Below the pieces are notes generated by a model that was not told the origin of the DNA, searched no databases, and was given only the letters and a program-made list of their open reading frames with translations. From Deltaproteobacteria bacterium (GTDB lineage Bacteria; Desulfobacterota; GWC2-55-46), in contig JACOUO010000011.1 of the NCBI GenBank assembly GCA_016177845.1, positions 378,326 to 442,325 of the forward strand: DNA of 64,000 nt. Reading direction: 5' to 3'. The position numbers and the translations under genes were made by a program. Positions 1 to 64,000 of the stretch are shown here, piece by piece (position 1 is the stretch's first letter; every line of letters starts with the position of its first letter).

Positions 1-498
1 GAATACGAACTTGATTGACTCAGGCACCTTGAACCAGAGCTCTCCAGTGACCATTGCCGCGGCAAGGTCTGTTGAGCCGACGCCTGTTGAGAACGCCCCA
101 AGCGCGCCGTAGGTGCATGTGTGTGAGTCCGCGCCTATTACGAGGTCGCCCGGCACTACAACGCCCTTTTCAGGCAGAAGCGCGTGCTCAACGCCTACTT
201 CTCCGCCATCATAGTAATGGGTCAGCTTCTGTTCAATTGCAAACTCCCTGAGGACCTTGCACTGTTCGGCTGATTTAATGTCTTTATTGGGAGTAAAGTG
301 GTCAGGAACAAGAACGACCTTGTTCTTATTGAATACCTTTTTTGCTCCGATGCGCTTAAATTCGTGTATCGCTATCGGCGCTGTAATATCATTGCCAAGC
401 GCGATATCGACCTTTGCGTTTACCAAGTCTCCGGGGGTCACTTCTTTTACACCGGCGTGCTTCGCGAATATCTTCTCTGTAATTGTCATCGGCCTCAT
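1..498 (-). CDS. leuC: 3-isopropylmalate dehydratase large subunit, partial
   Basis: This is the N-terminal 166 codons of the aconitase-family subunit that, with LeuD, isomerises 2- to 3-isopropylmalate in leucine synthesis. The translation has the family opening ([11 protein letters not shown], ending in the segment [10 protein letters not shown]) and the conserved [13 protein letters not shown] stretch carrying the first cluster cysteine. The gene runs off the left edge of the window, so the C-terminal half is missing only because of the window. Two in-frame ATGs (498 and 489) are possible. An AG-rich stretch lies just upstream of 498, which I chose. The gene follows leuA with an 88 bp gap in the same direction, consistent with a leu operon. 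Confidence 0.93.
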
Positions 499-586
499 AA
501 AATCTTCTCTACCTTCCTCTTTCAGATTTTCTGTTTGTAAAGCCCTCTATTGGAGGGGAAATTTATCTTTGAACTCTTTGCCTGAA

Positions 587-2128
587 CTATAAGACCAGGT
601 TCTCTTTCCTGTCTTTCTTCTTGTACTCAAGCCTGTTAAGAGCGTTGATGTAAGCCTTTGCGCTGGCAATTATTATGTCTGTGTGAGAGCCCTGCCCAAG
701 CACAATCTGCTCGCCTTCCTGCACCCTTACGCTGACCTCGCCCTGGGCATCCGTTCCGCCGGTAATGGCGTTTACAATGTATTTCAAGAGCTTGCTCTTT
801 GTATTCGTCATCTTTGCAATCGTATTGTACGCGGCATCAACCGGGCCGTCGCCCTTGCCAGTATCCTTTACGACAGTTCCGTTGACCTCCATCTCGACTT
901 CAGCGATCGGAGGAGTGTCAGTGCCGCTTTGCACATTGAGCCTTATGAGCTTATACCTGTCAGGCACTTCTATCCTTAAGACCTCGTCCTGAACAATAGC
1001 CTCGATGTCTTCATCAAAGACTTCTTTCTTCTTGTCAGCGACTATCTTGAATCTCTCAAAGGCCTTATCAAGGCTCTCGCCTGTGATATCGTAGCCAAGC
1101 TCCTTAAGCCTTTCTTTGAAGGCATGGCGCCCGGAGTGCTTTCCGAGCACAAGTGTCGAACGGGAGATGCCTATGGACTCAGGCCTCATAATCTCATAAG
1201 TGGATTTGTCCTTTAAAAGCCCGTCCTGATGTATACCTGATTCATGGGCAAAGGCGTTATCCCCTACAATTGCCTTATTAGGCTGAACCATTATGCCTGT
1301 GATGCTGCTGACAAGCCTGCTTGACGGGAATATCTGCTCAGAGACAATGGAAGTCTCAAGCCCAAGAAGGTCCTTCCTCGTCTTGAGTATCATCACTATC
1401 TCTTCAAGGGAGGCATTGCCTGCCCTCTCGCCTATTCCGTTTATGGTGCACTCTATCTGGCGCGCGCCGTTTACTATAGCGGCCAATGAGTTTGCGACCG
1501 CAAGCCCAAGGTCGTTATGGCAATGGACTGATATTACAGCCTTATCAATATTTTTAACATTCTCCCTGATGCCCCTTATGAGCGCGCCGAATGAATCAGG
1601 CAGCGCGTAGCCCACAGTGTCAGGGATATTCAGCGTGGTAGCTCCCGCATTTATGACAGCCTCAAGCATCTCATAGAGGTACGCAGGCTCTGTCCTCGAG
1701 GCATCCATTGCAGAGAATTCAACATCGGCAACATAGCCCCTTGCGCGCTCTACCATCTCTACAGCCCTCTTAAGCGCCTCCTGCCTCGTAAGCCTGAACT
1801 GGTGCTTAAGGTGAATATCAGATGTTGATATGAATGTATGTATCCTTGTTTTGGGCGCGCCTTCGAGGGCCTTGCCTGCAGCGTCTACATCTTCGGGCTT
1901 TGCCCTTGCGAGACTGCAGATAATGGGGCCTTCGACTTCATGGGCAATCCTTTTTACCGAATCGAAATCACCCGGTGAGCTATAGGCGAAACCCGCCTCA
2001 ATGACATCTACGCCAAGCTTTGCCAACTGCTTTGCAACAATTATCTTCTCCTCCACATTCATGGAGGCTCCCGGAGACTGCTCACCGTCCCTTAATGTCG
2101 TATCGAATATTCTGACTTTGTTATCCAT
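587..2128 (-). CDS. leuA: 2-isopropylmalate synthase
   Basis: The 513-residue enzyme condenses 2-ketoisovalerate with acetyl-CoA, the first committed step of leucine synthesis. The HMGL-like TIM barrel is shown by TTLRDGEQSPG at residues 10-20 and a metal-binding HCHNDLGLAVANS segment near residue 200. The C-terminal third (from about residue 380) matches the regulatory dimerisation domain that binds leucine, with the conserved GPVDAAYNTI segment. The length is normal for the bacterial long form. It starts 6 bp after the pssA stop and precedes leuC, so it sits in the psd-pssA-leuA-leuC run and lipid genes are probably co-transcribed with it. Feedback by leucine is inferred from the C-terminal domain. 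Confidence 0.97.
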   Translation of the reverse strand: MDNKVRIFDTTLRDGEQSPGASMNVEEKIIVAKQLAKLGVDVIEAGFAYSSPGDFDSVKRIAHEVEGPIICSLARAKPEDVDAAGKALEGAPKTRIHTFISTSDIHLKHQFRLTRQEALKRAVEMVERARGYVADVEFSAMDASRTEPAYLYEMLEAVINAGATTLNIPDTVGYALPDSFGALIRGIRENVKNIDKAVISVHCHNDLGLAVANSLAAIVNGARQIECTINGIGERAGNASLEEIVMILKTRKDLLGLETSIVSEQIFPSSRLVSSITGIMVQPNKAIVGDNAFAHESGIHQDGLLKDKSTYEIMRPESIGISRSTLVLGKHSGRHAFKERLKELGYDITGESLDKAFERFKIVADKKKEVFDEDIEAIVQDEVLRIEVPDRYKLIRLNVQSGTDTPPIAEVEMEVNGTVVKDTGKGDGPVDAAYNTIAKMTNTKSKLLKYIVNAITGGTDAQGEVSVRVQEGEQIVLGQGSHTDIIIASAKAYINALNRLEYKKKDRKENLVL

Positions 2129-2134
2129 ATTTAT

Positions 2135-2947
2135 TTACCTGTGAAAGCCGGAGGCTTTATCGTTTTTTTGTGCAACCGTAAGCTGAGCCCTTTTTCTTCT
2201 GTCCCATAGGGTAGTTATGGGGCCTGATAGCACGTAGCCGAAGGTTAGGATGAATAGCATTAGAACCGGCTCTGCCGCTATCACAATCAAAAGGAATATC
2301 ACTCCTACAAGCAGCTTAAACGGCGTTCTCTGAGACGGGTTAAGCTGTTTAAAACTATAGTATTTGACATTGCTTATCATCAGGAACGCAAGGGAATAAA
2401 CAAGCACGAGCACTGTTATGTGCTTGACCATCTCTTCTCCGTGGCCAAGATAGAAAAACATAAGCACTGTCGTGCACACAAGCGCGGCAGCCGCAGGGAT
2501 GGGCAAACCGTTAAACCTTTTACTCTCAACTGTTGAGACCTGCACATTGAAACGCGCCAGCCGCAGTGCCCCGCAGACCACAAAAAGGAATGCCGCAAGC
2601 CACCCGTACCGCCCGAAAGGCCGCAAGGCCCATGTAAATATCAGCACGCCCGGCGCAAGCCCGAACGCAATGAGGTCGGCAAGAGAGTCGTACTCGACAC
2701 CAAACTTGCTTGTCGAGCCTGTAAGCCTTGCTATCCTGCCGTCAAGGCCGTCAAGTATGCCTGAGATGATGATGGCAATGGCAGCCTTCTCGAAATGGCC
2801 GTCAAGGGACGCTATTATCGAGTAGAAGCCGCCGAAGAGGCTTGCCGAGGTAATAAGGTTAGGAAGCAGATAAACACCCTTTTTTATATTCTGGTGTTTT
2901 ACCTTCTTCTTGTTCTCGTCTATTGTATCGATTTCGTTATCTAACAT
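2135..2947 (-). CDS. pssA: CDP-diacylglycerol--serine O-phosphatidyltransferase
   Basis: This inner-membrane enzyme makes phosphatidylserine from CDP-diacylglycerol and serine. The 270-residue protein has the CDP-alcohol phosphatidyltransferase signature near residue 65 (DGLDGRIAR, then FGVEYDSLAD), with all expected aspartates present. About seven or eight hydrophobic segments follow. The first 20 or so residues are charged and probably cytoplasmic. The ATG at 2947 lies 11 nt inside the end of psd, so the two are translationally coupled. Psd then decarboxylates the product, giving a complete phosphatidylethanolamine branch in two adjacent genes. Confidence 0.95.
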   Translation of the reverse strand: MLDNEIDTIDENKKKVKHQNIKKGVYLLPNLITSASLFGGFYSIIASLDGHFEKAAIAIIISGILDGLDGRIARLTGSTSKFGVEYDSLADLIAFGLAPGVLIFTWALRPFGRYGWLAAFLFVVCGALRLARFNVQVSTVESKRFNGLPIPAAAALVCTTVLMFFYLGHGEEMVKHITVLVLVYSLAFLMISNVKYYSFKQLNPSQRTPFKLLVGVIFLLIVIAAEPVLMLFILTFGYVLSGPITTLWDRRKRAQLTVAQKNDKASGFHR

Positions 2948-3581
2948 TCCAATATCCTAAGATGGTTGAGCCCGCGCTGACCTTATCCCCTACCTTGACC
3001 GCGATTTTGCAATCAGTAGGAAGGAAAACATCGACCCTTGAGCCGAACCTTATAAGCCCGAACCTCTGGCCCTTCTGAAGCCTCATCCCGACCTTTGCGT
3101 GGCAGACGATCCTTCTTGCGATAAGTCCTGCTATCTGGTTAAAGGCGAATTTTCTTCCGCCGGGGCCTTCCAGTATCAAGGCGTTCTGCTCATTGAGCAT
3201 TGAAGCCTTATCAAGGCTCGCATTAAAGAACTTGCCGGGATTGTAAATTATATTCAGGACCTTGCCCGACGCAGGCGCCCTGTTCACATGCACATTAAAA
3301 ACATTCATGAAGATGCTTATCTTAAGCGCTTCTGCCTTAAGGAACCTGTCATCCCTGATCTTCTCCACCTTGATCACCTTGCCGTCGGCAGGGCTTACAA
3401 TGGAGTTCTTGTCAGTGGGTATACTCCTTTCAGGGTCCCTGAAAAACGCGATTACAAAAATCGCAAGAGGAACAAAAATAGCCTCAAGCCATAAAATACC
3501 CGTGAACCATACTATGACTACTAAAATCAAGCCAATCAGAATAAAAGGGAAACCCTCTCTGGCAATCGGAATCCTTCCCAA
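2937..3581 (-). CDS. psd: phosphatidylserine decarboxylase proenzyme (short type)
   Basis: The enzyme converts phosphatidylserine to phosphatidylethanolamine. This is the short, archaeal/Gram-positive-like class of 214 residues, with two N-terminal hydrophobic segments (about residues 12-45). The self-cleavage site is the Gly-Ser in RFGSRVDVFLP near residue 181, whose serine becomes the pyruvoyl group. Conserved SPADGKV (about 63-69) and NVHVNRAP segments are present. The start is a TTG at 3581 preceded by an AGGGAG box six bases away. It is the first gene after the ilvC terminator hairpin, so it probably begins a new transcript with pssA, leuA and leuC. Confidence 0.95.
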   Translation of the reverse strand: MGRIPIAREGFPFILIGLILVVIVWFTGILWLEAIFVPLAIFVIAFFRDPERSIPTDKNSIVSPADGKVIKVEKIRDDRFLKAEALKISIFMNVFNVHVNRAPASGKVLNIIYNPGKFFNASLDKASMLNEQNALILEGPGGRKFAFNQIAGLIARRIVCHAKVGMRLQKGQRFGLIRFGSRVDVFLPTDCKIAVKVGDKVSAGSTILGYWNVR

Positions 3582-3606
3582 CTAAAACTCCCTCTCCTTC
3601 AAATTA

Positions 3607-3640
3607 ATAAATACCCTCCCTGAACCGGGAGGGTATTTAT
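3607..3640 (-). terminator. Terminator hairpin after ilvC
   Basis: A perfect 14 bp inverted repeat (3607-3620 and 3627-3640) surrounds a 6-base loop, with A/T-rich flanks on both sides. It lies 30 bp past the ilvC stop and before psd. It would end the ilv transcript in the minus direction and separates the ilv and psd-pssA-leu units. Because both flanks are A/T-rich it could work in either direction. Confidence 0.85.
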
Positions 3641-3669
3641 CTTGAAAAAACGTAATTATTTTTATTTTA

Positions 3670-4707
<1,038 letters not shown>

Positions 4708-4763
4708 CTATATATTGTCTCAATACCATTATCTTGCTGCGGTGATATCTTGTGCCCAAAGAG

Positions 4764-5249
4764 TTACTTCTGCTTCGGGCTCCTTGCCATGGCTATTCTG
4801 CCGGTCTTTACTATCTCCTTTATGCCGAAGGGGCGCAGGAGCTCTGTCATGGCGTTTATCTTCTCCTCATCGCCGGTTATCTCAACGGTATAGGACCTGG
4901 GGCTTACATCAACGACCTTTGCCCTGAATATATCGACGATACTGAGTATCTCGGCCCTTGATTCAGGGTTGCTCGTCACCTTTATGAGTGCAAGCTCCCT
5001 TTCAATATGCTCCTCATCGGTAAAGTCAGTCACCTTGATTACATTTATGAGCTTATTGAGCTGCTTGTTTATCTGCTCTATTACCTTATCGTCGCCTCTG
5101 GTGACGATTGTCATCCTTGATATCTTTGCGTCAAGGGTCTCGGCAACAGACAGGCTCTCGATATTAAAGCCCCTTCCTGAGAACAGGCCTGAGATGCGCG
5201 AGAGCACGCCGAATTCATTTGATACGAGTATGGAAATTGTGTGGCGCAA
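4764..5249 (-). CDS. ilvN: acetolactate synthase small (regulatory) subunit
   Basis: This 161-residue regulatory subunit binds the IlvB catalytic subunit and gives valine feedback inhibition. The N-terminal ACT domain is clear (ISILVSNEFGVLSRISGLF, then GRGFNIESLSV). The C-terminal ALS_ss_C domain carries YTVEITGDEEKI. The length matches the IlvH/IlvN long form. It lies 21 bp after ilvB and before ilvC. The symbol ilvH is equally acceptable. Confidence 0.96.
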   Translation of the reverse strand: MRHTISILVSNEFGVLSRISGLFSGRGFNIESLSVAETLDAKISRMTIVTRGDDKVIEQINKQLNKLINVIKVTDFTDEEHIERELALIKVTSNPESRAEILSIVDIFRAKVVDVSPRSYTVEITGDEEKINAMTELLRPFGIKEIVKTGRIAMARSPKQK

Positions 5250-5270
5250 ATCAAAAACCTCCGCTTGCGT

Positions 5271-6968
5271 TTATACAAGAAGCATCTTATTTAAAGGCTG
5301 TCCCGTTGGGACCATCGGGTAAACATCCTCAAACTGGTCAACCTTGAAATCCATCAGCACAGGCCTGTCCTTTATTGACATGGCCTCTTTTATGACTTTC
5401 TCCACCTCTTCAATGGTCTTTGCCCTTAAGCCCACTGCCCCGTATGCCTCGGCAAGCTTTACGAAGTCAGGCGCAACGGAGATGCAGGTATGCGAGTACC
5501 TCTTATCATAGAAGAACTCCTGCCACTGCCGAACCATTCCAAGGACCATATTATTGAGTATGGCTATCTTTATCGGAAGCTTGTACTGAACGGCTGTTGC
5601 AAGCTCCTGTATATTCATCTGCAAAGACCCATCGCCTGCTATACCGATAACAGTCTTATTCGGGAACGCTATCTGCGCGCCGATTGCCGCAGGGAAACCA
5701 AAGCCCATTGTGCCAAGCCCGCCTGAGGTAAGGAATGTCCTTGCCTTGTCATATTTAAAGAACTGCGCTGCCCACATCTGGTTCTGCCCGACTTCTGTCG
5801 TTACAATGGCGTCTCCCTTTGTGGCCTCATAGAGCTTCTCTATGACATACTGCGGTTTTATCTTCCCCTTGGGGTCCTGTTTGTATGAGAGTTTATGGGT
5901 ATTTTCCCAGCCTGTTACCTGCGCGTGCCACTCTTCAAGGTTCTTTTTGAACTCCTTTACGCCTTTCGGGCCGGGGATTCCCTTTATAAGCTCCTTGAGG
6001 ACATTTTTCACATCGCCCACAATCGGGATATCGACCTTTACATTCTTGCTTATCGAGGTCGGGTCAATATCAACATGGATAATGCCCGCAAACGGGGCAA
6101 ACTCATCTATCTTTCCCGTGACCCTGTCGTCAAACCTTGCGCCTATGGCTATGAGGCAGTCAGTGTTTGTCACCGCCATATTGGCGCAGTATGTGCCGTG
6201 CATGCCGAGCATGCCCATAAAGAGCGGGTGCGTGCCGGGGAAAGCGCCAAGCCCCATAAGGGTCGTTGTCGTAGGGATGCCGAGCTTTGTTATGAATGTC
6301 TGCAGTTCATCGGAGGCATTTGAAAGTATTACTCCGCCGCCTGCATATACAACCGGCCTCTTTGAGGCCATAATCATGTCAATTGCCTTTTTAATCTGGC
6401 CCGGATGCCCCTTGTAATTTGGCTGATAGCTCTCAAGAGTTATCTTTTCCGGATGCTTAACATCGGCAAACGCCATAAGAACATCTTTGGGGATATCAAC
6501 GAGCACAGGGCCGGGTCTGCCTGTAGTAGCGATATAGAACGCCTCTTTTACAATCCTCGGAAGCTCTTCAAGCGACTTTACGAGGTAATTATGTTTTGTG
6601 CACGGCCTTGTGATGCCGACTATGTCAGCCTCCTGAAAGGCGTCGTTGCCGATAAGGGCTGTTGGCACCTGCCCTGTAAAGACTACCATCGGGATCGAGT
6701 CCATGTAGGCTGTGGCTATGCCCGTAACGGTATTTGTCGCGCCCGGGCCTGATGTGACGACAACTACACCGGGCTTTCCTGATGCCCTTGCGTAGCCGTC
6801 AGCCATATGTACCGCGCCCTGCTCATGCCTTACGAGTATATGGTTGAGAGGTGCGTCATAAAGCACATCGTAAATGGGAAGCACCGCGCCTCCCGGAAAT
6901 CCGAAAATTGTATCAACCCCTTCTTTCAAGAGGCAATCGATAAAAATCTGCGCGCCGATTTTCTTCAT
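5271..6968 (-). CDS. ilvB: acetolactate synthase large (catalytic) subunit
   Basis: The thiamine-diphosphate enzyme condenses two pyruvates, or pyruvate with 2-ketobutyrate, into acetohydroxy acids. All three domains of the 565-residue family are visible: the pyrimidine-binding domain with catalytic E49 ([15 protein letters not shown]), the central FAD-binding region, and the PP domain with [15 protein letters not shown] and the downstream NN of the Mg-ThDP motif. The length is normal. It sits 46 bp after ilvD and 21 bp before ilvN. It is the biosynthetic, anabolic type given its regulatory subunit next door. Confidence 0.97.
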
Positions 6969-7013
6969 AGATTATTCTGCTACCCTGTTGTGGTTTTAAG
7001 TCCTGTTTTGGGA

Positions 7014-8675
7014 TTAACCCTTGACTACCGCGCCCGTGTTGGCTGATGTGACTACCTTGGCATACCTTGCCAGCCAGCCCTCTTTTATCTTGGGCTTGGG
7101 CGCCTTCCAGTTCTGCTGCCTTGCCTTTAACTGCTCATCGCTTATCTTAAGCTCGATCTTCCTGTTAGGTATATCAAGCTCTATCGTGTCTCCGTCTTTT
7201 ATGAATGCTATGGGGCCGCCCTCCATTGCCTCAGGAGAGATATGGCCTATGCAGGGGCCTCTTGTGCCGCCTGAGAACCTTCCGTCCGTTATAAGGGCTA
7301 CACTGTCGCCCATGCCCATGCCCATAAGAGTCGCCGTGGGGGCAAGCATCTCCCTCATGCCGGGCCCGCCCTTGGGGCCTTCGTACCTGATGACAACTAC
7401 TTCGCCTGCCTGTATTACTTTGCCGAGTATGGCCTTCATTGCCGCTTCCTCGGAATCGAAACAGCGTGCCTTGCCTGTAAAGCGCATCATCTTATCGCTT
7501 ACGCCGGACTGCTTTACCACGGCTCCGAGCGGGGCGATATTGCCTTTCAATACCGCTATGCCGCCTTCGGCGTGATACGCCTTGTCAACGGGCTTTATTA
7601 CCTTCTCATCAATGAAATCCACACCCTCTATAATGGCCTTTAGCCTCTTGCCCGATACTGTCGGGTTGTCCTTTATCCTGCTGCCGAGCATCTTTAACAC
7701 TGCTGCCATGCCGCCCGCCCAGTGCAGGTCTTCCATGTAAAATTCGCCCACCGGCTCAAGGGATGTGAGATGCGGTGTTGTCTTGCTAAGCTCATCAAAT
7801 GCGTCAAGCGGCAGTTCAACACCTGCCTCATGCGCTATCGCAAGGAGGTGCAGCACTGTATTTGAAGAACCGCCAAGCGCCATATCAGCCCTGACAGCGT
7901 TCTCAAAGGCCGCCCTTGTCATTATCTTTCTCGGTGTTATCTTTTTCTTTACAAGCTCCACTATCCTCTCGCCGCTGTCAAAGGCTATCCTTCTCTTATC
8001 GGCTGAGTTGGCAAGAGCTGTTCCGCACCACGGAAGGCTCATTCCAAGGACTTCTGTCAGGCATGCCATTGTGTTGGCCGTGTACAAGCCCTGACAGCTG
8101 CCCGCACCGGGACATGCGCCTGATTCGCATGAATCAAGCTCTTCTTTTGAAATCTCCCCTGTCCTGAAACGGCCCATCGCCTCAAATGTGTTCCTGATAA
8201 AAGAGGTCCTCTGCCCCCTGTAGCGTCCTGTCATCATGGGGCCGGCTGTAACCACTATGGTGGGTATATTGAGCCGCCCGGCTGCCATAAGCATTCCGGG
8301 GGTTATCTTGTCGCAATTGGTAAGGAGCACAAGGCCGTCAAAGGCATGCGCTTCGGAAACGCTTTCGACTATATCCGCTATAAGCTCCCTTGAAGGCAGC
8401 GAATAGTGCATGCCTTTGTGGCCCATCGCTATTCCGTCGCAGATTCCGGGAAGGCCGAAAAGCATCGGGTATCCTCCGCCTGAGTGGACACCCTTTTCAA
8501 TAAATCTTTCCAGGTCCCTCATCCCGATATGGCCGGGGATAAGGTCGGTAAAGCTTGTGGCAACCCCGATAAAGGGTTTTTTCATCTCACTTTTAGGAAT
8601 TCCGGTAGCGTATAATAATGCACGGTGCGGGACCCTTTCAAGGCCCTTTTTAATCCTGTCACTGCGGTTCGGCAT
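7014..8675 (-). CDS. ilvD: dihydroxy-acid dehydratase
   Basis: The Fe-S enzyme dehydrates dihydroxy acids to 2-keto acids in valine and isoleucine synthesis. The 553-residue protein has the cluster-ligand segments [10 protein letters not shown] and [14 protein letters not shown] and the C-terminal [15 protein letters not shown] segment. It opens the ilvDBNC series and begins 24 bp after the small DUF465 gene. The two are probably transcribed together from the promoter at 9072-9100. Confidence 0.97.
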
Positions 8676-8699
8676 CTCTGCTCCTGCAATTTTTTCTTT

Positions 8700-8927
8700 T
8701 TATGCCCCTTTTCGATATCTGGAGATCTTCTTCTCCATCTCATCCTTCAGAGCAAGCTTAAGCTTCTTAAGATTGTTCTTCTCAAGGGTTTCTGTTGATG
8801 TCAAACGGGGCTTTTTTTCAAGCCTCGCGAGCTTAGTTTCGTAATCTTTGTGGGTCTTGAATGTTTTCTTGAACTCTTCGTCCTCTTCGAGCAGCTTCTT
8901 CACCAGCTCCTGGTCCTGGTTTTCCAT
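8700..8927 (-). CDS. small DUF465 (YdcH-like) protein
   Basis: This 75-residue, highly charged helical protein resembles the DUF465/YdcH family, with the pattern DEEFKKTFKTHKDYETKLARLE followed by a conserved LKLALKDEMEKKIS helix. Coiled-coil heptads are visible and there is no membrane segment. The molecular role of the family is not settled. The ATG has a strong AAAAGGAGG site. Its position as first gene of the ilv operon, 24 bp ahead of ilvD, may be incidental; I infer nothing about branched-chain metabolism from it. Confidence 0.85.
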   Translation of the reverse strand: MENQDQELVKKLLEEDEEFKKTFKTHKDYETKLARLEKKPRLTSTETLEKNNLKKLKLALKDEMEKKISRYRKGA

Positions 8928-9071
8928 AAAGGCCTCCTTTTAATGTGAGATATTATGCCTTTACACGATGCGCTGAAACTTAAAAACCTGTCACCAATCT
9001 TAGAGCGGCATACCTCCTTAAGGTTAGATGCTTTAAAAGTCCCGAAAATAATTAGAAAATACCTATTTTAG

Positions 9072-9100
9072 ATATTAACCTAACGGTAATGCCTTGTCAA
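9072..9100 (-). promoter_or_regulatory. Sigma-70-type promoter for the DUF465-ilv operon
   Basis: The reverse strand has a perfect -35 TTGACA (9095-9100), a 17 bp spacer and a -10 TAATAT (9072-9077). Transcription would start near 9065 and leave a leader of about 135 nt before the DUF465 start. This is the best-matching promoter in the first 17 kb. Confidence 0.7.
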
Positions 9101-9211
9101 TAATTCATGGATTTAGCCGGATTTGAAACGAATTCGCGCGCCTGTACGGCAAGAGAATCTGCGCACTCTATATTTTTTATGATAATTTGAGGGAAAAGTC
9201 TATAATTTAGT

Positions 9212-9250
9212 TGCCTTTTCCTGAAAAAAATTAATTTCAGTCCCAAGGCA
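9212..9250 (-). terminator. Possible terminator hairpin after tsaB
   Basis: Reading the minus strand, TGCCTT pairs with AAGGCA and an inner CTGAAA pairs with TTTCAG around a T-rich loop. It lies 14 bp past the tsaB stop at the end of the rpsB-tsaB run. The downstream bases are A/T-rich but there is no clean T run, so termination is plausible rather than certain. Confidence 0.4.
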
Positions 9251-9263
9251 TTTCAAAGGCGGC

Positions 9264-9956
9264 TTACTTATTTTTCTTAAGCTTTATCTCTGCTTCCGAT
9301 TTTCTTAAATACACAGGGACCAGCTCAGCCGGTGTTATCGCCTCATTGATTTTTTCAAAAGCAAGGAGGGCGACATTTGAGGCTTTCAGGTTCCATAGAA
9401 CAGGCGGGGCTATCTTTGCTTCAAGAGTTGCGGTCCTTACTGCCCCTTCATAGGTCTTAAGCCCCTCCCCCAAAAACATTACAGGGCCAAGGTCAAGCCC
9501 GGCAATTTTGCTGAAAAAGGCATCAGGGGCTATCGCCTGCTCGGCAAGGATAATTTTAAGCTCCTCTTTTTCAAACCTGTAGAGGGCTGAATATATCTCG
9601 CCTTTTCTGGCGTCGAGTATAGGGCAAACAGCCATGTTGGAGTATGGGAGATTATAGGAAAGGGCCTGCAATGTGGATATACCGATGACTTTTTTATTGA
9701 GCGCCCAGGCAAGGCCCTTAATGACGCTTATGCCAATCCTTAGGCCGGTAAATGAGCCGGGGCCAGCATCAACTGCGAAATAATCGATATCCGATATGGA
9801 ATAGTTTACGCTTTTAAGGAGGGAATCAATAGCCTTAAGCAGCCACTGCGAATGAGTGCCTGCATCTCCGACAGTGCTTTCCGCGACCATTTTGCGGTCT
9901 TTTAAAACAGCTATGCTGCCTGAGGATGAAGATGTATCAAGAGCAAGTATGTTCAC
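9264..9956 (-). CDS. tsaB: tRNA threonylcarbamoyladenosine biosynthesis protein TsaB
   Basis: TsaB is the inactive ASKHA-fold partner of TsaD in forming t6A37 on ANN-decoding tRNAs. The 230-residue protein begins with NILALDTSSSSGS and carries the conserved GPGSFTGLRIG segment near residue 65. It starts 3 bp after rseP, the last gene of the rpsB-to-rseP series, and is followed by a hairpin. The length is normal for the family. Confidence 0.94.
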   Translation of the reverse strand: MNILALDTSSSSGSIAVLKDRKMVAESTVGDAGTHSQWLLKAIDSLLKSVNYSISDIDYFAVDAGPGSFTGLRIGISVIKGLAWALNKKVIGISTLQALSYNLPYSNMAVCPILDARKGEIYSALYRFEKEELKIILAEQAIAPDAFFSKIAGLDLGPVMFLGEGLKTYEGAVRTATLEAKIAPPVLWNLKASNVALLAFEKINEAITPAELVPVYLRKSEAEIKLKKNK

Positions 9957-9959
9957 TCT

Positions 9960-11261
9960 TTACCCAAAGATTCTGAAAAGGTCATTATAAGTGACCAGAA
10001 GCATCAACGCGATAAGAAGGGCAATGCCTATCTGCTGGGCAACTGCCATGAACTTCTCGCTCAAAGGCTTGCCCTTTATGCCCTCTATGCCGAAAAAGAG
10101 GATGTGGCCGCCGTCAAGCACAGGTATGGGGAACAGATTTATGATACCAAGCTGCAGGCTTAAAAAAGCCATGAGTGAAAGCAGGTCAGCTATGCCGGAT
10201 TCCGCGGCTTTTCCCGCAACCTGGGCAATCATTATGGGGCCGCCAAGCGTCTTAAGCGAATACTGCCCCATTACAAGCCCTTTCATGACCACAAAGAGCT
10301 TCCCTGTCATGTCTATTGAGGTCTCAGCGCCTTTTTTTATGGATTCGACAAAGCCGAATTGTTTAAGTACCTGTTCTTCTTTCCTTGATATGCCGACAAG
10401 ATAGACATTTGCGTCTTTATTATGCTTAGGCGTAATCTCAAAGGTCAGGGTCTGCCCGTCCCTTTTTACAACAAAGGCCTTTTTAGTGCCGCTTTTGTGT
10501 ATTATCGATTCAAGCTCGGCCCAATGGGTGATCTCTTTTCCATCCACCGAAACTATCACATCACCGGCCTTTATACCGGCCTCTTTTGCAGGATATCCGC
10601 CTGTAACATCACCGATGACAGGCTCCATGGGCGGGAACATGCCGCCTACGCCTGCGCCTGTCTGCTCAGAGGTCTGAGGAGTTATGGTAGTAGTCTTAAC
10701 AGTGCTGTTCTCAGAATATTCGACCTGAAGGGGTTTGCCCGGGTTAAGGGCAAGCGCGCCAAGCACCTCTTCCCAGTTCCTGGTCTCTTTGCCGTTTACA
10801 GCCTTTATGACATCTCCCTTCTTAAGGCCTGCCTTTGCGGCAGCCTCATCAGGGGCAACATAACCAATCTCAGCGGGCTTGTCGAGGTAAGCAGGCACCT
10901 GTATGCCTATCATGAAGATAAGGGGCATAAGGATGGCAGCAAGAACAAGGTTCATCAGAGGGCCTGCGGCAACTATCGCGGCACGCTTTGATACCGGCTT
11001 ATGCGTAAAAGACCTTTTCCTGTCCTCTTCCGAAACCTCTTCACCGGGAGCCTCCCCGACCATCTTCACATAACCGCCCAAAGGCAGTATGGATATCCTG
11101 TATTCGGTCTCTCCCCTTTTGATGCCTACAAGCTTTGGCCCGAAGCCGAGCGAGAATTTCTCAACCCCGACTCCGCACATTTTCGCCACAACAAAATGAC
11201 CAAGCTCATGGATGAAGATAAGTATGCCTAAAACAATTACAAATGAGATTAAGGTTGTCAT
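9960..11261 (-). CDS. rseP: RseP/RIP-family site-2 zinc metalloprotease
   Basis: This intramembrane protease usually cleaves anti-sigma factors and remnant signal peptides. The zinc motif HELGH sits at residues 18-22 in the first membrane segment, and the second catalytic segment near the C-terminus contains NLFPIPVLDGGH. Between them are two PDZ domains (about residues 125-200 and 210-290), the second with GIKAGDVIVSVDGKEI. The 433-residue length fits the RseP type with two PDZ domains. It lies between dxr (45 bp upstream) and tsaB in a very common bacterial order. Confidence 0.95.
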   Translation of the reverse strand: MTTLISFVIVLGILIFIHELGHFVVAKMCGVGVEKFSLGFGPKLVGIKRGETEYRISILPLGGYVKMVGEAPGEEVSEEDRKRSFTHKPVSKRAAIVAAGPLMNLVLAAILMPLIFMIGIQVPAYLDKPAEIGYVAPDEAAAKAGLKKGDVIKAVNGKETRNWEEVLGALALNPGKPLQVEYSENSTVKTTTITPQTSEQTGAGVGGMFPPMEPVIGDVTGGYPAKEAGIKAGDVIVSVDGKEITHWAELESIIHKSGTKKAFVVKRDGQTLTFEITPKHNKDANVYLVGISRKEEQVLKQFGFVESIKKGAETSIDMTGKLFVVMKGLVMGQYSLKTLGGPIMIAQVAGKAAESGIADLLSLMAFLSLQLGIINLFPIPVLDGGHILFFGIEGIKGKPLSEKFMAVAQQIGIALLIALMLLVTYNDLFRIFG

Positions 11262-11306
11262 TTTTTATCTTTTTAACTTGAATTTTTTATTCCGCGCAGG
11301 AAAAGT

Positions 11307-12491
11307 TTATGCTTTCAAGCCCGGGGAGGATTCGTTTATTAACGACAGCGCGGTTTCCCTCGCCCACCTGTCAGCCTCAAGCACATCCTCTATGGAGGTT
11401 ATCTCCCTGGGGCTGTATTTTGACATCACTTCCGCTATTATCTTATAAATCCCTGTAAAATGCAGTCTTTTTTTAAGGAACATCCCAACAGCAACTTCAT
11501 CGGCAGCGTTTAAGACTGTCGGGGTTGTTCCGCCGCTCTTAAGAGCATCAAAGGCAAGCCCGAGGCACGGGAACCTCTTGAAGTCAGGCTCGATAAAATC
11601 GAGCTTGAGATTAAAGAGATTCAAAGGAGGAGTCCCTGACTCTATCCTTTCCGGGTACGCAAGGGCGTAAGCTATCGGGCCTTTCATATCCGGGCAGCTC
11701 ATCTGAGCTACAATCGAGCTGTCTTTGTACTCCACCATCGAATGCACTATGGACTGAGGGTGGATTATAACAGAAATCTTCTCAGGAGGCACATCAAATA
11801 ACCAGCGCGCCTCAATTACCTCAAGGCCTTTGTTTATAAGGGTTGCCGAATCAATCGATATCTTCTCACCCATGTTCCACTTCGGGTGCTTCAACGCCTC
11901 TTCACGCGTTACTGTCTCAAGCCTCTCAATCGGTGAGTTGAGGAACGGCCCGCCCGACGCCGTCAGTATGATCCTCTTTACATCTTCACTCCTGTGGCCT
12001 GAAAGCGACTGAAATACCGCAGAGTGTTCGCTGTCAACAGGCAGTATCTTAACCCCTCTTTTTGCCGCCTCTTCCATTACAAGAGAGCCTGCAAGGACAA
12101 GTGTCTCTTTATTCGCTAACGCTATATCAATACCGGCCTTGACTGCGGCCATTGTAGGCACAAGCCCTGCTGCGCCCGATATGGCTGATAATGTTATATC
12201 AACTCCCTCATAGGTGGCCGCAAGGGTCGCCCCTTCAATCCCTACACCTATCTCTACAGGAGCTGAGACAGCCTTCTTAAGCTCTAAAGCAGTCTCTTTA
12301 TCCGCTACGGAGACAAACGCAGGCCTGAACTCATCTATCTGCTCCTTAAGGAGCCTGATATTCCTGCCGGCAGCCAAGGATATGACCTTAAACCTTTGAG
12401 GGTGCTTTCTTATGACCTCAAGGGTATTTCTCCCGATGGAGCCGGTTGAGCCCAATACTGAGACACCTTTTATTCCGTCAAAAACTTTCAT
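11307..12491 (-). CDS. dxr: 1-deoxy-D-xylulose 5-phosphate reductoisomerase
   Basis: The enzyme converts DXP to MEP in the non-mevalonate isoprenoid pathway. NADPH-binding GSTGSIGRNTLEV lies near the N-terminus, with the metal-ligand segment LPVDSEHSA and the substrate loop EKISIDSATLINKGLEVIEA also visible. I chose the ATG at 12491 because it forms an ATGA overlap with the cdsA stop; the frame is open a further 24 nt upstream. With this start the protein has 394 residues, normal for the family. It feeds the isoprenoid supply used by UppS encoded nearby. Confidence 0.96.
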   Translation of the reverse strand: MKVFDGIKGVSVLGSTGSIGRNTLEVIRKHPQRFKVISLAAGRNIRLLKEQIDEFRPAFVSVADKETALELKKAVSAPVEIGVGIEGATLAATYEGVDITLSAISGAAGLVPTMAAVKAGIDIALANKETLVLAGSLVMEEAAKRGVKILPVDSEHSAVFQSLSGHRSEDVKRIILTASGGPFLNSPIERLETVTREEALKHPKWNMGEKISIDSATLINKGLEVIEARWLFDVPPEKISVIIHPQSIVHSMVEYKDSSIVAQMSCPDMKGPIAYALAYPERIESGTPPLNLFNLKLDFIEPDFKRFPCLGLAFDALKSGGTTPTVLNAADEVAVGMFLKKRLHFTGIYKIIAEVMSKYSPREITSIEDVLEADRWARETALSLINESSPGLKA

Positions 12492-13297
12492 CCCGCGAAT
12501 GCCTGCGACTGACAAATCAAGAAATAATAGAGAACCGGTATGGGGAACAGGAGGCTGTCAATCCTGTCAAGTACGCCTCCGTGGCCCGGAATCAATGTCC
12601 CCGAGTCCTTTATCCCTGCGCTTCTCTTTAAAAGAGACTCAGCAAGATCCCCTATAATTCCTATAATTCCGATTAAGATGGTGATAACAAGGACTTGGGC
12701 AGCACCTGCGCCAAGCCCTGCGTAATGATTGAAAATAAGAGCGAGTATTGCTCCGCCGCTTATGCCTGCAACCGCGCCCTCTACAGTCTTTTTCGGGCTT
12801 ATCCGAGGGCAGAGCTTGTGTTTGCCAAGAGACCTGCCTGCGAAATAGGCGAATGTGTCGTTGGACCAGATGACGATAAACAGGAACATTATCCACCACT
12901 CGCCGTTTACAAGCCCCCTTAAGGGGATAAGAAACGAGAGCGGCAAGGCAATATATACAATGCCAAGAATCCTGAAAGCCGTGTCATATGCCGCATCCGC
13001 AAGCTCTTTTTCACGCAGCATATTGTATAAGAAAAATATGAAAAGCGAGCCGGCAAGCAGCCCAAGAGCGGCCTCTTTGCCGCAGAAATAAAATAAAGCG
13101 GGCACTGACAAACCCGCCAAAACTCCTAAAATATCAGAGAACCTGTCCCTTTGCTTTAATGTGCTTAAATTATTGAATTCAAGAAGGGCAAGAAGGTTTA
13201 TTACGGAAGCTGCCGCGAAGATCCAGAATATAGAGGTGTAGAGGATTATATATACTATTATCGGGATTAAAATAACCCCGGAGATTACCCTTTTCAG
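12488..13297 (-). CDS. cdsA: phosphatidate cytidylyltransferase, probable CTG start
   Basis: CdsA makes CDP-diacylglycerol, the precursor used by PssA. The C-terminal signature is present (IGIIGDLAESLLKRSAGIKDSG, then LIPGHGGVLDRIDSL), within a protein of about eight membrane segments. The first conventional start (TTG at 13120) would remove the first two helices. The frame remains open to a TAG at 13328-13330 with no ATG, GTG or TTG before 13120. A CTG at 13297 preceded by GGGAG six bases away gives LKRVISGVILIPIIV, the usual CdsA opening, and a normal 269-residue length. An ATT at 13318 is the alternative. A sequencing error in the first codons cannot be excluded. Confidence 0.9.
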   Translation of the reverse strand: MKRVISGVILIPIIVYIILYTSIFWIFAAASVINLLALLEFNNLSTLKQRDRFSDILGVLAGLSVPALFYFCGKEAALGLLAGSLFIFFLYNMLREKELADAAYDTAFRILGIVYIALPLSFLIPLRGLVNGEWWIMFLFIVIWSNDTFAYFAGRSLGKHKLCPRISPKKTVEGAVAGISGGAILALIFNHYAGLGAGAAQVLVITILIGIIGIIGDLAESLLKRSAGIKDSGTLIPGHGGVLDRIDSLLFPIPVLYYFLICQSQAFAG

Positions 13298-13338
13298 ACT
13301 CCACTCCCGTTCTGTAATGTGCTGAGCCTAAAAACAAA

Positions 13339-14085
13339 TCAGCCCGCAACCCCTACTTGTTCCTTAACAAGGCCGAACCTGCGTTCCCTGCCCTGGTAAT
13401 CCCTTATGGCGTCCTCAAGGTGCTGCCTTGTGAAGTCAGGCCAGAGGACATCAGTAACATGTATCTCCGTATATGCTATCTGCCAGAGGAGAAAATTGCT
13501 TATCCTCTCCTCACCGCTTGTCCTTATGAGAAGGTCCGGGTCCGGCGCGTTGCCAGTATAAAGATGCCTTTGAAATACCTCTTCGGTAATCTCATCAGGG
13601 GTAAGCTGTCCGTCCCTGACTTTTCTGGCAATCTCCCGCGCTGCCTGGGTTATCTCTTCCCTGCCGCTGTAGCTAAGCGCAAGCTGCAGGGTCATTCCGG
13701 TATTTACGGAGGTCTTTCTCTCCAGGTCAGCTATTACAGCCTGCACGCCCTCAGGCAATTCAGCGATATTTCCAATCGCCTTGAAGCGGATATTATTCTC
13801 AACAAGGGACTTTTCTTCGCCTTTGAGATGGATTTCCAGAAACTTCATCAGCATCTGTACTTCGACAGCCGGCCTCTTCCAGTTCTCTCTGGAAAATGTA
13901 TAAAGGGTCAGGTACTCTATGCCGATTTCCCTGCATGCCGTGACTGTATCTCTTGCTACATCAATCCCTTGCCTGTGGCCGTTAATGCGGTTTAATAGGC
14001 GTTTCTTGGCCCAACGGCCATTACCGTCCATTATGACGGCTATGTGCCTTGGAAGCTTTTCTTTAGAAAAGGAAAGTGTATCCAT
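13339..14085 (-). CDS. uppS: isoprenyl transferase (undecaprenyl diphosphate synthase)
   Basis: This cis-prenyltransferase makes the C55 carrier lipid for peptidoglycan and O-antigen. The catalytic segment IAVIMDGNGRWAKKR contains the key aspartate at residue 20. The middle TLYTFSRENWKRP segment and the C-terminal DLLIRTSGEERISNFLLWQ segment are intact. I chose the ATG at 14085 (248 residues) because the frame's longer TTG start adds an atypical WWFGVCVNF extension. It precedes cdsA by about 40 bp. Confidence 0.95.
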   Translation of the reverse strand: MDTLSFSKEKLPRHIAVIMDGNGRWAKKRLLNRINGHRQGIDVARDTVTACREIGIEYLTLYTFSRENWKRPAVEVQMLMKFLEIHLKGEEKSLVENNIRFKAIGNIAELPEGVQAVIADLERKTSVNTGMTLQLALSYSGREEITQAAREIARKVRDGQLTPDEITEEVFQRHLYTGNAPDPDLLIRTSGEERISNFLLWQIAYTEIHVTDVLWPDFTRQHLEDAIRDYQGRERRFGLVKEQVGVAG

Positions 14086-14164
14086 TTTATTAAAATTAAC
14101 ACAAACCCCGAACCACCACAAGACAAAACAGGAAAAGAGCCGGCCAGAGGATTTTTTTACAGGA

Positions 14165-14725
14165 TTAGACTTCCATTATTTCAGCTTCTTTTTTGGCAAG
14201 AAGCTCATCTACCCTTTTTATCTGCTTATCGGTATAGTCCTGAACCTCATGCTGCGCCTTTTTGTGCTCATCCTCGCTCATGACCTTTTCCTTCTCAAGC
14301 TTTTTAAGCTCTTCGTTGGCTTCCCTGCGGATATTGCGGATGGCTACCTTGCACTCTTCGCCTTCCTTGCGTGCGACTTTTACAAGGTCCTTTCTCCTCT
14401 CCTCCGTAAGCTGGGGGATAGAGATCCTGATAACCTTGCCGTCGTTTGAGGGGTTAAGCCCAAGGTCTGAGGACATTATTGCCTTTTCAATAGCGTGTAT
14501 GGCGGAGATATCCCAGGGCTGTATTGTTATGGCCCTGCTCTCAGGCACATTCAATGTGGCAATCTGCCTCAGAGGGGTTATCGTACCGTAGTAATCGACC
14601 TTTATCCCGTCAAGTATGGTAGTGGATGCCCTGCCCGTTCTTAACCCGCCAAGCCTGTGGATAAAGGCATCGATGGCTTTGGCCATCCCTGCTTTCATAT
14701 CGGAAAAAATAGTGTCTTTCGTCAT
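14165..14725 (-). CDS. frr: ribosome recycling factor
   Basis: RRF, with EF-G, splits post-termination ribosomes. The 186-residue protein has the expected three-helix-bundle pattern, with GLRTGRAS near residue 30, the hinge and domain II around residues 30-105, and the conserved VRNIRRE-like [14 protein letters not shown] helix. It lies between pyrH and uppS with gaps of 47 and 79 bp, in the usual rpsB-tsf-pyrH-frr-uppS order. Confidence 0.97.
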
Positions 14726-14772
14726 ATCCGGCTCCAGAATTATTTATCTCTCAGTTGTTTTTTGAAAAATTA

Positions 14773-15489
14773 TCAGGCAGTTACGATAGTTCCGATGCAT
14801 TCGCCTTTAACTATCTTTAAAAGGTTGCCCGGTTCTTTGATGCTGAAAACTATGATTGGAAGATTGTTGTCCATGCAAAGAGAGATGGCTGTTGTGTCCA
14901 TGACCTTAAGGCCGTCTTTGAGGACATCGATGTACTGGAGCTTTTCATACCTCTTGGCATTAGGCTCTTTCATAGGATCCCTATCATACACTCCGTCAAC
15001 CTTTGTGCCCTTGAGTATTACATCGGCATGTATCTCCATCGCCCTCAAGGATGCGGCTGTATCGGTAGTAAAATACGGGTTTCCGGTGCCTGCGGCAAAG
15101 ATGATTATCCTGTTCTTCTCAAGGTGTCTTACCGCCCTTCTTCTTATGTAAGGCTCGGCAAGCTCCTTCATCTCAATGGCTGACATTACCCTTGTGAATA
15201 TGCCCATTTTCTCAAGCGCGTCCTGAAGCATAAGGGAGTTGATGACCGTGGCAAGCATCCCTACATAGTCTGCGGTTGCCCTGTCCATGCCCTTTGCGCT
15301 TGCTGATACGCCCCTGAATATGTTTCCTCCCCCTATTACGAGGGCTATCTCCACCCCGAGGTCGTGCACCTGCTTTATTTCCGAGGCTATGGATGAAATG
15401 ATGTTTGTATCGACTCCGAACTCTTTTTCGCCCATGAGGGCTTCGCCAGAGAGTTTAAGTAATATTCTCTTATATTTTTTTTCAGGCAT
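14773..15489 (-). CDS. pyrH: UMP kinase (uridylate kinase)
   Basis: The amino-acid-kinase-fold enzyme phosphorylates UMP to UDP and is normally GTP-activated and UTP-inhibited. [21 protein letters not shown] and [16 protein letters not shown] are the nucleotide and UMP segments. The ATG at 15489 gives a normal 238-residue protein. The frame continues to an ATG at 15531 but adds 14 atypical residues. Neither start has a clear Shine-Dalgarno site, and the chosen ATG is preceded by nine A residues. A strong terminator separates it from tsf. Confidence 0.95.
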
Positions 15490-15583
15490 TTTTTTTTGTG
15501 AGTGACAGGCTTTAGTCGGGACAACCTGCATCGTCTAATGGGTTAATTGAAGCTTTAAGAAAATCAGCGTAACTTCGGATAGG

Positions 15584-15617
15584 TAAAAAAAGGGGGAACC
15601 CTTGCAGATTCCCCCTT
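15584..15617 (-). terminator. Terminator between tsf and pyrH
   Basis: On the minus strand a 9 bp perfect stem (15609-15617 with 15590-15598) around a 10-base loop is followed by seven T residues. It begins 6 bp after the tsf stop. It should end or attenuate the rpsB-tsf transcript, so pyrH and the genes after it probably depend on read-through or their own promoter. Confidence 0.88.
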
Positions 15618-15622
15618 GTATC

Positions 15623-16270
15623 TTAAGCCTGTACGGCTGCTACTTCTGAAGCAAAATCCGTGGTCTTTTTCTCAAGGCCATCTCCGACCTTGAAACGGCA
15701 GAAACGCCTTACGGTGATGTTCTCGCCAAGCTTAGCAATGGCCTCGACAACAAGCTTCTCGATAGTGACATCAGGGTTCTTTACAAAAGGCTGCTCAAGA
15801 AGGCAGATCTCCTTTAAGAACTTCTCGATCTTTCCATCGACCATCTTCTGGATGACCTGCTCGGGCTTGCCCGATTCCTTGGCCTGTGTAGCAAATATCT
15901 GCTTTTCTTTCTCAACCACTTCGGCCGGCACTTCATTCCTGTTTACATACTGCGGGCTCATGGCCGCGATGTGAAGGGCTATATCCTTGACAAGCTCGTT
16001 AAAGCCGTCGGTCTTTGCCACGAAATCTGTTTCGCAGTTTACTTCAAGAAGCACGCCGACCTTGCCGCCGCCATGTATGTATGACTGGACAACGCCTTCG
16101 GAAGCGACCCTGCTGGCCTTTTTCGCTGCTGCGGCAAGGCCCTTTTCCCTTAAAAAGGTGATTGCCTTCTCAAGGTCGCCCTGTGTCTGGGCAAGCGCCT
16201 TTTTGCAGTCCATTATGCCTGCGCCGGTTTTTTCCCTGAGTTCTCTGACTGCTGCTGCGGAAATTTCCAT
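15623..16270 (-). CDS. tsf: translation elongation factor Ts
   Basis: EF-Ts is the nucleotide-exchange factor for EF-Tu. The N-terminal UBA-like domain has [16 protein letters not shown], and the core has [12 protein letters not shown] and the later [14 protein letters not shown] segment. At 215 residues it is the short form with a single compact core, as in many non-enterobacterial species. It follows rpsB by 43 bp and ends just before a terminator. Confidence 0.97.
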
Positions 16271-16313
16271 TATCTTTAAAACCCCCTGAAATTCTTATAT
16301 TGAAAGAAGCTGA

Positions 16314-17102
16314 TTAGCCCTGTACAGGCTGTGTAGCCGGTGCGGGCGCGCTTGCAGCCGCTTCAGCGGGAGCTTCTTCTTTGTCTTTCTTGTCTGACTT
16401 TGCCTGAAGCGCTTCCTGGTACTGCGCCTTGCCTTCGTTGCAGGCATCTGCCATCGATGATGAGAAGAGCTTTATGGCCCTGATGGCGTCGTCATTACCC
16501 GGAATTACATAATCGACCTCATCGGGGTCGCAGTTTGTATCGACTATGGCAACAACCTTTATGCCAAGCCTCTTTGCTTCTTTAATGGCGATGGTTTCTT
16601 TCTTTGAATCGATTATGAAGAGGGTTGTAGGGAGTGAGTCCAGCTCCTTTACGCCGCCAAGGTACTTCTCAAGGCGTTCCCTCTCTCTTTTGAACATCAG
16701 TATTTCTTTCTTTGTCGAAGAGGCGAACATAGGATTGGTCTCGAGGTTTTCGAGTTCCTTAAGCCTGTTTATGCTCTTTTTAACGGTGGCGAAGTTTGTA
16801 AGGAATCCGCCTATCCACCTGTTATTGATATATCCCATTCCGCATTTCTGTGATTCTTCGGCAATTGCGTTCTGGGCCTGCTTTTTTGTGCCTATGAAGA
16901 GTACCTTGCCGCCTTTGGCGGTTGTGTTCCTGACATAGTCATATGCTTCTTTGAAGAGTTTTACGGTCTGCTGGAGGTCGATGATGTATATCCCGTTCCT
17001 CGCGCCGTAGATAAAGGGTTTCATCTTCGGGTTCCACCTTTTTGTCTGGTGACCGAAATGTACGCCTGACTCCAGAAGCTGTTTCATTGTTAAATAAGCC
17101 AT
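16314..17102 (-). CDS. rpsB: 30S ribosomal protein S2
   Basis: S2 is the large small-subunit protein at the head-body junction. The translation has [19 protein letters not shown] at the start and the [21 protein letters not shown] segment. I chose the ATG at 17102 because a GGGAGGA site lies upstream and the family begins [10 protein letters not shown]. The frame is open for 18 more codons but those are non-conserved. The C-terminal 30 residues are Ala/Pro/Lys-rich, as in many S2 proteins. The 262-residue length is normal. Confidence 0.97.
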
Positions 17103-17283
17103 TCTCTTTGTTTCCTCCCTGTTTTTTGGTTTTTTTGTTATCCTCCGCGCAGGCATTCCATCGGAACCCTTTCGGGCACCCCCGAATTTAAGCCTGTGCG
17201 TGTGTAATTAACCGAGTGTATTTATCACAATACAACCATTGTTGCAAGTGAAAATTGCATGCGATTTTAAGGGTCAATAAATT

Positions 17284-17312
17284 ATTATACCAAATTTCTA
17301 TGGAACTGCGGA
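17284..17312 (-). promoter_or_regulatory. Possible promoter upstream of rpsB
   Basis: The minus strand has a perfect -10 TATAAT at 17284-17289. The hexamer 17 bp upstream (TCCGCA) matches -35 poorly. The transcript would have a leader of about 175 nt before rpsB, which could bind S2 autogenously as in other bacteria; no known S2 leader fold was identified by eye. Confidence 0.4.
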
Positions 17313-17316
17313 CTTT

Positions 17317-18996
17317 TTAACGCCCATGATCAGCTGCCAGCCGCCCTTTCACCTTGAAATTAAAATCGTAGTTAAGCACCTCGCTCCAGTCAGAACCCTT
17401 CTCGGTAGAGCGGGCGTCATCAGGCAGCCCGTACCTGTTTCCCGGACTATAGAACCAGCTCACCACCGCATCCCTTGAGTGGCGAAGAATTATCCAGAAC
17501 CTCCCCGGGGGCAAAAGCGGCCCCTCATCTCCATCGCCTGAGAAGCTGAAGTCAAACCATTTGTAGCCCGGTATATACTTAACCGTATCCAAAGCCAAAG
17601 GCAAGCTCCTTACACCCTCCATGCCGGGCTTATTGTTCTTATCCTTCACGATATCCACCCAAAGGCTTCCGAACCTGCCGCCAAACTTGTGCATGGCAAG
17701 GGACACCGTTTCTATCTTCATCGGCTTTGATATCTCGAAAGCCTGCGCATAAGCATATTGCCCTGTCACATACTCCGCTGTCTCCTTGTCAAAGGTCTTT
17801 ATTCCACCTCCGCCTGCCGTCATCCGGTAAAAATCCATAAGCTCAGGAAATTCAAGATTGCCGAACTCAGATTTCTGCTCCTGTGCCGGGACCTTAAGCG
17901 CAGGCGCCTCAGCAGACTTTGGAGCTGAACCTGCCATAACATAATTTACAGGCTGGGAAATCGACTCGATAAGGCGCAGGTCTATCTTGTCCTTGAGGTA
18001 CTCAGCCGAGATATCCTCCCTGTAGTCAGGCAGCACAGGCGAAGACTCCCATGAGTCATTTACATCGTTTGAATCAAGGCCCACGGTCTGCTTTATATGC
18101 CTCGGGCCTACAAAGAGATGGCTCTGCTGCGCGTCGTAAGGTATCCAGCCAAGGTCAGGGAACCAGACCTCTATCCATGCGTGCCCGCCCTGCCCTGCGG
18201 ACTGGACAAGTGAGCCGTTCTTGATAGGCACCTTCCATTTCTTGCCGAGCGAAAGCCCGCCGACTATTCTTGAGGGTATGCCTGCCGACCTTAAAAGCGC
18301 CATGGAGACATGGGCGAAGTTCTGGCAGTTGCCCTGCCGTGTATTGTATGTCCAGACGGCATCGTAATTCGGTATGGGCGTTCTGTATTTGATATTATCC
18401 ACTACCCAGTTAAGGATCGAGGAGACAGCCTCCTGCTCTGTCAGGGATTTGTGCGTAAGCCTCCCGGATATCCTCTTTATCTCCTCATCGCTGCTTTGCA
18501 CCATCTGGGTCGGCCTCAGGTAAATACTTTCACCTTCAGGGATACTCTTCAAATCAAGCGGGAAAGGCGCGCTGCTTTTTATATCTTTAAGGCTTATCTC
18601 AAGGTTTACCGTAAAACTCTCTTTAACGCTTGCGTTTTCCTTAAGGTCTTTCCATGTGACAATTGAGATGGTGTTGCCGAACCTGTCCGTTGTTTTTGAT
18701 GCGCTTGAAGGCTTGGGATAAAAGGTAATTGTATGGGAGGAAAGTGTCTGGCTCAGGGTTGCGTTCCTGAACTCCGCAGGAGTGGCAAACTTAAAGGTCA
18801 GCTCCCTTAGCCCGCCTTTGGGCACTGCGAATGAGCGCTCCTGAACGACCTCTACCTCGTCTTCAATGTTGCCCTGCAGTACAAGGGTAGAAGCGATTGC
18901 CCCTTTCGGCATCAGCAGCAGGATTGAAAAAATGAACGCTCCCAGAACTAAAAGAGATGGTTTGCTGCCCGGAAATTTAAAAAATATATTTTTCAT
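17317..18996 (-). CDS. exported transglutaminase-like domain protein
   Basis: The 559-residue protein has an N-terminal signal or anchor segment (about residues 14-36, KPSLLVLGAFIFSILLLM) and a transglutaminase-like core. The catalytic triad is visible as C224 (QGNCQNFAHV), H272 (GGHAWIEVWF) and D288 (IPYDAQ). Such domains act in the periplasm as proteases, amidases or crosslinkers; the substrate is unknown. The region before the core looks beta-rich, and the C-terminal 170 residues form a separate domain of unknown type. It lies 21 bp after the CHASE2 cyclase gene and is the last gene of that cluster. Confidence 0.85.
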   Translation of the reverse strand: MKNIFFKFPGSKPSLLVLGAFIFSILLLMPKGAIASTLVLQGNIEDEVEVVQERSFAVPKGGLRELTFKFATPAEFRNATLSQTLSSHTITFYPKPSSASKTTDRFGNTISIVTWKDLKENASVKESFTVNLEISLKDIKSSAPFPLDLKSIPEGESIYLRPTQMVQSSDEEIKRISGRLTHKSLTEQEAVSSILNWVVDNIKYRTPIPNYDAVWTYNTRQGNCQNFAHVSMALLRSAGIPSRIVGGLSLGKKWKVPIKNGSLVQSAGQGGHAWIEVWFPDLGWIPYDAQQSHLFVGPRHIKQTVGLDSNDVNDSWESSPVLPDYREDISAEYLKDKIDLRLIESISQPVNYVMAGSAPKSAEAPALKVPAQEQKSEFGNLEFPELMDFYRMTAGGGGIKTFDKETAEYVTGQYAYAQAFEISKPMKIETVSLAMHKFGGRFGSLWVDIVKDKNNKPGMEGVRSLPLALDTVKYIPGYKWFDFSFSGDGDEGPLLPPGRFWIILRHSRDAVVSWFYSPGNRYGLPDDARSTEKGSDWSEVLNYDFNFKVKGRLAADHGR

Positions 18997-19017
18997 CTTA
19001 CGGCTCTATGGCGTGAA

Positions 19018-21165
19018 TTATTTTGTTTTAGCCACATAGACCCCGTCCCAGTCAGAGGGAGGCGGACTGTGCAGATACTCCTCGCACCTTTTTATGTAAA
19101 GCCCTGAAGGGCTATCATTGTATCTTTCATACAAAGACTTAAAGACCTCAAGCGCCTCTATGAAGCTCTTAGCCCTGAAAAGCTTAAGCCCCTTCGAGAA
19201 CTCATCCGCGATAATATCTCCGTCAACCCTGCTGCCCACCAGTTCGTAGATGGCAACGGGGTTTGCCTTTCCTTTTACGCGGACAAGGTCTATCTCCCTG
19301 AAAACAAACTCGCCCTTAACGGCCTCATATGTGAATTCGCTCACTATTATCTCAGTTCCGTAGAGCTTATTCAAGCCTTCGAGACGGGAGGCCAGGTTTA
19401 CGGTATCTCCTATTGCCGTATAGTCAAACCTTAGCTCAGCGCCCATATTGCCTACTACCGCCTCCCCTGTATTGATACCAATACCTATCTCCAACGGCGG
19501 ATAATCCAGCTCTTTCCACTTCAAATTAAGCTCGCCAAGCTTCTCCATCATTTTAACCGCTGAGGCGCAGGCCCTTCTTGGGTGGTCTGACACCTCAAGG
19601 GGCGCATTGAATATTGCCATTATCGCATCCCCTATGTATTTATCGAGCATGCCTTCCTGATTGAGCACGATGGAGGTCATGGGATTTAAATATTCATTCA
19701 GGAGCTTTACAAGGTCTTCCGGGGCAAGCCTCTCGGATAAGCCTGTAAAGCCTCTGATGTCAGAGAACAGGACTGTTACGACCCTTTTCTCGCCCCCGAG
19801 CTTGAGCCTGTTGGGGTCTTTCAAAATCTCAGAGACAAGCTGGGATGAGACATAGGTGGAGAACGCCTTTCTCAGGTATCTCGACCTCTTCTCAACGACG
19901 ATATTACGGTACGCCTCGCCTGAGACATAAGAGAGCATCAGGGCAATCGCCGGGAATATGACCCCTGCCTTTACGCTGTACATCGTAAAAAGGTAAAAAT
20001 CCCCTGCTATAAGGCCGATGAAGAAGAGGACAAAAAAACCAAGACCTGAGAATGTATTCCTAAGCCCTGAGATGATAATACAAAGAAGCAGCGGCAATAA
20101 AAATATCATCAATATGTCAAAGCCTGCCACCCTTGAATCATGTATCAAAAACCTTTTTCCGATGATATTGCCTGCGGCTGTGGCATGTATCTCAACACCG
20201 GGATAAAGGGAATCAACGGGTGTGGGCCTCACATCATATACAGCCTTCTCGGTGACGCCGACAAACACGAGCTTATCCTTAAGCTCACTTGAGTTGACCC
20301 TGCCCTTTATTACATCAACGGCGGAGTAGGTCTTGAATGACCCGCCCGGCCCGTAGAAGTTAAGCGAAAGCCCGCCCTGTTCATCAACCGGTATCGGTTC
20401 ATCTCCGATATACAGGGCATCGATACCGTATGGGGCCATATCGATTATGATATCGCCTCCGAGATAGCGCCTTACTGCCTCAAGCGCAAGGGACGGGAAT
20501 ATCCGCGAGTCATACTTAAACGCGAGATACGCCTTACGGTAGAAACCGTCCTGCTGGGGTACGGTATTAAATGAGCCGAACCCGAGCGCGCCTTCGCCAA
20601 TGGTGTTGATATTCATCTCAACACCGCTGAACTCGATCCCCGGAAAAGCGTCTTCAGGGATTGCGTCGTCACTGCCGCTATATTGTATGAAGCTTATTTT
20701 TGAGGAGTTTATGCGCTCAAGGGACAAGTCGTCAGGCTTCTGGGTGGAATCGTTCCTGAAAAAGAAACCCGGCACAATATTTCCTGCAGCCTTGATACCC
20801 TCTCCAAGGACTCTATCAGCTTCCGCGTTCTCTGATTCGGAAAATACGATATCGAGTGCTGCTACCCTTGCAGGTTTTAAAGATGTGACAAGAGCCGCTG
20901 TAGTCTGCCTCGGCCAAGGCCATCTGCCAAGCTCATTAACGGACTTTTCATCTACTGCGACGATTACGACACTGTCAGGGGTCTTTGAGGGCCCTCTGGC
21001 GCTGAACATGGCGTCAGTTGCCTTAAGGTCAAGGGTAACGAGAAAGCCCGGCCTGTACCAATAAGCAAAAAGAACGAGAACGGAGGAGATGATACCGAGG
21101 AGAATGAATACGATGCGGCTGCCGGGACTGAACCTGCCTTCGCCGTCCTTTTTCTTAAGAGCCAT
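19018..21165 (-). CDS. CHASE2-domain class III adenylate cyclase
   Basis: The protein of about 715 residues has an N-terminal membrane helix (about 17-38), a periplasmic CHASE2 sensor (about 40-330, with VVIVAVDEKSVNELGRWPWP and FVGVTEKAVYDVRPTPVD), three further helices (about 345-425), and a cyclase domain (about 465-655). Metal aspartates lie in FSDIRGF and YIGDAIMAIF. The purine-specifying residues are lysine (LDKYIGD) and aspartate (RFDYTAIGDTVNLASRLE), so cAMP is the expected product. The C-terminal 60 residues resemble a TPR-like helix pair. The ATG at 21165 overlaps the fecR-like stop by one base. Confidence 0.92.
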   Translation of the reverse strand: MALKKKDGEGRFSPGSRIVFILLGIISSVLVLFAYWYRPGFLVTLDLKATDAMFSARGPSKTPDSVVIVAVDEKSVNELGRWPWPRQTTAALVTSLKPARVAALDIVFSESENAEADRVLGEGIKAAGNIVPGFFFRNDSTQKPDDLSLERINSSKISFIQYSGSDDAIPEDAFPGIEFSGVEMNINTIGEGALGFGSFNTVPQQDGFYRKAYLAFKYDSRIFPSLALEAVRRYLGGDIIIDMAPYGIDALYIGDEPIPVDEQGGLSLNFYGPGGSFKTYSAVDVIKGRVNSSELKDKLVFVGVTEKAVYDVRPTPVDSLYPGVEIHATAAGNIIGKRFLIHDSRVAGFDILMIFLLPLLLCIIISGLRNTFSGLGFFVLFFIGLIAGDFYLFTMYSVKAGVIFPAIALMLSYVSGEAYRNIVVEKRSRYLRKAFSTYVSSQLVSEILKDPNRLKLGGEKRVVTVLFSDIRGFTGLSERLAPEDLVKLLNEYLNPMTSIVLNQEGMLDKYIGDAIMAIFNAPLEVSDHPRRACASAVKMMEKLGELNLKWKELDYPPLEIGIGINTGEAVVGNMGAELRFDYTAIGDTVNLASRLEGLNKLYGTEIIVSEFTYEAVKGEFVFREIDLVRVKGKANPVAIYELVGSRVDGDIIADEFSKGLKLFRAKSFIEALEVFKSLYERYNDSPSGLYIKRCEEYLHSPPPSDWDGVYVAKTK

Positions 21166-22229
21166 CAATCCCTCTCCAGAAATCTAAGAAAGAACTCAAC
21201 CGTATCCTTGTGTACGCCTTGGGGATATTGAGCGAGATACTTTTTGAAGAGCCTTGTAGCCTCTTGCCTGTTCTCAAGTTCGGTGTTGACGATGCCTGCG
21301 GAGAAAATGGCATTCTCAGCGGAAGGGGTTTCAGGATAGTCCTGTATTACCGTATTATACTCTTCCAGAGCCTTTTGGGGCTCATTCATGTTCCTTGCCA
21401 GTACAGTGCCACGCTCAAGATGCGCCTCTGCCTTTATCTGCTTAAGCTCAGTTAAGTCTATGGCTATTTTAAATACTTCGAGGGCTTCGGTATATCTTTT
21501 GCCGTCGGCAAGGTAATCGCCGTAATTAATATTCCATCTGGCAAGGATATTCGGGAGCTGGCCAGCCTTTTCCCATTCAACAGGCTTATCCGCATCGGTT
21601 ATGGCCTCAAGCTCTGCCCTGACCTCCTCAAGCGCGCTGCCCTGCTCGACCCTTACCGGGGCTACGGGGCTTGCGCCGACCGTATTCTCAGTCATGGTGG
21701 AGCGCTTAAGGTAAACCGGCTCGCCTTTATCGCCGCTCACCTCGACCTTACCGGACTCACCAAAGAACACATTGGCAGAACCCTGGTTCATCACAATAAA
21801 ATCAGTGCCCTTGACGCCTGAGACGCTTGTAGGGGTCTTTACCTTGATATCGGTTGAGCCTGAGAACTTATTTATTATGGCGCGCGCCTTTCCCGTGGAT
21901 AAGGAAAATACCGCGCTCCTGTTCCTCTTTCTGAGTAAAAATTCTGTTATCTCAAGTTCGCTTGAATTGCCAACATTGAGCTTTGAGCCGTCAATGAATT
22001 TAAGGCTCATTCTGCCGTCAGGCCCTGTCTTTACCTTATCCCCCGCATCCACAGGCTGTCCTATGCCTGCGACAGCCCATTTATCAGAGCCTTTTTGCCT
22101 GAAATAGGATGTGCCGCTCATCTTTTCTATTGAACCGACTGATGCGAAAGACGAGACCGGAAAGATAATCAAAAGCAGGAGTATGAGAAATTTCAGAGCG
22201 GAGTTTGAAGCTAATCTTTTAGTTTCCAT
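21165..22229 (-). CDS. FecR-domain and TPR protein, exported
   Basis: The 354-residue protein has a signal peptide (about residues 1-29, ending in SFASVGS), a FecR-type domain (about 40-170, with KTGPDGRMSLKFIDGSKLNV and VSGVKGTDFIV), and C-terminal TPR-like repeats (about 230-350, including YTEALEVFKIAI and TPSAENAIFSAG). FecR domains serve in periplasmic signalling or envelope scaffolds. It overlaps the lipoprotein gene by 19 nt upstream and the cyclase gene by one base downstream, so the three are translationally coupled. A role delivering an envelope signal to the CHASE2 sensor is inference. Confidence 0.85.
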   Translation of the reverse strand: METKRLASNSALKFLILLLLIIFPVSSFASVGSIEKMSGTSYFRQKGSDKWAVAGIGQPVDAGDKVKTGPDGRMSLKFIDGSKLNVGNSSELEITEFLLRKRNRSAVFSLSTGKARAIINKFSGSTDIKVKTPTSVSGVKGTDFIVMNQGSANVFFGESGKVEVSGDKGEPVYLKRSTMTENTVGASPVAPVRVEQGSALEEVRAELEAITDADKPVEWEKAGQLPNILARWNINYGDYLADGKRYTEALEVFKIAIDLTELKQIKAEAHLERGTVLARNMNEPQKALEEYNTVIQDYPETPSAENAIFSAGIVNTELENRQEATRLFKKYLAQYPQGVHKDTVEFFLRFLERD

Positions 22230-22909
22230 ACAAGCTCACCTTTTGCTAACACGCCGGTTGCAATGAGCTTTAAAAACTTGGTGTTCTCTCCAGGTATCGG
22301 CTCAGTGCCGGTTTCAGAGTACTTTGGGAATCTTACGATATAGCCGGTGCTCCAGAGGTCAAGATACGGAAAGAATTCCCTGATCAGGGGGTCGGAATTA
22401 TTGACCTTGCTTATGGAGACGGGGCTAAGCCTGTTTCCCAGATTGTCTTCAAGGTAAAGCTTCCAGACGGAGTTAGGCTGATTGAAGTCATTCCATTTTT
22501 CATCAGGAGTATAGGCTGAGAAGAAAAACTCATTATACTTATCCGCCTGCTCAAGCTCTCTCTCAAGCAGCGCGTTTTTATAGCCTTCTTCAAGCTGATA
22601 GCCTGCGGCATACCTCTGGATATATGCCTTTCTGAACTCAGGCCCCTTATATGTGGCGCTCATGTAGAGCTTTGCCTCAAACCCCTCGTAGAGCTTGATG
22701 CCGCTTGTCCATTTATTCAGGACTTCCTGATACTGCGCTTCCGGGCTTTTTACGACAGCCTTTTTCTCTGCCGGAGGCGCTTCCTTTTTGCGCTTGAAAA
22801 CGGAACACCCTGCCAGGCTGCCAAGGAGTACGAAGACAATAAGAAGCCCTGAGGTTATCCTGAGGGCTTCTTTATACGGTCTTATGTCTTTATCTGAGCT
22901 TGTAATCAA
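22211..22909 (-). CDS. putative lipoprotein of unknown function
   Basis: The 232-residue protein has an N-terminal hydrophobic segment ending in a lipobox (LGSLAGC, modified cysteine at residue 35), followed by a lysine-rich stretch. The rest looks soluble and periplasmic, with AYIQRYAAGYQL and YLDLWSTGYIVRFPK segments. I do not recognise the family. The N-terminal stretch before the hydrophobic core is long for a lipoprotein signal, so the true start may be at a later codon. It is coupled by a 19 nt overlap to the FecR-TPR gene and follows the SUMF1-like gene by 21 bp. Confidence 0.7.
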   Translation of the reverse strand: MITSSDKDIRPYKEALRITSGLLIVFVLLGSLAGCSVFKRKKEAPPAEKKAVVKSPEAQYQEVLNKWTSGIKLYEGFEAKLYMSATYKGPEFRKAYIQRYAAGYQLEEGYKNALLERELEQADKYNEFFFSAYTPDEKWNDFNQPNSVWKLYLEDNLGNRLSPVSISKVNNSDPLIREFFPYLDLWSTGYIVRFPKYSETGTEPIPGENTKFLKLIATGVLAKGELVWKLKD

Positions 22910-22930
22910 TAGAGCACCCTTTTTTAGGAG

Positions 22931-23773
22931 TTATTCCGCAAGCCTAAAACCCACTGAACCAATCCTGCGGGTCGGCTCAAGGGCATACCTGTATGTGGAG
23001 CGAAGCCGTATAGGCTGATCGATAAACGACCCGCCGCGTAACGAACGGTACTGGGAAACATCAGGACCGTAAGGGTCTTTTTTAGGGCTGTTCCTGTAAT
23101 ATTCCGAATCAAAGTTATCCTCTACCCACTCCCAGGCATTGCCTGCCATATCATAGATGCCTAATCCGTTCGGTTTCTTCTGTTTTACTTTCTGCATGAT
23201 ATCATCTGAATTATCAGCGAACCAGGCGTAGTCGCCAAGTTCTGCCTCGTTGTTGATACCCGGCCATTTTTCTTTTTTTCCGCCGCTCCTTGCGGCATAT
23301 TCCCACTCAGCCTCTGTAGGAAGCCTGTAGAAGCTCTTTGTCTCCTCATTGAGCTTCTTTATAAATTCGTTGGCAAGATGCCAGTTTACATACACGACAG
23401 GCTTTTGCGGGTCTGTGGCGGCTTTGGGGGTTATTCTCTTAATAGGATTATACCCCATAACAGCCTCAAACAGTTCCTGAGTTACCTCAGTCTCTGCCAT
23501 ATAATAGTCCGAGACGCATACCTGATGCACAGGCTTTTCGTCCTCATCGCCTTCGCCAGCAACGTCTCCCATGTCAAAACACCCGCCTTTTATCAATACC
23601 ATTTTAAACGGGGGTATTATTTTTTTCTCTTCAGGCTTCTTCTGCTCCTCTAAAGTGCTGTCTGATCCTATGCCTAATTCCTTATCGAGCTCATCGAGAG
23701 CCGCACCATAAGCGGTGCTTAAAAACAGCGGCGTTATTAAAAGTAAAGAAGCTAATTTGGTTGCGAACTTCAC
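22931..23773 (-). CDS. SUMF1/formylglycine-generating-enzyme-fold protein, exported
   Basis: The 280-residue protein has a signal peptide (about residues 1-23) and the FGE-sulfatase fold: ETEVTQELFEAVMGYNP, YRLPTEAEWEYAARSGG, GNAWEWVEDNF and the closing RSLRGGSFIDQP/GSVGFRLAE. The copper-binding cysteines of true formylglycine-generating enzymes, which lie after RGGSW, are absent (RGGSFIDQPIRLRST). It is therefore more likely a non-FGE member with a structural or unknown role. Two cysteines occur earlier (GGCFDMGD and HQVCVSDYY). It starts with GTG behind a GAGGAGGC site. Confidence 0.85.
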   Translation of the reverse strand: MKFATKLASLLLITPLFLSTAYGAALDELDKELGIGSDSTLEEQKKPEEKKIIPPFKMVLIKGGCFDMGDVAGEGDEDEKPVHQVCVSDYYMAETEVTQELFEAVMGYNPIKRITPKAATDPQKPVVYVNWHLANEFIKKLNEETKSFYRLPTEAEWEYAARSGGKKEKWPGINNEAELGDYAWFADNSDDIMQKVKQKKPNGLGIYDMAGNAWEWVEDNFDSEYYRNSPKKDPYGPDVSQYRSLRGGSFIDQPIRLRSTYRYALEPTRRIGSVGFRLAE

Positions 23774-23811
23774 AGCTTTTGCCTCCTCATCTAAATTATC
23801 TCCCCGCCTGT

Positions 23812-25224
23812 TTATTTAAAAAGCGCAAGCTGGGGAAGATTCTCCTCTTTTAATATGTCTACGGGATATCTGCCTGTAAAGCAGGCGTCACAGAAGCTGC
23901 GGCCTGCTTCGCTTGCAGCCTTGTACATGCCCTCAACGCTTAAATACCCGAGCGTGTCAGAGGTGATGTAGTCGTTTATTTCCTTTACGCCCTGCCTTGA
24001 GGCAATGAGCTCTTCCCTGCTGGGGGTATCTATCCCGTAATAACAGGGGCATATTGTCGGGGGCGAGCTAATCCTCATGTGTACCTCTTTTGCCCCGGCA
24101 TTGCGTATCATCTTTATTATTTTACGGCTTGTGGTGCCCCTGACAATGGAGTCGTCTATCACAATCACCCTTTTGCCGTTTATGAGCTCCTTGATGGCGT
24201 TAAGCTTTATCTTTACCCCGAAGTGCCTGATGGAGTCTTTTGGCTCAATAAATGTCCTGCCAACATAATGATTTCTTACGATACCCTTGTCAAATGGTAT
24301 CCCTGACTGTTCAGCGTACCCTATAGCCGCCGGCACGCCCGAATCAGGCACAGGTATTACTATATCGGCATCTACCGGATGTTCTATAGCCAGCATCCTG
24401 CCGAATTTTTTCCTTATTGAATGCACATTGGCCCCGAAGATGGAAGAATCGGGCCTTGCGAAATATATAAACTCGAAAACGCACGGGGTAAAAGGCTCGA
24501 CCTGAAAGGGTTTATACGAAGTAAGCCCGTCCTGGTCGATAACGACTATCTCGCCCGGCTCTATATCCCTTACATACTCGGCTTCTATAAGGTCAAAGGC
24601 GCATGTCTCAGAGGCAACGACCCATGAGCCTTTAAGCTTTCCGAGGGAAAGCGGCCTGAACCCGTTGGGGTCGCGCACAGCTATCATCCTCTTTTCTGTA
24701 AGGAAAAGAAGCGAGTACGAACCGCGCACCCTTCTTAAAGCAGAGGTAATCCTGTCAACAAGGCAATTCTCCTTGCTTGAGGCTATGAGATGTACGATTA
24801 TTTCGGTATCCATCGAGGACTGGAATATTGAGCCGTATGCCTCAAATTCAGCCCTAAGCAATGCCGCGTTTATGAGATTGCCGTTATGGGCAAGAGCTAT
24901 ACCTCCCCTTGCGTACTCGACAACAAAAGGCTGGGCGTTTTTTATGTGGGACTCCCCGGCTGTTGAATACCTGACATGTCCGATTGCCGAATTGCCGTGG
25001 AGCTTTGCTATGTCGCTGCTTGAAAAGACATCGGCTACCAGGCCCATGCCTTTATGCGAGAACAGTTTTGTGCCGTCAGAGGATACTATGCCGGAGCTTT
25101 CCTGTCCTCTGTGCTGGAGTGAATAAAGACCTAAATAAGTAAGGTTTGCGGCCTCGGGGTGCCCGAATATGCCGAAAACCCCGCATTCATCATGAAACCT
25201 GTCATCTGCCAGTAATGGATTCAT
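23812..25224 (-). CDS. purF: amidophosphoribosyltransferase
   Basis: The enzyme makes phosphoribosylamine from PRPP and glutamine, the first committed step of purine synthesis. A short propeptide precedes the nucleophile at C14 ([17 protein letters not shown]). The PRPP loop is [14 protein letters not shown] near residue 350. The cysteines CPCYYGI and [11 protein letters not shown] mark the [4Fe-4S], oxygen-sensitive Bacillus-type enzyme. At 470 residues it is normal. It follows purL by 39 bp, a common pairing. Confidence 0.97.
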
Positions 25225-25263
25225 TCTTGTCCTTGGACTGCCTCCGGTATACTCTGCCGCTGA

Positions 25264-27465
25264 TTATGAATTGAGGAATTTCTCTAACGAGCTGCCCCAG
25301 ACCTCTTTGATCTTTGCGGCGCTCAGGTTTATGAATCTGCCTATCTTAAGCGTATCTCCCTTGACCTTGCCTATCAGCTTTAACCCTGCGCCGTTCTGTT
25401 CGCAGATTGAGTTAAGGGCATCGAGGTCTTTTTCCTTGACGGTTACTATTATCCTTGACTGCGCCTCTCCGAAGAGGTCCTCATCAACCCTGCAGCACGG
25501 CTCCAATTGCACTTCAGCGCCTTTGATGCCTTTGGGGTTCAGGCACGCCTCGGCAAGGGCAACCGCAAGACCGCCGTCCGAGATATCGTGCGCTGACACT
25601 ATTATACCAGCCTTGATGGCCTTTAAACAAGCGTCCTGTACATTCCTTTCCTCCTCAAGGTCCATCTGAGGGGGGAATCCCTTCTCAAGTCCATGAATTA
25701 CCTTGAGATATTCGCTGCCGCCAAGGCCGCCTTCAGAGGCGCCTATGACAGCTATCAAGTCGCCTTCTCCCTTGAACCACTGGGTCGTGTGGTGGATGAT
25801 ATCGTCAATAATGCCTACCATGCCTATTGTGGGCGTAGGGTGTATGGATATCCCTGATGTCTCGTTATAAAGGCTGACATTTCCGCCTATTACAGGCACA
25901 CCCAGTGCGATGCATGCCTCTTTGATGCCGTCTATGGCTTCTTTCAACTGCCACATCACCTCAGGCCTCTCAGGGTTTCCGAAGTTGAGGCAGTCTGTTA
26001 AGGCAATCGGCTTTGCGCCGCTTGCAACAAGGTTCCTTGCGGCCTCGGCTACCGCTATCTCACCGCCAATGAACGGGTCAAGATAGCAATACCTTGAGTT
26101 GCAGTCAACTGTCAGGCCAAGGGCCTTATCAGTGCCTTTTATCCTTACTACAGCCGCGTCAGACCCCGGGCAGACCACTGAATCAGTCCTTACCATATGG
26201 TCATACTGGCGGTATATCCACTCCTTGCTTGCGATATTGCCTGAAGCAAGTATCTTAAGGAGAGCCTCATTGAAATCCTCAGGCTCAGCAATGGACTCCA
26301 TATCAAGGGAGTTAAGCTCATCCTGCCACTCAGGCCTTTTGATGGGCCTGTTATATACAGGGGCGTCGTCTGTAAGGAAAGTAACAGGTATCTCGCCGGT
26401 TACTTTGCCGCCCTCGACAAATCTTATTGTATTGCCTTCAATGACCCTGCCTATTACTTCGGCCTCAAGGTCCCATTTCCTGAATATCTTTTTGACATCT
26501 TCCTCTGTGCCCTTTCTTACGACCATGAGCATCCTTTCCTGTGATTCGGAAAGCATTATCTCATAGGCTGTCATGCCCTCTTCACGCCTGGGCACAGCGT
26601 CTATGTTAAGCTCTATGCCTGTATTGCCGCGCGAGGCCATCTCCACGCTTGAAGATGTAAGGCCAGCCGCGCCCATATCCTGTATGCCGACAACATAGTC
26701 TGTTTTAAAGAGCTCAAGGCAAGCTTCAAGAAGGAGCTTTTCCGCAAACGGGTCGCCGACCTGAACTGTCGGACGCCTCTCCTCTCCGCCTTCGCCGAAT
26801 ACATCTGATGCCATTGTCGCGCCGTGGATTCCGTCCCTTCCGGTCTTGCTTCCTACATATATTACGGGGTTTCCTATGCCTGCGGCCTTGCCTTTGAATA
26901 TCTTGTCCTTTTTGACAAGCCCAGCTGTCATGACATTTACAAGGCAGTTGCCGTTATATGAGTCGTTGAAATAAACCTCTCCGCCGACTGTGGGCACCCC
27001 TATGCAGTTGCCGTAGCCCGCAATGCCTGCCACAACACCCTCAACAAGGTACTTTGTGCGGGAGTTCTCAAATGAGCCGAAACGGAGCGAATTGAGCAGG
27101 GCTATAGGCCTTGCGCCCATTGTGAAGATATCTCTCAATATTCCGCCGACCCCTGTTGCCGCGCCCTGATAAGGCTCGATGAATGACGGGTGGTTATGGC
27201 TCTCCATTTTGAAGGCCACCGCCAGGTCGCCGCCAATATCGACTATGCCTGCGTTCTCACCCGGCCCCTGCAATACATACTTGCCTTTTGTCGGGAAGTT
27301 CTTAAGATGCATCCTTGAAGATTTATACGAGCAATGCTCGCTCCACATTACCGAGAATATGCCAAGCTCAAGCATATTCGGCTCCCGTCCAAGCGAACTT
27401 ACTATCCTGTCATACTCCTCGGCTGTCAGGCCGTGCTCTTTTACTATATCAGCGGTTATCTTCAT
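25264..27465 (-). CDS. purL: phosphoribosylformylglycinamidine synthase, PurL subunit
   Basis: This is the small, 733-residue form that lacks the fused glutaminase domain and works with separate PurQ and PurS. The motifs [19 protein letters not shown] near residue 90, [15 protein letters not shown] and the second-half [18 protein letters not shown] segments are intact. PurQ and PurS are not in the window. It precedes purF and follows the aminotransferase by 24 bp. Confidence 0.96.
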
Positions 27466-27489
27466 CTTTTATCCGACTTATATCCTTCT

Positions 27490-28563
27490 TTATTTGATTG
27501 TGTAGCACCAACCGAACCTGTCGGCAAGCTCCCCGTACTGGATGCCTGTGATAGTATCGTACATCTTCTGAGAGAACGGGCCTATATTGCCATCATTAAT
27601 AATGAGATTATCCCCTCCGTGCTGTATCTCGCCAACCGGTGAGATTACCGCGGCTGTGCCTGTGCCGAATACTTCCTTAAGCCTGCCTTCGCGGGAGGCC
27701 TTGAAGACCTCATCAATTGAGATCTTTCTCTCTGTTATCTTTACGCCCCAATCCTTGGCAAGGCAGATGACCGAGTCCCTTGTAACTCCGGAAAGCACAG
27801 AGCCTTCAAGGGATGGCGTTACAAGCTCATCTCCGATAAGGAAGAAAATATTCATTGTGCCGACTTCTTCGATATATCTCCTCTCGATGGCGTCAAGCCA
27901 TAATACCTGTGAAAAGCCTTTCTTCTTTGCTTCATCCGCAGGCAGCAGGCTTGCCGCATAGTTGGCAGGGGTCTTTGCAGAACCTAATCCTCCCCTTACA
28001 GCCCTTACGAACTCTCCTGAGGTGGTAAGCTTTACCGGGTTTATGCCCTCTTTGTAATAGGCGCCTACCGGAGAAGTAATTATATAAAATTTGTATGTTT
28101 CGGAAACCCTGACGCCGAGGAAGTTATCTGTGGCGAATATGAACGGCCTTATGTAGAGGGAAAAACCTTTTTTCTTTGGTATCCATTCCCTGTCAAGCTT
28201 TATCAGTTCGGTGAGGCCAGCGCTGAATATCTCATAGCTCATCTCCGGGATGCATAGCCTCTTTGCCGACCTGTTCATCCTTGCGTGGTATGTCTCAGGC
28301 CTGAATATGTTTATGGAGCCGTCTTTTGTGTAGAAGGCCTTGAGCCCCTCGAATATCGCCTGCCCGTAATGGAGGCATGTAAGAGCCGGAGATACCTCAA
28401 AGGTGCCGAAGGGCATCACCCTTGGCTGCCTCCAGCCGCCCTCTGAATAGTCGAGTGAGAACATATGGTCTGAAAAAATCGACCCGAACCCCGGATTATC
28501 GAGGGTTTCTTTTTTTAGCCTGCTTGCCTGCGTCCTGATTATCTCTATTCCAGCTTCTATCAT
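27490..28563 (-). CDS. ilvE: branched-chain amino acid aminotransferase
   Basis: This PLP fold-type IV enzyme interconverts leucine, isoleucine and valine with their keto acids. The 357-residue length is that of the long (BCAT2/eukaryote-like) form rather than the short enterobacterial one. The PLP lysine lies in GSAKTPANYAAS and the phosphate loop in the GTGTAAVISPVG segment. The gene completes the branched-chain set that is encoded mainly at 0.5-8.7 kb, but it is placed here between a methyltransferase and purL. Confidence 0.94.
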   Translation of the reverse strand: MIEAGIEIIRTQASRLKKETLDNPGFGSIFSDHMFSLDYSEGGWRQPRVMPFGTFEVSPALTCLHYGQAIFEGLKAFYTKDGSINIFRPETYHARMNRSAKRLCIPEMSYEIFSAGLTELIKLDREWIPKKKGFSLYIRPFIFATDNFLGVRVSETYKFYIITSPVGAYYKEGINPVKLTTSGEFVRAVRGGLGSAKTPANYAASLLPADEAKKKGFSQVLWLDAIERRYIEEVGTMNIFFLIGDELVTPSLEGSVLSGVTRDSVICLAKDWGVKITERKISIDEVFKASREGRLKEVFGTGTAAVISPVGEIQHGGDNLIINDGNIGPFSQKMYDTITGIQYGELADRFGWCYTIK

Positions 28564-28573
28564 ATCCCGTAAC

Positions 28574-29542
28574 CTAAGATGATTTTTTTGCGTATATCTC
28601 TATTGTGCCGCCGTAGCCCGCTATCGCCTCAAAGACCGAAAGGAGCATGGAGGCCGGAAGCGCTATCGGCATCAATGCGAACATCATTGCAAGGCTCAAA
28701 TATGCCTTTTTGGCCTCGCTTTTAGATCTCAGGAAGTCATAGAACAGGTTACTTCGGAATCCCAGTGAGTTGAATACGCTCTGAAGGTATCCGTAAGGGT
28801 TATATTCAAAAGAGAAATGCTTTACCCCCTCAGATTTAAACCCGTATTTTCCAAGCAGTGTCAAAAGGTTCTTAAGCGAGTAATGATAAAGATGAAATGG
28901 CGGGTCGAGGTGGAACCAGCTTTTGCCTGTCATCTTTGCCTGAAGGCTCCCTGCATTGGGTACGGCAACTACCAACAGCCCACCCGGCTTAAGTATCCTC
29001 GCGCATTCCTTTAGCGCGGCATCAGGATTTCTCAGGTGCTCGAAAACATGCCAGAATGTAACAGCGTCAAAATGCGCGTCAGGAAACTTTATGGTATCGA
29101 GGCTTCCGCACCTCAGGTCCATGCCGACCTTCCTGCCATGCCCCTCTATGCGGCTGTCAAGCTCAAGGCCTGTCGGGGTCCAGCCCCTTTCTTTCATAAG
29201 GGCAAGAAAATCGCCCCTTCCGCAGCCCACATCGAGGATTTTACCTTTTTTGGCGTATCGTTCTACCCTCTTGCAGCGCTCTACCCTGATGACCTTTACT
29301 ATCTTTTCAATGGGAGAGAAGAACCTTGTGGAGTCATTCTCCCTGTATGTGCTTGAATATATCCTCTTAAGCTCTTTTTCATCGAGGAAAGGAGTGGTCT
29401 TGCCGAGCCCGCAGGAGCCGCAGAACTCGACCCCGTAAATCCCTCCTTCGGCAGCCATTCCCTTGAAACCTGATTCAAATGAGCCGCCGCACAAAAAACA
29501 CCTGCCCTGCGCTGATTTCGTCTTTTTAGAGGGTTTCGACAT
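28574..29542 (-). CDS. zinc-ribbon class I SAM methyltransferase
   Basis: The 322-residue protein starts with a four-cysteine zinc-ribbon-like motif (CFLCGG and CGSCG, about residues 15-44). A Rossmann methyltransferase domain follows, with the SAM motif ILDVGCGRGDFLALM near residue 102 and the post-motif FWHVFEHLRNP. Two hydrophobic stretches at the C-terminus (about 275-310) suggest membrane association. Proteins of this layout often modify sugars or lipids in surface-polysaccharide loci, but the substrate is not evident here. It precedes ilvE by 10 bp, which looks incidental. Confidence 0.85.
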   Translation of the reverse strand: MSKPSKKTKSAQGRCFLCGGSFESGFKGMAAEGGIYGVEFCGSCGLGKTTPFLDEKELKRIYSSTYRENDSTRFFSPIEKIVKVIRVERCKRVERYAKKGKILDVGCGRGDFLALMKERGWTPTGLELDSRIEGHGRKVGMDLRCGSLDTIKFPDAHFDAVTFWHVFEHLRNPDAALKECARILKPGGLLVVAVPNAGSLQAKMTGKSWFHLDPPFHLYHYSLKNLLTLLGKYGFKSEGVKHFSFEYNPYGYLQSVFNSLGFRSNLFYDFLRSKSEAKKAYLSLAMMFALMPIALPASMLLSVFEAIAGYGGTIEIYAKKSS

Positions 29543-29574
29543 TCGGTAAAAAACCTTGCTCGACTTAAAAAGTT

Positions 29575-29603
29575 AAAATAACCTAAAACAATTGAAATGA
29601 CAA
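29575..29603 (-). promoter_or_regulatory. Possible promoter for the methyltransferase-ilvE-pur run
   Basis: On the minus strand a -35 TTGTCA (29598-29603), a 17 bp spacer and a -10 TATTTT (29575-29580) lie about 33 bp before the methyltransferase start. The match is moderate. Confidence 0.45.
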
Positions 29604-29675
29604 GCGTAAATAAAGAAGACAGACAGAACGGACTGGGGCTTATTTGCTGAAAAAAATGACCTGAGGCTTCCCTTG

Positions 29676-30140
29676 TTACTCCTTGCTTTTGTCTTTTTTC
29701 TCAAGCTCCTTTATCATCCTTTTTGCCTTCTCGATTATTTCTTTCTCGTCTTTATATTTCATCAGCTTTACTGCTTCGTCAATATCGACCCATCTGCACT
29801 CATCGACCTCTTCATCATGGTCAGTGACATTGCCGGACAGATACTCCATAAGGAAAAAATAGACCATCTTGAAAAAACGCCTTGTCTCATTCTTTTCCGT
29901 ATCTTTAAATGTAAAAAAATATTCTATGTGGCCGAGCTTATCGAGTATCTTGCCTTCAAGGCCTGTCTCTTCCCTGACCTCCCTGTGGGCTGTACGGGCA
30001 AGGTTCTCGCCTTTTTCAGCAGTGCCTTTGGGAAGTCCCCAGACCTTTCCTCCCTTTACGGAGATAAGGGCTACTTCATAGGAATCCCCTTTAGGCCTAT
30101 AGATAACTCCCCCGGCTGATATCTGCCGCTCGGTATTCAT
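29676..30140 (-). CDS. NUDIX hydrolase
   Basis: The 154-residue protein has the complete NUDIX box GTAEKGENLARTAHREVREETG near residue 38, which binds the divalent metal and hydrolyses nucleoside diphosphates linked to other groups. The C-terminal part (WVDIDEAVKLM) is typical of MutT/Ap4A-hydrolase-like members. The ATG at 30140 shares one base with the radical SAM stop (TGATG), so the two are translationally coupled. The specific substrate is unknown. Confidence 0.9.
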   Translation of the reverse strand: MNTERQISAGGVIYRPKGDSYEVALISVKGGKVWGLPKGTAEKGENLARTAHREVREETGLEGKILDKLGHIEYFFTFKDTEKNETRRFFKMVYFFLMEYLSGNVTDHDEEVDECRWVDIDEAVKLMKYKDEKEIIEKAKRMIKELEKKDKSKE

Positions 30141-31057
30141 CAAGCCCCCTCTATGTTCTTAAGCCCCTCTTCCCTTGCTATGGCAAGCGCGTCCTCATAC
30201 TCCTGCCTTGTTATCTCCCTTGTAATCCTCTCATCCATGAACGCCTTGAAGCAAGGCCTGTACTGGTCCATTATGTTTACATATGTATCGGCAGATATTT
30301 CTTTTGCGATAAACCTCATCACCTCTCTGGTGCCCGCAAGCCCTTCAGGCAATACCAGATGCCTTACGATAAGCCCCTTTTGAGCTATCCCGTTCTTATC
30401 GATTACCAAATCCCCTATCTGGCGGTGCATCTCCTTTACAGACGACTGCACGCATTTTACATAATCGGGGGCAAGGGAGAGGTTAAGGGCAATTGTCGGG
30501 TCAGAGTATTTGATATCAGGCATATATATATCGAAGATGCCTTCCAGGAGCTTGATTATATTGGCCTCTTCATATCCCCCGCAGTTATACACAAGGGGCA
30601 CATCAAGGCCGTTCTCAATTGCTTTCGGGAGGCTTTCGACTATCTGGGCTATCTGGTGGGTCGGAGTCACGAAGTTGATGTTGTGGCAGCCCTTCCTTTG
30701 CAGGTTGACCATGATGGCGGAGAGCTCATCGCTTGATATCTCTTCACCGTCACAGCCGTGGCTTATGTCTGAATTCTGGCAGAAAACGCATTTAAGGTTG
30801 CATCCTGCCATGAAAATGGCGCCGCTTCCGCCGTGGCCAACAAGAGGGGGCTCTTCACCGAAATGAGGCATTACGGAGGCTATAAAAGGGAGTTTTGCGG
30901 CATTGCATACGCCCCTTGCGCCTTTTACCCTGTCCACACGGCATCTTCTTGGGCAAAGCACGCAGCTTTTAAGGATTTCATTGAGCGTAGAAATCCTCTT
31001 GGACAGCTCCCCTGTTTCATATAGTTTTATGTAAGAAGGACGGAACCTCATAGACAC
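30140..31057 (-). CDS. radical SAM protein, PflA/PflX-like
   Basis: The 305-residue protein has the radical SAM cluster motif CNLKCVFC near residue 90 and the SAM-binding GGSGAIFMAG segment before it. A preceding cysteine set (CVLCPRRCRVDR, then GVCNAA, about residues 32-53) could bind a second cluster or zinc. This layout matches putative pyruvate formate-lyase-activating-type proteins of the PflX/YgiQ-unrelated family, whose targets are mostly unknown. Start codons GTG 31057 and ATG 31051 are both possible; an AGGAAAGG site lies just upstream within a hairpin (31062-31086). Confidence 0.88.
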   Translation of the reverse strand: MSMRFRPSYIKLYETGELSKRISTLNEILKSCVLCPRRCRVDRVKGARGVCNAAKLPFIASVMPHFGEEPPLVGHGGSGAIFMAGCNLKCVFCQNSDISHGCDGEEISSDELSAIMVNLQRKGCHNINFVTPTHQIAQIVESLPKAIENGLDVPLVYNCGGYEEANIIKLLEGIFDIYMPDIKYSDPTIALNLSLAPDYVKCVQSSVKEMHRQIGDLVIDKNGIAQKGLIVRHLVLPEGLAGTREVMRFIAKEISADTYVNIMDQYRPCFKAFMDERITREITRQEYEDALAIAREEGLKNIEGA

Positions 31058-31061
31058 GGAC

Positions 31062-31086
31062 CTTTCCTGAATAATTTACAGGAAAG
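31062..31086 (-). promoter_or_regulatory. Hairpin covering the ribosome-binding site of the radical SAM gene
   Basis: A perfect 8 bp inverted repeat (31062-31069 and 31079-31086) with a 9-base loop lies just upstream of the start. The start-proximal arm contains AGGAAAG, the likely Shine-Dalgarno site. The hairpin would hold this site closed and could act as a translational control element. Function is inferred from position only. Confidence 0.5.
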
Positions 31087-31156
31087 CCGCGCCTCAGGCA
31101 ATAAAAAACATGGCAGGATAACAAATTCCGAAAGGTTTTACGGCTTTTTACATATT

Positions 31157-31540
31157 TTAAAGAGTAGGCTTGCTTCCGCCTTCGGTCTGGCTCTGGCACC
31201 TTATGCAGAACTCGGCAAACGGGACTACTTTCAGGCGGTCTTCATCAATATCCTCATTGCACCTGCTGCAGGTGCCATATGTGCCGTCATCAAGCTTTCT
31301 CAAGGCTGAGTCCATCTCTTCAAGCTGCTGCCTTCTGATGTCGCTTATCGCCATGCCCGTATCCTCTATCATGTCGATAAGGGCAAGCTCTTCAAAATCA
31401 TGGGGATTGTCGAACTGAGCGTTATACTCCTTGCCGAGCTTTCTGAAAAGCTCATCCCTCAGGTCGTTCCACATCTTCCTTTTTTGGTCCAGCAGCATCT
31501 TTTTTAAACGCTTTTCCCTCTGGCCATTATTCACGAACAT
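31157..31540 (-). CDS. DksA/TraR-family zinc-finger regulator
   Basis: The 127-residue protein has a long N-terminal helical coiled-coil region and a C4 zinc finger near the C-terminus (CSRCNEDID, then FCIRC). That is the DksA/TraR layout; DksA binds RNA polymerase in the secondary channel and works with ppGpp. The coiled-coil tip residues needed for DksA activity cannot be checked by eye. The ATG at 31540 has an AAAGGAGG site whose outer bases overlap the edge of the palindromic repeat at 31553-31703. Confidence 0.88.
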   Translation of the reverse strand: MFVNNGQREKRLKKMLLDQKRKMWNDLRDELFRKLGKEYNAQFDNPHDFEELALIDMIEDTGMAISDIRRQQLEEMDSALRKLDDGTYGTCSRCNEDIDEDRLKVVPFAEFCIRCQSQTEGGSKPTL

Positions 31541-31552
31541 CAATTATCCTCC

Positions 31553-31703
31553 TTTAGGGAACCTCTGATTAATTCATTGAGTAGTCTTTGCGAGCGCAGC
31601 GAAGCAATCTCGTTTTCAGGTAAATCAAGCAGTTGGAGATTGCTTCGTCGTTTCACTTCTCGCAATGACAGCAGAAACGAGAATTAATCAGAGCTTCCTT
31701 AGA
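31553..31703. repeat. MITE-like palindromic repeat with 23 bp terminal inverted repeats
   Basis: The ends 31553-31575 and 31681-31703 are inverted repeats with few mismatches; the inner 15 bp (CTCTGATTAATTC and its complement) match exactly. Inside, a second inverted pair (about 31587-31611 and 31637-31666) contains the segments TTGCGAGCGCAGCGAAGC and GCTTCGTCG...CTCGCAATGAC. Short interspersed palindromes of this TTGCGAG/GAAGCAATCTC type are widespread in bacterial genomes. The element has no open frame. It sits directly upstream of the dksA-like gene and after the MAT gene. Confidence 0.8.
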
Positions 31704-31753
31704 TTAAAACCTCCTGCAAATTTAATCCAAGGCTCATTAAAATTTGATGAGAA

Positions 31754-32959
31754 TCAGCACACAGGGTGCTCACCCATTGAAAGCTCTGTGGTAAAGGCCG
31801 CAATGCCCGAGAGCATCTCACCAAGGATAAGAGAGACATTTTTTTCCAAAAATCTTACATCAAGCTTCCTGCCGGGTATTGCCCTTACATATACCTGCTT
31901 TGGCTCATTTATGGGAGAACCTATCTGGCTCAAGAGCCATACATAGACTTCCTTGAGCCCGTCAATGCGCTCGTATAGTTCATTTGCCATCCTGTGGGCA
32001 AGGATTGTGTAGATTTTACCGACATGGCTTACCGGGTTTTTGCCTGCGGCAGCCTCTGTACCCATTGGCCTGTTTAGAGAGATGACCCCGTTCACCCTGT
32101 TTCCCCTCCCGACCTGGCCTGAATCGGCATCCTCTGCGGAAGTGCCGAGAAGGGTCAGATAGACCCCGCTTACGCCGTGGCCTTTAATATCGAGCGAGTT
32201 AAAATTAAGGGTTATCTTTTTAAAGGGCAGTTCTGACAGATATTGCGTAATAGCTGAATTTATTTCAGCTTTCTTTTTAAAATAATCTTTTTCTGATTTT
32301 ATGAGCGCTGACATGAGCGGGCAGGCGACAGTGATATCAAGCTCGCTCCCCTTTCTTATGCCCATAACCTTTACATCTTCGCCTGTCTCAGGGAACCTGA
32401 GCTTAAAAGCAGGGGAATTTATAAACCTCTCGACTTCAAGGACGGCCTTTTCAGTAGATGTAAGGGGGGCATAACCGACTGAGGCGGATGTGTCATTCGC
32501 GCCTTTGACCTTGCCCTTGCGGCTGAAGATATCGGACAGCTCTACTGAACCGGGCTGGAGGACGACTTTTATTTTAATATCCCTTTTCGGGTTTACATGC
32601 CTTAGATTTTCCCTGAACCAATCGGAGATGGTGGCCTTGGCTATCTCGGCTACGGGTATCTTTGTCTTACCCACTGAGAAGGTCGCCCTGTCGCCCACAT
32701 AAAGCTCCATCGGCTTAAGCACCCTTCCACCTCCGAATGCCTTCTCGACCTGACCGGCTACCAGAAGCCCTTTATCGATATTGTGATGGAGTACCTCTCC
32801 GAACCTCTTGATATACTCCCTGCTGAGCGCAACAGAAACCCTGTCCATGGCAGAGTCGCAGATGTAGTCAGGGTGTCCCACACCCTTCCTCTCCACTATC
32901 TCCACAGCCTGCTCGCCTACAGGCATATGCCTTGCCAGCTCTATCGATATCTCACTCAC
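31754..32959 (-). CDS. S-adenosylmethionine synthetase, archaeal type
   Basis: The enzyme makes S-adenosylmethionine from methionine and ATP. The 401-residue protein belongs to the archaeal MAT family rather than bacterial Met[19 protein letters not shown] near residue 24, and the segments [20 protein letters not shown] and [14 protein letters not shown] in the second half are its hallmarks. Bacterial MetK motifs are absent. It is a single gene with 45 bp to queH and over 200 bp to the dksA-like gene, where the MITE lies. Many SAM-dependent methyltransferases and a radical SAM enzyme in the window would use its product. Confidence 0.93.
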
Positions 32960-33004
32960 AAAGACAGGCCCGCGCTAATATTAAGGTTTAAGTTTTTGCG
33001 GCAA

Positions 33005-33604
33005 TTACGCTTTTATTTTGGATTTTTTATTGGCATATCTCTCAATTTTACTATAAGCGCAGCCGCAGTACTTCTGCCTGTACAGGCCAATGGTGCGGGA
33101 TTGGTCAATCCCATCCTGCCAGTCTGCCCTAAAGTCCTCATAGTAGAAAAGTATGCCGTATTTTTCAGCGAGGTCAACTCCGATTCCCTTTATTAATTCA
33201 TGGTTCTGGTATTTGCTGTAAAGAAGTGACGATGAAAAACTTTCAAACCCGTTTGCCTTGGCAGCCTTTGCAGTAGCCTCAAGGCGCGTTGAGTAGCAGT
33301 ATTCGCATCTGATATTCATGGGCGGATATTTGGGGCTGCCCTCAATCGATGCCTTCATGCCCTTTATGAACTCAACGGGTTTGTACTCCTCATCGCAGAT
33401 GAGATTGACTGAAAGATAAGAGGCAAGGGTTTTGACAGCCTCAAGCCTTTTCCTGAACTCTGAATAAGGGTGGATATTCGGGTTATGGAAAAAACCCCAG
33501 ACTTCGGCCTTGCCCTGCAGGATGGTCTTAAGCGGTATTATTGAGCACGGGCCGCAGCACATATGCACAAGTATGCGTCCCATTGGTTTTGGTGCGGGTT
33601 CCAA
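33005..33604 (-). CDS. queH: epoxyqueuosine reductase QueH
   Basis: QueH is the cobalamin-independent enzyme for the last step of queuosine synthesis on tRNA. The 199-residue protein carries the vicinal-cysteine motif HMCCGPCS near residue 14, the NPNIHPYSEFRKR segment and a later CEYCYSTRLEATA motif, all consistent with metal/cluster binding in this family (DUF208). The frame has a TTG start at 33604 with AAGG upstream, and an in-frame ATG at 33583 that matches family starts better. It ends the yebC-ruvC-ruvA-ruvB-queH order. Confidence 0.9.
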   Translation of the reverse strand: MEPAPKPMGRILVHMCCGPCSIIPLKTILQGKAEVWGFFHNPNIHPYSEFRKRLEAVKTLASYLSVNLICDEEYKPVEFIKGMKASIEGSPKYPPMNIRCEYCYSTRLEATAKAAKANGFESFSSSLLYSKYQNHELIKGIGVDLAEKYGILFYYEDFRADWQDGIDQSRTIGLYRQKYCGCAYSKIERYANKKSKIKA

Positions 33605-33664
33605 TTAATTACCTTTTTTATTTAAAATCTTATCGGGTGTTGACGGATAAATCAAGCAGGGGGC

Positions 33665-34693
33665 TTAAAAGAGGTCTTCCTGCTTTGTCTTTTCATTTGC
33701 CTTGTATTGCCTGCCCATATGCTCATAAGCAAGGCGCGTGGCAACCCTGCCCCTTGGGGTCCTGTTTATATAGCCCTCCTGAAGCAGGTACGGCTCATAG
33801 AGGTCTTCTATTGCATCCCTCTCTTCATGCAGGGCTGAGGCAAGCGCCTCTACCCCCACGGGGCCTCCCCCGAACATATCTATTATGGTCAGGAGTATTC
33901 TCCTGTCCATCTTGTCAAAGCCCTTTGAATCTATCTCAAGCATTGTAAGGGCCTTTGCGGCAACATCCCTTGTGATGACCCCTCCTGCCTTGACCTGAGC
34001 GTAGTCACGCACCCTTCTGAGCAATCGGTTGGCTACCCTTGGCGTACCCCTTGACCTGTGGGCTATTTCGGAGGCACCGTCAGGCGTCATCTCGATATTA
34101 AGGATGGAAGAAGACCTTGTTACGATAGTTTGAATCTCATCAGGAGTATAGAAATCAAACCTTAAGATAACCCCAAACCTGTCCCTCAAGGGAGATGTCA
34201 GGAGCCCTGCCCTTGTGGTAGCGCCGATTAAAGTGAACCTGGGTATCTCTATCTTAACGGAACGGGCGGAAGGGCCCTGCCCGATCATAATATCTATGTG
34301 GTAGTCTTCCATCGCAGGATAGAGGATTTCCTCTATCACATTTGAAAGCCTGTGTATCTCATCGATGAAAAGGACATCTCTTTCTTCAAGGTTGGTAAGT
34401 ATGGCGGCAAGGTCGCCTGCCTTTTCTATGACAGGGCCTGATGTTGATTTAAGGTTACTGCCAAGCTCATTGCAGATGATATTTGCCATCGTGGTCTTGC
34501 CAAGGCCCGGAGGCCCGTAAAAAAGCACATGGTCAAGAGCCTCTCCCCTGGCCTTTGCCGCATCGACAAAGATCTTAAGATTCTCCTTTAACTTTTCCTG
34601 CCCGACAAAATCATCTATAAACCTCGGCCTCAGGCTCTGCTCAAAGCCTTCGTCCTCTGGTATCTTTACAGGGGCTATTTCACGCTCATCCAT
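33665..34693 (-). CDS. ruvB: Holliday junction branch migration helicase RuvB
   Basis: RuvB is the AAA+ motor that drives branch migration with RuvA. The 342-residue protein has Walker [12 protein letters not shown] near residue 60, Walker [11 protein letters not shown], the sensor segment [12 protein letters not shown] and arginine-finger-containing [14 protein letters not shown]. The N-terminal [18 protein letters not shown] is typical. It follows ruvA by 21 bp. Confidence 0.98.
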
Positions 34694-34714
34694 ATTGAAT
34701 TCCGAACTGAAAGA

Positions 34715-35317
34715 TTATTTTTTCGACAGGTGCTTCAATGCCTCTTTAAAAAGTTCCTCAAAGCCGTAACTCTTAAGTATTGCCTTTGCCTTTTTCACGG
34801 CATCTTCTGCCTGCGCGCTCTTGTACCCGAGGTTCTCAAGGGCTGAGGATACATCAGAGGTGATTGTATCCTTCTCCTGCGGCACAGTTGTCTTAAGCTC
34901 AACCGTCTTACCGATGTTTTTGACCTTATCCTTAAGCTCAAGTATCATCCTCTCAGCGGACTTGCCGCCAATGCCGGGAATGGAGCTTAAGCGTGCCTTG
35001 TCCGAAGAAGAAATTGCCGTAAGCAGGTCGTCAACAGGAATTCCTGAGAGGATATTCCTTGCAAGCTTCGGCCCTATGCCTGAGACGCTTATAAGGAGCT
35101 GGAACGCGTCCTTCTCTTCGGTTGTCAAAAAACCGTAGAGCTGTATCGCGTCCTCTTTTACATTGGTATGCACCCTAAGGGCAAGAAGGCAGTCAAGTTC
35201 AGGGAGTTTATAAAAAGTGGAAAGCGGGATAAAGACCTCATAGCCTACCCCGTTCACATCAATGATAACAGATTCGATTGTTTTATGGATAAGTCTGCCG
35301 TTTATGTACGCTATCAT
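34715..35317 (-). CDS. ruvA: Holliday junction branch migration protein RuvA
   Basis: RuvA binds four-way junctions and loads RuvB. The 200-residue protein has the N-terminal OB fold, two helix-hairpin-helix motifs (SVSGIGPKLARNIL and LSSIPGIGGKSAERMILELK) and the C-terminal three-helix domain that contacts RuvB. Its start overlaps the end of ruvC by 4 nt, giving coupling. Confidence 0.97.
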   Translation of the reverse strand: MIAYINGRLIHKTIESVIIDVNGVGYEVFIPLSTFYKLPELDCLLALRVHTNVKEDAIQLYGFLTTEEKDAFQLLISVSGIGPKLARNILSGIPVDDLLTAISSSDKARLSSIPGIGGKSAERMILELKDKVKNIGKTVELKTTVPQEKDTITSDVSSALENLGYKSAQAEDAVKKAKAILKSYGFEELFKEALKHLSKK

Positions 35318-35862
35318 ATGGAGGGCTTTACCGGCTTTGACGCTGCTTTTACAAGCTCTTTGTAATCCGCAGCCGAGTACTTCAAAGTGCCTTTAGGGCC
35401 GTGGTGTATATGGCATATTGCGATTGCAAGGGCATCGGCAGCATCAGCCTTTGAAACCGCAGGCGTTTTAAGGAGGGCCTTTACCATCTTCTGCACCTGG
35501 TCTTTTGTAGCTGCCCCGTAGCCCACTACAGCCTGTTTAACAGCCCTTGGGGCGTATTCAAAGACCTCAAGCCCGTTTGAGGCCGCGCTGAGGAGGGCCA
35601 CACCCCTTGCATGCCCGAGCATGATGGCGCTCCTTACATTCTTTGAAAAAAAGAGGGATTCTATCGCAACTGCTTCAGGCTTGAACTCGTTAAATACTTC
35701 TTTAAGCCCTTCTGATATCTTTAAAAGGCGTTCAGGGAGCGGCATATCCGCGCCTGCGGAAATAGTGCCGTCGGCAATATGAAGAAGTTTGCCTGCCCCG
35801 CCTTTTTCCACTACTCCATAGCCTGTATTGATGCTTCCGGGGTCTATGCCCAATACTCTCAA
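35314..35862 (-). CDS. ruvC: crossover junction endodeoxyribonuclease RuvC
   Basis: RuvC resolves Holliday junctions by symmetrical cleavage. The RNase-H-like fold carries VLGIDPGSINTGYGVVEK (D7), the catalytic glutamate in AVAIESLFFSKN, and the C-terminal acidic pair in ADAADALAIAICH. The length of 182 residues is slightly above the common 160-175 because of a lysine-rich tail. It lies between yebC and ruvA. Confidence 0.97.
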   Translation of the reverse strand: MRVLGIDPGSINTGYGVVEKGGAGKLLHIADGTISAGADMPLPERLLKISEGLKEVFNEFKPEAVAIESLFFSKNVRSAIMLGHARGVALLSAASNGLEVFEYAPRAVKQAVVGYGAATKDQVQKMVKALLKTPAVSKADAADALAIAICHIHHGPKGTLKYSAADYKELVKAASKPVKPSI

Positions 35863-35877
35863 ATCGCCCTCTTGGAC

Positions 35878-36630
35878 TTAAGCAAGGTTAGCCATCTCTT
35901 CATCTGAGATATCGAAGTTAGCGTAAACTGTCTGCACATCGTCAAGGTCTTCAAGCTCCTCAAGGAGATTTAATACCTGCTGCGCTGTCTTACCTTCGAC
36001 CTTTACCGTATTCTTGGGCACCATTATAATATCGGCGTTGCTGTATTTAAGCCCTGCCTTGTCAAAAGCGACTTTAACATTATTGAATTCATGAGGCGCG
36101 GTATATACCTCAAAGACCTTATCGTCCTGATTCGGCTGGACATCATCTGCGCCAGCCTCAAGGGCGGCATCCATGAGCTTATCTTCGGTTATGGAGCTCA
36201 TGTCAAAGGTAAAAACGCCCTTTTTATCGAACATATATGCAACCGAGCCGCTCTGGCCAAGGCTTCCGCCAAAGCTTGAGAACGCATGCCTTACCTCTGA
36301 AGCGGTCCTGTTCCTGTTATCGGTCATGAAGTCTACAAGCACAGCGACACCGCCCGGCCCATAGCCTTCGTAAGTGCCCTCTTCATAAGTGACATTCTGA
36401 AGCTCGCCTGCGCCTTTTTTTATAGCCCTTTCAATATTGTCAGCAGGCAGGTTCTCGGCCTTTGCCTTATCTACCGCAAGCCTTAGCCTCGGATTGCCGT
36501 TTATGTCACTGCCGCCTGTCTTTGCGGCTACCATTATCTCTTTTACCAGTTTTGTAAAAACCTTGCCTTTTTTGGCATCTGTTTTGGCTTTCTTGTGTTT
36601 GATATTAGCCCATTTGGAATGCCCGGACAT
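35878..36630 (-). CDS. yebC: YebC/PmpR-family protein
   Basis: The 250-residue protein starts with [17 protein letters not shown], diagnostic of the YebC family (TACO1 homologues), which has been linked to transcription regulation and, more recently, to relief of ribosome stalling at proline-rich sites. The three-domain layout and length are normal. It opens the yebC-ruvC-ruvA-ruvB order. A promoter candidate lies at 36684-36712. Confidence 0.95.
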
Positions 36631-36683
36631 TTGGAATAACCCCCGTTTTATAAAAATATTTTTTATTTGTGAACAATTAAATA

Positions 36684-36712
36684 CTCATACCACAGAATAT
36701 CGGATTTTTCAA
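36684..36712 (-). promoter_or_regulatory. Possible promoter for yebC-ruvCAB
   Basis: On the minus strand a -35 TTGAAA (36707-36712), a 17 bp spacer and a -10 TATGAG (36684-36689) lie about 54 bp before the yebC start. It is a moderate match. Confidence 0.45.
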
Positions 36713-36785
36713 TTTTCAAATGAGGTATTTAAAAAAGGGAGGTGCGGATGGCGTTTTCCGGGTTTTACATAGAGAGGTTTTTTAC

Positions 36786-36830
36786 TGTAGAAGACAGTAG
36801 AAGCCGGGCAAGCAACGGCTGCCCGGCTTC
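36786..36830 (-). terminator. Double hairpin after the response regulator gene
   Basis: An 11 bp perfect stem (36800-36810 with 36820-36830) lies 9 bp past the response regulator stop. A second small stem (TACTGT with ACAGTA) follows it, and then an A-rich stretch. There is no T run in the minus direction, so it may terminate weakly or stabilise the mRNA end. Confidence 0.5.
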
Positions 36831-36838
36831 ATCGATTA

Positions 36839-38248
36839 TTATGATTCTTTTATCCCAAGGTCCTTCATCTTGGCAAGCAGGGTATTCCTGTGCATCTTCA
36901 TCTCTTTGGCTGCCTCTATCCTGTTCCAGTTGGTCTTATTCAGGATGCCTATTATATAGTGCCTTTCAAAGGATTTAAGCGCATCCCTGAAGTCCTTTTG
37001 CTCGCCTGTTGACAGCCCTTCGATATCAGCGCAGAACATTCCCACCGGAAGGTCATTATAATTTATCTCCTGCCCCTCACGGGCCAATACCACAAGCCTC
37101 TCGATAAGGTTTTCAAGCTCCCTGATATTACCCGGCCATGAATAATTAACAAGCGCGTTTATGGCATCGCTCGAAATGCCGGGCACGAACTTATTGCATT
37201 TTCTCCCGTGCTTTTTAAGGAAGTGCTGGATAAGGAGAGGTATATCTTCCTTTCTTTCACGAAGCGGCGGAAGCTCTATGGGAACGACCTTTAGCCTGTA
37301 GTACAAGTCCTCCCTGAAGTTGCCTTTCCTTACCTCTTTTTCAAGGTCAACATTTGTTGCCGCCATAACCCTGATATCTACTTTAATGAGGATGTTGCCG
37401 CCGACTCTCTCAAACGATTTCTCCTGCAATACCCTCAAAAGCTTTATCTGCAGATGCATTGGAAGGGTCGCGACTTCATCCAGAAAGATTGTGCCTCCGT
37501 CAGCGTACTCGAACTTTCCGATCTTTTTTGTGTGGGCCCCTGTGAAGGCGCCCCTTTCATGGCCGAAAAGCTCGCTTTCCATAAGCTCTGCGGGCACTGC
37601 CCCGCAATTTACCGCAACAAAGGGTTTCCCTTTTCTTGAGCCTATTGACTGAACTGCCCTTGCTACAAGCTCCTTGCCTGTTCCGCTCTCCCCTGTTATC
37701 AGGATACTTGAAGAGGTGATGCTTACCTTTTGTATCAGGTCAAATATTGCCCTCATCTTAGGGGATTTGCTTATTATCTCCCCATAGCCGTTCTTGTTCC
37801 TGAGTTCCTCTTTCAGATAATCAACCTCGCTTTTAAGCGTCAGCTTATCCGTATATCTTTTAATTGTAAGGAGAAGGTCCTCGTCATCGAATGGCTTTGT
37901 AATATAATCATATGCGCCTTTCCTGAGAGAGGCTACAGCCTGCTGGGCGCTGTCCGAGGCAGAAAGCATCACCACCCCTATCTCATTGTCAAACTCTTTT
38001 ATCTTCTCAAGCAGCCTTATGCCGTCGGTATCAGGAAGGTTCACATCCAGAAGCACAAGGTCAACCGGCCCTGACCTTATTGCCTCAAGCGCGCTTTTCC
38101 CGTCCCTTGCCGCTACTATCATGTACTTATCCCTTAAAAGTACCTGAAGCATCTCCCTTACAGGCTGTTCATCATCCACTACCAGAATAACAGGTCTTCT
38201 CATGCCCACCACCGTTTTTAGAATGAAGTTTCTTGCTGGCTGCCCCAT
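36839..38248 (-). CDS. sigma-54-dependent response regulator
   Basis: The protein has a receiver domain (phospho-acceptor aspartate in VLLDVNLPDTDG), a full AAA+ domain with Walker A GESGTGKELVARA, the intact GAFTGA loop (GHERGAFTGAHTKK) and the GTIFLDEVATLP Walker B, and a C-terminal Fis-type helix-turn-helix (NWNRIEAAKEMKMHRNTL). It should activate sigma-54 promoters. Two starts are possible: ATG 38248 with a GAGAGGT site six bases upstream, or ATG 38203, which begins directly with the receiver. No kinase is next to it, but the NtrY-type kinase lies two genes upstream. Confidence 0.92.
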   Translation of the reverse strand: MGQPARNFILKTVVGMRRPVILVVDDEQPVREMLQVLLRDKYMIVAARDGKSALEAIRSGPVDLVLLDVNLPDTDGIRLLEKIKEFDNEIGVVMLSASDSAQQAVASLRKGAYDYITKPFDDEDLLLTIKRYTDKLTLKSEVDYLKEELRNKNGYGEIISKSPKMRAIFDLIQKVSITSSSILITGESGTGKELVARAVQSIGSRKGKPFVAVNCGAVPAELMESELFGHERGAFTGAHTKKIGKFEYADGGTIFLDEVATLPMHLQIKLLRVLQEKSFERVGGNILIKVDIRVMAATNVDLEKEVRKGNFREDLYYRLKVVPIELPPLRERKEDIPLLIQHFLKKHGRKCNKFVPGISSDAINALVNYSWPGNIRELENLIERLVVLAREGQEINYNDLPVGMFCADIEGLSTGEQKDFRDALKSFERHYIIGILNKTNWNRIEAAKEMKMHRNTLLAKMKDLGIKES

Positions 38249-38312
38249 TAAAATACCTCTCAGGTTGTCATTTTCGGGATTTCCTGTTAACAAACAATTT
38301 CATTACACTTAT

Positions 38313-38341
38313 TGTTTAACAGAAATAGGGCAGCCTGTCAA
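38313..38341 (-). promoter_or_regulatory. Promoter for the sigma-54 response regulator gene
   Basis: On the minus strand a perfect -35 TTGACA (38336-38341) is followed by a 16-17 bp spacer and a weak -10 (TTAAAC or TAAACA, about 38313-38319). Downstream of it an imperfect inverted repeat of GTTAA/ACAAT elements (about 38286-38320) could be an operator. It implies this gene is transcribed separately from ntrYX. Confidence 0.55.
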
Positions 38342-38452
38342 CTATTTTTACATATTATGTTTAAATTTTATTTTGCGAGAACTTCCGGATAATTCTGCGG
38401 TGAGTTTCTGTGGTGAGATATCCCTTGGATTTTATTACATTTTATTGCTTTT

Positions 38453-39820
38453 TCAGATAAGATTTTCGTGCTCTATGCCGTAGCTTCTGATTTTTCTGTA
38501 CAGGTGGCTCCTTTCTATGCCGATGGCCTCCGCAGTGCGGGCGATATTGCCTCCGAATTCCTTCAGTTTCCTTGAGATAAATTCCCTTTCAAAGTCTTTC
38601 CTCGCCTCTTTAAGGAGGTTTGACCTGAATATATTGGTATTCTGGTGTATGGGCTGCTGAGATCCTTTTATGTAAAGCGGTATGTCATCAGGCGTAATCA
38701 CATTTGAAGGCGCCATAATGACAAGTCTTTCCATGAGGTTCTTAAGCTCCCTGACATTGCCGGGCCAGCTGTAGTTTACAAGTATATCCATTGACTCAGG
38801 GGTGACAGTCATGACCTCGCGCGCCATCTCCCTGGCAAACTCCTTGAGAAAATGGCCCATAAGAAGCGGTATGTCTTCTATCCTGTCGCGCAGAGGCGGC
38901 ACATGGAATGGTATTACATTGAGCCTGTAGTACAGGTCTTCCCTGAAGGTGCCCTTTGTAATAGCCTCTCTCAGGTCTTTGTTTGTCGCGGCTATTACCC
39001 TGACATCGACCGTGATGCGCTCAGTGCCCCCTACCCTCTCAAAGCTCTTCTCCTGCAATATCCTCAATATCTTAGCCTGCGTCTTGAGGCTCATATCCCC
39101 TATCTCGTCAAGGAATATCGTGCCTTTATCCGCAAGGTCGAACTTGCCTTTTTTCTGGGCTATCGCGCTTGTGAAAGAGCCCTTCTCATGGCCGAAAAGC
39201 TCGCTTTCGATGAGGTCTTCGGGGATTGCCGCGCAGTTGACCTCGATAAAGGGCTTACCCGACCTGTTGGAAAGGAGCTGGATATTCTTTGCGACAAGCT
39301 CCTTACCCGTGCCGTTCTCTCCCGTTATCAAAACCCAGCTATTGGCAGGCGCAACCCTCTTTATATCATTCTTAAGGGCGGTTATCTTCCTTGACTGCCC
39401 GATTATCTCGTACTTCGACCACTCCTTGTTCCTTAAAAGGCTGTTCTCTTCGATAAGCCTTTTATGCTCAAGGGCATGCTCGGCAGTCAGTATTACTTTA
39501 TCGAGCGAAAGAGGCTTTTCTATGAAGTCATACGCGCCAAGCTTTGTTGTCTTGACTGCGGTCTCAATATTGGCGTGGCCTGATATCATTACAACGGGGA
39601 TGGAAGGGAAGCGCTTTTTTATCTCGTTTAAAGCGTCAATGCCGTCCATTCCGGGCAGCCATATGTCAAGCAATATGATATCCGGGGTAGCGGTGTCGAG
39701 CTTTTTTAACGCCTCCTCAGCGGAGCCCGCAAGAAGGACCTCATAACCCTCGTCCTTGAATACGCCCTGAAGCGCGTCTCTTATATCTTTTTCATCATCA
39801 ACTACAAGGATTGTCTTCAT
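38453..39820 (-). CDS. NtrX-like sigma-54-type response regulator
   Basis: The 455-residue protein has a receiver domain with D52 (IILLDIWLPGMDG), an AAA+ domain with Walker A GENGTGKELVAKN and GTIFLDEIGDM, and a C-terminal Fis-type helix-turn-helix (GGNIARTAEAIGIERSHLYRK). The loop that normally reads GAFTGA here reads GSFTSA, so contact with sigma-54 may be altered. Its start overlaps the NtrY-like kinase stop in an ATGA, so the two form a matched pair. Targets are unknown; nitrogen and envelope/redox roles both occur for NtrYX. Confidence 0.92.
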   Translation of the reverse strand: MKTILVVDDEKDIRDALQGVFKDEGYEVLLAGSAEEALKKLDTATPDIILLDIWLPGMDGIDALNEIKKRFPSIPVVMISGHANIETAVKTTKLGAYDFIEKPLSLDKVILTAEHALEHKRLIEENSLLRNKEWSKYEIIGQSRKITALKNDIKRVAPANSWVLITGENGTGKELVAKNIQLLSNRSGKPFIEVNCAAIPEDLIESELFGHEKGSFTSAIAQKKGKFDLADKGTIFLDEIGDMSLKTQAKILRILQEKSFERVGGTERITVDVRVIAATNKDLREAITKGTFREDLYYRLNVIPFHVPPLRDRIEDIPLLMGHFLKEFAREMAREVMTVTPESMDILVNYSWPGNVRELKNLMERLVIMAPSNVITPDDIPLYIKGSQQPIHQNTNIFRSNLLKEARKDFEREFISRKLKEFGGNIARTAEAIGIERSHLYRKIRSYGIEHENLI

Positions 39821-42042
39821 ATTGAAATAGCCTTTACCGGCAGTTCTATGATGAATCTCGTACCGTTCGGAGTATTGTCTTTGACCCTGATGTACCCGTT
39901 ATGGTCAGCGATGATGTTGCTGACGATTGCAAGCCCAAGGCCTGTGCCGGATTTCTTGGTTGAGAAATACGGCTCAAAGAGCTTATGCTTTGCCTCAGCA
40001 GGAATGCCTGTTCCGTTATCTATCACCTCAAGCCTTGCAAGCTGAAGCTCTTCGACGAAAAGTGTCTCTATCCTTACACAACCCTGCTCGCCTACTGCGG
40101 CTATCGCATTATCGATAAGATTTATCAGCACCCTCTTTATCTGGTCGCGGTCAATATCAAGCACCGGAAGCCTCCTGTCAACAGAAGACTCGAACGCAAT
40201 CTTTCTCTGCCCAGCCTTATAGAGTGAGAGCGTCTCGTTTACTATCTCATTCAAATCATTGGAGCTTGGGTTTGAGGCCGGCATCCTGGCAAAGCTTGAG
40301 AACTCATTTACAAGGGTCTTAAGCTCATCTACCTGCTTGATTATCGTAGCCGTACATTCATCGAAGACAGTATCATCTTCGGGAAACTTATCAAGATATT
40401 TTTTACGCAGCCTCTGGGCTGAGAGCTTTATGGGAGTAAGCGGATTTTTTATCTCGTGCGCTATCCTTCTTGCGACCTCTTTCCACGCGAACATCCTCTG
40501 GGTCTTAAGCAGATGGGTGAGGTCATCGAGGACAGCTACCATGCCGAGGTAGTTGCCTGCCTCATCCTTAAGCGCATTGAGATTGACAAGGACTGTCATT
40601 ACCTTGTCTTTGACATCGATGCGCATCTGCTTCTCCATCGCTTCCATGCCAAGGTCGTTCATCTCGCGTATCATCTCACGGAAGACCTCCCTGTCTTCCT
40701 GCCTGAGGACCTCCTTGTAGTTCTTGCCAAGGTCTGAGCCTTCATCAAGCCCAAGTATCTCGGCGGCGACCCTGTTAAGGGATACTATCCTTCCAAGCTT
40801 ATCAATCGAGATGACGCCAGCCGGAACATTGCCGAGGACTATTTCAATATACCGCCTCCTCTGGTCAAGCTCCGTGTTCGTGCGCCTTAAATCAAGGTTT
40901 GCCTCTTCAAGCTTGACCTTGCCTGCCTTAAGGTCCTCTGTCATCCTGTTGAATGATTTTACAAGCAGACCTATCTCGTCATTCGACTCTACTTTTATCT
41001 TGTAATCAAGGTTTCCGCTGGCAATGGCGTGCGTTCCTTCGGCAAGCTCGTGTATTGGGACGGTCAAGTCCTTTGCCAGATACCTTCCTATCCAGATGGA
41101 GAAGAATACAATGAGAAGCGTTATCACAAGAAGTATTATGAAGTAGCTTGCCTTGACAGGGTTTTTTAAAAGCTTTAACTGCTTGTAAGCGTCAAAGGCG
41201 GCAGATATTTCCTTCATCTTGTGCATGAGGCTTCGGGGCACATAATAGCTTACTACAACCACTCCTGCGATTTTATTCGGGTCAGAGACGGAAGGGATAG
41301 GCGTTATGCCCCTTACCACATCCCCTACCTGCATTGTCTGCACAAAGCCTAATGCGTCTCCCCTCAAGGCCTTTATGACATAATCCCGTTCGATATCAGG
41401 GACCATGTTCTTGTTTATCTTATCCGAGATAGTATAGATGATCTTTGTGCCGTCAGCCCTGAATACCTCGATGGTAGAGAAGTCATTTTCTACCATCTTA
41501 TACTCGATGAACTCCCTCAACTTGTCAGTATCTGAATTAAAGCCCTGCTTGTTTGCCGACACTGCTATATTGCGGGAAGCTGAGGCAACTCTATCCGCCA
41601 TATCCTTATAGTAGTTCTGCGCAAGCTCAAGGGACTCTTTAAGGGAATCCTCTATCTTGATGCCGAACCATCCGTCAATGCTCTTATTGATAAAGCCGAT
41701 AACGACGAAGAACAATATGAAGGTAGGTACAATGGTGAATGTGACGAAAGAGGTGATGAGCTTTGTCATGAGCCTGGAGCCCATGACCTTTCTCTTTCGC
41801 TCTATATAGAGCTTTACCGTGTTCCTTAAGACAAGGAATATCAGGAGCACGAGAAGTATGATGTTTATGTTTATGAGCCCGAGGAGGAAGATGTTCGTGG
41901 CGATTGGGACATCGCCGCTTATCAAGGAGATGTGGGACTCGATGTAGGTTAAGAGAATAATGGCAGGGACGACAAAAAGGATTATGAAGAACTCCCTGCG
42001 CCGCCTCTTCTGTTCGACCTCTAATTTCTGGGTTTCATTCAT
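39817..42042 (-). CDS. NtrY-like sensor histidine kinase
   Basis: The 741-residue kinase has three N-terminal membrane segments (about residues 17-37, 46-70 and 92-117), an extracytoplasmic sensor of about 160 residues, a further helix (about 285-307), then HAMP, PAS (about 380-480), HisKA with RRIAHEIKNPLTPIKLSAQ and a HATPase domain (NLIDNAIAAV, then DNGTGIP and GTGLGLAIV). The order matches NtrY. It lies 6 bp after DUF4390 and overlaps the NtrX-like gene, so DUF4390-NtrY-NtrX is one operon. Confidence 0.93.
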   Translation of the reverse strand: MNETQKLEVEQKRRRREFFIILFVVPAIILLTYIESHISLISGDVPIATNIFLLGLININIILLVLLIFLVLRNTVKLYIERKRKVMGSRLMTKLITSFVTFTIVPTFILFFVVIGFINKSIDGWFGIKIEDSLKESLELAQNYYKDMADRVASASRNIAVSANKQGFNSDTDKLREFIEYKMVENDFSTIEVFRADGTKIIYTISDKINKNMVPDIERDYVIKALRGDALGFVQTMQVGDVVRGITPIPSVSDPNKIAGVVVVSYYVPRSLMHKMKEISAAFDAYKQLKLLKNPVKASYFIILLVITLLIVFFSIWIGRYLAKDLTVPIHELAEGTHAIASGNLDYKIKVESNDEIGLLVKSFNRMTEDLKAGKVKLEEANLDLRRTNTELDQRRRYIEIVLGNVPAGVISIDKLGRIVSLNRVAAEILGLDEGSDLGKNYKEVLRQEDREVFREMIREMNDLGMEAMEKQMRIDVKDKVMTVLVNLNALKDEAGNYLGMVAVLDDLTHLLKTQRMFAWKEVARRIAHEIKNPLTPIKLSAQRLRKKYLDKFPEDDTVFDECTATIIKQVDELKTLVNEFSSFARMPASNPSSNDLNEIVNETLSLYKAGQRKIAFESSVDRRLPVLDIDRDQIKRVLINLIDNAIAAVGEQGCVRIETLFVEELQLARLEVIDNGTGIPAEAKHKLFEPYFSTKKSGTGLGLAIVSNIIADHNGYIRVKDNTPNGTRFIIELPVKAISI

Positions 42043-42048
42043 AATTGC

Positions 42049-42600
42049 CTATGGTATGAACCTATAGGAATACCAGCCTGTCTCAAAATCCCAGAATTTC
42101 ATAAAGAACAGAACATAATCAAGCAGCAGAGGCATCTCTACCGTATGCAGCTCAGCCTTTATCCTGAACTCGTACTCCTCGCCCATCCTGACAGGCGAAT
42201 AAGGGGCCACGGCTACCGAGCTTGCTGTTGTCATAAGCCTTTTCATCTCGCCGAAGTCCTTTGTCCTTATTCCCTTTTCATTGCCCTCTCCGAATATTAT
42301 CTCGTACTCTTCCTTGAGCGAGTCATATTTGACCGTATGCTTGAATTCCCATTTGCCTAACTGCTCATTGGGCCAAAGGCTGTTTACTTTATTGAGCTCG
42401 ATAATGAAATTGAATGAAGTAGGTATGCCGCTTTTTATAGCCTCTTCTATATCCTTGGTAAAAGCTCCCCTCACAAGGAAAGAGACCTTAAGCGGCGCTT
42501 TCGCTACGGTTACATCGTCTATTCTTGCCTCTTCGCAAATACCAAAAGAAGGCAGGAGCAGAAATGATAAGAATATCAGGCAGGATAGGAGTTTCTTCAC
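42049..42600 (-). CDS. DUF4390-domain protein, exported
   Basis: The 183-residue protein has a signal peptide (about residues 1-22, ending in SFGICEEA) and the conserved DUF4390 pattern: a beta-rich domain with VSFLVRGAFTKDIEEAIKSG and later GEEYEFRIKAELHT. The family function is unknown, but the gene is often found next to NtrY/NtrX-type pairs, suggesting a periplasmic partner of the sensor. The start is GTG 42600, and its AAAGGCC region may be paired within the leader. Confidence 0.85.
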   Translation of the reverse strand: MKKLLSCLIFLSFLLLPSFGICEEARIDDVTVAKAPLKVSFLVRGAFTKDIEEAIKSGIPTSFNFIIELNKVNSLWPNEQLGKWEFKHTVKYDSLKEEYEIIFGEGNEKGIRTKDFGEMKRLMTTASSVAVAPYSPVRMGEEYEFRIKAELHTVEMPLLLDYVLFFMKFWDFETGWYSYRFIP

Positions 42601-42740
42601 GGCCTTTGTCCAACCGGGCTTAAAGGCCCGTGGTTATCAGATTGTTAAAATAAAAAATCCTGTATCAAAACTGTGGAGATGGCATACAGGATAACAGAAT
42701 GGTCGATTTAATTTAAGCTGCCCGCAATTACAGTTCAGAC
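42601..42740 (-). promoter_or_regulatory. Hairpin-rich leader upstream of DUF4390-ntrYX, possible attenuator
   Basis: The leader RNA of about 140 nt starts downstream of the promoter at 42747-42775. It contains a 9 bp stem (42684-42692 with 42657-42665) followed by six T residues and more A/T, which reads as an intrinsic terminator inside the leader. Nearer the start, GGCCTTT is exactly complementary to AAAGGCC at the DUF4390 ribosome-binding site and start, but it also sits in a competing CGGGC/GCCCG hairpin. GTTATC before the terminator can pair with GATAAC after it. No known riboswitch class was recognised. Confidence 0.5.
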
Positions 42741-42746
42741 CCCAGA

Positions 42747-42775
42747 AATATAACCAATTTCTGCCTAAAAAGCAA
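42747..42775 (-). promoter_or_regulatory. Promoter for the DUF4390-ntrYX operon
   Basis: The minus strand has a -35 TTGCTT (42770-42775), a 17 bp spacer and a -10 TATATT (42747-42752). The -10 is a five-of-six match. It is back to back with the plus-strand promoter at 42799-42828, and a perfect 10 bp palindrome (42772-42781) overlaps its -35 element. Confidence 0.6.
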
Positions 42776-42798
42776 GCTTGCAAACGCCCATTTTCCCG

Positions 42799-42828
42799 TT
42801 GATAATCAGGCCGCCTTATTGTTATATT
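42799..42828 (+). promoter_or_regulatory. Promoter for the methyltransferase gene at 42859
   Basis: The plus strand has a -35 TTGATA (42799-42804), an 18 bp spacer and a -10 TATATT (42823-42828), both five-of-six matches, ending 30 bp before the start codon. It is divergent from the ntrYX promoter. Confidence 0.6.
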
Positions 42829-42858
42829 AGGCTTGTACCTCTTGGAGAATGGGAACGG

Positions 42859-43503
42859 ATGGACGATTCAAGGAAAAAGATGAGGGAGATACACGATGAA
42901 GTGCCTCCCGATTATTACGACAGGTCCATGGCGGAAAACCCCTTCCAGCGGTTCTGGCATAAGAGCAGGGTCTCAGCCATTTCCGACCTCCTTAGGGGCG
43001 AGGACGCCAGGATGCTCGACATAGGGTGCGGGGGCGGCACTCTGCTTGACCTTATAAGCAGGAACGCCAAACTTAACTGGTCAGCAGGCATTGACGCCTC
43101 TTTCGGGGCGATAAAATACGCGAACACCCGCCACAGGGGCCCTAAGTTCCTGTGCGCCGACTTCTATGAGCTCCCCTTCAAAGACTCCACCTTTGGGCTC
43201 ATAACTGCCATTGAAGTCCTTGAGCACCTGCACGACCCCAAGGTCGCGCTCCTTGAGCTTAACAGGTGCCTTAAAAAGAAAGGCAAGATACTCATACTCG
43301 TACCCAATGAGAACAACCTTCTTTTCCGTGTTATCTGGTTTTTCTGGACAATGGGGAAAGGCAAGGTCTGGAAAGAGGCCCATGTCCAGCAGTTCACCAG
43401 AAAAAGCCTTGAAGCGCTCCTGAACTCAGCGGGCTTCAAGGTCATAAAGACAAAGATGTTCCTCCTCGGAATGCTTATGGCAATGAAAGCCGTCAAGGAA
43501 TAA
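42859..43503 (+). CDS. class I SAM-dependent methyltransferase
   Basis: The 214-residue protein (counted from ATG 42859) has SAM motif I MLDIGCGGGTLLDLI and motif II-like YELPFKDSTFGLITAIEVLEHL, typical of type 11 methyltransferases. The longer frame upstream contains the promoter and is non-conserved, so I chose 42859, which has a purine-rich site upstream. A C-terminal hydrophobic stretch is present (FKVIKTKMFLLGMLMAM). The substrate is unknown. It is one of very few plus-strand genes here and stands alone. Confidence 0.88.
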   Translation: MDDSRKKMREIHDEVPPDYYDRSMAENPFQRFWHKSRVSAISDLLRGEDARMLDIGCGGGTLLDLISRNAKLNWSAGIDASFGAIKYANTRHRGPKFLCADFYELPFKDSTFGLITAIEVLEHLHDPKVALLELNRCLKKKGKILILVPNENNLLFRVIWFFWTMGKGKVWKEAHVQQFTRKSLEALLNSAGFKVIKTKMFLLGMLMAMKAVKE

Positions 43504-43546
43504 ACTCCGGCTCACCCATACCCTTAACCTCTCACAATCCATCTTC

Positions 43547-43574
43547 TTGACTCTGCCCCTTTTGGTTTTATAGT
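43547..43574 (+). promoter_or_regulatory. Promoter for the small HhH gene
   Basis: The plus strand has a -35 TTGACT (43547-43552), a 16 bp spacer and a -10 TATAGT (43569-43574), both five-of-six matches. Transcription would start near 43581, about 67 bases before the proposed ATT start. Confidence 0.55.
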
Positions 43575-43647
43575 TGAAATAGGGCTGTTTTGTATTCGGA
43601 AATCAAGCGGATAGCCGTGCAATTTCATATGTCAAGGAGGTCTCAAT

Positions 43648-43887
43648 ATTGCACACTTTAACCTCAACGATGTAAATATAGACCAGCTTGTGTCTAATGT
43701 GAAGATGATAGGCAGGGACAGGGCTGAGAGGCTCCTTAAATACCGTGATGAGCATGGCGGTTTTAAGGATTGGAGCGATGTTGATAATGTACCCGGCTTC
43801 TCAAAAAAGATGATAGATGACCTTCAGCATGCAGGCGCCACAATAGACGGAGGCGGCGCAAAAGAAGCAAGAGGAAGAAAACACTAA
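43648..43887 (+). CDS. small helix-hairpin-helix protein, apparent ATT start
   Basis: The frame encodes a ComEA-like helix-hairpin-helix unit: FNLNDVNIDQLV, MIGRDRAERLLKYRDEHGGF and NVPGFSKKMIDDLQ, followed by a Gly-rich, basic tail. A GTG at 43690 would cut off the conserved first helix. A strong AGGAGG site (43635-43640) sits seven bases before an ATT (43648), which gives a 79-residue protein. The nearby TTG is out of frame. A paralogue with the same layout is cut by the right edge of the window (63767-64000). The likely role is DNA binding; it has no signal peptide. Confidence 0.75.
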   Translation: MAHFNLNDVNIDQLVSNVKMIGRDRAERLLKYRDEHGGFKDWSDVDNVPGFSKKMIDDLQHAGATIDGGGAKEARGRKH

Positions 43888-43930
43888 AAAAGCGGGCAGC
43901 CGAAGGGCAGCAACCCTGTCCTTCGGCGGG
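43884..43930 (-). terminator. Terminator after the TMTC-like gene
   Basis: An 8 bp stem GCCGAAGG/CCTTCGGC (43899-43906 with 43920-43927) is followed in the minus direction by six T residues (about 43886-43891). It ends the transcript of the 43990-46327 gene pair. It starts right at the end of the convergent HhH gene and could also stop that transcript, though no T run follows on the plus strand. Confidence 0.75.
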
Positions 43931-43989
43931 AATAATATTTGAAGGCGCAATTGCGCGGAGGAAAACCTAAGGAACAGGCATGGCTTAAT

Positions 43990-45615
43990 TTATTTTGTCC
44001 CTGAGATGCGGCTCAAGCCTGCGGCAGCTATTTCAGAATTCGGGTCTATTTCAAGAGCGGCCTCAAATGCGGTTTTAGCATACTGGGCATTTCCAAGTTG
44101 CATATACGACATTCCAAGCCCTATGTAGGCATCGATATAATCAGGCTTAAGGTCAACCGCTGTACGGAAGTGTTGTACCGCGTCAGCGAACTTGCCTGCC
44201 TTGCCGTAGACCATACCAAGCTCGTTATGAAGAGTATAATTGTTTTTCGCGATAATGAGCGTCTTTTCCAGCTCTTCTATCCCGCCCTGCACATTACCCC
44301 TTCTCAGATACGCATGCGCCAGATTAGCGTGCGGTATTGCTGAGTTCGGAGCTCCCTTTGCCATATCGCTGTAAAAGAGGTAATCATCGCCCCAGACATG
44401 GTTCCTGTAAGCTGTCAAAACGATAAAGACTACAAGCATAGCTGTTACAATGGCAGGCACTGCCTTTGAAATTGAGGTCTGCCTCAAAGTCAAAATCGCC
44501 ATTGCAGCCAGGATGGAATAACCGATAGACGGCAGATAGAGATACCTTTCTGCAATGGAAAAATCACCGAGCGTGCCAATATTAAGCACAGGGGCAAGCG
44601 CCAGAAAAGTCCATATGAGCGCATAGGCAGGGCGCTTCTTGCCAAGGATAAGCAAAAAGACCGCACCAGCCCCGGCGATTAAAAGAAGCAATACAGCAAA
44701 CAGGAATTTAAAACTAAAGCCGCTGTACCAGATAAGGTCATAATAAGCGTGCAGGGGAAAAGGTATTATCAGGAGCCTGATGTAGTCAAATACAGCTACC
44801 ATTGAGGTCTGTATGACCGTAAAAAAGCCTGCCCTCATCTTATGGTTTACAAGGAACTCGCTCATTGCCGAGACCCTGAAGAGGATATAAGCGGCAAGTA
44901 TTATAAAATAAGGGACGACCCTTTTAACCCTTCCTCCTTTGTCTTCAACGAGCCATGCGTAAAACGCAAGCAGAAGAGGATATGTTACCGACATCTCTTT
45001 TGAGAATAGCGAGATACCGAAGGCTATGAGGCTTACTCCGTAACGGATGCTGTAGTTTGCAGCTCCCTCCCCTTTGGTGCGTGAGGCATAGAGCAGAAAT
45101 GATATGAGCATGAAAAAAGCCGCAAGCAGGTCAGGCCGTGCGGAGATAAAGGTAACTGACTCCGTATGGACCGGATGGACAGCAAAAATGGAAGCGGCAA
45201 GCAGCGCGGTAAGCCTCTCCCCTGTTATCTTAACAGCAAGAAAGAATATTAATATCGTGTTTGCGAGATGAAGTATTGTATTTGAAAGATGATAGCCAAA
45301 AGGCCTTAAGCCCCATATCTGGTAATCGAGGATGGAAAGAAGCGTATGAGTGGGACGGTAAAAGCTCTGGAAAGCCTCGTTATCAGCCCTTAATCCCCAA
45401 AGCCTCGGGCTGAACGCTGTCACTACGCTCTTCCAGCCTTCCTGAATGCCCGTGTTCTCAGGTATGAGCACCTTGTCATCCCAGATAAACGGGTTCCAGA
45501 GGGAGTTGACATAGGAAATAATAACAAGCCCGGCCAGTATCAAAAATATATTCAGATTTTTCTCTAAGATACGGTCTATCATTTTCCCGAAATGAGCTTT
45601 ATTTTTTGATTCCAA
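43990..45615 (-). CDS. TMTC-like membrane glycosyltransferase with C-terminal TPRs
   Basis: The 541-residue protein has about ten hydrophobic segments (residues 20-400) and three to four tetratricopeptide repeats at the C-terminus (about 425-535; NSAIPHANLAHAYLRRG, YTLHNELGMVYGKAGKF, YIDAYIGLGMSYMQLG). The loop with FIWDDKVLIPENTGI and the later RPTHTLLSILDYQIWG contains the acidic DD seen in GT-C glycosyltransferases (TMTC/PMT type). It overlaps a polyprenol-phosphate sugar synthase gene by 17 nt, which would supply its donor. Protein or lipid glycosylation on the outer face of the membrane is the inferred role. Confidence 0.8.
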   Translation of the reverse strand: MESKNKAHFGKMIDRILEKNLNIFLILAGLVIISYVNSLWNPFIWDDKVLIPENTGIQEGWKSVVTAFSPRLWGLRADNEAFQSFYRPTHTLLSILDYQIWGLRPFGYHLSNTILHLANTILIFFLAVKITGERLTALLAASIFAVHPVHTESVTFISARPDLLAAFFMLISFLLYASRTKGEGAANYSIRYGVSLIAFGISLFSKEMSVTYPLLLAFYAWLVEDKGGRVKRVVPYFIILAAYILFRVSAMSEFLVNHKMRAGFFTVIQTSMVAVFDYIRLLIIPFPLHAYYDLIWYSGFSFKFLFAVLLLLIAGAGAVFLLILGKKRPAYALIWTFLALAPVLNIGTLGDFSIAERYLYLPSIGYSILAAMAILTLRQTSISKAVPAIVTAMLVVFIVLTAYRNHVWGDDYLFYSDMAKGAPNSAIPHANLAHAYLRRGNVQGGIEELEKTLIIAKNNYTLHNELGMVYGKAGKFADAVQHFRTAVDLKPDYIDAYIGLGMSYMQLGNAQYAKTAFEAALEIDPNSEIAAAGLSRISGTK

Positions 45616-46327
45616 GCTTTGCCAATATTGATTTAAGCCTCAGCCTCCATACGATGAGGACAGCCTCCCTCACAATATGGCCTGACATTTTTGATACTCC
45701 CGAATACCTTCCCCAGAATATGATGGGTACCTCGCCTATCTTAAAGCCCTTCATCTTGTTTGCCATGAAGTTCATCTCTATCTGAAAGGCGTATCCGTTG
45801 GAATGTATCTTATCGAGGTCTATTGACTCAAGCACCTTTCTTTTAAAGCACTTAAAGCCGCCGGTGTTATCGAATGTAGGCAGCCCGGTAATTACCCTGG
45901 CGTATATATTGCCCAAATAGCTCAGGAGGAGCCTTGAGAGCGGCCAATCGATGACGCTTATGCCCTTGGCATACCTTGAGCCGATGACAAGGTCGTATTC
46001 ACCGATCCTTTCCATGAACCTTGGCAGGTCTTTATAATCATGCGAATGGTCCGCGTCCATCTCAAAGATATAGTCCGCGCCCTCTCTTAAAGCCTGCTTG
46101 AAGCCTGCTATATAAGCAGAGCCAAGCCCCATCTTCCCCGGCCTTTCAAGGAGGCTGACCCTCTCGCCCTTTTTGATAAAATCCTTTACAACATCAGCAG
46201 TGCGGTCAGGAGAGTTATCATCAACGACAAGGACATGGTACTCCTGCCCAAGCCCGAGAATGCGGGGGATTAGGATGCGGATGTTCTCCGCCTCATTATA
46301 GGTCGGGATTATGACAGTAATTTTCAT
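45599..46327 (-). CDS. polyprenol-phosphate mannose synthase-like GT2
   Basis: The 242-residue family-2 glycosyltransferase resembles Dpm1: VIIPTYNEAENIRILIPRIL at the start, VVDDNSPDRTADVV, the catalytic FEMDADHSHDYKDLP segment and GSRYAKG. It transfers a sugar (often mannose) from a nucleotide sugar to a polyprenyl phosphate. There are no long membrane helices, as in the soluble type III enzymes. Its end overlaps the TMTC-like gene, so the two probably act as donor maker and donor user. The sugar is not defined by the sequence. Confidence 0.9.
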   Translation of the reverse strand: MKITVIIPTYNEAENIRILIPRILGLGQEYHVLVVDDNSPDRTADVVKDFIKKGERVSLLERPGKMGLGSAYIAGFKQALREGADYIFEMDADHSHDYKDLPRFMERIGEYDLVIGSRYAKGISVIDWPLSRLLLSYLGNIYARVITGLPTFDNTGGFKCFKRKVLESIDLDKIHSNGYAFQIEMNFMANKMKGFKIGEVPIIFWGRYSGVSKMSGHIVREAVLIVWRLRLKSILAKLGIKK

Positions 46328-46435
46328 ATGAGAAAATCCTCTCCGACTTCATGGCGCAGGGATTCCGGAATTTGTTAAAAAGGTATTTAGAAAGGTTATT
46401 GAAAAGGTATGTTCGGGGTAACCAAAAAAGGCCGA

Positions 46436-46768
46436 TTAGCTCAAGTTCTTTTTCTTGTTCCAGAGTTTCCGCAATCCGACCTTTATGATCTCTTTTCTGA
46501 TCTTCTTCCTGAACTCTGCCTCATCAACCTTGAACTTAAAAGCCTTTTTTCGGTTTATAAAGACGGTCGGGACGTCTTCCTGAAATCTTCTGAGGAGGTC
46601 TTCACTGTCATCAATGTTGACCTCCTTGAATTCAAAGGGAATTTCCAGATTTACTCGGCTTATTATATCTTTGGCGTCTCTGCACAGAGAGCACTTCGCA
46701 TCTGCAGAGAAGTACTTGCAAGGGATACAATCCTTTTTAGTGTAAATTTCAACAACAGGCTTAATCAT
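46436..46768 (-). CDS. glutaredoxin/thioredoxin-fold small protein with two CxxC motifs
   Basis: The 110-residue protein begins with a beta strand (VVEIYTKKDC) and has the downstream features of the glutaredoxin-like family (FEFKEVNIDDSEDLLRRF, then VPTVFINRKKAFKF). It has two CxxC motifs, C14-x2-C17 and C26-x2-C29, separated by eight residues, where the family normally has only one CxxC. It follows ccdA by 42 bp, in keeping with a thiol-redox role beside the cytochrome c maturation genes. It has no signal peptide. Confidence 0.8.
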   Translation of the reverse strand: MIKPVVEIYTKKDCIPCKYFSADAKCSLCRDAKDIISRVNLEIPFEFKEVNIDDSEDLLRRFQEDVPTVFINRKKAFKFKVDEAEFRKKIRKEIIKVGLRKLWNKKKNLS

Positions 46769-46810
46769 AACGCATAGGGTCCGGCTAACGATAGAGGTTC
46801 AGCTTCAGCT

Positions 46811-47542
46811 TTAGCTAATGCTGGGCATCAAACTGTTCAGATACCCTGCTATAATACCAAGAGAATTGGTAAATATCAATACCCCAGTTGCTACAAGGAA
46901 AACTCCGGTGACAATTGAGACCACCCTCATGTGCCTCTTAAGCTTATTGAAGTGCTTGAGGAATGTATTGATACCAAGGGATGTAAGAAGAAACGGTATG
47001 GCAAGGCCTACCGAATAAGCGACAAAAAGCATCATGCCTGACCAGGGTGTATCAGATGTGGCGGCAACGGCGAAAATGGCTGACAGTATCGGGCCGATGC
47101 AAGGGGTCCAGCCCGCGGCAAAACCTATTCCGACAAGAAAAGAGCCGAGAAGCCCTGAGGGCTTTTCCCTGAAGAAGTGCAGCCTCTTATCCCTCTGAAG
47201 GATCTTGAAGTTAATGATACCGATTATATGGATGCCGAGAAGTATAATGGCAAGGCCGCCTATTTTACGGATAATATCCTGGTACTCCATGAAAAGCGAG
47301 CCGAAGAGCTGCGCCGATGAGCCCAAAATCACGACAAAAACAGTCGAAAAGCCGAGAATGAACATCAATGAGTTGAACAGGATTACCTTTTTGAGCTTAT
47401 CATTGTCCTCGCCGGTAAGCTCCTCAAACGATATCCCCGTGACAAACGAGATATATGAAGGGACGAGCGGCAGTACGCAGGGAGATATGAAAGAGAGTAT
47501 GCCTCCAAGAAATGCTATTGGTATTGATACTTCATTTGTCAT
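46811..47542 (-). CDS. ccdA: cytochrome c biogenesis protein CcdA
   Basis: CcdA passes reducing power from cytoplasmic thioredoxin to periplasmic thiol proteins. The protein has about six membrane segments, with the two redox cysteines in FISPCVLPLVP and GWTPCIGPI. The ATG at 47542 gives 243 residues and overlaps the end of the TlpA-like gene by 11 nt. A TTG three codons earlier is possible. Partners in the same operon are the two thioredoxin-fold proteins just upstream. Confidence 0.94.
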   Translation of the reverse strand: MTNEVSIPIAFLGGILSFISPCVLPLVPSYISFVTGISFEELTGEDNDKLKKVILFNSLMFILGFSTVFVVILGSSAQLFGSLFMEYQDIIRKIGGLAIILLGIHIIGIINFKILQRDKRLHFFREKPSGLLGSFLVGIGFAAGWTPCIGPILSAIFAVAATSDTPWSGMMLFVAYSVGLAIPFLLTSLGINTFLKHFNKLKRHMRVVSIVTGVFLVATGVLIFTNSLGIIAGYLNSLMPSIS

Positions 47543-48059
47543 AAGCAAGCAACTCCTCTAAAAATTTAATGGCACTATTACTGTTCCAGTCCCTTGCGCC
47601 TATCGCTTTTCCTATCAGATGCCCTTGCCTGTCGATAAGGTATGTGGTCGGAAGGAAGCGCGCGTTATAAAGCTTACTGATGCTGCCCGACTCATCAGGC
47701 AGAACGGGAAAGGTGTATCCGTTTCCGTTCACGAATTCAGCCGCGGAACCTTGCGGCTCAAGGCTGTTCACCGCCATGATGACGAGCCCCTTTTCACTTA
47801 GTTTCCTGTAGGCTGACTCCATCGAAGGCATCTCTTCCCTGCATGGCACACACCATGTTGCCCAGAAGTTAAGCATTACCGCCTTGCCCTTCAGGCCGCT
47901 TAGCGATATTTCCCTGCCCCTTATATCCTTGAGCGTGAAATCAGATGCGTCACGCTCTTTAATCCTCTCGATATTCAAATCAGCCCATAGGTCCCCTGCA
48001 AACAGGGTTACCGGAGTAAAAAGCAACATAAACAAAACAAGGCTGATTACAGCATTCAT
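47532..48059 (-). CDS. TlpA/ResA-family thioredoxin, exported (copy 2)
   Basis: The 175-residue protein has an N-terminal membrane or signal segment (about 5-22), a thioredoxin fold and the active site FWATWCVPCREEMPSM near residue 72. It is probably a periplasmic thiol reductase that accepts electrons from CcdA. It starts 1 bp after the stop of a second, related thioredoxin (48061-48657), and its end overlaps ccdA. Confidence 0.92.
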   Translation of the reverse strand: MNAVISLVLFMLLFTPVTLFAGDLWADLNIERIKERDASDFTLKDIRGREISLSGLKGKAVMLNFWATWCVPCREEMPSMESAYRKLSEKGLVIMAVNSLEPQGSAAEFVNGNGYTFPVLPDESGSISKLYNARFLPTTYLIDRQGHLIGKAIGARDWNSNSAIKFLEELLAYDK

Positions 48060-48060
48060 T

Positions 48061-48657
48061 TTATTTCTTGTCAGTCTTATATGCGTCCTTTGGTTTCGGG
48101 CCGTTCCTTAAAAGATCGACAATTACCGCTATGGACGATTCTTCTGACCAATCCCTCGGCCCCCATACCTTCTCGGCTATGATGCCGTTCTGGTCGATTA
48201 TGAATGTTTCGGGAACGCCGGTTGTCTTGTATATCTCTTTATTTTTGCCTTTCTGGTCATGAAGAACCGTAAAGGTAAGGCCGTACTTTTTCACATAATT
48301 CCTTACTACCTCGGGGCCGTCCTTATCAACGCTTACGGCTACTATCTCAAATTGCTGGCCTTCAAAGGCTTTGTAGAGAGCCTGCATCGAGGGCATCTCC
48401 TCTTCGCACGGTTTGCACCATGTTGCCCAGAAGTTAAGGAATATTACCTTTCCCTTGTAATCGCTCAACTTAACCGGCTTGCCGTTAAGGTCCGGCAAGG
48501 TGAAGTCGATCATCTCGGAGCCTGCGCCTACCGGCTCGAATTTCTTCTTCCCTCCGAGCACTATCGCTGTAACGACCCCGATGAGAACGAGTATTATTAT
48601 AATGATTGCTACCTTGGGCAGACCTTTTTCATTTTCAGTGTTTTTAATATCGCTCAT
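48061..48657 (-). CDS. TlpA/ResA-family thioredoxin, membrane-anchored (copy 1)
   Basis: The 198-residue protein has an N-terminal anchor (about 16-35, VAIIIIILVLIGVVTAIVL) and a thioredoxin domain with FWATWCKPCEEEMPSM near residue 78. ResA-like proteins reduce apocytochrome c haem-binding cysteines before haem ligation by ResB/CcsB, whose genes lie just upstream beyond a terminator. Tandem copies with CVPC and CKPC active sites suggest division of labour. Confidence 0.92.
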   Translation of the reverse strand: MSDIKNTENEKGLPKVAIIIIILVLIGVVTAIVLGGKKKFEPVGAGSEMIDFTLPDLNGKPVKLSDYKGKVIFLNFWATWCKPCEEEMPSMQALYKAFEGQQFEIVAVSVDKDGPEVVRNYVKKYGLTFTVLHDQKGKNKEIYKTTGVPETFIIDQNGIIAEKVWGPRDWSEESSIAVIVDLLRNGPKPKDAYKTDKK

Positions 48658-48712
48658 GGCTATTCTAAGGGTTCTTTCATTAAAGGATTATTAGAAGATG
48701 AACTTACCTTTT

Positions 48713-48742
48713 ATAAAAAAACCGGCCAGTTGGACTGGCCGG
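48713..48742 (-). terminator. Terminator after ccsB
   Basis: On the minus strand a 9 bp perfect stem (48734-48742 with 48722-48730) around a 3-base loop is followed by seven T residues. It lies 16 bp past the ccsB stop and separates the resB-ccsB transcript from the resA-like gene. Confidence 0.92.
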
Positions 48743-48758
48743 CAGATTTTAAACAAAA

Positions 48759-49643
48759 TTAAGCGTATGCGTGGAGACCGGGGAGGATAAAGCTTACGCC
48801 CCAGTAGAGGAATATGACCGCAAGGAAGCCCGCAATCGAGAGATACGCGGCCCTTCTGCCTCTCCAGCCCCTTGTGACCCTGGCGTGAAGGTAAGCGGCA
48901 TAGATGAACCATGTGATAAGCGACCATGTTTCCTTAGGGTCCCAGCTCCAGTATGAGCCCCATGCGTAATTTGCCCATACCGCGCCTGACACAATGCCTA
49001 CCGAAAGGAACGGGAAGCCCCAGGCAATTGCCCTGTAGCTCAGTTCATCGATTATATCGGCTCCCGGAAGGGCATTCATGAAGCCCGAGCCTGACCTAAG
49101 CTCTGACCTTTCCTTGATTATAAAAAGGATGCTCAGGCCGAAAGCAATGGCAAAACCCGCATAACCCACGAATGTGGTGAACACATGGAAGTCCAGCCAG
49201 CCGATTGCGTAGTTCTGAAGGCCCATCGGCGAGAGCATGTCCATCATCCAGTGCCATTTGTTCTGAAGTGCGGGGTTAAGCGGCTCTACACTCTTAAACC
49301 TGTAAGGAAGGAGTGAAGCTGAGAGCATCGCAAGGAACTCAAGGATCATTACGATAGCGCCTATTGCCTTGAACTTATGCTTGAATTCCATCAGCAGGTA
49401 GCCTGCGTTCGTAGCCCAGATAAAGAGCACCATTGACTCATAAAGGTTTGAGAAGGGCGCATGGCCCGATTCCCCTGCCCTTGTCACAAGCACCATTGTT
49501 GTGGACATAAGAGCCACAAAGGCCATTGCCGTGGCGGTTTGGCCGAGCCACTTCTTTTTAAAGATCCAGAACCCTGTATACAGCAAAGCCGTAATCAGGT
49601 AAAACGCAAATGAAAATGTGAAGAAAACCAATGACAAAATCAT
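48759..49643 (-). CDS. ccsB: System II cytochrome c synthesis protein CcsB (ResC)
   Basis: With ResB this protein exports haem and ligates it to apocytochromes c. The 294-residue protein has about eight membrane segments and the tryptophan-rich WWD-type loop WGSYWSWDPKETWSLITW near residue 235, plus conserved haem-ligand histidines in the membrane part. It ends before a strong terminator and follows resB by 22 bp. The symbol ccsA is used by some annotations. Confidence 0.94.
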   Translation of the reverse strand: MILSLVFFTFSFAFYLITALLYTGFWIFKKKWLGQTATAMAFVALMSTTMVLVTRAGESGHAPFSNLYESMVLFIWATNAGYLLMEFKHKFKAIGAIVMILEFLAMLSASLLPYRFKSVEPLNPALQNKWHWMMDMLSPMGLQNYAIGWLDFHVFTTFVGYAGFAIAFGLSILFIIKERSELRSGSGFMNALPGADIIDELSYRAIAWGFPFLSVGIVSGAVWANYAWGSYWSWDPKETWSLITWFIYAAYLHARVTRGWRGRRAAYLSIAGFLAVIFLYWGVSFILPGLHAYA

Positions 49644-49665
49644 TTAATTGCCCCCTTAATCCCTC

Positions 49666-51075
49666 TTAATCTGCCTTTATGGATTCAATTATCTCTTTTA
49701 ACTCTTTCTCAAAAACAAGGGTGTTTTTATTAATCATGCCGCCTATCTTGAGCTCTGTTGACCTGCCTGTGTCCCTTATGTGCATCCACAGCCTCCTGTG
49801 ATACACGAAGAAGGCGAGTATGAAGCCTATGCCCATTACAATCGTACCGGCCCACACCACATTCGTGCCGGGGTCCTTGTTGATGGAAAGCCCGGAGTAC
49901 ATTGTCGGACGGTAATTTGTAAGGACAAGGTCTTCATCAGCCCCGGGTATCGCCGGGAAGATGCCCGGATAATTCATGAACAGCCAGGGTGTGGCGACTA
50001 TCTTATCGCCATCATAGACCTCAAGCCTGACAGCCGGATTGTTCGCTTCTGCCGATTTTGAGAATACCTGATTGGTCTTCTCGTCGTAGGCAAAGTCCGC
50101 GGCATAGCCGACAAGCTTTACCGAATACCTGCTGTTAGGAAGCTGCTGTACCGTATCCCATTTTACTGGAACAGGCGTCTCAACCCCGTCGCTGCCCTTT
50201 CTCTTGATTGCTATGTATGCCTCTTCTACCCTGTTCCATGCCTGGCCGTAGCTGCTCTGGTAGAAGCGGATGCCCTTGTAGTAAAGGGGCTCGTTTACCC
50301 AAATCTGTTTTGAAAGGACCTCTTTGCCGCCCTCGATAACTGTAAGGACGCTGTTATACTGCCTTATCTGGCCTGAATCGTAATAGTCTATCCAGAACTT
50401 ATCGAGCCTGAGCTTGAACTCGGCATCAGGCACTTCCATTGTGCCGTTTACAAATACGGCCCTGAAATCTTTATATCCGGCAAAGCTGCCGATTATCGCG
50501 CCGAGCAGGATTAAAAGCAGGCTTATATGCACCACATCTGAACCGAGGCGGCCCATGCGGCCTTTCCACGCGTAGAAGTGGTAATCCCCTTTTGTGCCTG
50601 ACTCAACGATGCCGTATTTCTTTTTCTTCAGCGCATTGAGAAGTTTTTCCTTTACTGCGTCGGAATTGCCGTTAAGCGTAATCGTCTGGTGGTTTGAGAA
50701 CCTCTCTATGAGCTTTGCGTCAAATCTTTCCGGCTTATGGTTAAGCAGGGATTTCCACTTGGGCGGAAACCTCTCAAATGTGCAGACTATGATATTGAGA
50801 GCGAGCATTCCGAGGAGCGCGAGGAACCAGTAGGAATGGTACATGTCATTGAGGCGGAAAAACAGTATTGCCTTCGCCCACTTCTCGCCGTACTTGGTAA
50901 GGTATTCCTCTATCGGAAGGTTCTGCTCGACTACGGTACCGATAATAGAGACCACGGCAAGCGTAATGAGCACCGCAAGCGTAAGCTTTAAGGAGTTAAA
51001 AAGATACCAGAGCTTATTTTTATACCAGGGCTTTCTTTCGTCAGCGGCCCTTGCCACTTCTTTAATTTCCGGCAT
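49666..51075 (-). CDS. resB: System II cytochrome c synthesis protein ResB (Ccs1)
   Basis: The 469-residue protein has three N-terminal membrane segments (about 25-50, 80-100 and 175-200), a large periplasmic domain and one C-terminal helix (about 400-425, WAGTIVMGIGFILAFFVYHRR). It carries the ResB pattern LKLTLAVLITLAVVSIIGTVV and FYQSSYGQAW. It partners CcsB in haem handling. It follows the TPR lipoprotein by 11 bp. Confidence 0.93.
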   Translation of the reverse strand: MPEIKEVARAADERKPWYKNKLWYLFNSLKLTLAVLITLAVVSIIGTVVEQNLPIEEYLTKYGEKWAKAILFFRLNDMYHSYWFLALLGMLALNIIVCTFERFPPKWKSLLNHKPERFDAKLIERFSNHQTITLNGNSDAVKEKLLNALKKKKYGIVESGTKGDYHFYAWKGRMGRLGSDVVHISLLLILLGAIIGSFAGYKDFRAVFVNGTMEVPDAEFKLRLDKFWIDYYDSGQIRQYNSVLTVIEGGKEVLSKQIWVNEPLYYKGIRFYQSSYGQAWNRVEEAYIAIKRKGSDGVETPVPVKWDTVQQLPNSRYSVKLVGYAADFAYDEKTNQVFSKSAEANNPAVRLEVYDGDKIVATPWLFMNYPGIFPAIPGADEDLVLTNYRPTMYSGLSINKDPGTNVVWAGTIVMGIGFILAFFVYHRRLWMHIRDTGRSTELKIGGMINKNTLVFEKELKEIIESIKAD

Positions 51076-51086
51076 GTGTATTCCCT

Positions 51087-51650
51087 TTATTTTTTATTTA
51101 GCTGGGCCAGATACTCAGCGGCAGCCTTACCGACCTGGCTCTCAGGATTCAAAGCGCGGGCCTTTTCCCACGCCGCTTTTGCACCTTCGAGGTCGGCCAT
51201 GCCGTAAGCGGTTATAAAGCCTTTGGTAAGCCAGATACGCTGGTTATACGGGTTTTTCTTGATGCCTTGTTCTATGTACTTGAGCCCCTCGGGAGACCTG
51301 CCGAGATAATGGAGCGCAAGCCCGAGCTCATTGTAGATATCCGATTCGTTCGGAGTTATCTCTATTGCCTTTTTATAATTCTCAACAGCCTCGTTGTACT
51401 GCCTGCTTTCAAGATAGGCGTCTCCGAGCGCCCAGTAGACACTGGCGTCATTCGGCTTTTCCTTGAGGCGAGCTTTAAGGTCGTTAATAAGAGTTGCGTT
51501 GTTCGGGCCGCCCTGCATGGCGGTTGGAGCGCCGCCTTGGTTTGCATTAGGCTCAGTTGCCTGCTTGTCAGACTTGGAACACCCTCCAAGACTGAGCGCC
51601 GCAAGACAGCTTAATGTAATTACTCCGATTGCCAGTTTTTTAATCTGCAA
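51087..51650 (-). CDS. TPR lipoprotein
   Basis: The 187-residue protein has a signal peptide ending in a lipobox (SLGGC, modified cysteine at residue 24), a low-complexity Asn/Gly linker and about three tetratricopeptide repeats (DASVYWALGDAYLESRQ, SDIYNELGLALHYLG and so on). It is placed directly ahead of resB-ccsB, where TPR proteins (CcmH/NrfG-like) often chaperone apocytochromes. That role is inferred from position. Confidence 0.85.
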   Translation of the reverse strand: MQIKKLAIGVITLSCLAALSLGGCSKSDKQATEPNANQGGAPTAMQGGPNNATLINDLKARLKEKPNDASVYWALGDAYLESRQYNEAVENYKKAIEITPNESDIYNELGLALHYLGRSPEGLKYIEQGIKKNPYNQRIWLTKGFITAYGMADLEGAKAAWEKARALNPESQVGKAAAEYLAQLNKK

Positions 51651-51665
51651 TGGTCATCCCCCTCT

Positions 51666-52091
51666 TTAGTGATGCAAGCTTGAAAATTCCTTATCAACTT
51701 TTTCCCTGATCGTCTTTATGTCAGCGCCCTGCTTATGCAGGTCATAAGCCATCAGCGCTTCGTTTATGCATATGTCACAATGGACCGCGTGTTCATCAAC
51801 ATAACAGCTTAAAAGGCTCTTGTGGCCGAGGTGCTTTTCGCAGTCGCAATAACAATAGAGGCTGTCGAGCACCTCCGGTATCTCCTGGGCGGCCTGATAT
51901 GCCATCGCAGTCTCACCGGTATAGTTCATTGGAGACAATGTCGCCCGTGTTTCTCCACCCCTTACGGGGCCTTTTACATCGGTCTTCGACTGGCATGATG
52001 TAAGGGCTATAACAGCCAGGAATGAAAAAAGGACAGGAGCCAACAGGAATTTTTTTAAGGTCAGTTTATTTATACTAAAACGGCTATGCAT
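51666..52091 (-). CDS. PCYCGC-type lipoprotein
   Basis: The protein has a signal peptide ending in a lipobox (VIALTSC), then a cysteine-rich region YCYCDCEKHLGHKSLL and CDICINEA, which matches the PCYCGC motif family. These proteins often accompany cytochrome c or metal-handling genes. I chose the ATG at 52091 (141 residues) because a promoter lies immediately upstream; the frame extends to a TTG at 52148. It opens the PCYCGC-TPR-resB-ccsB series. Confidence 0.82.
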   Translation of the reverse strand: MHSRFSINKLTLKKFLLAPVLFSFLAVIALTSCQSKTDVKGPVRGGETRATLSPMNYTGETAMAYQAAQEIPEVLDSLYCYCDCEKHLGHKSLLSCYVDEHAVHCDICINEALMAYDLHKQGADIKTIREKVDKEFSSLHH

Positions 52092-52097
52092 TTGAAT

Positions 52098-52126
52098 GTT
52101 ATAACCTTTTTTCTGACCGTTTTCAA
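52098..52126 (-). promoter_or_regulatory. Promoter directly upstream of the PCYCGC lipoprotein
   Basis: The minus strand has a -35 TTGAAA (52121-52126), a 17 bp spacer and a -10 TATAAC (52098-52103), a five-of-six match. Only six bases lie between the -10 and the ATG at 52091, so the transcript would start at or next to the start codon. Confidence 0.6.
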
Positions 52127-52309
52127 GCAAGTTTATAATAACAAACAAGTATTAAAAAAATATTAACTCAAGATTAGTATTCGCTGTTAATCCACTCATA
52201 ACAGGAGGATATATCAGTAATATATCGCACTAAATCCAAGGTACTTGAGGGTTAAATGCAGGTTTTAAGGTTTTCTCCGATGCAGTGAAGGAAAGGCTCA
52301 GGAGGAAAT

Positions 52310-52336
52310 AAAAAAAGCCGGGGGAATCACCCCGGC
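52310..52336 (-). terminator. Terminator after the rnf operon
   Basis: On the minus strand a GC stem of seven to eight pairs (52330-52336 with 52317-52324) is followed by seven T residues. It lies about 29 bp past the rnfB stop. Confidence 0.92.
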
Positions 52337-52364
52337 CCTGTATTAATTATTTTAAAAAACTCAG

Positions 52365-53213
52365 CTACCCTGCCCTCTTTGAAGACGCCTTGAAACTTGC
52401 CTTTGTGTTCTGCCCTTCTATCCCGTAAGCTATACACTTTGTAGGACATCTCTTTGTAGATTCGTCGTTCTGAGGGGCAACGGCGTAGTTTACCGTTGCA
52501 AGGTTGTCCTTTACTGCGATTCCGCCCGGCACAGAGCAGTCTTTTACGCACAGCGAGCAGGCAATACAGGATACGCTGCATACTTTCTTGGCCTGAGCGC
52601 CCTTATCTTTGCTCTTGCAATAGACAAAAAGCTTGTGGTCTTCGGGGTGCATCTCGATTATATCTCTCGGGCATGCCTTTGCGCACGCGCCGCACCCTAC
52701 GCATTTATCATAAAATACAACAGGCAAACCATTGTCATTCATAGACATTGCGTCAAATTTGCAGGCTTCTACACACTCGCCGTAGCCAAGGCAGCCGTAT
52801 GTGCAGCCCTTGTCCCCGCCGGTGAGGTTTGACGCAGTGCATGAGAGCTCGCCTTTGTAAGTAGCCCTTCTCTCAGCCTCTGCGTGACCGCCTTTACACA
52901 GGACAACCGCAATGGTTCTTTTAACCGAGCCCGCCTCTACTCCAAGTACGCCGGCAAGCTTATTTGCCGTATCGCTTCCGCCCGCAACACAGGCTGTCGG
53001 AGGCGCATCACCCTTCATAAGGGCTTCTGCAAGCATCCTGCAACCGGGATAACCGCAACCGCCGCAGTTCGTATTCGGAAGAGCGCCCATTATGGCCTCT
53101 ATGCGGGGGTCTTCCTCTATCGTGAACTTTTTATCCGCATAGGCGAGAAACAGAGCAAGCGCTGCTCCAAGGCCTCCCATGCTTACTGCTGATATGATTA
53201 ATGATCCGCTCAT
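52365..53213 (-). CDS. rnfB: Rnf complex subunit B
   Basis: RnfB is the soluble-domain iron-sulfur subunit that takes electrons from ferredoxin. The 282-residue protein has one N-terminal membrane helix (about 4-26), a CGGCGYPGCRMLAE cluster motif (about 50-60), and ferredoxin-like motifs: CLGYGECVEACKFDAM, CVGCGACAKACPRDI and CIACSLCVKDCSVPGG. It is the last gene of rnfCDGEAB. The number of clusters appears to be at least three. Confidence 0.96.
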   Translation of the reverse strand: MSGSLIISAVSMGGLGAALALFLAYADKKFTIEEDPRIEAIMGALPNTNCGGCGYPGCRMLAEALMKGDAPPTACVAGGSDTANKLAGVLGVEAGSVKRTIAVVLCKGGHAEAERRATYKGELSCTASNLTGGDKGCTYGCLGYGECVEACKFDAMSMNDNGLPVVFYDKCVGCGACAKACPRDIIEMHPEDHKLFVYCKSKDKGAQAKKVCSVSCIACSLCVKDCSVPGGIAVKDNLATVNYAVAPQNDESTKRCPTKCIAYGIEGQNTKASFKASSKRAG

Positions 53214-53259
53214 AATTTTATATTCTAAGGTTTAAGTGTTTAACTGCGTTAAGTTAATT

Positions 53260-53838
53260 CTATCCCCTGATAAGACCTGCAAAACCCATGAACGCAAGAG
53301 CCATCATGCCCGCTACGATCAATGTAATGGATATACCCTGAAAATGCTTCGGGATGTCTGCAAACTCAAGCTCTTCCCTGATGCCTGACATCATGAGCAT
53401 CGCAAGAGTGAAACCCACGCCTGTGGCAAAACCGAATACTATTGCCTCTAAGTAATTATACTCCCTCATGACCATAAAAAGTGCGAGTCCCAGGACAGCG
53501 CAGTTCGTGGTGATAAGGGGCAGATAGATACCAAGGGCCCTGTAGAGCGCCGGGCTTGATTTACGGATATACATCTCAACGAACTGGACAAGCGCCGCGA
53601 TGATGATGATAAACGCGACATATTCAAGGAACGGTATGTTGTATCTTACAAGCAGATAGTTATAAATAGGCCATGTTGCCGCTGCCGTAAGCGTCATGAC
53701 AAAGGTTGTGGCAAGGCCCATGTTAAGGGCGTTCTCTGTTTTGTTCGACACGCCTAAAAACGGGCATATACCGAGGAAGTAAGTCAGGACGAAGTTGTTT
53801 ATCAGCGAAGCCGATATGAAAATCATTATTAACTTCAA
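53260..53838 (-). CDS. rnfA: Rnf complex subunit A
   Basis: RnfA is a 192-residue membrane subunit with six helices. It opens with IFISASLINNFVLTYFLGICPFLGVSN, containing the conserved cysteine thought to ligate an intramembrane iron-sulfur centre with RnfE. The start is TTG 53838, well spaced from an AGGAG site; an ATG four codons later lacks a suitable site. It lies 11 bp after rnfE. Confidence 0.96.
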   Translation of the reverse strand: MKLIMIFISASLINNFVLTYFLGICPFLGVSNKTENALNMGLATTFVMTLTAAATWPIYNYLLVRYNIPFLEYVAFIIIIAALVQFVEMYIRKSSPALYRALGIYLPLITTNCAVLGLALFMVMREYNYLEAIVFGFATGVGFTLAMLMMSGIREELEFADIPKHFQGISITLIVAGMMALAFMGFAGLIRG

Positions 53839-53849
53839 GGCTCAATCTC

Positions 53850-54476
53850 CTAAAGTGTCTCAGTCCCCGGGGTCTTCCTGGAGGATATGTAATTAACCAG
53901 GGCTACGAGGCCGCCATATACAAGAAATGCTCCGGCGGGAAGGATCATTACGATCCAAGGCTCAAACCATTCGCCAAGCAGTTTAATATTCAATACGCTT
54001 CCAAACCCGAGTAGTTCCCTTATAAAGCCCATTGTTGCAAGGCTCAGCGTGAACCCGATACCGATGCCAAGTGCGTCCATGATAGAAGGGACAACCGGAT
54101 TTTTCTGGGCAAAAGCTTCAGCCCTTCCAAGGATGATACAGTTAACGATAATAAGAGGCACATAAGGCCCGAGTGATTTTGATATCGGGGGGAACTTTGC
54201 GGCAAGGAACATATCGGCAACCGTAACCAGAAGCGCGATAATAACGACATAGGCCGCTATCCTGACCTGTGAAGCAATATACTTTCTCAAAGCAGATATA
54301 ATTATATTGGCGCCGAGAAGAACAAATAAGGTGGCAAGACCCATCGCTATGCCGTTTATTACCGAGTTGGTAACGGCAAGAGTAGGGCATGTGCCAAGAA
54401 CAAGCCTGAAAGGAGGAATATCCTGCCACAGGCCTTTTTTAAACTCGTAAAACAGTGATGTATTATTTTCCGCCAT
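53850..54476 (-). CDS. rnfE: Rnf complex subunit E
   Basis: The 208-residue membrane subunit is the inverted-topology partner of RnfA. The conserved LVLGTCPTLAVTNSVINGIAMG segment near residue 26 carries the intramembrane cysteine, and about six helices follow. Its start overlaps the end of rnfG by 14 nt. Confidence 0.96.
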   Translation of the reverse strand: MAENNTSLFYEFKKGLWQDIPPFRLVLGTCPTLAVTNSVINGIAMGLATLFVLLGANIIISALRKYIASQVRIAAYVVIIALLVTVADMFLAAKFPPISKSLGPYVPLIIVNCIILGRAEAFAQKNPVVPSIMDALGIGIGFTLSLATMGFIRELLGFGSVLNIKLLGEWFEPWIVMILPAGAFLVYGGLVALVNYISSRKTPGTETL

Positions 54477-55110
54477 TGCCAGTCTCCTTTGAAGCAGGGG
54501 CTGCGGCAGGCTGAACTGTACCGCTCTGTGCTTTTGTAATTTCTTCCAGAGGGAAGTTAGTCAGGACTTTCTCAACTGCTCTGTTGATATTGACTACAAC
54601 AGCATTTGAAGAGATTGTAGCGCCTGTTATAGCCTGAATCTGGTTGGGCTTCTCAGGCTTCCTGAACTTTATGTATTCAACCTTGGGCTTTACATCCACA
54701 CCCTTGAACTGGTCTTTGAACTGGGGTTCCCTGATCCTGTCTCCAAGGCCCGGCGTCTCAACCTGATCAAGTATTTCAATGCCTTTGAGGTTTAAGTAAT
54801 CCATTTCAAGGCCGACCATTACGCCGACATTACCCTGGAATCCGCCTCCGTCAGCCTTAAACGCCACACCGATAGGCTTCTGATTTGCATCAATACCGAG
54901 ATAAACAGTAAAGTCCTCGGCCCCTATTTTCTTTTCGATTTTCCTGTAATCCTTTGCCTCTGGGAGCACCTTGAATATGGACTCCTTAAGCTCCTTCTGC
55001 TTATTGGCCTGAATAAGCGGGTCTGCCACGCTGAAGACCCCGGACAGGACTACTCCGGCAAAGGCCCCGATGACCGTAAGGTTCAAAAACATTTTAGTTA
55101 GATTATTCAA
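54463..55110 (-). CDS. rnfG: Rnf complex subunit G, flavoprotein
   Basis: The 215-residue subunit has one N-terminal membrane helix and a periplasmic flavin domain. The covalent FMN site ITGATISSNAVV has the modified threonine at about residue 165. The FMN transferase ApbE was not found in this window, so it must be encoded elsewhere if this site is used. A low-complexity Pro/Ala tail follows. Confidence 0.96.
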   Translation of the reverse strand: MNNLTKMFLNLTVIGAFAGVVLSGVFSVADPLIQANKQKELKESIFKVLPEAKDYRKIEKKIGAEDFTVYLGIDANQKPIGVAFKADGGGFQGNVGVMVGLEMDYLNLKGIEILDQVETPGLGDRIREPQFKDQFKGVDVKPKVEYIKFRKPEKPNQIQAITGATISSNAVVVNINRAVEKVLTNFPLEEITKAQSGTVQPAAAPASKETGNGGK

Positions 55111-55147
55111 AACTCAAAAACCTCCAAAATCCCTAAGGCATGCCGCC

Positions 55148-56164
55148 TTATTGGACTTTATAACCTTCCCCGAAGACCTTGGGCCTTGTGTGCTTATTCA
55201 AAAGCGGGACAAAGGCGTTCATGAACAGTATTGAATACATTACGCCTTCCGGCAAACCGCCAAAAAGCCTTATTATGACAGCGAGTATCCCGGCGCATAT
55301 TACAAATATCCACTGGCCGAGTGCCGTAGTGGGCGAAGTTACCATATCAGTTACCATAAACCAAGCGGCAAGCATTGCGCCGCCCGCGCAGACATGGAAG
55401 AGCGGGCTTGGATATTTAGCGGGGTTGATAAGCCAGAAAATACCTGAGAAAACAGCTATTGTGCCGAGATAACCGAGCGGAAGCTTCCAGTTGACATACC
55501 CTTTATAACGGAGATACAGCCCTCCGATAAGTATTGCGATAACTGATGTTTCGCCAAGAGAGCCTGCTACATTGCCGATAAACAGGTCTGAAAGCGGGGC
55601 GAACTTGCCTTCAAACTTCATCATTGCAAGAGGGGTTGCCGCTGATACCGCGTCAACTGCCTTCTGCACTGTCCTGGGCTCTACCCATGTTGTCGTAAGC
55701 ACCGGGTATGTAGCCATCAGGAACGCCCTGCCCAAAAGGGCCGGGTTAAAGATATTGTAGCCGAGTCCGCCGAAGAGCATCTTTCCTACGCCTATGGCAA
55801 AGACCGAACCGAGTATTGCCCCGTATATCGGGAAGCCAGGAGGCAGTGTAAATGCAAGGAGAATACCTGTTATGGCCGCGCTGCCGTCATATATCTTAAC
55901 AGGTTTATTGCGTATTTTCTGGAATGCATACTCGGTAACAAGACATGCGCCGATACATACTAAAATGAGCAGCAGGGCCCTGAAGCCGAAGAAATAGACG
56001 CTTGCGGCAGTTGCCGGGAAAAGCGCCATTACTACCGTATGCATTATCTTTGGAATGCTTTCGGTATTCAGGAAGTGCGGAGAAGATGATATGACCAGCT
56101 TTCCGCCCTGAGCAGGGGCTGCAGGCGATTCTTTTATCTCAGTCTTTTCCAATGTCTTATCCAT
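55148..56164 (-). CDS. rnfD: Rnf complex subunit D, flavoprotein
   Basis: The 338-residue membrane subunit has about nine helices and is thought to take part in ion translocation. The covalent flavin site lies in DAVSAATPLAMMKF (threonine about residue 177). The NPALLGRAFLMATYP segment is also typical. It follows rnfC by 6 bp. Confidence 0.96.
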   Translation of the reverse strand: MDKTLEKTEIKESPAAPAQGGKLVISSSPHFLNTESIPKIMHTVVMALFPATAASVYFFGFRALLLILVCIGACLVTEYAFQKIRNKPVKIYDGSAAITGILLAFTLPPGFPIYGAILGSVFAIGVGKMLFGGLGYNIFNPALLGRAFLMATYPVLTTTWVEPRTVQKAVDAVSAATPLAMMKFEGKFAPLSDLFIGNVAGSLGETSVIAILIGGLYLRYKGYVNWKLPLGYLGTIAVFSGIFWLINPAKYPSPLFHVCAGGAMLAAWFMVTDMVTSPTTALGQWIFVICAGILAVIIRLFGGLPEGVMYSILFMNAFVPLLNKHTRPKVFGEGYKVQ

Positions 56165-56170
56165 ATTCTC

Positions 56171-57499
56171 TTATTTTGCCGCGGCTTTCTGGGCTTCCTT
56201 GCGGAGCCTGTATTTTCCTAAGCGTATCCACTGCAAAAGCGGCCTCTTGGCAGGGCATACATATGAACAGCAGCCGCACTCAATGCAGCTGAGAGCGTCC
56301 CATGCCTTGAAATCCGCTGTCATGGCAGCCTTCCCGTAATCGCCGAGCCTGTAGGGCATAAGGCCCATGGGGCAGGCGCTTACGCAGCTTGCGCACTTGA
56401 TGCAAGGGTCGTAATTATTTGATTTTATCGAGGCGGCTGATATTACAGTGATGCCTGATGTGCCTTTTATAACAGGAACCGCCAATGTTGACTGGGCAAT
56501 GCCCATCATGGGGCCGCCGTTTAATACCTCTGTTTCACCTGTGCCGTTCAATCCGCCGCACTGGTTCAATACTTCTTCAAAAGAGGTGCCTATGCGCACT
56601 CTCAGGTTCCTGGGTTCCCTCACCCCGTTTCCGCTTATAGTGACAATTCTTTCGATAAGGGGCTTTTTATAGACTACCGCGTCATAAATGGCTGCCGCTG
56701 TTCCGACATTATTTACGACGACGCCTACATCAAGGGGGAGTTTTCCGGGAGGGACTTTTCTTCCGAGGCCTGCTTTTATGAGCATCTTTTCAGCGCCCTG
56801 CGGATATTTTGCTTCAAGTATTACTAATTTTATATTGCCGCCGCCGATAGCCTTTTTAAGCGCCTCGATTGCGTCAGGCTTATTCTCTTCTATTCCGATA
56901 ATGCCGTTTGCCGCGCCTGTTGCCTTCATAAGGGCTTTAAGGCCCCAGACTACCTTTTCAGGCTCTTCAAGCATTATCCTGTGGTCTGCCGTAAGGAACG
57001 GCTCGCATTCGCAGCCGTTAAGAAGGATAGTATCTATTGCCTTACCCTTTGGCGGGGCAAGCTTTACCGAGGTCGGGAATGCCGCTCCGCCCATGCCTAC
57101 GATACCGGCTTCCCTGATTATCTCGCGAAGCATATCAGGAGTAATGGCATTGAGGTCTGCGGAACCTTCAGCCTTCCACTCCCTTGTGGTGCCGTCGCCT
57201 TCAATGACGATTGACATCACCCTTGTTCCGCCGGGGTGTGAGGCAAGCTCTATATCTTTGACTTTTCCGTTGATGCTTGAATGGATAGGGGCTGAAACAA
57301 ACGCCTGAACATCGGCTATCTTCTGGCCTTCCTGAACGGCATCACCCTTTTTAACGAGAGGCGCGCAGGCTGCTCCGGCATGCTGCTGAAGAGGAATGAT
57401 TACGGTCTTAGGCAAAGCCGCCTGCTCGACTTTCTTTGCGGCGGTCAGTTCCTTGTAATATGCGGGGTGAATACCCCTATCAAATGTTTTGTGTCCCAT
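56171..57499 (-). CDS. rnfC: Rnf complex subunit C
   Basis: RnfC is the NADH-side subunit, similar to the NuoF fold. The 442-residue protein has a glycine-rich nucleotide-binding stretch (REAGIVGMGGAAFPTSVKL near residue 135, then LLNGCECEPFLTADHR) and two C-terminal [4Fe-4S] motifs, CIKCASCVSACPMG and CIECGCCSYVCPAKRP. It is the first gene of rnfCDGEAB and the ATG at 57499 has a GGGAG site. Upstream lie a ZTP riboswitch and a second promoter. Confidence 0.97.
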   Translation of the reverse strand: MGHKTFDRGIHPAYYKELTAAKKVEQAALPKTVIIPLQQHAGAACAPLVKKGDAVQEGQKIADVQAFVSAPIHSSINGKVKDIELASHPGGTRVMSIVIEGDGTTREWKAEGSADLNAITPDMLREIIREAGIVGMGGAAFPTSVKLAPPKGKAIDTILLNGCECEPFLTADHRIMLEEPEKVVWGLKALMKATGAANGIIGIEENKPDAIEALKKAIGGGNIKLVILEAKYPQGAEKMLIKAGLGRKVPPGKLPLDVGVVVNNVGTAAAIYDAVVYKKPLIERIVTISGNGVREPRNLRVRIGTSFEEVLNQCGGLNGTGETEVLNGGPMMGIAQSTLAVPVIKGTSGITVISAASIKSNNYDPCIKCASCVSACPMGLMPYRLGDYGKAAMTADFKAWDALSCIECGCCSYVCPAKRPLLQWIRLGKYRLRKEAQKAAAK

Positions 57500-57520
57500 T
57501 TTTCTCCCAAGGGTGATGAA

Positions 57521-57549
57521 GTAATACTATTTTGGGATTGCTAAGTCAA
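57521..57549 (-). promoter_or_regulatory. Second promoter between the riboswitch and rnfC
   Basis: The minus strand has a -35 TTGACT (57544-57549), a 17 bp spacer and a -10 TATTAC (57521-57526). It lies downstream of the riboswitch terminator and would give a transcript with a short leader and no riboswitch. The -10 is only a four-of-six match. Confidence 0.45.
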
Positions 57550-57585
57550 GCCGTTTCAGCTTGTTTGTACAAATCGCTTTGGGCA

Positions 57586-57712
57586 ATAAAAAACCGTCAT
57601 GGCAAAACATGCAACTCTGTTTGAGTTACACCTTTTTGCCCAGACGGTCGGCATGACTACTATATATCTCCCGCTCCCCAGTGGTAGCCACTTTCATTCC
57701 GTCAGTTACGGG
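57586..57712 (-). ncRNA. ZTP (pfl-type) riboswitch with terminator expression platform
   Basis: The aptamer runs from about 57712 to 57637 on the minus strand. It has the diagnostic blocks of the family: ACTGACGGAAT near the 5' end, a GTGG...CCAC stem with a purine-rich loop, a variable linker, and the 3' core GCCGACCGTCTGGGCA that forms the pseudoknot. These match the known Fusobacterium-type ZTP aptamer closely. The 3' part doubles as the left arm of a terminator (ACCGTC, GGGCAAAA pairing with TTTTGCC, GACGGT), ending in a T run at 57586-57593. ZTP or ZMP binding should favour anti-termination of rnfC. Confidence 0.9.
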
Positions 57713-57732
57713 AAAATCTTTATTATATGTTC

Positions 57733-57762
57733 ATCTTAATTTAAAACTACTCTGTTTGTCAA
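57733..57762 (-). promoter_or_regulatory. Promoter ahead of the ZTP riboswitch
   Basis: The minus strand has a perfect -35 TTGACA (57757-57762), an 18 bp spacer and a -10 TAAGAT (57733-57738). Transcription would begin about 14 nt before the aptamer. The region 57500-57813 (314 bp) holds this promoter, the riboswitch and the second promoter, and no gene. Confidence 0.6.
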
Positions 57763-57813
57763 GCAGATAATCGTAACAATCGTCATTTTTTGTAACTATT
57801 TGATCTTACGGCT

Positions 57814-58494
57814 CTATTCCCCTTTAAACGCGCCTTTCACAATATAAAAGAGGCAGATTATGATGCCCACGAGCACGAGAAAAATGCTAAGCGCGGCAAT
57901 CGGAAAAACAGATTCCTGAGCCTCTTCGATACCCAAGGCTGTTGTCCTGAAACCCATGATTATCCACGCAAGGGGATAGAATATACTGCCTACCCCGAGG
58001 CATGCTGACGCGAATGTCTTAATCCTGTATGGTGCTGCAAGCAGCACAAGGATAATGGATGAAACGACAGACAGTGTCCCAAGCCCCATTGCATGGAGAT
58101 GCCCCCTTGTAAGCCTCTCGTGCGCTGCCTCCATCTCAGGGTCATTATGGCTTGAGTGGTCATGCTTTGCCGCCTGCTCTGCTGCTCCCATTATATGGTC
58201 TTCATGGGATGCGATGCCGCTATCATGGCTATGCTCGTGTGAAGGCGCAGCCTTGCTGATCTGGTGATTCATATGGGCGCTGTGATCGCCTGCGCCTGCT
58301 GAGGGGTTTATGATGAATTTCTCTTCGATTGCGGCCCGAGAGCTTTCAATGAGGGTCTTATGGATTTTGTCGTGATTGACGGTAAGGTACATTGCCCAGA
58401 AGACACCAAACACAAGACTTAAAAAACCTAAAAGAAGCCCTATAACTACCGGCTTTACGGCTGTATGCATTGTACTGTTGCTCCTTTTTCTCAT
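57814..58494 (-). CDS. histidine-rich membrane protein of unknown family
   Basis: The 226-residue protein has one N-terminal helix (about 13-37), a hydrophilic loop with 14 histidines between residues 71 and 134 (HSAHMNH, HEHSH, HEDH, HDHSSH), and three further helices (about 134-154, 159-182 and 197-220). The His-rich part is probably outside the membrane and could bind metal. The segment RGHLHAMGLGTL joining loop and helix 2 looks like a possible haem or metal site. I do not recognise the family. Its ATG overlaps the htrA stop (ATGA), so it is translationally coupled to htrA. Confidence 0.75.
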   Translation of the reverse strand: MRKRSNSTMHTAVKPVVIGLLLGFLSLVFGVFWAMYLTVNHDKIHKTLIESSRAAIEEKFIINPSAGAGDHSAHMNHQISKAAPSHEHSHDSGIASHEDHIMGAAEQAAKHDHSSHNDPEMEAAHERLTRGHLHAMGLGTLSVVSSIILVLLAAPYRIKTFASACLGVGSIFYPLAWIIMGFRTTALGIEEAQESVFPIAALSIFLVLVGIIICLFYIVKGAFKGE

Positions 58495-59552
58495 TTTCCC
58501 CTCGGCATCTCATCAAGGCGGATTTTCAGAGACATTGGCTGCTTGCCTCTTATTATACCAAGCGTTATTGTTTGATTCACCTCGAATTCATCCATCATAT
58601 CATTAAATTCATCCATGGACTTTATCTTTTTGCCGTTAAGCCCTGTAATCAAGTCTCCGCCTGCGGCTATGATAAGATTTCCAATCCTGACATTTTTTGT
58701 AGAACCTTTTAGCCCCGCTTTCTCGGCAGGGCTGCCCTTATAAATGTCCGCTATGAGAACTCCGCCTGAGGAAAGGCCAAGGAGCCTGGCATCAGTCTCA
58801 TCAATATTCTGCCCTGCTATTCCAAGCCACGGCCTTGATACATAGCCTTTTTCAATAAGCTGGTTTAAAACCTTCTTTACCGTATTTACAGGTATGGCAA
58901 AGCCAATTCCGATGCTTGCGCCAACGGGGCTGAATATGGCGGTATTTACGCCTATCATCTTGCCTTCGTTATTAAGGAGCGGCCCGCCGGAGTTTCCGGG
59001 GTTTATCGCGGCATCGGTTTGGATTATACCGTTTATAAGCCTGCCGTTCGTTGCCCGCATGGTGCGGCCAAGCGAGCTTATGATACCAACCGTAAGCGTC
59101 TTTTCAAGCCCAAACGGATTTCCGATGGCAAGGACCTTCTGCCCGACTTTCAGGTTTGACGATTCACCGATGGGAGCAGGTATCAACTTCGAGAGCGGGG
59201 CTTTTATCTTTACAACGGCAAGGTCGTCACCCGGGTCCGTACCAACGACCTCTGCCTTGAATTTCGTTCCGTCAAAAAGAGTTACATCAAGGCTGCGAGC
59301 GCCCTCTATCACATGATAATTGGTTACGATATAGCCCCTTTTATCGATGATTATGCCGGAGCCCGCGCCTGTTGAAGGGACAGTATTATAAAAATAATCG
59401 TATGAGACAGTGGTGCTGACAATATTTACTACTGACGGGCCGACATCCTCATATATTTTGATATTCGTCTCTTCATCCTGCGAAAAGGCGTAGAGGAAGG
59501 GCGCGTAGAAGAAAAAAAATATAAAAACCGATAACCTGAGCAGATTTTTCAT
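58491..59552 (-). CDS. HtrA/DegP-family serine protease
   Basis: The 353-residue protein has a signal peptide (about 1-23) and a trypsin-like protease domain with H80 (TNYHVIEGAR), D110 (DPGDDLAVVKI) and S188 (NPGNSGGPLL), followed by a single PDZ domain (about 255-345, with GSPAEKAGLKG). It is a DegS-like, single-PDZ periplasmic quality-control protease. Its start overlaps the GT2 stop, and its stop overlaps the start of the His-rich membrane protein. Confidence 0.93.
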   Translation of the reverse strand: MKNLLRLSVFIFFFFYAPFLYAFSQDEETNIKIYEDVGPSVVNIVSTTVSYDYFYNTVPSTGAGSGIIIDKRGYIVTNYHVIEGARSLDVTLFDGTKFKAEVVGTDPGDDLAVVKIKAPLSKLIPAPIGESSNLKVGQKVLAIGNPFGLEKTLTVGIISSLGRTMRATNGRLINGIIQTDAAINPGNSGGPLLNNEGKMIGVNTAIFSPVGASIGIGFAIPVNTVKKVLNQLIEKGYVSRPWLGIAGQNIDETDARLLGLSSGGVLIADIYKGSPAEKAGLKGSTKNVRIGNLIIAAGGDLITGLNGKKIKSMDEFNDMMDEFEVNQTITLGIIRGKQPMSLKIRLDEMPRGK

Positions 59553-60265
59553 GACAGCAGATTGAATTTTATTATATGCCAGAAAGCCGCCACACCGTCC
59601 TTCCAGTTTATCTTCTTTCCTTCATCGTAAGTGCGGCCCGCGTAAGAAATGGAAGTTTCGTAAATCCTGTAACGGCCCTGCGCAACTTTGGCTGTTATCT
59701 CAGGCTCAAACCCGAACCTGTCTGAGGTGAGCTTTATGCTTTTAATTACTTCAGTCCTGAAAGCCTTGTAGCCTGTTTCCATATCGCTTAAGTTTATGTT
59801 CGTAAGCATATTTGAGAAAAATGTCAGGAGCTTATTTCCTATCATATGCCAGAAGAAGAGCACCCTGTGGCTGTCGCCCATAAAGCGCGAGCCATAGACC
59901 ACATCGGCCTTTCCTTCGATTATGGGCTGGAGAAGCTTTCCGTAATCCCTCGGGTCATATTCAAAGTCAGCGTCCTGCACAATGACGACATCCCCCGTGA
60001 CATGCTGAAAACCCGTCCGCAGGGCCGCGCCCTTGCCCATGTTCTTCTGATGAAAAAAGACATTTATTCTGCAGCCGTTCTGCGTCATTCCTTTTTCTAT
60101 CTTTTCAAGTATATGCCTTGTGCCGTCTATCGAGAAGTCATCGACTACTATCAATTCGAAAGGCACGCCGGTATCGGTTACCCTCTTTATCACATCGAGG
60201 ACATAGTCCTTCTCATTGTAAACGGGCATTACTATAGAGACTTTCATCTTTTCAGAAGACGGCAT
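59549..60265 (-). CDS. GT2-family glycosyltransferase, Dpm/undecaprenyl-phosphate type
   Basis: The 238-residue family-2 glycosyltransferase has VSIVMPVYNEKDYVLDVIKRV, LIVVDDFSIDGTRHIL, the catalytic VIVQDADFEYDPRDYGKLL and GSRFMGDSHRVLF. It resembles polyprenyl-phosphate glycosyltransferases without a membrane domain. It is the first of three overlapping genes (GT2-htrA-His-rich membrane protein). It is a second Dpm-like enzyme besides that at 45599-46327. Confidence 0.9.
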   Translation of the reverse strand: MPSSEKMKVSIVMPVYNEKDYVLDVIKRVTDTGVPFELIVVDDFSIDGTRHILEKIEKGMTQNGCRINVFFHQKNMGKGAALRTGFQHVTGDVVIVQDADFEYDPRDYGKLLQPIIEGKADVVYGSRFMGDSHRVLFFWHMIGNKLLTFFSNMLTNINLSDMETGYKAFRTEVIKSIKLTSDRFGFEPEITAKVAQGRYRIYETSISYAGRTYDEGKKINWKDGVAAFWHIIKFNLLS

Positions 60266-60372
60266 TTTTTAATATTCCTTATGGGTAAGACTCTGACCTT
60301 TTTTATACAATAAAATTCAAGGGATGTCCATAAAAGCTGAAAAATCGCTTAAAAAAAGGCTCACATTTGAGA

Positions 60373-60402
60373 TTGGCAGGACAAAATGAAAATTGATATA
60401 AT
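60373..60402 (+). promoter_or_regulatory. Promoter for the hexahaem cytochrome gene
   Basis: The plus strand has a -35 TTGGCA (60373-60378), an 18 bp spacer and a perfect -10 TATAAT (60397-60402), 26 bp before the start codon. A CGGAG site precedes the ATG at 60429. Confidence 0.65.
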
Positions 60403-60428
60403 CTCACTAACTTAATAACGGAGAAAAA

Positions 60429-61571
60429 ATGAAAAAATTTACTATTGCATTTATCTTTACCTCATTAGCCCTCCTTTTTATCTTTTCAAAATTCTCTCAC
60501 TCCGCGGAAAGCAGGTTTCGCCAGGACTTCAGAACAAGCTATGAACAGAACAGGTTTGACGCCTTGGGTTTCCTTATACGGTCAAACAAAAACAGCGTGC
60601 CCGCAGAGGTCAAGGGACTCATTGCCGAGGCCATGGGCCCTGAGAAAAGCTACGGCGAAAGGATGCAGCTACTTGACCTTGCAAGCGCGATGGCATCCAT
60701 GTATAAGCACTGGTTTGAGGATGACAGGCCCCTGAAAGAAGTCGAACCGATACAGAAGACAGAGATACAAAAAGAGAATGCCAGACTTCAAGAGCTGCGC
60801 AAATGGGACAAGTTCGAAAAGATACCGGGCAACTTCGTAATGAGGACGCATCAGGCAGAGATGGATGCAAAAGGGCTCGCCCCTGTCCTCTACCCCCACT
60901 GGATGCACAGGCTGTTCTTTGAGTGCAAGACCTGCCATCAGGACATATTCAAAATGAAAAGAGGCGGCAATGGGCTGAGCCAATCAGCCATACAGGATGG
61001 AAAGCTCTGCGGCAAATGCCATAACGGCACAATAGCCTTTGATGCCGGTAAAGATTGTGAAAAATGCCATATGGCAGGCAAGCCTGAATCAGACCGCCTT
61101 GTCGATGTAAAGAAGGCTGACCTTAACGCAATAAAAGAGGCCGCCTCAAAAATAGGCTCTGTATTTAAAACCGACGGCCTTCCCGGAGGCGTCCTCCCGT
61201 CAGACAGGTTCGGACAGCTTGACTGGGAGTTCATGAAAAAGGCAAACGCCTATACTCCATTAAACTCATTAACCAACGCAAAGGACGAGATACGGGACAA
61301 TACCATTTATTTTGACCCTCCAATGCCGTATATCAAAGGGGTTCTCTTTGACCATAAGACGCATTCCTCAAGGATTAAGTGCGATACCTGCCATAACGAT
61401 ATCTTCAAGGATGAGCTTGGAGCTAACAAGATGAGCATGGTGGATATGGGAAATGGTAAATTCTGCGGCTATTGCCATACAAAGGTATCGTTTAAAATGG
61501 CTGAGTGCAACAGGTGTCATAGCGGAAAAAAAGATGAAAAATCACTCATGAGAAAACCTGCGCAGAAATAA
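60429..61571 (+). CDS. exported hexahaem cytochrome c
   Basis: The 380-residue protein has a signal peptide (about 1-25, ending in FSHSAES), an N-terminal domain of about 130 residues without haem motifs, and six CxxCH sites at about C166, C194, C210, C318, C346 and C360. The sites form two modules of three with similar spacing; each opens with a histidine before the first site (LYPHWMHRLFFECKTCH; FDHKTHSSRIKCDTCH), as in cytochrome c3/c7-like modules. It is probably a periplasmic electron carrier. It stands alone, with its own promoter and terminator. Confidence 0.9.
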   Translation: MKKFTIAFIFTSLALLFIFSKFSHSAESRFRQDFRTSYEQNRFDALGFLIRSNKNSVPAEVKGLIAEAMGPEKSYGERMQLLDLASAMASMYKHWFEDDRPLKEVEPIQKTEIQKENARLQELRKWDKFEKIPGNFVMRTHQAEMDAKGLAPVLYPHWMHRLFFECKTCHQDIFKMKRGGNGLSQSAIQDGKLCGKCHNGTIAFDAGKDCEKCHMAGKPESDRLVDVKKADLNAIKEAASKIGSVFKTDGLPGGVLPSDRFGQLDWEFMKKANAYTPLNSLTNAKDEIRDNTIYFDPPMPYIKGVLFDHKTHSSRIKCDTCHNDIFKDELGANKMSMVDMGNGKFCGYCHTKVSFKMAECNRCHSGKKDEKSLMRKPAQK

Positions 61572-61595
61572 CTTATCTTAAAATACGGCCCCAAG

Positions 61596-61620
61596 GGCGG
61601 GCTTTTCGCCTGCCTTTTTT
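61596..61620 (+). terminator. Terminator after the cytochrome gene
   Basis: On the plus strand a stem of seven pairs with one G-U (61596-61602 and 61608-61614) is followed by six T residues, 25 bp past the stop codon. Confidence 0.85.
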
Positions 61621-61703
61621 ATTTTGTTATGAAAACGCGCTAAAAGCGTCATTTTCCCCTGCCCTCCTTTTTCTTTTCCATAAATTCTTTTCTGGCATAC
61701 TTA

Positions 61704-61709
61704 TATAAT
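61704..61709 (+). promoter_or_regulatory. Possible -10 element for the nitroreductase gene
   Basis: The plus strand has a perfect TATAAT (61704-61709) about 51 bp before the start. The hexamer 17 bp upstream matches -35 poorly, so the promoter is uncertain. Confidence 0.35.
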
Positions 61710-61760
61710 GGGGTTAAGTCTGCCTTGCATGAAAAACCTGTGTAAGGAGGTAAAAACTTT

Positions 61761-62804
61761 ATGTCATCTGAATTATCATTGATTTCACGCCCTGACCAAT
61801 GGGACATATCTGAGAAAGATTTTCCGAAGAATGAAGGTATCACGCGCAAGCTCCGCTTTATAATCAATTACGCCATTCTCGCGCCTTCAAGCCACAATTC
61901 CCAGCCCTGGCTTTTTAAAATTGTAAACAGCATGATTGAGCTGCACGCAGATATGACAAGAGCTATCCCGATAGTTGACCCTGAAGACAGAGAGCTCATA
62001 ATAAGCTGCGGGGCAGCGCTCTTTAACTTAAGGCTTGCGCTCAGAAGGTTCGGCTACACAAGCGCTGTTGACTTATTTCCTAATCCCGGTGTGCCTGACC
62101 TGCTCGCCAGAGTAAGGATCGGCGAAAATGTAGTCGAAGCAGAAGACGAGCACTACCTTCTCTTTGAAGCCATCACAAAACGCCATACCAACAGGATGCC
62201 TTTTGAGAAAAAAAAAGTGCCGGAGGAAGTCCTCTCTGAGCTGCGGGCGATGGCAGCGGTAGAAGGCTGCTGGCTGAATATCGTTGAGGGAGAGGACTAC
62301 AGGAACGCCCTTGCCGACTTGATAGCGGAAGGAGACCATATACAGGGCGCGAACAGGCAGTTCAGGAGAGAGCTTGCCGCATGGGTGCATCCCAACAGGA
62401 CACGGAGCCATGACGGCATGCCCGGCTACTCCCTTGGAATGGGCGATATCGCCTCATACGCAGGCCCTCTCATCATCAGGACATTTGACTGGGGAAAAGG
62501 ACAGGCTGCAAAAGACAGGCAGCTTGCCGCGGGCTCCCCTGTGCTTGCCGTGCTCGGGTCTGACGCCGAAACTCCGGCTGCATGGCTCAAGACAGGGCAA
62601 GCCCTTGAACGGGTGCTGTTAAGGGCGCAGGCGGCAAATGTATCCGCGTCATACCTTAACCAGCCTATTGAAGTGCCTGACCTCAGGACAAGGGTACATG
62701 ACCTCCTTAAAAGAAACGGGTATCCTCAGTTGATACTCAGGATGGGATATGGACATGAGCCCAAGCCCACGCCGAGAAGGCCGGTAAGCGAGGTGCTTTT
62801 ATGA
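61761..62804 (+). CDS. Acg-type nitroreductase-fold protein
   Basis: The 347-residue protein has the nitroreductase-like FMN-fold pattern: YAILAPSSHNSQPWLFKI near residue 36, ITKRHTNRMPFEKKKVP, and a C-terminal RMGYGHEPKPTPRRPVSEVL. This layout is the Acg/TM1586-like subgroup, whose members bind or store FMN and are often found under hypoxic or stress control. A clear AGGAGGT site precedes the ATG. The physiological substrate is not indicated. It is downstream of, and separated by a terminator from, the cytochrome. Confidence 0.88.
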   Translation: MSSELSLISRPDQWDISEKDFPKNEGITRKLRFIINYAILAPSSHNSQPWLFKIVNSMIELHADMTRAIPIVDPEDRELIISCGAALFNLRLALRRFGYTSAVDLFPNPGVPDLLARVRIGENVVEAEDEHYLLFEAITKRHTNRMPFEKKKVPEEVLSELRAMAAVEGCWLNIVEGEDYRNALADLIAEGDHIQGANRQFRRELAAWVHPNRTRSHDGMPGYSLGMGDIASYAGPLIIRTFDWGKGQAAKDRQLAAGSPVLAVLGSDAETPAAWLKTGQALERVLLRAQAANVSASYLNQPIEVPDLRTRVHDLLKRNGYPQLILRMGYGHEPKPTPRRPVSEVLL

Positions 62805-62832
62805 TAAACAGGATTCATTAAGCAATTAAAGC

Positions 62833-63612
62833 TTATGCTTTCTCTCCCTTGACCATTATCTCAAAGCCGAACCTGTATGAGAAGTAATCATCAAAATGCC
62901 TGTCAATGAGCTTTTGGAGATTATCCGTAAGCCTGCCCATGAGGTCATACCTGCCGTTTTCAGGCCCTGAGAGACGGTAGAACCCGTGGGCAGGATAAAA
63001 CGCGCCTATCCTGAGATTACCAAGTCCGAGCTTTAAAAAGACCTCCGCAAGCTCAGAGTGCCTGAATGATTTTTCGTAATCGTATTTGAAGCTCTTATTG
63101 CGTTTCTTTAGCATCCATTTATAGAGCGTATGGGGGAAGTTGAACCAGTTAGGCACGCCTGCCAGTATGGTGCCGCCCCTTTTTGCCACCCTTATCATCT
63201 CTTTCAAAGCATCCTCGTATGTCGGGCTGCATTCAATTCCGTAATGCTCTATTACCCCTTCGTTGAATACGAAGTCAAATGAATCATCCCTGAAAGGCAT
63301 ATTGAACATATCGCAGAGGACGAATGAGGCGTTGCTCAATCCGAGATGTTTTTTAAGGCGGTTTGACATCCTTATTGAATTTTCTGAGATGTCGATGCCA
63401 ATGACTTCAGACCGTCCAAATTCCCTCGCGAGGAGATTTGAAAGCCTTCCAGTGCCGCAGCCTGCCTCAAGCATGAGCCTGTCCTTAAAAGTGACAGAAC
63501 CTGCTATCAGGCGATACGCCTCACGGGTGAAACGGGAGTTGATAAGCTTTTCCACATCAGTATCAGCTTCCCAGTTCTTGTCCCATAGTGTTTTCTGGCT
63601 CAGTGTCTTCAT
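62833..63612 (-). CDS. class I SAM-dependent methyltransferase
   Basis: The 259-residue protein has SAM motif I MLEAGCGTGRLSNLLA near residue 48, IGIDISENSI and the acidic motif FDFVFNEGVIEHYG, typical of the type 11 group. Its C-terminal part (FEIMVKGEKA) ends without membrane segments. It points toward, and ends 28 bp after, the convergent nitroreductase gene. The substrate is unknown. Confidence 0.87.
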   Translation of the reverse strand: MKTLSQKTLWDKNWEADTDVEKLINSRFTREAYRLIAGSVTFKDRLMLEAGCGTGRLSNLLAREFGRSEVIGIDISENSIRMSNRLKKHLGLSNASFVLCDMFNMPFRDDSFDFVFNEGVIEHYGIECSPTYEDALKEMIRVAKRGGTILAGVPNWFNFPHTLYKWMLKKRNKSFKYDYEKSFRHSELAEVFLKLGLGNLRIGAFYPAHGFYRLSGPENGRYDLMGRLTDNLQKLIDRHFDDYFSYRFGFEIMVKGEKA

Positions 63613-63766
63613 TATGTATCCCTTTCAAGGAAAAAAGAAAACCGCATACGAAGGGCTCTCCCTCCCCCGCTTAAGTTTGATTTATAATTGAGCGTGAAAT
63701 ACAGGTAGACTGAGGATTGTGAAAGTTAAAGTAAGACAATCTTTTCAGGCGGTCTTTGATGTGCGC

Positions 63767-64000
63767 CTATTCTTTTATCCTGCCCTTTCCGCGCCCTTTC
63801 GTCTGGCCGACATATTCTTTTCCGCTTCTTACATCCTGCTTGCTCTCCCTTCTCTTCTCCGTTCCCCCTCCGTTGAGTGTCGCGCCTTCGGCCTTAAGGT
63901 TCTCTATAATGGTTTCAGAGAAACCTGGTATATCTTTAAGCTCTTCCCATTTTTTAAAGTCACCGTGGTTTTTCCTGAAATCTATTATGTGCTGGGCAGC
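63767..64000 (-). CDS. small helix-hairpin-helix protein, partial (5' end outside window)
   Basis: The minus-strand frame at the right edge reads AAQHIIDFRKNHGDFKKWEEL, then KDIPGFSETIIENLKAEG, followed by a Gly-rich segment and a basic, Gly/Lys tail ending in a TAG at 63767-63769. It is the second half of the same kind of HhH unit found at 43648-43887, with a longer basic tail. The first helix and start lie outside the window. DNA binding is the likely role. Confidence 0.75.
   Translation of the reverse strand, partial: AAQHIIDFRKNHGDFKKWEELKDIPGFSETIIENLKAEGATLNGGGTEKRRESKQDVRSGKEYVGQTKGRGKGRIKE

Follow-up and report, generated by a model that had tools for sequence, protein, structure and literature searches.

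The window, by which we mean the whole 64-kb stretch of DNA analyzed here, contains a ZMP/ZTP riboswitch aptamer directly in front of a six-gene rnf operon, which encodes an electron-transferring ion pump. Its features are as follows:

57733..57762, minus strand: sigma70-like promoter (TTGACA at 57762-57757, an 18-nt spacer, and TAAGAT at 57738-57733; 10/12 matches)
57631..57719, minus strand: ZMP/ZTP riboswitch aptamer (P1, P2, and P3), assigned by RF01750 and by covariation
57699..57703, minus strand: pseudoknot 5' strand GACGG (J1/2), which pairs with CCGUC in 97.9% of cells in an alignment of 29 rnf leaders
57643..57647, minus strand: 3' strand of the pseudoknot, CCGUC, within the P3 loop, which doubles as a portion of the terminator 5' arm
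57588..57648, minus strand: intrinsic terminator (hairpin 57648-57593, U-run 57593-57588)
57504..57508, minus strand: likely ribosome-binding site of rnfC, GGGAG, judged by its sequence
56171..57499, minus strand: rnfC (TIGR01945, 522 bits)
55148..56164, minus strand: rnfD (TIGR01946)
54463..55110, minus strand: rnfG (TIGR01947)
53850..54476, minus strand: rnfE (TIGR01948)
53260..53838, minus strand: rnfA (TIGR01943)
52365..53213, minus strand: rnfB (TIGR01944)
52314..52339, minus strand: strong intrinsic terminator at the end of the rnf unit (10-bp stem, T-rich tail)

RnfC, D, G, E, A, and B all scored above their NCBIfam cutoffs, with no other gene among them. The ATG of rnfC at 57499 is 88 nt 3' of the U-run, and thus the original prediction, which placed rnfC about 90 bp downstream with no gene between, was correct. 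Because a 10-bp terminator lies 3' of rnfB, the sequence suggests that the transcription unit is exactly rnfCDGEAB and that the riboswitch controls nothing beyond rnf. A cytochrome c maturation set is found 3' of rnf (46811-52148, minus strand: a CYCXC protein, a CcmH-like TPR protein, and ResB, continuing by eye with CcsA-, TlpA-, and CcdA-like genes), and several relatives keep these genes in this order after rnf, yet behind a terminator. A longer operon reaching them was ruled out by the strong terminator at the end of rnfB, despite the conserved gene order. On the 5' side of the riboswitch, positions 57814-58494 (minus strand) encode a conserved His-rich membrane protein that matched no Pfam or NCBIfam family.

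The sole Rfam match in the window (cmscan) was the ZMP-ZTP aptamer, RF01750, at 57631-57719 on the minus strand. The match was full length (1-86/86; E value of 7.5e-7 for 64 kb and all 4,227 families) and scored 58.1 bits (gathering cutoff, 39), so the covariance-model search proposed with the original prediction confirmed the complete pfl/ZTP aptamer that it had claimed. The claimed span, 57586-57712, holds the terminator and most of the aptamer, which extends beyond it to 57719. Across the 29 aligned rnf leaders, P1 was paired in 83% of cells, and 7 of its 12 pairs covaried, with changes on both sides; P3 was paired in 80.8%, its outer pairs being weak. The pseudoknot joins J1/2 to the P3 loop, whose conserved sequence CGUCUGG, bearing the U that contacts ZMP (PMC7337938), was present in 30 of 30 rnf copies. 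The aptamer core is common to the copies linked to rnf, isocitrate dehydrogenase (IDH), and serA, and the rnf leader RNA is an ordinary member of the known ZMP/ZTP class. Some leaders in the class look decayed: in one rnf leader (L179, G346:C93:4555-4640), the pseudoknot strand is damaged, reading GACAA in place of GACGG, and the terminator is intact; this leader is possibly decaying.

The terminator reads ACCGUCUGGGCAAAAA..UUUUGCCAUGACGGU-UUUUUU, with six U's at the end. Its 5' arm, ACCGUCUGGGCAAAA, is built from the P3-loop pseudoknot strand and the 3' strand of P3, and because these are the aptamer's own strands, aptamer and terminator are mutually exclusive; by pairing analysis, a terminator exclusive with P3 and the pseudoknot is a layout of the transcriptional ON type. 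The predicted overlap of aptamer and terminator was borne out, the P3 3'/pseudoknot strand being reused in the hairpin at 57648-57588. A U-run terminator overlapping P3 was kept in all 30 rnf leaders of the class. In 29 of the 30, arm pairing was matched by at most 2 of 100 arm shuffles, and the 29 aligned leaders had 43 terminator cells with double changes compared with 25 in the shuffles. Sliding the arms by 1 to 3 columns gave 20 to 42 double-change cells, but paired cells then fell at 35 to 47%, compared with 75% for the unslid arms. The promoter-like site sits immediately 5' of the aptamer. By eye, the majority of the 30 leaders have TTGACA and an AT-rich -10 element at a comparable position, and a similar promoter is also seen in relatives without a ZTP riboswitch, such as G332.

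We searched 63 genomes of the class for RF01750 and rnfC, and the downstream DNA was matched to both. In total, 102 ZTP matches were found in 47 genomes, and rnfC was found in 57. The riboswitch lay directly 5' of rnfC in 30 of these 57 genomes, although such genome counts are not independent because the members are related and mostly metagenome-assembled and uncultured. Among genomes with rnfC, this arrangement was present in 25 of 27 from the window's family, in 3 of 4 from family f4, in 2 of 7 from family f7, and in 0 of 19 from the others. For a 3-Mb genome with three copies, simple arithmetic puts the chance that a ZTP match falls within 300 nt 5' of a particular gene in the correct orientation at ∼1.5e-4; set against recurrence in 30 of 57 genomes, this expectation means that the placement before rnfC is not due to chance. 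On the rnfC tree, the ZTP label needs 5 changes, compared with 18 when shuffled. One clade of 30 rows includes 27 with the riboswitch and 3 without it before rnfC, and the pair from f7 is separate. Because the label needs several changes, the riboswitch was probably gained before rnfC more than once, and it is retained across rnfC divergence down to ∼70% identity. The arrangement first noted at this one locus, a ZTP aptamer with an overlapping terminator before rnf, is conserved over many genera.

The window's own genome carries three ZTP switches, located before rnfC, before an aminotransferase-serA operon that continues by eye with hisZ and purA, and before an NADP-isocitrate dehydrogenase followed by two subunits resembling ATP-citrate lyase (ACL) or citryl-CoA synthetase (aclBA-like). 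None of the three adjoins purH or fhs, and purH, the gene of a ZMP-using enzyme, is present in this genome without a ZTP switch. Across the class, 72 of the 102 matches front genes other than rnfC. The most common first genes were isocitrate dehydrogenase (34), accompanied by ATP-citrate-lyase-like genes, rnfC (30), and an aminotransferase (AGXT) followed by serA (20), and the rarer ones were a CPA2 antiporter (5), sucC (4), pntA (3), pyrophosphatase (ppa)-pntA (2), aclBA alone (1), and Kup (1), with 2 matches having no assigned target. The CPA2 and Kup targets have no direct fit with an account based on carbon and redox metabolism. In G090, the riboswitch is followed by sucC, sucD, and a 2-oxoglutarate:ferredoxin oxidoreductase (KOR; NCBIfam). 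The two ZTP-like matches before pyrophosphatase-pntA (L183 and L181, in G320:C5 and G325:C175) scored below the cutoff (33.7 and 38.3 bits) and had no convincing terminator, one lacking a U-run and the other showing weak arm pairing. Two tandem ZTP aptamers (L325/L327, G369:C48:18145-18344) precede a transporter that by eye resembles an oxalate/formate antiporter.

The ACL-like large subunit, present in 55 of the 63 class genomes, carries Citrate_bind (PF16114), and its best PDB match was the citryl-CoA synthetase large subunit (2.4e-35). Its 903-amino-acid partner subunit (L058:188-2896, minus strand) matched known proteins over the first third only; the last two-thirds had no sequence match among Pfam families or PDB chains and are possibly a divergent citryl-CoA lyase part. 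A KOR relative was found in 50 of the 63 genomes and FTHFS (fhs) in 28, the window's genome being included in both counts, and PurH was found in 58. Since fhs is present in the window's genome, formate too can feed 10-formyl-THF there. The ACL-like/citryl-CoA-synthetase-like and KOR markers of a reductive tricarboxylic acid (TCA) cycle are thus present, and the reductive direction is predicted. The CdhC domain of acetyl-CoA synthase, a Wood-Ljungdahl marker, was not detected in any of the 63 genomes, and a Wood-Ljungdahl explanation was rejected for that reason. The original interpretation is supported in part; its guessed tie to CO2 fixation is strengthened by the sister targets (IDH/ACL-like, sucCD-KOR, transhydrogenase, and serine synthesis).

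None of 60 rnfC loci outside the class, mostly from other phyla and several with little upstream DNA, had a ZTP match, and a general link between ZTP riboswitches and rnf was rejected. Eight of 50 rnfC-bearing outside genomes carry a ZTP riboswitch elsewhere, and by eye the first genes behind those copies were mostly of the pfl, fhs, and purine types, which are the usual targets. A sample of 396 Nitrospirota genomes yielded 11 ZTP switches in 9 genomes. All 11 matches (L338-L348) front genes resembling redox modules: six assigned by profile (NfnAB-like, HdrCB, EtfB, one NuoEF-like pair, and two formate-dehydrogenase-alpha-like), two pntA by BLAST, and three NuoEF-like by their resemblance to the profiled pair.

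We consider it likely that a functional transcriptional ON riboswitch for ZMP/ZTP, with a promoter of its own, controls the operon of six rnf genes, within a class regulon for the reductive TCA cycle, reductant, and serine. In ZTP switches that have been studied, ZMP stabilizes the pseudoknot and prevents an overlapping terminator (PMC7337938). Because the parts of those switches are all present here, high ZMP/ZTP is predicted to turn rnf on; by this analogy, we infer both the ligand and the ON direction of the rnf leader. With ligand absent, the downstream arm would take up the P3 3' strand and the P3-loop strand in a hairpin that halts transcription before rnfC. When 10-formyl-THF is short, ZMP or ZTP would build up and stabilize the pseudoknotted aptamer, the terminator would not form, and rnfCDGEAB would be expressed. 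The same signal would raise the reductive TCA cycle (isocitrate dehydrogenase, the ATP-citrate-lyase-like enzyme, and sucCD-KOR), electron supply (Rnf for reduced ferredoxin and Pnt for NADPH), and serine synthesis, by way of which fixed CO2 would supply one-carbon units. Because the same switch fronts rnf, CO2-fixation, and serine genes, a signal that warns of folate shortage may govern both reducing power and carbon fixation. We infer this physiological logic, and with it the running of Rnf from NADH to ferredoxin.

Histidine synthesis is a further source of ZMP, which also arises whenever PurH works slowly, whatever the cause. The leader could thus sense ZMP/ZTP as a sign of purine or energy state and not of folate shortage, with Rnf and the antiporters being regulated as ion-motive machines. 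CPA2 antiporters, Kup, and pyrophosphatase-pnt among the targets would suit this explanation, as would hisZ and purA within the serA operon (by eye), but the two commonest other targets are carbon enzymes (IDH-ACL-like and serA), and we regard it as unlikely. The redox targets could instead be accounted for by a variant ZTP aptamer that senses another molecule, such as another purine or a redox-linked nucleotide. Such a variant would be in line with targets that are mainly redox and carbon genes, in Nitrospirota too, and with ZMP-using genes such as purH that have no switch. The sharing of one core by rnf-, IDH-, and serA-linked copies, the presence of CGUCUGG in every rnf copy, and the established place of serA among ZTP targets (PMC9481103) all argue against it, and we find it quite improbable.

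The three members of the main clade that lack the switch, together with the damaged pseudoknot strand in G346, could point to a leader that is conserved but unresponsive to ligand, a constitutive attenuator left from a duplicated IDH or serA switch. Such a relic would hardly be expected to retain both pseudoknot and terminator in nearly all 30 leaders, to show compensatory changes in P1 and in the terminator, or to have undergone several label changes on the rnfC tree with more than one gain likely, and we give this explanation very little credence.

ZTP riboswitches are usually regarded as folate/purine emergency switches. We tentatively propose that in at least two phyla, in bacteria of the reductive TCA type and related ones, ZMP/ZTP may signal reductive carbon assimilation, with ZTP switches turning on CO2-fixing enzymes and ferredoxin/NADH/NADPH machines (Rnf, Pnt, NfnAB, Hdr, Etf, and formate dehydrogenase), beyond purine and folate genes. 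If true, a one-carbon alarmone would be tied to autotrophy and energy conservation through control of ferredoxin, NADPH, and the reductive TCA cycle. A ZTP riboswitch joined with rnf or citrate lyase was not found in the open papers searched, and, the primary 2015 paper (Kim et al.) aside, ZTP control of rnf and its sister targets appears to be unreported in open papers.

The rnf leader resembles the rest of the RF01750 class in its aptamer fold, its pseudoknot, the P3 strand held in common with the terminator, and its predicted action as an ON switch. It differs in what it controls: the targets commonly listed are purH, fhs, pfl, glyA, and folD (PMC2864571), whereas this copy fronts rnf, and its sister copies front IDH-ACL-like, sucCD-KOR, and pnt genes. 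Rnf itself is encoded as elsewhere (TIGR01943-01948) by six subunit genes in one operon, but here it lies under a ZTP riboswitch, unlike at any of the outside rnfC loci scanned. Both serA and moeA are also ZTP targets (PMC9481103). With the tandem ZTP/glycine serA switches (PMC9481103), the aminotransferase-serA targets of the class share a serine-to-one-carbon logic, although in the class serA is the second gene, after the aminotransferase, and one target among several. The moeA copies (PMC9481103), like the rnf leader, show targets beyond purine and folate genes; they are predicted to be OFF switches, whereas the rnf leader is predicted to be an ON switch.
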